A DNA stretch of 20,051 nucleotides from a virus, in the IMG/VR virus record IMGVR_UViG_3300046467_002639, positions 1 to 20,051 of that record. One strand, written 5' to 3'. Of this stretch, positions 1-20,051 are shown piece after piece. A program made the translations under genes and the position numbers. Positions within the stretch are counted from its first letter, which is position 1, and each line of letters begins with the position of its first letter. Below the pieces are notes generated by a model. It was not told the DNA's origin, ran no database searches, and saw only the letters and a list, made by a program, of their open reading frames with translations.

Positions 1-572
1 TCACTAGCGTTTACTTGGGCCACAAACGATACTCTTTCATCCTTCCCGGCTACAGCTGAACCACAAACCTTAAAGCCTCTGTCGTCTTGAATGATGTTTT
101 TTACAGTTTTGCCCCATTGAGTTTCTCTTTCATAACAAGACAACACCAGCCCTTCAATTTTAATCCTGCCCCCTTCTACTGGTACTGGTTCTGCTCTTTC
201 GTATTCTTCTTTTTCATTTTTTGCTGCCGCCTCTTCTGCTAACCTTGTTTTTTCTTGTTGCTCTTTTTGCTCCTCAGTTAGCTCAGTAACATAGCAATTA
301 CCTTTATTTGAATTTCCAGTGCCCCAGTCATTAGTTTGTCTTTCGCCATTTAAGTATAAGAGTTTGTTGCCAACATATTCTTTGGCTTTTTTTACTGCTT
401 CTTGATAATCAGTGGAAAGGTTTTTAATGTAATATTCTTTTATGTATGGTTTTTGAACCCCCTCAACGAGAGCCCACTCTATTTGAGCATTTTTAAGGGT
501 ATACACAATATTATCTTGGCCAGTGTCAAGATAATAATAAGGTTTAAAGTTTTCAAATTCTGATTTTTTCAT
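1..572 (-). CDS. Partial hypothetical protein with possible OB-fold segment
   Basis: This leftward gene starts at 572 behind a strong ribosome site (GGAGGG, about 573-580) and runs off the left edge, so only about 190 residues are visible. The first 110 residues are mixed and tyrosine-rich. Residues about 110-140 are a Lys/Glu/Gln-rich helix, probably a coiled-coil linker. After it comes a beta-rich part with the phrases IKIEGLVLS, ETQWGKTVKNI and QDDRGFKVCGS. Similar phrases (G-VLS, T-WG-T-K, QDDRGFKVWG) occur in many uncharacterised phage proteins that look like OB folds; that resemblance is from memory. A role in binding nucleic acid is therefore only an inference. It has its own promoter and a palindrome upstream, apart from the five genes to its right. 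Confidence 0.75.
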   Translation of the reverse strand, partial: MKKSEFENFKPYYYLDTGQDNIVYTLKNAQIEWALVEGVQKPYIKEYYIKNLSTDYQEAVKKAKEYVGNKLLYLNGERQTNDWGTGNSNKGNCYVTELTEEQKEQQEKTRLAEEAAAKNEKEEYERAEPVPVEGGRIKIEGLVLSCYERETQWGKTVKNIIQDDRGFKVCGSAVAGKDERVSFVAQVNAS

Positions 573-583
573 TTTCCCTCCTT

Positions 584-607
584 TTGTAATGTATTAAATG
601 ATTACAA
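584..607. promoter_or_regulatory. 24-bp imperfect palindrome, likely operator
   Basis: Perfect 7-base arms TTGTAAT (584-590) and ATTACAA (601-607) flank a 10-base spacer with TTAA at its centre. It lies just downstream of the leftward -10 box and upstream of the ribosome site of the gene starting at 572, a classic place for a repressor. Length and end bases match the palindrome at 3681-3704. Confidence 0.5.
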
Positions 608-615
608 TGAATACT

Positions 616-644
616 ATACTAAGGGTAGGTGATGCTTTTTGCAA
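616..644 (-). promoter_or_regulatory. Leftward sigma70-like promoter
   Basis: Read on the minus strand, TTGCAA (644-639) is a -35 box, followed by a 17-base spacer and TAGTAT (621-616) as the -10 box. An overlapping TATAGT (618-613) is an alternative -10. It would drive the partial gene starting at 572. Box matches are 4 to 5 of 6, so this is plausible but not proven. Confidence 0.45.
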
Positions 645-674
645 CCCCTAAATTGAAAATAAATGAATTATTTT

Positions 675-1163
675 TTAAGACTCAAATTCTGCCTGGAGGC
701 TTTCCAGGTCATCTGAACTCATAACTGTGGTTAGTTTTATCTTATTGATGTCGTGTTCTGAACACACTATTTTGTTTAATGCTTCGATGCATTTATGGTC
801 TGTCTTTTCCATTGGTCCCTGGGCTGAAGAAATTAAGACGGCTCTTTTAAGAACATCCCCAAAGCTCATATCATCAAGCTTGTTTTTCATGTTTCTTACT
901 TCCTCCCATTTGGCCTCCTGGTCTACTAATTGTCTTATTTTATATCCAGCCCCAGCGTTCCTTATATTAATTAGTTTTCTTTCGATCTCCCCCAGCTCTC
1001 CCCATTTTGTTATTTCCTCCTGGAACCTTCCACAGCTTTTACACCTGGTATCCCCTAAGGTAGTTGAACAAACATTACGGCATGGTGTTCCCGACAAACC
1101 GGTTTCGCCTGTAAGAAATTTAGATCTGTCCCGTTTCCAAGACAGATCCGGGCTTTTAAGCAT
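675..1163 (-). CDS. DUF1289-domain zinc-binding protein
   Basis: This is a 162-residue protein. Residues 27-67 match the DUF1289 pattern: PCRNVC (Cys28, Cys32), then CKSCGR (Cys41, Cys44, Gly45, Arg46), then an EEITKW helix and an ERK tail. Four cysteines spaced C-x3-C-x8-C-x2-C suggest a small zinc-binding fold. Bacterial DUF1289 proteins are usually short and of unknown role; here about 95 helical, charged residues follow the domain, including a GDVLKRAVLISSAQGPMEK segment I do not recognise. It is the last gene of the leftward run from the ERF gene and lies 4 bases from its upstream neighbour, so it is probably co-transcribed. A role in early phage or host takeover is only a guess. Confidence 0.85.
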   Translation of the reverse strand: MLKSPDLSWKRDRSKFLTGETGLSGTPCRNVCSTTLGDTRCKSCGRFQEEITKWGELGEIERKLINIRNAGAGYKIRQLVDQEAKWEEVRNMKNKLDDMSFGDVLKRAVLISSAQGPMEKTDHKCIEALNKIVCSEHDINKIKLTTVMSSDDLESLQAEFES

Positions 1164-1167
1164 TTTT

Positions 1168-1461
1168 TTATTTGGACTTTTTAGTTTCCTTAATGTCTTC
1201 TTCAGACGATTCTACACCGTTTTCATTGTTATTAACAACGGTATAGCCTTTTTGTGGTAAGAGGGTTTGTAATTCTCCCTGGTCCACTCTCTGGCCTAAC
1301 TGCACCAATCTTATAATCTCTGACAAGACTGGTAGCACGGTGTTGGAATCAAACTGCATGGCCACAACTCTCTGTACAGCCGCTTCAGGGAGAGAGTCTA
1401 CATCGTATTCTCTCTGCTCTTGATCAACTGTTACAGTTATTTTTCTGTTTTCTTCAGTCAT
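1168..1461 (-). CDS. Small acidic hypothetical protein (DUF6447-like N-terminus)
   Basis: This 97-residue protein starts at 1461 after an AAGGAAAAAG ribosome site. Residues 5-45 (ITVTVDQEQREYDVDSLPEA, then a helix with VVAMQF) follow the pattern of short phage proteins that begin with a beta hairpin 'I-DG-EYD-D-L' and continue into a helix, as in DUF6447; that assignment is tentative. The C-terminal 25 residues are Asn/Glu/Lys-rich and probably disordered. It sits between the SSB-like gene and the DUF1289 gene in one tightly spaced operon. No function can be assigned. Confidence 0.7.
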   Translation of the reverse strand: MTEENRKITVTVDQEQREYDVDSLPEAAVQRVVAMQFDSNTVLPVLSEIIRLVQLGQRVDQGELQTLLPQKGYTVVNNNENGVESSEEDIKETKKSK

Positions 1462-1474
1462 TCTTTTTCCTTAA

Positions 1475-1765
1475 TTAAAATGGTATATTCTCACCGGAGC
1501 CAGTATCGGGAGGGGACTCCTGCTTATTTTCAGGCGGCTTCCACTGTTCTGTAACTGAGCCACTCAAAAAATACCCCTTAGATATTTTTCCAGCATCTTT
1601 TTCTAGCCAAAAAGCCACATCATAAAAGGTATCGTTCATAGCAACGAACCCCTTATAAACAGGCTGCCTGGTTGTTATCTGCTCCTCCGGGCTTAATGCA
1701 TAAAAAGCTTCGTTCTTTTTAAGTCCTGTTGTTGCCACTCTTTCCGTTTTTTCAAAATCAGCCAT
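1475..1765 (-). CDS. Hypothetical protein with SSB-like C-terminal tail
   Basis: The product is a 96-residue protein with a strong ribosome site (AAAGGAGAA). Residues 36-76 form a beta-rich core (VYKGFVAMNDTFYDVAFWLE, then GYFLSGSVTEQW), followed by a Pro/Gln/Glu-rich linker (77-92) and the terminus GENIPF. Bacterial single-stranded DNA-binding proteins end in an acidic tail closing with DDIPF that docks partner proteins such as exonucleases, RecO and PriA. A small beta-rich core plus linker plus IPF end, two genes downstream of an exonuclease and an ERF annealing protein, fits a phage SSB-like or SSB-mimic protein. Only two acidic residues (Asp87, Glu92) lie near the tail, and I cannot confirm an OB fold. 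The function is inference. Confidence 0.75.
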   Translation of the reverse strand: MADFEKTERVATTGLKKNEAFYALSPEEQITTRQPVYKGFVAMNDTFYDVAFWLEKDAGKISKGYFLSGSVTEQWKPPENKQESPPDTGSGENIPF

Positions 1766-1790
1766 AATTTTTCTCCTTTTAGCTAATTAA

Positions 1791-1994
1791 TTAACACAAA
1801 GGATCGGGGCTTTGTCCCAGGGATAATCTTTCCCCTTTGGCCCAATCCTTCAATACATGAGACACTACATAAGCCACCTTGCGGTCATAAAACCTATGAT
1901 CTTTTGTTTGGCCCACTGTTTCTATAACATCATAGACATCGCTATCTATTCGTGAGCTTATGGATCTTTTTTCTTTAATTACATCGGCTTGCAT
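1791..1994 (-). CDS. Small basic protein, possible ribbon-helix-helix DNA-binding protein
   Basis: This 67-residue protein starts at 1994; a GGAGG ribosome site lies just upstream, inside the end of the exonuclease gene. Residues 9-54 read as a short strand (KRSISSRID) followed by two helices (SDVYDVIETVGQT and RKVAYVVSHVLKDWA), the order expected for a ribbon-helix-helix repressor. The C-terminal tail is short and probably flexible. Its place in an early operon near two palindromic control sites would suit an autoregulator. The match is structural intuition without a family signature, so the DNA-binding role is an inference. Confidence 0.65.
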   Translation of the reverse strand: MQADVIKEKRSISSRIDSDVYDVIETVGQTKDHRFYDRKVAYVVSHVLKDWAKGERLSLGQSPDPLC

Positions 1995-1995
1995 T

Positions 1996-2946
1996 TCATT
2001 CCTCCGTTAATTTTGCATAAATTCTTGCCTTCCCTTCACTTCTATATTTTTGCTGTGTTTCAAAGGGAATCTTTTCTTCTTCTACTAGCCTGGCATAACT
2101 TATCCTGCCCTTGGCCTGAGTAGTATGACATTGAACGGTTGGTGTCTTAAATGGGCCGTTGTGTTCTTCTAATAACAACAAGGACAAATCTCTCTTTTTG
2201 TCTTTTAGTTTTTTTAGTTTGGCATCAATATCCAGGTGCTGTCTTACAACCTCGGCCAGCTCTAAAGTAAGGTTAGTATCCCTGACTTCTTTATGAATAA
2301 TGCCTGGTGCCTCAGAAAACTTAGCAATTAACTCTGGGTTCTTAACCGCTTTTTTATAATAATCCATGAATTCTTTAGCCTTGGGTATATAGGTCTTGGA
2401 CCAACCAGGATCACGGTCAACCCACTCTTGGTGGCCTTCTCCGGTTTCAGGATAGTATTGAAAAAACAACATATCATCTATATCCATACACTCCATGCCT
2501 AGTTGCATTTGATGCCAATACCCTCTCTTTTGTTCTTTAACATTACTAACAGCTTTTGATACCGGGCATTTAATTTCAACCGCTGATGTTGTCCCTTTTT
2601 TGCCTTCTAATAAAATTCCATCAGGGCTCATACCAAGCCATTCATATTTTGGATGAGAAACAAAAGGAGAGCTGGTAATTACATAGCCAAGTTCTTTTAG
2701 TTGTTGTGCGGCAAGTGGCTCACTATTTGTTCCGTGTGCTATGGCAAGCTTGGCCATCTCTGGAAAAGGGTCTTGTGGTAGTCCGTGGGCTTGCCTATAC
2801 ATTTCCCTGGCCAACACTTCCCATTGAGCCATAGTGTCTCCTGGGGTCCATTGGTCTTCACCAAAAGCCTTAGCACACCTACTTCCTGTTACTTTATTTG
2901 ACCTCATTTCGTGCCACTCAGGGGTCCCTTGTTTTACTTGGCTCAT
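1996..2946 (-). CDS. YqaJ/lambda-exonuclease-type viral recombinase exonuclease
   Basis: A 316-residue enzyme of the PD-(D/E)XK superfamily, expected to degrade duplex DNA 5' to 3' and leave single-stranded tails for annealing. The motifs are in order: GTPEWHEMR (7-15), KVTGS (18-22), HGTNSEP (71-77), the catalytic core SPDG (107-110) with Asp109, EIKCP (124-128) with Glu124 and Lys126, then YWHQMQLGM (143-151). Length is typical for YqaJ-like phage exonucleases. Its ATG overlaps the ERF stop (ATGA at 2943-2946), so the two are translationally coupled, the same pairing as lambda Exo with Beta. Residues 225-316 are helical and extend beyond the nuclease core. The family call is firm; the polarity is taken from lambda Exo. 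Confidence 0.93.
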   Translation of the reverse strand: MSQVKQGTPEWHEMRSNKVTGSRCAKAFGEDQWTPGDTMAQWEVLAREMYRQAHGLPQDPFPEMAKLAIAHGTNSEPLAAQQLKELGYVITSSPFVSHPKYEWLGMSPDGILLEGKKGTTSAVEIKCPVSKAVSNVKEQKRGYWHQMQLGMECMDIDDMLFFQYYPETGEGHQEWVDRDPGWSKTYIPKAKEFMDYYKKAVKNPELIAKFSEAPGIIHKEVRDTNLTLELAEVVRQHLDIDAKLKKLKDKKRDLSLLLLEEHNGPFKTPTVQCHTTQAKGRISYARLVEEEKIPFETQQKYRSEGKARIYAKLTEE

Positions 2947-3638
2947 TTAATGTCCTCTATTTTGATTTTAGGTGTTTTGCCTAGTGCGGCATAAAGATCT
3001 TTATAGGTGTCGTTTATTTTATCCTGGAGGTCCTTGTTCCCAGCACTTTGGGCCATAGAATTGTACTGAGCAAAAACCCTATCTCTACCTTCGTCTGTTC
3101 CTTCCGATGCAACACCTGCCCTGAATTGTTCCAGGGTTTCTTTGTCTTCATCTTCTGGGGCGGGAGTAGTTGCAATTGCCTCTATTTCTTCTGGCTCCTC
3201 GGTGCCCTCAAAAGGAACACAAAAGAATTGAATTAAAGCATCCCGGTAGGCAAAACTTCTTGCTGCCTGTAGATCCTTTCCCTGGGTACTTTTAGATTGC
3301 CCTAGATAGGCCGTGTCTACATAACTCCCATCTTCCAAAGAAAGAAACCTTAATGTTCCTTGTATAACAGTATGGGTGGTTTTCCCCTCCATATTAATTG
3401 AAACTAACTCCTTTTCTCCTCCGTTTGGAGGGAGCGGGCAGGTCACTATTTTTTCTGTTTCTAAAACAGGAGAAAAGGTTTGATAAATTTGATCTATGCC
3501 CCTAAAGCTGTATCCACTGTTCCCGATTGCAACCTTTCCGCCTTTAGGAATTGGGTGCTCCTTTAAATAATTTTGAACCCTTCCCAGGGCTGCGTAAATT
3601 GCTTGATGTTTGCCTTGTATAACTGTTTGTCCAGACAT
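2943..3638 (-). CDS. erf: ERF-family single-strand annealing protein
   Basis: A 231-residue recombinase that should coat single strands made by the neighbouring exonuclease and anneal them to complementary DNA. The ERF core covers about residues 10-145: a first helix (AIYAALGRVQNYLKE), the phrase GYSFRGIDQIYQTFSPVL (42-59) that corresponds to the family's 'Y-Y--ledI---l-PiL', and the characteristic helix LQAARSFAYRDALIQFFCV (123-141), related to 'GKALTYAKRYALLQAFGI'. The C-terminal third is acidic then helical, as in other ERF proteins. It is the first gene of the leftward operon, with an AGGAGG ribosome site just upstream of its start at 3638 and a palindromic promoter region behind it. Confidence 0.9.
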   Translation of the reverse strand: MSGQTVIQGKHQAIYAALGRVQNYLKEHPIPKGGKVAIGNSGYSFRGIDQIYQTFSPVLETEKIVTCPLPPNGGEKELVSINMEGKTTHTVIQGTLRFLSLEDGSYVDTAYLGQSKSTQGKDLQAARSFAYRDALIQFFCVPFEGTEEPEEIEAIATTPAPEDEDKETLEQFRAGVASEGTDEGRDRVFAQYNSMAQSAGNKDLQDKINDTYKDLYAALGKTPKIKIEDIK

Positions 3639-3678
3639 AATTCCTCCTAAATCAACATTTGAGTGTTAAGTTTAATTC

Positions 3679-3706
3679 AATTGTTTACAAATGTATACAA
3701 ACAATT
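3679..3706. promoter_or_regulatory. Divergent control region with palindromic operator
   Basis: Arms AATTGTTT (3679-3686) and AAACAATT (3699-3706) are perfect inverted repeats around a 12-base spacer, midway between the divergent ERF and replication genes. The inner 24 bases (3681-3704) have the form TTGT-N16-ACAA, the same as 584-607. The site would cover the -35 and spacer of the rightward promoter and lies upstream of the leftward one, so one protein could control both operons. Confidence 0.6.
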
Positions 3707-3712
3707 CATACT
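3684..3712 (+). promoter_or_regulatory. Rightward sigma70-like promoter for the replication operon
   Basis: TTTACA (3684-3689, 5 of 6 to consensus), a 17-base spacer and CATACT (3707-3712, 4 of 6) precede the GGAGGA ribosome site at 3721-3726. TATAAA at 3712-3717 is an alternative -10. The -35 is inside the palindrome, so binding there should repress it. Confidence 0.45.
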
Positions 3713-3731
3713 ATAAAATCGGAGGAAGAAT

Positions 3732-4385
3732 ATGGCGTTAGAGTTTATTACCCAGGTGGTTAAAATTCAGGGGATCACAAGCACACAAAAGTTAATTCTA
3801 TTCTGTTTAGCTAATTATTCTTCAGAAGAAGGAACCAGCTTTCCATCTCACAGTAAGATTGCAGAAATAACCTGTCTTAGCAGGAATGCGGTTTTAAGAA
3901 ACCTAAATACATTAAAAGAGCTAGGATTAATTGATTGGAAAAAGAACGGCCACAACAAAACTAGCAACTTATATAAATTATTGATTAATCAAGGGGGTGT
4001 AATCGAGGATTACATGCCTAGTAATAGAGGAATACACAATACTAAAGAGAAACAAAAGAAATATATATTAGAACTAGAAAACATTGATTATATATATAAA
4101 GAAAAATGTAATAACAAATTCTTTGTACATGAAGCTAATGTTTTATTAACCGCAGAAACAAGATGGAGCAAATTAAAAGAGTTAGGAAGGAGGGGCCTCA
4201 AGTCCCCTAAAACCGGGAAGTGTTTAGATTTAGCAGAGATAGAGTTTTGGAATAAGTATTTTGAGATAGCCAATTCAAAAGGATACATAGATCATTTAAG
4301 GGGCTTTATGTCAGGGAAACCCACTTTAAGAACACTGTTAAGTCAAAAACAGTTTAATGTAATCATCGAAAGGAGGTATGCATGA
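3732..4385 (+). CDS. Winged-helix replication initiation / helicase-loading protein
   Basis: The product is a 217-residue protein with a strong GGAGGA ribosome site. Residues 15-75 match the winged helix common in phage replication proteins (HTH_36-like): TSTQKLILFCLANYSSEEG, then FPSHSKIAEITCLSRNAVLR as the helix-turn-helix, then LKELGLIDWKKN as the wing. The rest (100-217) is helical and basic with no recognised domain. Its stop overlaps the start of the DnaB helicase (ATGA at 4382-4385), the arrangement of lambda O/P-type and other replisome organiser genes. It probably binds the phage origin and recruits the helicase. Which of these tasks it performs is inference. No origin iterons are obvious within the gene. 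Confidence 0.82.
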   Translation: MALEFITQVVKIQGITSTQKLILFCLANYSSEEGTSFPSHSKIAEITCLSRNAVLRNLNTLKELGLIDWKKNGHNKTSNLYKLLINQGGVIEDYMPSNRGIHNTKEKQKKYILELENIDYIYKEKCNNKFFVHEANVLLTAETRWSKLKELGRRGLKSPKTGKCLDLAEIEFWNKYFEIANSKGYIDHLRGFMSGKPTLRTLLSQKQFNVIIERRYA

Positions 4386-5689
4386 GGACCCAATACGAAG
4401 AATTGGAAAGAACATTAATTGGTTGTTTCTTCTTAGGAAAAAATAGCTTTGACATGGCAACAGAAAGAGGCGTGGTCCCGGAAGACTTTTCCTTTAAAAA
4501 GTATAGAGATATTTATAAGATTATGTTGGATAAATATACCAGCGATATTCTTGCGGTTATGGATGCCCTGGAACCAAACCAAAACGATGTGGTTCAAGAC
4601 TGTATTGAAACTTATGTTTCTTCAGCGGGAGTAAAAAACTGGATTAAAATGTTACAAGAGAAATCTCAGTTAAGAAAGCTAGAAAGCCTGGCCAGAGACA
4701 TCCCTGAAATAGTAGCCTCTGAGGACAGCGTGGAAGCTAAGATAGATCAAATACACTCTAAGCTTTTAGACAATCAAATAACCAAATCCTCAGGCATTCC
4801 AAAAAAAGCCAAAGAAGTGTTGAAGGATTTAACAAAAGAGATCCTGGATTCCGGGGAAGATAAGAAAAACGTCATAAGGACTTACCACGAAGAGATAGAT
4901 ACTAAATTACATGGGTTTAAAGCAGGAGATCTGGTTATTGTAGCCGGAAGACCCGCAATGGGCAAAACCACCTTTGCTTTAAACATCGTCACAAAGAACC
5001 TGTTGGCAGGAAAAACTGTTTTAGTTTTTAGCTTAGAGATGACCAACAACCAATTAATGAAAAAAATGATTAGTGCGGAGGCCTCTATAGAGATGTCTGT
5101 TTTAATGAACGGAAACCTGTCTGAAAAAGAATGGGACTCTTATGATAAAAACCACAGCGTGTTGTCTGATACTAATTTATTTATATACGACAAATCTCCT
5201 ATTACGATAGAAACCTTGTTAAACAAAACAAAAACAATTCAGGTCACAGAAGACATAGATATTATAGTTGTAGACTATTTACAGCTGTTAATGACCTCTT
5301 CCAAGATTCCACAGAACTCAGACAGCAGGGCGGCATCCATGACCTATATATCTAATTTATTAAAAGGCCTGGCCAAGGAGGTGTCTTGCCCTGTTATTGC
5401 ACTATCACAGTTAAACAGGGGAGTGGAAAGCAGAACAGATAAAAGGCCGGTGCTTTCGGATTTAAGAGACTCAGGATCTATAGAACAAGATGCGGATTTT
5501 GTTTTAATGTTGTATAGACAAGAATATTACGATAATTCTGAGCCCGGTATAGCAGAAGTAATATGTAGAAAAAATAGAATGGGTGAAACAGGGACTTTTG
5601 AGTTATTATTTGATGGTAGCCTGTCAAAGTTTACAGAGCCTGGTGTAGCTGCATTCGGTGCAATAGTAAATGACGGGGGCCCGATATGA
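4382..5689 (+). CDS. dnaB: DnaB-type replicative DNA helicase
   Basis: This is a 435-residue hexameric helicase that unwinds DNA ahead of the replication fork using ATP. Residues 1-130 are the N-terminal helical domain, followed by the RecA-like domain: Walker A GRPAMGKTT (189-197), SLEM (217-220), Walker B IIVVDYLQLL (294-303), SQLNR (342-346) and LRDSGSIEQDAD (361-372), then the arginine-finger segment ICRKNRMG (394-401). Length is close to bacterial DnaB, and all catalytic motifs are intact. It overlaps the upstream replication protein and the downstream small gene by 4 bases each, so the three are coupled. The phage probably supplies its own helicase while taking other replisome parts from the host or from genes outside this window. 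Confidence 0.96.
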   Translation: MRTQYEELERTLIGCFFLGKNSFDMATERGVVPEDFSFKKYRDIYKIMLDKYTSDILAVMDALEPNQNDVVQDCIETYVSSAGVKNWIKMLQEKSQLRKLESLARDIPEIVASEDSVEAKIDQIHSKLLDNQITKSSGIPKKAKEVLKDLTKEILDSGEDKKNVIRTYHEEIDTKLHGFKAGDLVIVAGRPAMGKTTFALNIVTKNLLAGKTVLVFSLEMTNNQLMKKMISAEASIEMSVLMNGNLSEKEWDSYDKNHSVLSDTNLFIYDKSPITIETLLNKTKTIQVTEDIDIIVVDYLQLLMTSSKIPQNSDSRAASMTYISNLLKGLAKEVSCPVIALSQLNRGVESRTDKRPVLSDLRDSGSIEQDADFVLMLYRQEYYDNSEPGIAEVICRKNRMGETGTFELLFDGSLSKFTEPGVAAFGAIVNDGGPI

Positions 5690-5886
5690 GATTATCAGAA
5701 GAATTTAAGCGTTTTGTAACTGGACAAAAGACAGAGAATGACCTGGAAAGACAAAAAGAAGGGTTGCAGCAGTATAAAAATATATTTTCTTATTATCGGT
5801 TTAGTAGGGCTATGTTAATCAAACAATATGAAGACGGAGTCGTTGGTAACACTCAAAAAAATAACGAACATGAAGATGGCCATTGA
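5686..5886 (+). CDS. Small hypothetical protein
   Basis: This 66-residue protein has a start that overlaps the helicase stop (ATGA at 5686-5689). It is helical and charged (LSEEFKRFVTGQKTENDLER), with a Tyr/Phe-rich middle and a polar, probably disordered C-terminus. It has no motif I recognise. The strict coupling to dnaB suggests a small accessory factor of replication, which is inference only. Its last 59 bases overlap the next gene in another frame, so one of the two starts may be placed too early. Confidence 0.6.
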   Translation: MRLSEEFKRFVTGQKTENDLERQKEGLQQYKNIFSYYRFSRAMLIKQYEDGVVGNTQKNNEHEDGH

Positions 5887-6067
5887 GCAATACAAACAAT
5901 TTTGTACGGAGAATGTTTATTTTCGGAACAAAACAAAAGAAGAGAAAACAATAAATGAAAAGCATTCTTATTGTCATAAGAAAAAAGGGTATTGGGTTTT
6001 AAGAGGGGACACTGGTTGGCTGGTGGCCTTTGTTAGTATAATAGATGGTCGGGTATATTTACCCTAG
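5828..6067 (+). CDS. Small hypothetical protein
   Basis: A 79-residue ORF overlaps the previous gene by 59 bases. No clear ribosome site precedes the ATG at 5828. Internal ATGs at 5870 and 5876 would give a 65- or 63-residue protein that clears most of the overlap and may be the real start. The conserved-looking part is the C-terminus: HSYCHKKKGYWVLRGDTGWL followed by VAFVSIIDGRVYLP, which reads like a compact beta sheet. Function unknown. Confidence 0.5.
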   Translation: MKTESLVTLKKITNMKMAIEQYKQFCTENVYFRNKTKEEKTINEKHSYCHKKKGYWVLRGDTGWLVAFVSIIDGRVYLP

Positions 6068-6077
6068 GAGGAATGGT

Positions 6078-6263
6078 ATGAATGAAATATTAATGAAGTG
6101 TAATAAATATGGACCACCGCCAAGTGGTACAACAGCTTTGGCTTTGTGTAATTGTGCTGCTTGTGCAATACCGACCAAAAGAGATGAAGATAAGTTGCGA
6201 GAGCAAGTTACGAGAGGATTGTTCTATATACAAAGTTTAAAAAACAATGGAAAGATAAAATGA
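6078..6263 (+). CDS. Small cysteine-containing hypothetical protein
   Basis: I chose the ATG at 6078 because TAGGAGGAA lies just ahead of it; an in-frame ATG at 6045 lacks a ribosome site. The 61-residue product has Cys8, Cys24, Cys26 and Cys29 (phrase ALCNCAACA) after a PPPSGTT turn, then a charged helix. The cysteines could hold a metal, but no zinc-finger family fits. It overlaps the next gene at ATGA (6260-6263). Confidence 0.6.
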   Translation: MNEILMKCNKYGPPPSGTTALALCNCAACAIPTKRDEDKLREQVTRGLFYIQSLKNNGKIK

Positions 6264-6490
6264 AAAAAAGGATACATGTTAATCAACATAATATTAAATA
6301 TAATCAAAAACATAATACCAATAAGGCTGTTATAACAGTTAAAACTTATAAATCTAATACTTATACAAATGAAGTTTTTATTAATGGAGCAAGTAAAGTT
6401 ATTTATAGACCAACAAAACCTTTAAGTTGTGGAGCAAAAGTTTGGATTGAAACGGAAGCTGAAGTTAAATGTTTAAGTTGTGAGGGATAA
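6260..6490 (+). CDS. Conserved small phage protein (MKKRIHVNQH family)
   Basis: The product is a 76-residue protein. Its opening MKKRIHVNQHNIKYNQKHN, the middle VITVKTYKSNTY, and the end CGAKVWIETEAEVK form a pattern I recognise from hypothetical proteins of many marine phages and cyanophages, where this protein is very common but has no assigned function. The core looks all-beta. Two late cysteines (CLSCEG) end this version. It is coupled to the gene upstream by an ATGA overlap and is one reason for suggesting an aquatic phage lineage. Confidence 0.75.
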   Translation: MKKRIHVNQHNIKYNQKHNTNKAVITVKTYKSNTYTNEVFINGASKVIYRPTKPLSCGAKVWIETEAEVKCLSCEG

Positions 6491-6494
6491 AAAA

Positions 6495-6782
6495 ATGAAA
6501 AGAAATTATTGGTTTTGGAAAAGCAGTTGGTTTAAAAAATATATTCTTGGTCCTACAGGATCGGGGAAAAGAGCAAGAGACAACAAAGGTCGATATAGAA
6601 AAGACAACAAGGCTACGCCTGATGTCAATGAAGCCTATGAGGATGGCAAGACACCTGCCTCCAGGAACAAAAGAGCCAGGACCAACAGTGGGCGTTATAA
6701 AAAAGATAACAAGAACACCAAAAGAACAAACGAAGCCTATAAAGGCGGCAGAAAACCAAGCAAGACAAAGTCAAAAAAGTAA
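6495..6782 (+). CDS. Very basic protein with two tandem 34-residue repeats
   Basis: This is a 95-residue protein; I chose the ATG at 6495 (GAGGG upstream) over one at 6480 that overlaps the previous gene. After an aromatic N-terminus (YWFWKSSWFKKY) come two copies of a 34-residue unit: residues 25-58 (KRARDNKGRYRKDNKATP, ending NEAYEDG) and 59-92 (KRARTNSGRYKKDNKNTK, ending NEAYKGG). The pattern 'R-NxGRYxKDNK-T---NEAY' is a recurrent phrase in phage proteins, usually present once. High Lys/Arg content suggests binding to nucleic acid or an acidic surface. Function unknown. Confidence 0.7.
   Translation: MKRNYWFWKSSWFKKYILGPTGSGKRARDNKGRYRKDNKATPDVNEAYEDGKTPASRNKRARTNSGRYKKDNKNTKRTNEAYKGGRKPSKTKSKK
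6567..6770 (+). repeat. Two diverged 102-base tandem repeats inside a coding gene
   Basis: Units at 6567-6668 and 6669-6770 encode the two 34-residue repeats of the basic protein. The shared phrases KRAR, GRY, KDNK and NEAY recur at exactly 34 residues. The DNA has diverged, so the duplication is old and probably under selection at protein level. Confidence 0.7.
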
Positions 6783-6791
6783 GGAGGAAAT

Positions 6792-7022
6792 ATGACTGAA
6801 TATAGCGACATAGTAGAGAACACAAGACTTCAACAAGAGCTGGAGAAATGGTCTGTGGGGGTTAAGTACATCCACTACAACAATTGGATTGAAGATGTAA
6901 AGTTTAATAATGGAGATGTTCTGCACACAGACACAAGAACGGGCAAAAAATGGACAGACTATAAAAACCTAAATAACGAAACATTATTGAATAGGTTTTT
7001 AAGGAGTCAGAGTGGAACATAA
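6792..7022 (+). CDS. Small hypothetical protein
   Basis: The product is a 76-residue protein with a strong AAGGAGG ribosome site at 6780-6786. An N-terminal helix (EYSDIVENTRLQQELEKW) precedes a beta-like stretch (YIHYNNWIEDVKFNNGDVLHTD) and a basic end. I see no family signature. It overlaps the next gene by 11 bases. Confidence 0.65.
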   Translation: MTEYSDIVENTRLQQELEKWSVGVKYIHYNNWIEDVKFNNGDVLHTDTRTGKKWTDYKNLNNETLLNRFLRSQSGT

Positions 7023-7350
7023 AGACGAGGCCTTTCACCAGAAATTAAGAGATCTTATTCCTGAGATTAAAGAAGCCAGGATTAATGTTTTAAAAAAAGA
7101 AACTGAACTAAAGAAGGTTTTTTGGATAGAGCTGGTCAAGGCCAAGGATGCCGGGGAAAGATCATATAACAGCCAAAAAAGCAGAGCTGAAGCAACAGTA
7201 GAATATTCTGAGGCAGCTTTAAATGTAGTGGTAACTAAAGCAAACCTGGATGGTTTACAAACAGAGAAAGCCTCAGTAGATATGGAGTTTGAAATCTGGC
7301 GAACCAAAATGGCCAACCTTAGAATGGAAAGAAGTAGATATGGGGCCTAG
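7012..7350 (+). CDS. Coiled-coil hypothetical protein (GTG start)
   Basis: A 112-residue protein that starts with GTG at 7012, supported by AAGGAG at 7001-7006. Almost the whole length is predicted helix with regularly spaced hydrophobics (LIPEIKEARINVLKKETELK and later AALNVVVTKANLDGLQTEK), typical of a long coiled coil. It lies directly before the Ref-like nuclease and touches its GTG start. It may act as a partner or scaffold protein; this is not supported by any family match. Confidence 0.7.
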   Translation: MEHKDEAFHQKLRDLIPEIKEARINVLKKETELKKVFWIELVKAKDAGERSYNSQKSRAEATVEYSEAALNVVVTKANLDGLQTEKASVDMEFEIWRTKMANLRMERSRYGA

Positions 7351-7763
7351 TGAAAGGTAGAACGCCCAATATGCGTGAGAAAGCCTGGATGGATAAAATA
7401 TCTCATCTCGGATGTATAGTTTGTTTGAAGTATGAAGATGTTTATACCCCGTCTGAGGTCCACCATATTCAGGGAAAAACAAAACCAGGAGCACACCTCT
7501 TAACACTACCCCTTTGTTTTAACCATCATCGTGAAGGATCAATGAATGGCCTATGGGTATCAAGACACCCCTGGAAGACAGAGTTTGAAAAGAGATATGG
7601 AAAAGAGGAGGAGCTTCTAAAAGAAGTACAAAAAAATATGAACAATAGAAAATCAGAATCGGAAAAGTTGCAGGATGAATTAGAACCAATAGTTCATCCA
7701 ACAGAATATGATGAATCAGATGATTTAGAATATGCGAAAAGAGTTGAATTAGATGGAACGTAA
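7350..7763 (+). CDS. Ref-like HNH nuclease (recombination enhancement family)
   Basis: This 137-residue protein resembles the C-terminal nuclease of phage P1 Ref, which cuts DNA where a RecA filament holds a displacement loop. Motifs: CIVC (Cys22, Cys25) for structural zinc, EVHHI (His38, His39), GAHLLTLPLCFNHH (47-60) with His59 and His60, then WKTEFEKRYGKEEELL (75-90), the family's closing helix. The last 40 residues are acidic and disordered. A GTG at 7350 overlaps the previous TAG; an ATG at 7371 is possible, but neither has a strong ribosome site. With ERF and the exonuclease it makes a second recombination factor, probably for host-assisted repair or replication restart. Confidence 0.85.
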   Translation: MKGRTPNMREKAWMDKISHLGCIVCLKYEDVYTPSEVHHIQGKTKPGAHLLTLPLCFNHHREGSMNGLWVSRHPWKTEFEKRYGKEEELLKEVQKNMNNRKSESEKLQDELEPIVHPTEYDESDDLEYAKRVELDGT

Positions 7764-7881
7764 ATACATAGAATCAGATCATGAAAACCACAAACACAAA
7801 GGTTGGTTTTATGACCATATAACACAAACATTTTATAGATGGAATGATTTTATAAAGATAGTAAAAAAACATGAGCAGTAG
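7753..7881 (+). CDS. 42-residue hypothetical peptide
   Basis: This short ORF starts inside the end of the Ref-like gene and ends inside the start of the next gene, filling the gap exactly. The product is His- and aromatic-rich (ESDHENHKHKGWFYDH), with a WNDFIKIVKKHEQ end. The run HENHKHK could bind metal. No ribosome site is clear, so coupling would be needed. It is supported mainly by tight packing. Confidence 0.45.
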   Translation: MERKYIESDHENHKHKGWFYDHITQTFYRWNDFIKIVKKHEQ

Positions 7882-8242
7882 ATTGGATGTAGATGATACG
7901 GGCACCGTGGGCCTGGGCACTGGCACTACGACTGCTTACACTACTGTTGGTGATGGAAGGCTTCTTTTTGTTAATGGTTCTTATTCTACCCAAGACCACC
8001 GGCAAATTCCAAACACAGAAGAGCCAAAGCTGAGAAGAAAAATAGCTGAATTACAGTCTCAAATAAATTCACAACAAACCCGAACCAAAGAGTTACAAAG
8101 ACAACTAGAAGAGTTAGGAAAAGTTGATTTTTCTAAAGAAGAACTAAACTTTGTTTTATCCAGGGTACACCCAGACAAAAATCCTAATTCAAACATAGCA
8201 CACCAATTAACTCAGAAATTAATAAGGAAAAGGAATGAATAA
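7871..8242 (+). CDS. Phage protein with coiled coil and J-domain-like HPD tail
   Basis: A 123-residue protein. The first 50 residues are Gly/Thr-rich (GTVGLGTGTTTAYTT) and probably flexible. Residues 52-84 are a coiled coil (LRRKIAELQSQINSQQ and ELQRQLEEL). The end reads LSRVHPDKNPNSNIAHQLTQ, with the HPD triad at 100-102 as in DnaJ J-domains and in many small phage proteins that end 'CHPDKH-NSE-A---T-WL'. A true J-domain needs about 70 residues with helices on both sides of HPD; here only a shortened version fits. It may recruit or mimic a DnaK partner, but this is inference. Confidence 0.7.
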   Translation: MSSRLDVDDTGTVGLGTGTTTAYTTVGDGRLLFVNGSYSTQDHRQIPNTEEPKLRRKIAELQSQINSQQTRTKELQRQLEELGKVDFSKEELNFVLSRVHPDKNPNSNIAHQLTQKLIRKRNE

Positions 8243-8564
8243 AATATGGCGTAAACAAGAGCGGGAAGAAGGGGTTAAAGAAATGTCTTACCTGGACAAA
8301 AATGTAGAAGAACTAATAACTGCAAAAGGTAAAACTTATGGCTCTCCAGAAGAATTTTTTAAAAAGGTTTCAGAGGCCTGGTCTGCAATTACTGGTGCTG
8401 AAATTACCCCAGGCAAGGCCGTTGCTATGATGATCATGTTCAAGAGCATACGCTTATATAATTCACCAAACCACAAAGACTCAATTGATGACATTAAGGG
8501 CTATGCTCACATAGCGGAGAAAATTCTAACCATAACGAAAAATGGGAAGAACAAGAAAGACTAA
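8235..8564 (+). CDS. DUF6378-like phage protein
   Basis: This 109-residue protein has a start at 8235 supported by AAGGAAAAGGA; an ATG at 8283 gives a shorter version that starts at the family's usual N-terminus. The pattern LITAKGKTYGSPEEFF, SEAWSAITGAEITPG, AVAMMIMFKSIRL and NSPNHKDSIDDIKGYAHI follows the family of small phage proteins annotated as DUF6378, which are helical and reminiscent of MazG-like helical bundles. The role is unknown; a nucleotide-related function has been guessed for such folds but cannot be shown here. Confidence 0.8.
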   Translation: MNKIWRKQEREEGVKEMSYLDKNVEELITAKGKTYGSPEEFFKKVSEAWSAITGAEITPGKAVAMMIMFKSIRLYNSPNHKDSIDDIKGYAHIAEKILTITKNGKNKKD

Positions 8565-8847
8565 AGCAAAACCACCACCCTATATTCCCTCTGGAATAAA
8601 CCACACATCAATTGCCGTCACCATAGGTAATATGAAAACTCACGCAGAGCGAATGGAACACATGAAAGACCTTAATGAAGGACACGTTAATTTGTGTTAT
8701 CTTTTGTCTATGCAGATGGGGCTCCCTAAAACCATTGCCAGACTCCCCAGCCGGGAAGAAAGAAAACAGGCGTGGGAAGAGCTCCCTGATAATAGCTGCA
8801 AGAGTTTAGTTAAATTTAGAGTAATACAAATATTCAAAAGGAGATAG
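8542..8847 (+). CDS. Small basic hypothetical protein
   Basis: The product is a 101-residue protein whose start overlaps the previous gene by 23 bases, without a strong ribosome site. An N-terminal basic, Pro-rich tail (RTRKTKAKPPPYIPSG) precedes a helical body with KTHAERMEHMKDLNEGH, CYLLSMQMGLPKTIARL and SREERKQAWEEL. No known motif is present. Rather conventional composition and tight packing support it as a gene. Confidence 0.65.
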   Translation: MGRTRKTKAKPPPYIPSGINHTSIAVTIGNMKTHAERMEHMKDLNEGHVNLCYLLSMQMGLPKTIARLPSREERKQAWEELPDNSCKSLVKFRVIQIFKRR

Positions 8848-8848
8848 T

Positions 8849-8965
8849 ATGCCAACTGTAGGTAAGGGTAAGAAAAAAAAGAAATTCCCATATACAAAAA
8901 AAGGTAAAACAAAGGCCAGAAGCTATGCAAAAAAACTGGTTAAAAGCAAAAAAAAGCAAGCCTAA
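8849..8965 (+). CDS. 38-residue lysine-rich phage protein (FPYTKKG type)
   Basis: The sequence begins MPTVGKGKKKKKFPYTKKGK and ends with a Lys-rich helix. Short proteins of the form 'MP-VGKKKFPYT-KG---A--YAKK' are common in phage genomes, often in or near structural or lysis genes, with unknown function. A good ribosome site (AAAGGAGA) ends 6 bases before the ATG. Its extreme basic charge suggests DNA or acidic surface binding. Confidence 0.75.
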   Translation: MPTVGKGKKKKKFPYTKKGKTKARSYAKKLVKSKKKQA

Positions 8966-9068
8966 GTCAGGCCAGCAAAAGGAAGATGAACCATTTAATT
9001 ATAAAAAAGGTTTCTGGTTGCTTCTTTGGGCCCTAATAATTCAAACTACAGCATTTTTTATAACCTAA
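8925..9068 (+). CDS. 47-residue single-pass membrane protein
   Basis: This ORF begins inside the previous gene in another frame (41 bases of overlap). A polar, Lys-rich N-terminus (about 29 residues) is followed by a transmembrane helix FWLLLWALIIQTTAFFIT (30-47) that ends the protein. The positive residues before the helix favour the N-terminus staying in the cytoplasm. The ribosome site is weak. It could be a small inner-membrane effector. I would not call it a holin, as the lysis candidates are near 11.8-12.5 kb. Confidence 0.55.
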   Translation: MQKNWLKAKKSKPKSGQQKEDEPFNYKKGFWLLLWALIIQTTAFFIT

Positions 9069-9089
9069 TGGACAGACACAACAAACCTC

Positions 9090-9242
9090 ATGATTCTATA
9101 TTTAGAAACGCAACTAGAAGACACTTATAGAGTATATCGATTACACCAGGCTAAACATGATTTGCCCTTTATGGCTTTGGAGGATTTTCGTGGTATGTTT
9201 GAGGGAATTTTTGAGGTGATTTACGAAGCGGAGTATGAATAA
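9090..9242 (+). CDS. 50-residue acidic hypothetical protein
   Basis: The product begins MILYLETQLEDTYRVYRLHQ and continues with a helical, acidic C-terminus (FRGMFEGIFEVIYEAEYE). It resembles short phage proteins with the phrase 'YLE-QLEDAYRVY' that I have seen in marine phages, of unknown function. Its end overlaps the start of the next gene by 8 bases. There is no strong ribosome site. Confidence 0.6.
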   Translation: MILYLETQLEDTYRVYRLHQAKHDLPFMALEDFRGMFEGIFEVIYEAEYE

Positions 9243-9441
9243 AAAGGATATCTTACAAAACAAACTAATAGCAGTTGGTTTTAAAGAACCAGTTGTAAAG
9301 TGGGTTCCCAATAACCCAATGGGGAGAAGAAACAAACCCTCAGGGTGGCTATTTCGGGAAAAAAAAGAAGAAGGGTGGACAAGGCTAGGTGATAATTATG
9401 AATCAGCATTAGATGGAGTAAGGGAACATGACAAACCCTGA
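9235..9441 (+). CDS. Small hypothetical protein
   Basis: A 68-residue protein with phrases VGFKEPVVKWVPNNPMG and GWLFREKKEEGWTRLGDNYE that suggest a small beta-sheet protein followed by a helix (ESALDGVREH). It overlaps both neighbours by a few bases. I recognise no family. Confidence 0.65.
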   Translation: MNKKDILQNKLIAVGFKEPVVKWVPNNPMGRRNKPSGWLFREKKEEGWTRLGDNYESALDGVREHDKP

Positions 9442-9715
9442 AGACAATTCAGTAAATGTGTTGCTTTATCAGCACGGAAACGATGAAAAATGGATCTCTA
9501 TAGAGGAGGGCCCACTCCCCGATGATTCTATTTGTTTATTAATGGCCAGGGCTGGGGGTCAAGAGAATGGAAAAAACTTTTTAGAAATATTAAATACAGG
9601 CCTGGATAAAGAGACAACTTTGGGATTTTTAGATCGAATGGGGATTGAGCCGTTGTATTGGATAAGAATACCTGAGCCGCCTGGAATGATCGAAGAGTAT
9701 GGAGGGCTTAACTAA
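9428..9715 (+). CDS. DUF551-like hypothetical protein
   Basis: This 95-residue protein is the last of the rightward early cluster. KWISIEEGPLPDDSICLLMA (21-40) and YWIRIPEPPG (77-86) match the beginning and end of DUF551, which in many phages reads 'WIS--ERLP----VL----' and closes with 'HWMPLPEPP'. Function is unknown for the whole family. An AGGGAA ribosome site lies just upstream. The final 8 bases overlap the stop end of a gene on the other strand. Confidence 0.75.
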   Translation: MTNPEDNSVNVLLYQHGNDEKWISIEEGPLPDDSICLLMARAGGQENGKNFLEILNTGLDKETTLGFLDRMGIEPLYWIRIPEPPGMIEEYGGLN

Positions 9716-9884
9716 GTTCTAAAAGTGTCTCAGAAACCACTGAAATCGCTTTAAGAGCATCTTTTATATCATCCCTTGACAAGTCTTCTGGATAGTTGGT
9801 TAAAATGGTGGAACTTAAATAATCGGTCTTGTTTTCTTTCTTCAACTTTCTGGCAATTTGGGTAACGGCTTCTTTCACTAACAT
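9708..9884 (-). CDS. 58-residue hypothetical protein
   Basis: The ATG at 9884 is the first after an in-frame stop. The product reads MLVKEAVTQIARKLKKENKT at its start and ends in a helix (KDALKAISVVSETLLEL). It looks like a compact helical protein with ordinary codon use, more convincing than the competing frame on the same strand. No ribosome site is visible; a TATATA box and TTGTTC lie upstream on this strand, so a nearly leaderless message is possible. It is convergent with the DUF551-like gene, overlapping it by 8 bases. Confidence 0.55.
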   Translation of the reverse strand: MLVKEAVTQIARKLKKENKTDYLSSTILTNYPEDLSRDDIKDALKAISVVSETLLELS

Positions 9885-10103
9885 TGGTGTTCATATATAT
9901 TTTTAAGTTAACAAACGAACAAAGAAGGATAACGAAATTTTTGGTTTCAATCAATAGAGAAAAAGATATTTCTTGAATAAAAAGTACCAGCAGTGATAGA
10001 TTAGGCTTTAAATTAGGGCTCACAACAACCCTTAGGGGCAAGCCGTCACACACATCTATCTTGGTTTTGCCACCCGCTGGCTCGTAGCATCTAGAGCAGC
10101 CCC
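9885..10103. other. Non-coding gap with a GC-rich, potentially structured island
   Basis: No convincing gene fills these 219 bases. The part from 10031 to 10103 is clearly richer in G and C than its surroundings and can fold: GGGGC (10035-10039) with GCCCC (10099-10103), or TAGGGG (10033-10038) with CCCCTA (10101-10106), enclosing a hairpin GCCA-CCCGC-TGGC (10069-10081) and a small GCT-CGT-AGC stem (10080-10088). The part 9885-10020 is AT-rich. The island could be a leader RNA or small RNA of the leftward cassette; it does not match tRNA, since no T-loop is present. Confidence 0.35.
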
Positions 10104-10223
10104 CTATTTATTAATTAAAACCTTGTTTCTGCTTCTGAACTTAGCCCTTACCATTGGATGGTAATAGAACCAATAGATCCAAAAGACAGAAGCTATAAAA
10201 AAACCTAAAGTAAATTTATACAT
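10104..10223 (-). CDS. 39-residue single-pass membrane protein
   Basis: The ATG at 10223 has a strong ribosome site (AAAGGAGAA). The peptide begins MYKFTLGFFIASVFWIYWFY and ends with a basic tail (RAKFRSRNKVLINK). One N-terminal transmembrane helix with a positive cytoplasmic tail is expected. Small membrane proteins of this kind are frequent in phages and may act on the host envelope; the function is unknown. Confidence 0.65.
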   Translation of the reverse strand: MYKFTLGFFIASVFWIYWFYYHPMVRAKFRSRNKVLINK

Positions 10224-10238
10224 AATTCTCCTTTGTCA

Positions 10239-10493
10239 TTAGTTTAATAGTGTTGTTGGTAATTTATCATTCAGGCGTACACTCATTTCCAACCAGGACT
10301 CAATTAATGCATCGGATTGGCCTTGAAAGTTTATTAGGCCCAAATAATGTCTTGGGTCTTCAGCACTTTCTAGAGTTTTTACAAAAATTTGTGCGTCTTG
10401 GTATAGATCAAAAATACGAATAATGGATACCCCGTTTTGAAGATAGCGAATACAGATTTTGTTTCTGTATATTTTTATATGTTCTTTAGTCAT
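10239..10493 (-). CDS. Small hypothetical protein
   Basis: An 84-residue protein with a start directly after the stop of the upstream gene (TAA-ATG), so it is probably translated by coupling. The N-terminus looks beta-rich (HIKIYRNKICIRYLQNGVSI), followed by two helices (DLYQDAQIFVKTLESAED and LIESWLEMSVRL). I recognise no family. Confidence 0.65.
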   Translation of the reverse strand: MTKEHIKIYRNKICIRYLQNGVSIIRIFDLYQDAQIFVKTLESAEDPRHYLGLINFQGQSDALIESWLEMSVRLNDKLPTTLLN

Positions 10494-10760
10494 TTAATGA
10501 ATTTTATGTGCTGGGTTGCCGTCTTCATCGTAGCCAGCCTTTCCGTCTAAGAAATCTTCTCTGGTAAAGCCATAGAATGAAGGATAAAAAACGCTGTTGT
10601 AACAATTATCACAATAGTTCCTTCCATCTTTAGCTGCCCACAAAGAATCAAACCTTAATTCGCAGTGATCGCAGTGCTCAAATTCCTCTAGATTCCTGTT
10701 AAGAAACCAAAGGCAGAAATTAAACACCTTCTTCCAAAACCACCTGATTAGTTTTTTCAT
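10494..10760 (-). CDS. Small membrane-associated zinc-ribbon-like protein
   Basis: This 88-residue protein begins with a Trp/Phe-rich amphipathic or transmembrane segment (IRWFWKKVFNFCLWFL, 5-20). A four-cysteine knuckle follows: CDHC (30-33) and CDNC (50-53), spaced as in rubredoxin-like or zinc-ribbon folds. The remainder is acidic with no motif. The start overlaps the upstream stop (ATGA at 10757-10760). It could tether a zinc ribbon to the membrane; this is inference. Confidence 0.7.
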   Translation of the reverse strand: MKKLIRWFWKKVFNFCLWFLNRNLEEFEHCDHCELRFDSLWAAKDGRNYCDNCYNSVFYPSFYGFTREDFLDGKAGYDEDGNPAHKIH

Positions 10761-11149
10761 GCCCTTTTAAAACTCTTAACATAAACCACATTGCCTTCAA
10801 CCCTGGTTTTTGGGGGTGGCTTGTAATTTTCATCCAGATAGCAGCCACACATTAACAGTGCACATTTAAGCCAACACTGTTCGTGTGGTTCTAGGCTGTC
10901 CCAAATAAGATCAATCCGGGTTTGTGTCAAAGCCTCTCCAACAAAAGCCTCTAGAGACAAAGCTCCTTTTTTAGCAAAGGCCTTGGAATGTAAATATTTA
11001 TTAAGCACAAAACTTTGAGTCCCACTATATATTTCTAAAAGATCTGTTTTTTTCTGGACCTCTGGGTGTTTCATTCTGATGTATTGATCCCAAACCTCAT
11101 CAGGCATTTGTTTGGGCCTATTTTTACCAACAGCGATTACTTTTAACAT
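10757..11149 (-). CDS. Hypothetical protein, first gene of the leftward cassette
   Basis: I chose the ATG at 11149, which has AGGAGGA just upstream; an in-frame ATG at 11191 would place the promoter -10 inside the gene. The 130-residue product begins MLKVIAVGKNRPKQMPDEVW and is largely helical (VWDQYIRMKHPEVQKK, LSLEAFVGEALTQTRIDLIW), with Cys residues in WLKCALLMCGCYLDE. It has no known family. A coupled overlap joins it to the zinc-ribbon gene. A small helical regulator or anti-host protein is possible but unsupported. Confidence 0.7.
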   Translation of the reverse strand: MLKVIAVGKNRPKQMPDEVWDQYIRMKHPEVQKKTDLLEIYSGTQSFVLNKYLHSKAFAKKGALSLEAFVGEALTQTRIDLIWDSLEPHEQCWLKCALLMCGCYLDENYKPPPKTRVEGNVVYVKSFKRA

Positions 11150-11178
11150 TTTTCCTCCTGAGACAAATATCGATACAA

Positions 11179-11208
11179 AGTATACACCCAATAAGCTTTA
11201 CATTACAA
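11179..11208 (-). promoter_or_regulatory. Leftward sigma70-like promoter
   Basis: On the minus strand, TTGTAA (11208-11203) and TATACT (11184-11179, 5 of 6) are separated by 18 bases. The start would lie just ahead of the AGGAGGA ribosome site of the gene starting at 11149. A small palindrome ATAC-AAA-GTAT (11173-11183) overlaps the -10 box. The region also shares GTATACA and ATACAAA with the 3679-3706 control region. Confidence 0.5.
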
Positions 11209-11215
11209 TAAATTG

Positions 11216-11689
11216 ATGTTGTCAAAAAACAGAGATTTCGATGCTTCGTCTTATAAGCTAAATGATAGTCGTGCTAAGAAGGCATTTAGAGATTATTTGT
11301 TTTACCAGGGCTTTAATAATATTCATATCGTTGAGGATTATTATTTTGACATTGCAGCTGAGTACAAAGGAAAGAAACACTACTTTGAGGTTGAGATTAA
11401 GACCCAGTGGGTCTTCAGTTGGCCCGACTCCTGGACCGACCTGCGGATTCCGGGGAGAAAAAAAAGACTCCTAAAGAAACATAAAGACGAACACAGCGAT
11501 ACAACACTAACCTTCATAGTATTAAACACCGATTTAACTAAAGCCTGGGTAGTAGACTCAGAGATACTAGAGAGATCTCCTATAGGAACCATACAGAACT
11601 CAAGCAAGGAAGGAGCACCTCACTTAGAGGAACCGTTCTTTCATATACCGATTACTTCAGCCAGGGGTATCTATCTTAATCCTGACTAA
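11216..11689 (+). CDS. Putative PD-(D/E)XK-fold nuclease
   Basis: The product is a 157-residue protein with its ATG at 11216. Residues 40-66 read EDYYFDIAAEYKGKKHYFEV then EIKTQW, giving the pattern Asp45, then Glu60-Ile61-Lys62 on the next strand, the active-site layout of PD-(D/E)XK nucleases such as Holliday-junction resolvases and restriction enzymes. An SWTDLRIPGRKKRLL segment (72-86) follows, a phrase I have seen in marine phage hypotheticals. No ribosome site precedes the ATG. It stands alone at the start of the late region, divergent from the leftward cassette. A junction resolvase or DNA-trimming role before packaging is plausible; the substrate is unknown. Confidence 0.75.
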   Translation: MLSKNRDFDASSYKLNDSRAKKAFRDYLFYQGFNNIHIVEDYYFDIAAEYKGKKHYFEVEIKTQWVFSWPDSWTDLRIPGRKKRLLKKHKDEHSDTTLTFIVLNTDLTKAWVVDSEILERSPIGTIQNSSKEGAPHLEEPFFHIPITSARGIYLNPD

Positions 11690-11776
11690 AACAGTCAAGA
11701 ATATGTAGACATTGCGTTATGAGCATATTTTTTATACCTTTACCCTAAAGCTATAACTAAAACATAAAATTAAACA
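11690..11776 (+). other. AT-rich intergenic segment before the lysis genes
   Basis: No gene fits. TTGCGT (11712-11717) and TATACC (11733-11738) are 15 bases apart, a poor promoter. TATG-AG-CATA followed by six T (11718-11733) is too short to be a convincing terminator. It may still hold the promoter of the lysis and packaging genes. Confidence 0.3.
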
Positions 11777-12031
11777 ATGGAGCTTAAAGAAGTAGAAATG
11801 AGATTACAGGTCCTGGAGAAACAGGTTGGGGAGATATTGAAACATACAGCAGTATTACCACGCATAGAAGAGAGAATGATTAGGCAAAGAGATGAGTTGC
11901 GTGATCATGAACAAAGACTAAGAACATTAGAGCAAGGCCAGCAGAAGAGTAATGTATATGTTGGTTGGATGGAAAGAATAGTCTGGGTTGTAATTGCAGG
12001 GCTTATTTCTAGTATTGCTTTTTTTAGATGA
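11777..12031 (+). CDS. Coiled-coil membrane protein, putative holin (XhlA-like)
   Basis: This is an 84-residue protein. Residues 3-56 form a coiled coil with heptad-like hydrophobics (MRLQVLEKQVGEILKH, LRDHEQRLRTLEQ). Residues 66-83 (ERIVWVVIAGLISSIAFF) are a single C-terminal transmembrane helix. This topology matches haemolysin XhlA-type and related holin-associated phage proteins. It is joined by an ATGA overlap to a DUF5675 gene that may supply the cell-wall activity, supporting a lysis cassette. It could instead be an antiholin or a spanin-like anchor. No ribosome site is seen upstream. Confidence 0.75.
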   Translation: MELKEVEMRLQVLEKQVGEILKHTAVLPRIEERMIRQRDELRDHEQRLRTLEQGQQKSNVYVGWMERIVWVVIAGLISSIAFFR

Positions 12032-12459
12032 TTTGGCCGCTTAACTCAACCAAAGCAACCCTGTCCAGGTTTGCATATCATCCCAAAGCCACACTAGGTA
12101 AGATCGTTATAGATGATCTAGAACTATATACAGCTGAGAGGCCTTGGCGGGGGAATAAAAAAAACACCTCCTGCATTCCAACTGGTAAATATACCTGTAA
12201 GAGATATGACTCAAAGAGATTTGGAGAAACCTTTGAGCTTACTAATGTACCAGGAAGGACTTATATTCTTTTTCATGTAGGCAACTATCCGGAAACAGAT
12301 TCCCTGGGATGTATTCTATTGGGTACTAATGTCATGCAAGGAAGAGCCGGTGTTGGTGTTAGCGTGAAAGCAATGAAGAAGTTTAGAGAGAAGTTGAATG
12401 GCATCAATGAATTTAAAATCATCATTAAAGATCATGTCCCCTACGACTGGTCAGAATAA
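12028..12459 (+). CDS. DUF5675 protein, candidate cell-wall or lysis protein
   Basis: The product is a 143-residue protein that spans the whole DUF5675 domain: TLSRFAYHPKATLGKIVIDD, YTAERPWRGNKKNTSCIPTG, YTCKRYDSKRFGETFEL, VPGRTYILFHVGNYPETDS, LGCILLG, then a helix (VSVKAMKKFREKLNG) and a final strand (FKIIIKD). His83 followed by Ser92-Leu-Gly-Cys95 recalls the His/SxGC active site of L,D-transpeptidases (YkuD), so peptidoglycan binding or cleavage is possible. DUF5675 has no proven activity that I know of. The neighbouring holin-like gene makes a lysis role likely but not certain. Confidence 0.85.
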   Translation: MIWPLNSTKATLSRFAYHPKATLGKIVIDDLELYTAERPWRGNKKNTSCIPTGKYTCKRYDSKRFGETFELTNVPGRTYILFHVGNYPETDSLGCILLGTNVMQGRAGVGVSVKAMKKFREKLNGINEFKIIIKDHVPYDWSE

Positions 12460-12952
12460 AGAAGAGGCAGACTGTTTTAAGCTCTGCAATGAGTGTAAGG
12501 AATATAAGGACATAGATCGGTTTGAGTATCTTGATGGAGTCAGGCGTTATCGTTATAACAAATGCCGGACCTGCCGAAATCGGGGAAGAAGAAAAGGCCA
12601 ATCAAAATCACCTAAGAGATTCATAAGCTACCTATATACAGGTATAAGAAACAAACGATCCAAAAGTCATGTCTTCACCATCACTAGAGAAGAGCTCCAG
12701 GCCAAGTATGAAGAACAGAATGGCTGTTGTGCTATCACTGATATACCTATGACTTACATTAAGGATGGCACCGGTAATCATGGTACCAACATCAGCGTTG
12801 ATAGAAGAGATAATGAGGCTGGATATACTTTAGAGAATGTGTGGTTGGTGTGCCATGTTGTTAACATGATGAAACATACAATGGACATGGAAGATTTGGT
12901 ATCATGGTCTAAGTTCATTTACAAGAATAGGAAGATATATGAAAGGAAATAA
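12434..12952 (+). CDS. HNH-like endonuclease with N-terminal zinc ribbon
   Basis: I take the ATG at 12434 (172 residues), which limits the overlap with the DUF5675 gene to 26 bases; ATGs at 12398 and 12407 are also open. An N-terminal four-cysteine ribbon (LCNECKEYKDIDRFEYLDG then KCRTCRNRGRRKG) precedes a basic linker and an HNH-type core: EEQNGCCAITDIPM, ISVDRRDNEAGYTLENVWLV, CHVVNMMKHTMDMEDL. The usual catalytic 'DH' is DR here, as in a common subgroup with 'SVDRIDN--GYT--NVQLVC---N-MK'. HNH proteins beside terminase genes can aid DNA packaging in cos phages. This one directly precedes the small terminase and overlaps it by 14 bases. Homing endonuclease is the alternative. Confidence 0.78.
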   Translation: MSPTTGQNKEEADCFKLCNECKEYKDIDRFEYLDGVRRYRYNKCRTCRNRGRRKGQSKSPKRFISYLYTGIRNKRSKSHVFTITREELQAKYEEQNGCCAITDIPMTYIKDGTGNHGTNISVDRRDNEAGYTLENVWLVCHVVNMMKHTMDMEDLVSWSKFIYKNRKIYERK

Positions 12953-13382
12953 AACACTAAGGCAAAGAAAGGAAGAGTTCGTTAGTCATTTTATGGTTAC
13001 TAAGAACGCAACTGAGGCTGCAAAGCGATGTGGTTACAGTGAGAAGTCTGCATACAATCAAGGTTATCGGTTGATGAAGGATGATGATGTCCAAAAAATG
13101 CTGGCTATTGAGGTTCAAGATCTAAAGGAAAGGCATCTGGATGACCTGGATTCAATCGTAGACGCAATGAAAGACGAAGCCCTGGGTAACATACCAGGTC
13201 ACACCGCAGGTAGTAGAGTAAAGGCTTTGGAGCTGCTGGCTAGACACTTTCATATGCTTGATGATCATTCAAAAATTACTGTTGAGCATCAGGAAGAATG
13301 GTTTAAAACCCTTGAGGAAGAGCTTAAAGATGTTGACGGGACTACCACCAGCCAGGGCCACAAAGAGCATCACCTTAACTAG
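12939..13382 (+). CDS. terS: Terminase small subunit
   Basis: This 147-residue protein of the Terminase_2 type should recognise the packaging site on phage DNA and regulate the large subunit. The N-terminus matches the family: TLRQRKEEFVSHFMVTKNAT then EAAKRCGYSEKSAYNQGYRL (helix-turn-helix, 21-45) and KDDDVQKML. A central helical oligomerisation region (55-115) follows, then a Glu-rich, His-rich tail (SQGHKEHHLN) that probably contacts the large subunit. The gene overlaps the HNH-like gene upstream and is separated from the large subunit by a G-rich non-coding stretch of 160 bases. Confidence 0.9.
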   Translation: MKGNKTLRQRKEEFVSHFMVTKNATEAAKRCGYSEKSAYNQGYRLMKDDDVQKMLAIEVQDLKERHLDDLDSIVDAMKDEALGNIPGHTAGSRVKALELLARHFHMLDDHSKITVEHQEEWFKTLEEELKDVDGTTTSQGHKEHHLN

Positions 13383-13542
13383 GGGATACTCCCACCCCGA
13401 CCATGTCAGTGAGTGCTCACTATCGCTACAACCCCCATACTATAAGGGCCTTGGGGGCCCGGGGGGTGCGGGCCACGACCCTATATACTATATATATACC
13501 TACATATCCCTAGGGGGGGCTTGTTTTTAGGTACCCATACAA
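13383..13542. other. G-rich structured spacer between terminase genes (possible packaging site)
   Basis: These 160 bases contain no credible gene and differ sharply from their surroundings. They hold GGGA-TAC-TCCC (13383-13393), AGTGAG-TG-CTCACT (13408-13421), competing hairpins GGGCC-TTGGG-GGCCC (13446-13460) and GGCCC-N9-GGGCC (13456-13474), an alternating TATA stretch (13481-13498) and a run of seven G (13513-13519). Structured sites near terminase genes can be cos or pac sites, or a structured leader for the large subunit. Which applies here is unknown. Confidence 0.5.
13446..13472 (+). other. Canonical G-quadruplex motif
   Basis: Four G-tracts of 3, 5, 6 and 3 bases are separated by loops CCTT, CCC and TGC. 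This meets the standard G3+N1-7 rule on the coding strand, so both the DNA and the terminase mRNA could fold into a quadruplex. Such a motif is uncommon in an AT-rich phage. Confidence 0.65.
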
Positions 13543-15114
13543 ATGGAAAAAATAGATTTCAAAAAAATTATAAAAAAATTTAAGGAAAACCTTCCTTTTT
13601 ATGCCAGGAGTTGTTTAAAGATCGTAGATAAGCAGGGCAATTTAATCCCACTAGAGCTCAATGATGCCCAGCTTATGTTAAATAAACAAATAGACAAACA
13701 ACAGGCTCATCATAACCGGGTGCGAATTCTCATCTTAAAGAGCAGACAGACCGGAATCTCTACTTATTGCCAGGCTAGGGGATTTTGGCAAACGGCAACC
13801 AAGCAGAATCAAAACGCTGTAGTGGTATCTCACTTAACAGAATCCACAAAATCTATATTTAATATGGTAAAAATGTATTACGACAATCTGCCACACCCCC
13901 TGGTTCAACCCGACTTAAAAGAATCCACTACCACTAGTCTTGCTTTTACACACGGATCTCGTTGGCGTATTGCTACGGCCCGAACAGCGGAGGTCGGCAG
14001 AGGTTGGACTACGAATTATTTACACGGATCCGAGGTCGCTTTCTATCCCAACGCAGACATATTACCCGGATTGTTACAGACAGTCCCCGATCAGGGCTCT
14101 GAGATATTATTAGAATCCACAGCTAACGGAGCCGGAGGATGGTTTTATGAAGCCTGTATGAGAGCACTCAGAAAAGAAGGGGAATGGGAGCTCTGTTTTG
14201 TGCCCTGGACCATCATGCCGGAATACCGCAGGGACCCAGATCATTATTTTGAACGCACTTCAGAAGAAGATATTTTGGCGGAAATGTATAATTTAGATGA
14301 TGCCCAATTAAATTTTCGTAGATTAAAGATTCACGACTTAGGTGGAGAAGATTTGTTTAGGCAGGAATACCCGATTACACCCCAGGAAGCTTTTTTAACT
14401 TCAGGCAGATTATTTGTAGAGCCGCAGTATATTGACGTAGCACACAAGGAATGCTATTCCCCGATTTGGCGAGGTGATATGGTTAATAAAAAACTAGATA
14501 AACACAAAGAGGGCCATTTAAAAATTTTCGAGAAACCCCTAGAGAGCTTACGTTATTGTATTGGGGTCGATGTTGCCGAGGGTCTAGAGCACGGAGACTA
14601 CAGCTGCATCCAGGTGCTGGATCATTTAGGTAACCAAGTGGCAACCTGGCACGGACACATAGATCCATTTGATTTTGCCGAAACCATCTGCTCAGTTGCA
14701 ACTTACTACAACAAGGCCTGGGTATTAGTAGAAAGAAACAATCACGGTCTTACTACTATTAGAAAAATGCAAGACATGGGTTATCCTAATATGTATGTAG
14801 AACAAGCCGTAGACGATGCTTATGTGGATCGCCTAACCCGGAGAGCGGGGTTTTTAACAACAACCAAGACAAAGCCGTTAATAATTGATAACTTAGCACA
14901 TTTACTAAGACAAGGAGAGTCGGGTGTTTCTTGTGAAGACTTGGTTGGAGAAATGCGTTCCTATGTTATGGATGCCAGGGGTATAACAAATGCACAGGAA
15001 GGGTGTTATGATGATAGAATAATGGCGTATTGTATAGCATTGTTTGGATTGAACTCAATGCCCAGAACGCACCGAAGAAAATTTAAAAACGAGAGAAGGG
15101 TGTTTTACACTTAG
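13543..15114 (+). CDS. terL: Terminase large subunit (packaging ATPase and nuclease)
   Basis: A 523-residue motor that pumps DNA into the prohead and cuts it. The ATPase domain has the Walker-A-like LILKSRQTGIST (63-74), Walker-B-like YLHGSEVAFYP with Glu164 (159-169), and the coupling motif ESTANGAGG (191-199). The RNase-H-fold nuclease follows: GVDVAEGLEHGDYS with Asp343, LVERNNHG with Glu397, and the final acidic pair in CYDDRIMAY (Asp490, Asp491). All key residues are present and length is typical. No strong ribosome site precedes the ATG, and the G-rich spacer lies immediately upstream, so its expression may be controlled by leader structure. It is followed by a small membrane protein gene. 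Confidence 0.95.
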   Translation: MEKIDFKKIIKKFKENLPFYARSCLKIVDKQGNLIPLELNDAQLMLNKQIDKQQAHHNRVRILILKSRQTGISTYCQARGFWQTATKQNQNAVVVSHLTESTKSIFNMVKMYYDNLPHPLVQPDLKESTTTSLAFTHGSRWRIATARTAEVGRGWTTNYLHGSEVAFYPNADILPGLLQTVPDQGSEILLESTANGAGGWFYEACMRALRKEGEWELCFVPWTIMPEYRRDPDHYFERTSEEDILAEMYNLDDAQLNFRRLKIHDLGGEDLFRQEYPITPQEAFLTSGRLFVEPQYIDVAHKECYSPIWRGDMVNKKLDKHKEGHLKIFEKPLESLRYCIGVDVAEGLEHGDYSCIQVLDHLGNQVATWHGHIDPFDFAETICSVATYYNKAWVLVERNNHGLTTIRKMQDMGYPNMYVEQAVDDAYVDRLTRRAGFLTTTKTKPLIIDNLAHLLRQGESGVSCEDLVGEMRSYVMDARGITNAQEGCYDDRIMAYCIALFGLNSMPRTHRRKFKNERRVFYT

Positions 15115-15122
15115 GAGAACAG

Positions 15123-15245
15123 ATGGACTTAATATTAATATTTATTATTGCTTTCTGCTTGGGAATTTATGCAGAAAGGAAGTATGATTATCAAATAGAC
15201 ACAGTAACAGAAAAGTTTAAAAATTTATTTAGATGGCGAAGGTAA
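15123..15245 (+). CDS. 40-residue single-pass membrane protein
   Basis: This short gene sits between the large terminase and the portal. It has a good AGGAG ribosome site (15113-15117). MDLILIFIIAFCLGIYAERK forms an N-terminal transmembrane helix, followed by a charged tail (YDYQIDTVTEKFKNLFRWRR). It overlaps the portal start by 13 bases, which could couple translation, since the portal lacks its own ribosome site. It may be a small lysis or membrane factor; the role is unknown. Confidence 0.65.
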   Translation: MDLILIFIIAFCLGIYAERKYDYQIDTVTEKFKNLFRWRR

Positions 15246-17245
15246 CAGAGAAAACAATAGATCCCGAAGGCATTAGCCTGGTAGGAGAAGGAATCGATCA
15301 AGACCAAGCAATTGAAAGTCTTGGTCAAATATTAAAATCCCGTTTTGAGGATTATAAAGATTCACGCAGTGATGTAGAGGGCGAGTGGGTGGAGGACCTT
15401 AGATCATTCATGGGTCAATATGATTCTGAGACTTTATCCAAAATAGCCTCCAAAGGAGATCGTTCCACGGTTTATGTTGGCCTAACCCGAACCAAAGTAT
15501 TGGCAGCTTTTTCAAGAATGACCGATTTATTATTTCAACCCGGTCAACACTTTTTCTCTATAGAGCCAACCCCCATAGTTAAACAACCGTTATTAGAACA
15601 AGAACTAACGGAACAAGCTGCTATGGAAATTATGGAAGCGGCCAATGTAATTGATCCTATGTTAGTGGATGATTTAATTCAATTTCGTTTAAAAGAACTT
15701 AAAGAAGAGTTAGACGAAGAGGCAGAAAAAAGAGTGGGTGCCATGAATGAGGTGATTAAAGACCAAGCGTCTGAAAACAATTTAGAAGGAAAGATGAAAG
15801 ACGCAATTATGGAACAGGTTCTGTTTGGAACTGGGGCCATGAAAGCAGGAACCTTAAAAATTGAAAAGACTCACCGTTGGATTAAAGAAGGAGATGGCTT
15901 TGCTTTAGTTTATGACGAGAGCCCAATGCCAGAAATGGAAGCGGTTTCAATATTTGATTTATACCCAGATCCATTTGCCACCAGCATGGAAGACATGCAA
16001 GCTATTTTTAGAAGACATATTATTACTAGACCCCAATTAAACGATATAAAAGACTACCCTGGATTTAATGCAGACCTGGTAGATGAATGCATTATGATGA
16101 TGCCCGAAGGAAATCACGAAGAAGCTAATCATGAAAGAGAGAGAAGGGAGATTGCTAACATTAATGAATCTACAACGAAGACCGGAAAGTTTGAAGTATT
16201 AGAATTTTGGGGATCATTAAATGGTTATGATTTAGAAGATGCCGGAGTTGAGTTTAATAAAGGTGATGATCTAACCCAAGAATACCAGGCCAATGTATGG
16301 GTGCTTGAAGACAAGGTTATTAAGGCACAAGTAAATCCTTTGCCAGGCGGAATAATTCCTTATTTTATTTTCCCTTATGAAAAGAACCCACATCAATTCT
16401 GGGGCACAGGAATACCTAGAATGATGCGTGATTCTCAAGCGACCATGAATGCGGCCACTAGAATTTACCTGGATAATATTGCTTTATCATCAGGCCCAAT
16501 GGTGGAAGTTAATACCGACATTATGGCCAGTGGTGAAGATCCAACAGAATTATATCCCTGGAGAGTGTTTCTAAGAGAAGGCGGAGATGGTAACCAACCT
16601 ATGGTTAGATTCTATCAACCACAATCAAACTCCCCGGCCTTAATTAATGTAATAGAATTATTTAGAAGATTTGCAGACGAGACTACAGCTCTTCCTTCTT
16701 ACACACACGGACAAACCCAGTCTTCATTAAACAGAACTGCAACAGGCATATCTATTTTAATGAGCAATGCAAACATAGTTCTAAAATCGGTTATCAAAAA
16801 TGTTGATGATTATTTAACCAAGCCATTAATAAGAGCCCTTTATGATTGGAACATGACCTGGAGCGAGAATGATGATATTAAATCAGACATGCGTGTTGTT
16901 GCTAAAGGCTCAACAGCTCTAGTTCAGAAAGAGGTTCAGTCACAACGATTGTTGCAATTCTTATCCTTAGTGTCTAATGAATTTGACGCACCTATGGTAG
17001 ACAGAGAGAAGCTGTTAAAAGATATTGCAAAATCAATGGACATAGATCCAGACGAAGTAATTAGATCACAGGAGGACATAAGTAATGAGCAAGCACTACA
17101 ACAAGCTATCCAAGCAAGCATCCAGGGCGGTCAAGCTCCTGGCGGGCAGCCAGCCGAAGGCCTGGTCGGACCTAATGCAAGAAATGGAACACCTCCGCCA
17201 ACGGGAGAGGGACCTGTTGGAAACAACGGAGGACTACCGTTATAG
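15233..17245 (+). CDS. Portal protein (head-tail connector)
   Basis: This 670-residue protein should form the dodecameric ring at one head vertex through which DNA passes. It follows the large terminase and precedes the scaffold, the usual place. Typical portal features: an N-terminal helical wing (SLGQILKSRFEDYKDSRSDV), VLFGTGAMKAG (196-206), a beta part with AVSIFDLYPDPFATSMEDMQ, the clip/stem region FPYEKNPHQFWGTGIPRMM with DSQATMNAATRIYLDNIALS, and HGQTQSSLNRTATGISILM before the crown helices. The long C-terminus (from about 625) is Gln/Gly/Pro-rich and likely flexible. Size and these phrases fit P22-like or marine podovirus portals. Its last 161 bases also encode a second protein in another frame. 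Confidence 0.9.
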   Translation: MAKVTEKTIDPEGISLVGEGIDQDQAIESLGQILKSRFEDYKDSRSDVEGEWVEDLRSFMGQYDSETLSKIASKGDRSTVYVGLTRTKVLAAFSRMTDLLFQPGQHFFSIEPTPIVKQPLLEQELTEQAAMEIMEAANVIDPMLVDDLIQFRLKELKEELDEEAEKRVGAMNEVIKDQASENNLEGKMKDAIMEQVLFGTGAMKAGTLKIEKTHRWIKEGDGFALVYDESPMPEMEAVSIFDLYPDPFATSMEDMQAIFRRHIITRPQLNDIKDYPGFNADLVDECIMMMPEGNHEEANHERERREIANINESTTKTGKFEVLEFWGSLNGYDLEDAGVEFNKGDDLTQEYQANVWVLEDKVIKAQVNPLPGGIIPYFIFPYEKNPHQFWGTGIPRMMRDSQATMNAATRIYLDNIALSSGPMVEVNTDIMASGEDPTELYPWRVFLREGGDGNQPMVRFYQPQSNSPALINVIELFRRFADETTALPSYTHGQTQSSLNRTATGISILMSNANIVLKSVIKNVDDYLTKPLIRALYDWNMTWSENDDIKSDMRVVAKGSTALVQKEVQSQRLLQFLSLVSNEFDAPMVDREKLLKDIAKSMDIDPDEVIRSQEDISNEQALQQAIQASIQGGQAPGGQPAEGLVGPNARNGTPPPTGEGPVGNNGGLPL

Positions 17246-17354
17246 TCAAGGGCGTTGTGATATCTTGCGGTTTATAGTATCTTTTGAATTAATTGCTGAT
17301 AAAGTAATTGAATCGTTAGATAACCGAAAGGATACATCTAACATATATAATTAA
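17085..17354 (+). CDS. Overlapping gene for an 89-residue hypothetical protein
   Basis: The ATG at 17085 lies inside the portal gene in the +1 frame and has a real ribosome site, AGGAGG at 17071-17076. The first 161 bases overlap the portal tail; the remainder is unique coding sequence. The product has a basic helical N-terminus (SKHYNKLSKQASRAVKLLAG), then HLRQRERDLLETTEDYRYSQ and GRCDILRFIVSFELIADKVI. Proteins with 'E-L----QGR---LR-L' occupy this slot after the portal in many podoviruses, of unknown role. A ribosome site within the portal and a coherent reading frame after the portal stop make it likely real. Confidence 0.72.
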   Translation: MSKHYNKLSKQASRAVKLLAGSQPKAWSDLMQEMEHLRQRERDLLETTEDYRYSQGRCDILRFIVSFELIADKVIESLDNRKDTSNIYN

Positions 17355-17384
17355 ATCGACACCCCATTAGGGACCGAGGACAAT

Positions 17385-18404
17385 ATGAGTGATAATAAAA
17401 CTAGAGGCGAGGAAATCGCTGATAAGTTAGAAAAAGAAGCTGACGAGATGGTAAAACAGTATGAGGCTTCTCAGAATGGACCAGAGGCAAAGGCAGAGGA
17501 TGTAGCTCATCCCGAAGCAAAAGCCGAAGAAACCCAGGAAGAGAATGAAGAGACTGTTGAGACTTCACCCCAAGAATCTCAGGACACTGAAGAGTCAAGT
17601 CAAGCGGAAGAGGTTCAAAGCGTAGAAGAGGAACCTGAACCAGAGGAAGAGATGGAAGTCTCAGAATCTGATGAAGAGGAAACTACGGAAGAGAGTAGCG
17701 AATTAACTCCTTCTCAATGGGAAAACAGGTACAAAAATGCTCAGGCATTAATGACCAAGTCTACTCAAGAGAGTAAAGAGTTAAAGGATTTAGTTAGTAA
17801 CCTACAAGCAAAGGTTAAGGATATGGAAACAGTGCAGTCTCCAACAGCAGTTAAGGCCGCAAAGAAAGAAGTTAATGTAGATCTCTCAGAGATAACGAAA
17901 GATTACCCTGAGCTGGTCAAACCCTTACAACAATATGTTGATGAGTCAATTAACCAAGTGGAACAGAAACTTAATCAAGCCGAAGCGAAACTAACAAAAG
18001 TCCAGAAAGCGGAATCGGATGTGAAACATTTTCAAGAAATTGAAGGAACTCATCCAGATTATAAATCCGTGGCCAGTAGCGAGGACTTCACAGTTTGGTT
18101 AGAACGACAAACCGGCATGTGGAGAGGAGTTGCCAGCACAGGAGAACCCGCTGATGTTGTTGCTTTACTTTCTAAGTATAAATCTGATATAGGTTTTAAA
18201 ACTACGAATATTGTTTCTAAGGCAAACTTGGCAGAAAAGGCAAAACAAGCCGTTGAACCCAATCTACCAAAAGCCAGGAAACAAAAATTAGGTGGTAAGA
18301 AAAGAACTTGGTCTAGAAATGAGATCAAAGGTTTGTCAACAGCTGAGTACGAGAAATACGAAAAAGTGATTGATCAAGCCTGGGCCGATGGTCTAGTCCG
18401 ATAA
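17385..18404 (+). CDS. Capsid scaffolding protein
   Basis: This is a 339-residue protein directly upstream of the coat gene, the standard position for the scaffold that shapes the prohead and is then released. Residues 1-105 are strongly acidic and disordered (runs of Glu, such as EEPEPEEEMEVSESDEEETT). Residues 108-210 are a long coiled coil (SQWENRYKNAQALM, VEQKLNQAEAKLTKVQ). A compact middle (HFQEIEGTHPDYKSVASSED) and a basic C-terminal helix-turn-helix-like end (KARKQKLGGKKRTWSRNEIK) follow; such basic ends bind coat protein in P22. The ribosome site is GAGGA before the ATG at 17385. No protease domain is visible. Confidence 0.85.
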   Translation: MSDNKTRGEEIADKLEKEADEMVKQYEASQNGPEAKAEDVAHPEAKAEETQEENEETVETSPQESQDTEESSQAEEVQSVEEEPEPEEEMEVSESDEEETTEESSELTPSQWENRYKNAQALMTKSTQESKELKDLVSNLQAKVKDMETVQSPTAVKAAKKEVNVDLSEITKDYPELVKPLQQYVDESINQVEQKLNQAEAKLTKVQKAESDVKHFQEIEGTHPDYKSVASSEDFTVWLERQTGMWRGVASTGEPADVVALLSKYKSDIGFKTTNIVSKANLAEKAKQAVEPNLPKARKQKLGGKKRTWSRNEIKGLSTAEYEKYEKVIDQAWADGLVR

Positions 18405-18444
18405 TATTCTTACTTAAAGTTAATCTTTTATCTAGGAGTAGATA

Positions 18445-19305
18445 ATGGCAATTTCATCCAGCAGTGGCAGTTTTTCATTTGCAGCTGGTGAACAACACTT
18501 TATACCTGAAATTTTTTCTAAAAAACTTCAAGCCAAGTTTTATAAACAAACTGTATTGGCCGAGGTCACTAACAATGACTATGAAGGAGAAATTTCGGGA
18601 CAAGGCGACAAAGTCAATATAAGGACAGTACCAAGCGTGACCGTAGCGGACTACGCTGGTTCTTTAACTTATGCTGATGTAACTTCGTCTACCGTAGAGT
18701 TGAACATAAATAAAGCCAAAAGCTATGCTTTCAAAGTTGACGACATTTTAAAAAGACAAGCCGATATTGATTACATGAGTGCAGCCGCAGAAGATGCAGC
18801 TAACAACATGAAAATCGCTATTGAAGCTGATGTATTTGAAAATGCTCTAGGCGACTTTGGACAGACAGTTTTAAACAACGGTGAAACAGCAATGACTAGT
18901 GCTAATATTCTAGGAACAATTATTGACGCAGGGAAAAACCTTGATGTTAGTAATATTCCTGAAGAAGGCAGATATTTCATTGTTAGCCCCACAGAGGCAG
19001 CGTTGTTAAAACAATCTGAATTGAGGCAAGCTTACTTGACTGGTGATAATACATCACCGTTGAGAAACGGTTTCATAGGTATGGTTGATAGATTTAAAGT
19101 ATATGTTAGTAATAACCTCTATACAGCAGGTTCTATCACTTACGGTATCTATGGACACCCGAAAGCTTTAGCTTATGCTTCCCAATTTACTAATACAGAA
19201 ACCGTGAGACTTGAGTCTTCATTCGGTGATGGTGTTAGAGGATTGGCAGTCTATGGTTATAAGACAGTTGTTCCAAGCGCAATTGGATATGTCAAAATGC
19301 TATAA
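18445..19305 (+). CDS. Major capsid protein (HK97-like fold, inferred)
   Basis: A 286-residue coat protein, about the size of the mature shell subunit. The ribosome site AGGAG lies just ahead of the ATG. The N-terminus SSSSGSFSFAAGEQHFIPEI then FSKKLQAKFYKQTVLAEVTN is typical of podoviral coat proteins, followed by GQGDKVNIRTVPSVTVADYA, LNINKAKSYAFKVDDI, and the spine-helix region DYMSAAAEDAANNMKIAIEAD. The P-domain section includes IPEEGRYFIVSPTEAALLKQ, and the final strands end in YGYKTVVPSAIGYVKML. I did not fit a structure; the fold is inferred from its order after the scaffold and its length. It is followed at once by a strong terminator. Confidence 0.9.
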   Translation: MAISSSSGSFSFAAGEQHFIPEIFSKKLQAKFYKQTVLAEVTNNDYEGEISGQGDKVNIRTVPSVTVADYAGSLTYADVTSSTVELNINKAKSYAFKVDDILKRQADIDYMSAAAEDAANNMKIAIEADVFENALGDFGQTVLNNGETAMTSANILGTIIDAGKNLDVSNIPEEGRYFIVSPTEAALLKQSELRQAYLTGDNTSPLRNGFIGMVDRFKVYVSNNLYTAGSITYGIYGHPKALAYASQFTNTETVRLESSFGDGVRGLAVYGYKTVVPSAIGYVKML

Positions 19306-19312
19306 AAGCTAG

Positions 19313-19354
19313 TTGAGGGGGCTGTGAGCTCGACTTATGGCCCTCTTAATTTTT
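19313..19354 (+). terminator. Intrinsic terminator after the coat gene
   Basis: TTGAGGGGGC (19313-19322) pairs with GCCCTCTTAA (19340-19349): 10 pairs, including two G-U, with a further G-U pair or two at the top of the loop. Five T (19350-19354) follow. It lies 8 bases after the coat stop and would end or attenuate the transcript there, as in many phages where coat expression must be highest. Confidence 0.8.
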
Positions 19355-19371
19355 ATATAGCTGCTTTGCTT

Positions 19372-19527
19372 ATGCCCAAAGAATCTAAAAGGGAAAAGCT
19401 TGAAAACAGGCTGATCTCACAAGGAAAAAAAAAGGGGTTAAGCGGCTCTAGATTGAAGGCCTATGTTTATGGTACCTTAGACAAAGTGATACCGAAAAAG
19501 TCTCACAAGAAAATAAAGGAAAAATAA
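19372..19527 (+). CDS. Small basic hypothetical protein after the coat gene
   Basis: The ATG at 19372 gives 51 residues: MPKESKREKLENRLISQGKK, then KGLSGSRLKAYVYGTLDKV and a Lys-rich end. The phrase 'KGLSG-RL-AYVYGTL-K' recurs in small phage proteins of unknown role. An in-frame GTG at 19324 would extend it by 16 residues but lies in the terminator hairpin, so I reject it. No clear ribosome site is present for the ATG. The stop overlaps the next start (TAATG). Confidence 0.6.
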   Translation: MPKESKREKLENRLISQGKKKGLSGSRLKAYVYGTLDKVIPKKSHKKIKEK

Positions 19528-19814
19528 TGACTAAAGATGAACTCGTAGCACACGCTAAAAAGACATTTGGTGTTGAACTAAATAAAAAAAACAAATTGGT
19601 AGATCTTGAGGCTCAAGTAGCTGAACTAGAAGCCGCAGAAGAAACAGAAGAAGAAACAGAGATCTCTGATGGCAGAGGCGATCCGATTGCAGTTAAGGGA
19701 GCTAATGGATCTGTATTTCCCTGGACACCAAGCAAACACGAAGAATTTTGGACATTCATTTATGAATCATCTTCTTTATCAAAAGAAGAAAAAAAATCGT
19801 TGGGGTTAAAATAA
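19527..19814 (+). CDS. Small acidic protein with HeH/LEM-like N-terminus
   Basis: This 95-residue protein is coupled to the gene upstream by TAATG, with AAGGAAAAA ahead of it. Residues 1-34 (MTKDELVAHAKKTFGVELNK, KNKLVDLEAQVAEL) have the helix-extended loop-helix pattern 'T-DEL---A---GV-L-K----L---V--L' of HeH/SAP-type DNA-binding domains common in phage structural regions. An acidic linker (EAAEETEEETEISD) and a conserved-looking end (GDPIAVKGANGSVFPWTPSK then HEEFWTFIYE) follow. It sits between coat and connector genes, so it may be a minor head protein; this is inference. Confidence 0.7.
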   Translation: MTKDELVAHAKKTFGVELNKKNKLVDLEAQVAELEAAEETEEETEISDGRGDPIAVKGANGSVFPWTPSKHEEFWTFIYESSSLSKEEKKSLGLK

Positions 19815-19815
19815 A

Positions 19816-20051
19816 ATGGCAACAGTAAGAGTAATAGATTTAATTGATAGGGCAGAGAGCCTCCTACAGGACATAACCAATGTTCGCTGGGGACAGCAAG
19901 AGCTTTTAGACCATCTGAATGATGCTCAGAGAGAGATTGTTCTATTTAGACCAGACGCAAACCCGGTTAATGAAGCCTTCACCCTGGCACAAACATCAAA
20001 ACAAACACTTCCCTCAGCGGCACTAAGATTAATAGATGTTTATAAAAACGC
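19816..20051 (+). CDS. Partial DUF6682-like head-tail connector (adaptor) protein
   Basis: The gene begins at ATG 19816, one base after the previous stop, and runs off the right edge with about 78 residues visible. The N-terminus ATVRVIDLIDRAESLLQDIT, NVRWGQQELLDHLNDAQREI, LFRPDANPVNEAFTL and QTLPSAALRLIDVYKN follows the phage adaptor pattern (DUF6682) closely, where 'LL-D-TN-RWP--ELL-WLND-QREIV--RPDA' opens the protein. These proteins join the portal ring to the tail. The start is certain; the rest is outside the window. Confidence 0.85.
   Translation, partial: MATVRVIDLIDRAESLLQDITNVRWGQQELLDHLNDAQREIVLFRPDANPVNEAFTLAQTSKQTLPSAALRLIDVYKN

Follow-up and report, generated by a model that had tools for sequence, protein, structure and literature searches.

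A conserved, single-copy non-coding site behind the terminase small subunit gene is a candidate packaging site in uncultivated marine phages

Only a few phages have known packaging sites, and a location near the terminase genes is expected for such sites. What, then, is the role of a G-rich non-coding spacer that separates the genes for the small and large terminase subunits (TerS and TerL) in a virus known only as a 20-kb record? The window analysed here, meaning the whole stretch of 20,051 bases, gave no match to known phages by DNA similarity. It carries, in order, genes for an HNH/endonuclease VII-like protein, TerS, the spacer, TerL, the portal protein and the major capsid protein, with the HNH gene overlapping the start of TerS (Table 1). 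Elsewhere in the window a gene at 7350-7763 matches a RecA-dependent nuclease family (PF16786), and YqaJ and ERF recombination genes lie at 1996-3638 on the strand opposite to it. The original prediction was that the spacer may be a packaging site, a G-quadruplex (G4) or other fold that controls translation of TerL, or both.

Table 1. Coordinates of the terminase locus and of the features of its spacer, in positions of the window.
Feature	Position	Strand	Basis or remark
HNH / endonuclease VII-like protein	12398..12952	+	phrog_1035, E 1.1e-23; adjoins TerS; possible cleavage partner
Terminase small subunit (TerS)	12939..13382	+	PF03592, E 2e-15; phrog_51, E 1.1e-18; proposed reader of the site
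Non-coding TerS-TerL spacer with the site	13383..13542	+	ORF limits; every clade-1 relative has such a spacer
Weakly conserved upstream block CACTATCGCTACAACCCCCATAC	13418..13440	+	Recognisable in a subset of relatives only, e.g. CACTATC..AACCGCAT
Canonical G-quadruplex motif	13446..13472	+	Present in the window; unconserved (4/52)
Core: G-run 1, GTGC, GACCC here (GGTACC in most relatives), ATAT-rich stretch ending TATACC	13461..13500	+	Alignments of relatives
Right module TAGGGGGGGCTTGTTTTTAGGTACCCATAC: G-run 2 (13513-13519), T-run, GTACCCATAC	13511..13540	+	Resembles TAGGGGGGGCGGTCTTTATGAGAGTACCCATAC of relative L216
Terminase large subunit (TerL)	13543..15114	+	phrog_2, E 2.7e-34; PF03237 just under the cut-off; relatives found

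The spacer features that had been described are present. Its coordinates are exact, TerS ending at 13382 and TerL starting at 13543, and the canonical G4 GGGCCTTGGGGGCCCGGGGGGTGCGGG (tracts of 3, 5, 6 and 3 G) lies at 13446-13472 and is the only one in the window when both strands are scanned. The run of seven G was located at 13513-13519, and GGGCCC, CCCTAGGG, GGTACC and a TATA run were all found. Moreover, the 20,051 bases hold only two runs of at least six G or C and both fall within the spacer, which points to more than chance. As had been supposed, no phage element of this form was described in the literature searched, which comprised open-access papers only.

Relatives were collected by searching viral contigs twice with TerL and by a single pattern scan. 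Those of clade 1, whose TerL is 71-88% identical to that of the window, provided 52 distinct versions of the site. It is kept in all 52, that is, in every relative that reaches the spacer. The notion that the terminase genes normally abut is thus untrue of this phage family, every clade-1 relative having such a spacer; at the control junction, that between TerL and the portal gene, the genes overlap or abut in most relatives examined. The TerL-portal gap measures 118 bases in the window (15115-15232) and 197 in L001, and holds a possible small gene.

The order of elements in the clade-1 site is G-run 1, GTGC, GGTACC (in most relatives), ATATACATATA and another G-run, six or more bases long. 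An approximate consensus is GGGGaGTGCTGGaCAgGGTACCtcATATACATATAtACCC, followed by a C-rich stretch of variable length and at least six G. The second run is found in every complete clade-1 sequence, one sequence ending early at the end of its contig. Over 231 pairs the core has a mean pairwise identity of 78% (computed over nearly the same stretch as the core of Table 1), compared with 42% at four-fold sites of TerL and 49% in adjacent spacer, and core identity exceeds TerL four-fold identity in 99% of these pairs. Therefore, this non-coding core is under strong purifying selection. The site is also solitary. Contigs of 35-55 kb each contain one copy, and a model of it (R1) has one significant match per contig in 14/14 clade-1 contigs, the window included.

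Two pairs of loci deserve mention. In L012 and L054, TerL seemingly starts with a TTG within the T-run just past G-run 2, and in some phages the region of the start codon may therefore overlap with the site. In L005 and L049 the element is intact and the TerS upstream of it is apparently mostly deleted, leaving a short frame fused to a TerS remnant; this is either a genuine deletion or a misassembly.

Which property of the site does selection maintain? A G4 or RNA fold that controls translation of TerL would agree with the canonical motif in the window and with the lack of a ribosome-binding site before TerL. That lack is real, as first remarked, though none is obvious either at the window genes at 6045, 7871, 11777, 12028 and 15233. 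Comparison of the G-tracts across relatives did not uphold the G4 as a conserved feature, the four tracts of the canonical motif being conserved in only 4/52, and it was rejected as the element. Nor did the spacer prove to have a notable RNA fold: its energy is no better than that of shuffled sequences (z = +0.80; 160/200 shuffles fold at least as well), and of eight single elements folded, seven had z > 0 and the other -0.42. Consensus folding of the relatives gave 0 pairs with changes on both sides, Rfam returned no match and no tRNA was found. A structured RNA element was rejected as well, showing neither covariation nor a stable fold. With, moreover, a site far from TerL in another clade (below), the G4 and translation-fold readings fail, and we regard control of TerL translation as highly improbable. 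As neither a G4 nor an RNA fold is conserved, it is most likely the sequence of the duplex DNA that selection keeps.

The position of the site was informative in clade 3, whose TerL is about 55% identical to that of the window. Here TerS lies about 2.5 kb before TerL, and the interval contains small genes, a DUF5675-like gene and an HNH gene that abuts TerL with no spacer. A conserved non-coding site is still found directly after TerS, about 2.3 kb from TerL. It consists of a G-run, GGTTCCATG some 30-40 bases on, another run of G or C, and GAGAGTACC; abbreviated, it reads G-run...GGTTCCAT...GAGAGTACC, right behind TerS. Model R2 gave one significant match in each of four large clade-3 contigs. 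Neither clade's model detects the site of the other clade, and a common origin is therefore suggested, rather than proven by sequence, on the basis of position, a layout of G-runs and a short right module. The last of these is seen in some clade-3 members such as L216, whose right-hand part matches positions 13511-13540 of the window in TAGGGGGGGC, T-rich bases and GTACCCATAC.

In a third group (TerL about 56% identical) TerS is followed by a G-run site with GGGTGCTTCC and then by TerL, the open frame of which starts less than about 40 bases from the site. No site was found in the more distant TerS relatives L347 and L348, and none was recognisable in the region before TerL of CRP-7 or in EBPR podovirus 1, in which the terminase genes overlap. 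Isolates are remote, their best TerL matches being only 33-35% identical, and a search of genome contigs returned a single distant match. The number of G-runs varies: downstream of GGTNCCAT, L216, L258, L103 and L097 carry several (up to three) per site, some of them 10-12 bases apart, and doubling also occurs in clade-1 members L037-L046. In another branch, L101 and L104 have an inverted repeat, CCCTAGC.CCAG...CTGGGCTAGGGT, between HNH and TerL, about 150 bases or less upstream of TerL. This is a different type of spacer and is perhaps a packaging or terminator site.

Divergence of the site was also compared with that of its neighbours. Within clade 1, distances between elements correlate with TerS distances when TerL is accounted for (partial r 0.48, permutation p 0.0025), and not with TerL distances when TerS is accounted for (partial r 0.07, p 0.29), both genes adjoining the site. 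In placement as in divergence the site follows TerS rather than TerL, with the caveat for divergence that TerS may just carry more signal than TerL.

We propose that the spacer contains the site at which the terminase recognises the genome and initiates packaging, of either the cos or the pac type, and that it is read as duplex DNA by TerS. We put the probability of this at roughly 0.6. It is the best explanation for a single-copy stretch of protein-readable DNA that is fixed beside the gene for the DNA-recognition subunit and diverges together with it. Conservation, single copy, a place directly 3′ of TerS whatever the position of TerL, lack of RNA structure and co-divergence with TerS are observed. 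The packaging half of the original prediction has thus gained support from selection, copy number, the fixed place 3′ of TerS and divergence that follows TerS, whereas the translation half has not stood, given no covariation, no excess stability and a clade-3 site some 2.3 kb from TerL. Under the proposal, TerS, or a TerS ring together with TerL, would recognise G-run 1, GTGC, GGTACC, the ATAT tract and G-run 2 in the duplex. TerL would then cut the concatemer at or near the site, perhaps together with the HNH nuclease encoded alongside, and the DNA would enter the capsid.

The type of site is hinted at from two sides. The HNH nuclease gene adjoining TerS hints at cos. The closest characterised TerL proteins are those of Stx phages, which we take to belong to the 933W group, although about 33% identity is too distant to assign a packaging group. 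The 933W group is listed as headful (PMC5000459); on this ground one would not expect a precise cos site, and the distant kinship hints at pac. All of the larger contigs checked were classed as linear with no end repeats, and these may be fragments.

Comparison with known systems shows likenesses to several. In HK97, TerS requires a 15-bp part of cos that lies 15-29 bp away from the cut and includes an A-tract and a specific G, and cleavage of cos in vitro is stimulated by the HNH protein gp74 (PMC11331095). A duplex site putatively read by TerS would resemble such a cos site (TerS-bound, HNH-assisted, with a 3′ overhang), and, like cos sites, the site here is single-copy and near the terminase genes; the window also has an HNH gene beside TerS, as do 3′-overhang cos phages. 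However, in clade 3 the HNH gene is beside TerL and not TerS, the nearest characterised relatives of the window TerL are not HK97-like, and the site here is longer, has two G-runs and lies 3′ of TerS. The pac sites of the headful phages P22 and SPP1 are near or within TerS and start packaging; pac of P22 spans 22 bp within the TerS gene, and SPP1 uses several contacts (PMC9611059). The site described here is likewise near TerS, but unlike these it is a long, very strongly conserved stretch of non-coding DNA.

Herpesvirus pac1 offers a third comparison. It has an A/T-rich tract flanked by C-runs and is recognised by a terminase (PMC10763189), and G4 formation by pac1 in vitro has also been reported (PMC13386867). 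Some relatives (L042, L216 and L258) have two G-runs 10-12 bases apart, and in L042 and L216 the bases between them are mixed or A/T-rich; the window lacks such an arrangement. The likeness is one of layout and we claim no membership; pac1 lies near a terminus and has a pac2 partner, and the G4 is unconserved here. A broader idea, that G-runs spaced by A/T-rich DNA form a TerS-read class of packaging signal with a pac1-like layout, common to a large uncultivated marine phage group, strikes us as decidedly unlikely.

A site that heads the structural operon could instead control transcription, either as a terminator of the upstream transcript, made of a hairpin-like C-run/G-run and a T-run, or, through its ATAT-rich core, as a promoter from which TerL and the head genes are transcribed late. 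In the window and in some relatives the C-run, G-run and T-run do look like an intrinsic terminator, though a weak one (TCCCTAGGGGGGG CTTGTTTTTA), but many relatives have lost the T-run or have it displaced (TATGTAATTTT, GGTTTCTT) and the C/G-run stem is without two-sided change. A single copy per contig argues against a promoter family, no sigma-70-like match was found in the spacer, and the clade-3 site lies elsewhere in the operon, yet still after TerS. We therefore consider a role in transcription unlikely. The G-rich single-copy site beside AT-rich DNA, with an HNH gene nearby in the window, would also suit a replication origin, a recombination site or the recognition site of an HNH homing enzyme. 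In clade 3, however, where HNH abuts TerL, the site stays with TerS, and no relative was seen with an empty or interrupted site, making this group of functions very unlikely.

The ends of contigs bear both on packaging and on the quality of assembly. There are 8 right ends within 400 bp downstream of TerS and 16 in the next 2300 bp. Left ends in clade 1 number 9 within 700 bp upstream of TerL, and the three 700-bp bins farther out contain 4, 4 and 5. One contig (L236) begins inside G-run 1. Contig ends thus cluster weakly near the site; they are scattered and do not share a single position, many contigs run across the site, and such ends are a weak proxy for genome ends. Assembly breaks in conserved DNA shared between strains could explain the clustering. 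Homopolymer G-runs are error-prone and contigs often break nearby, as would be expected if the site itself were an artefact of assembly or a chance of composition. Against this, many metagenomes independently yielded this site on assembly and its variation is ordered and selected, and we give such an origin almost no credence.

Taken together, these data point to packaging initiation as the probable role of the site. For specialists, the useful aspects are the strength of its conservation and its position following TerS. There is still debate over the way in which TerS reads DNA (PMC9611059), and the many natural variants of the candidate site, each with a matching TerS sequence, make a recognition code testable. 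Were the broader class with a pac1-like layout to be true, it would suggest that the terminases of herpesviruses and of this phage group favour the DNA shape of poly-G. Moreover, the candidate site offers a way to predict the genome ends of uncultivated marine phages.
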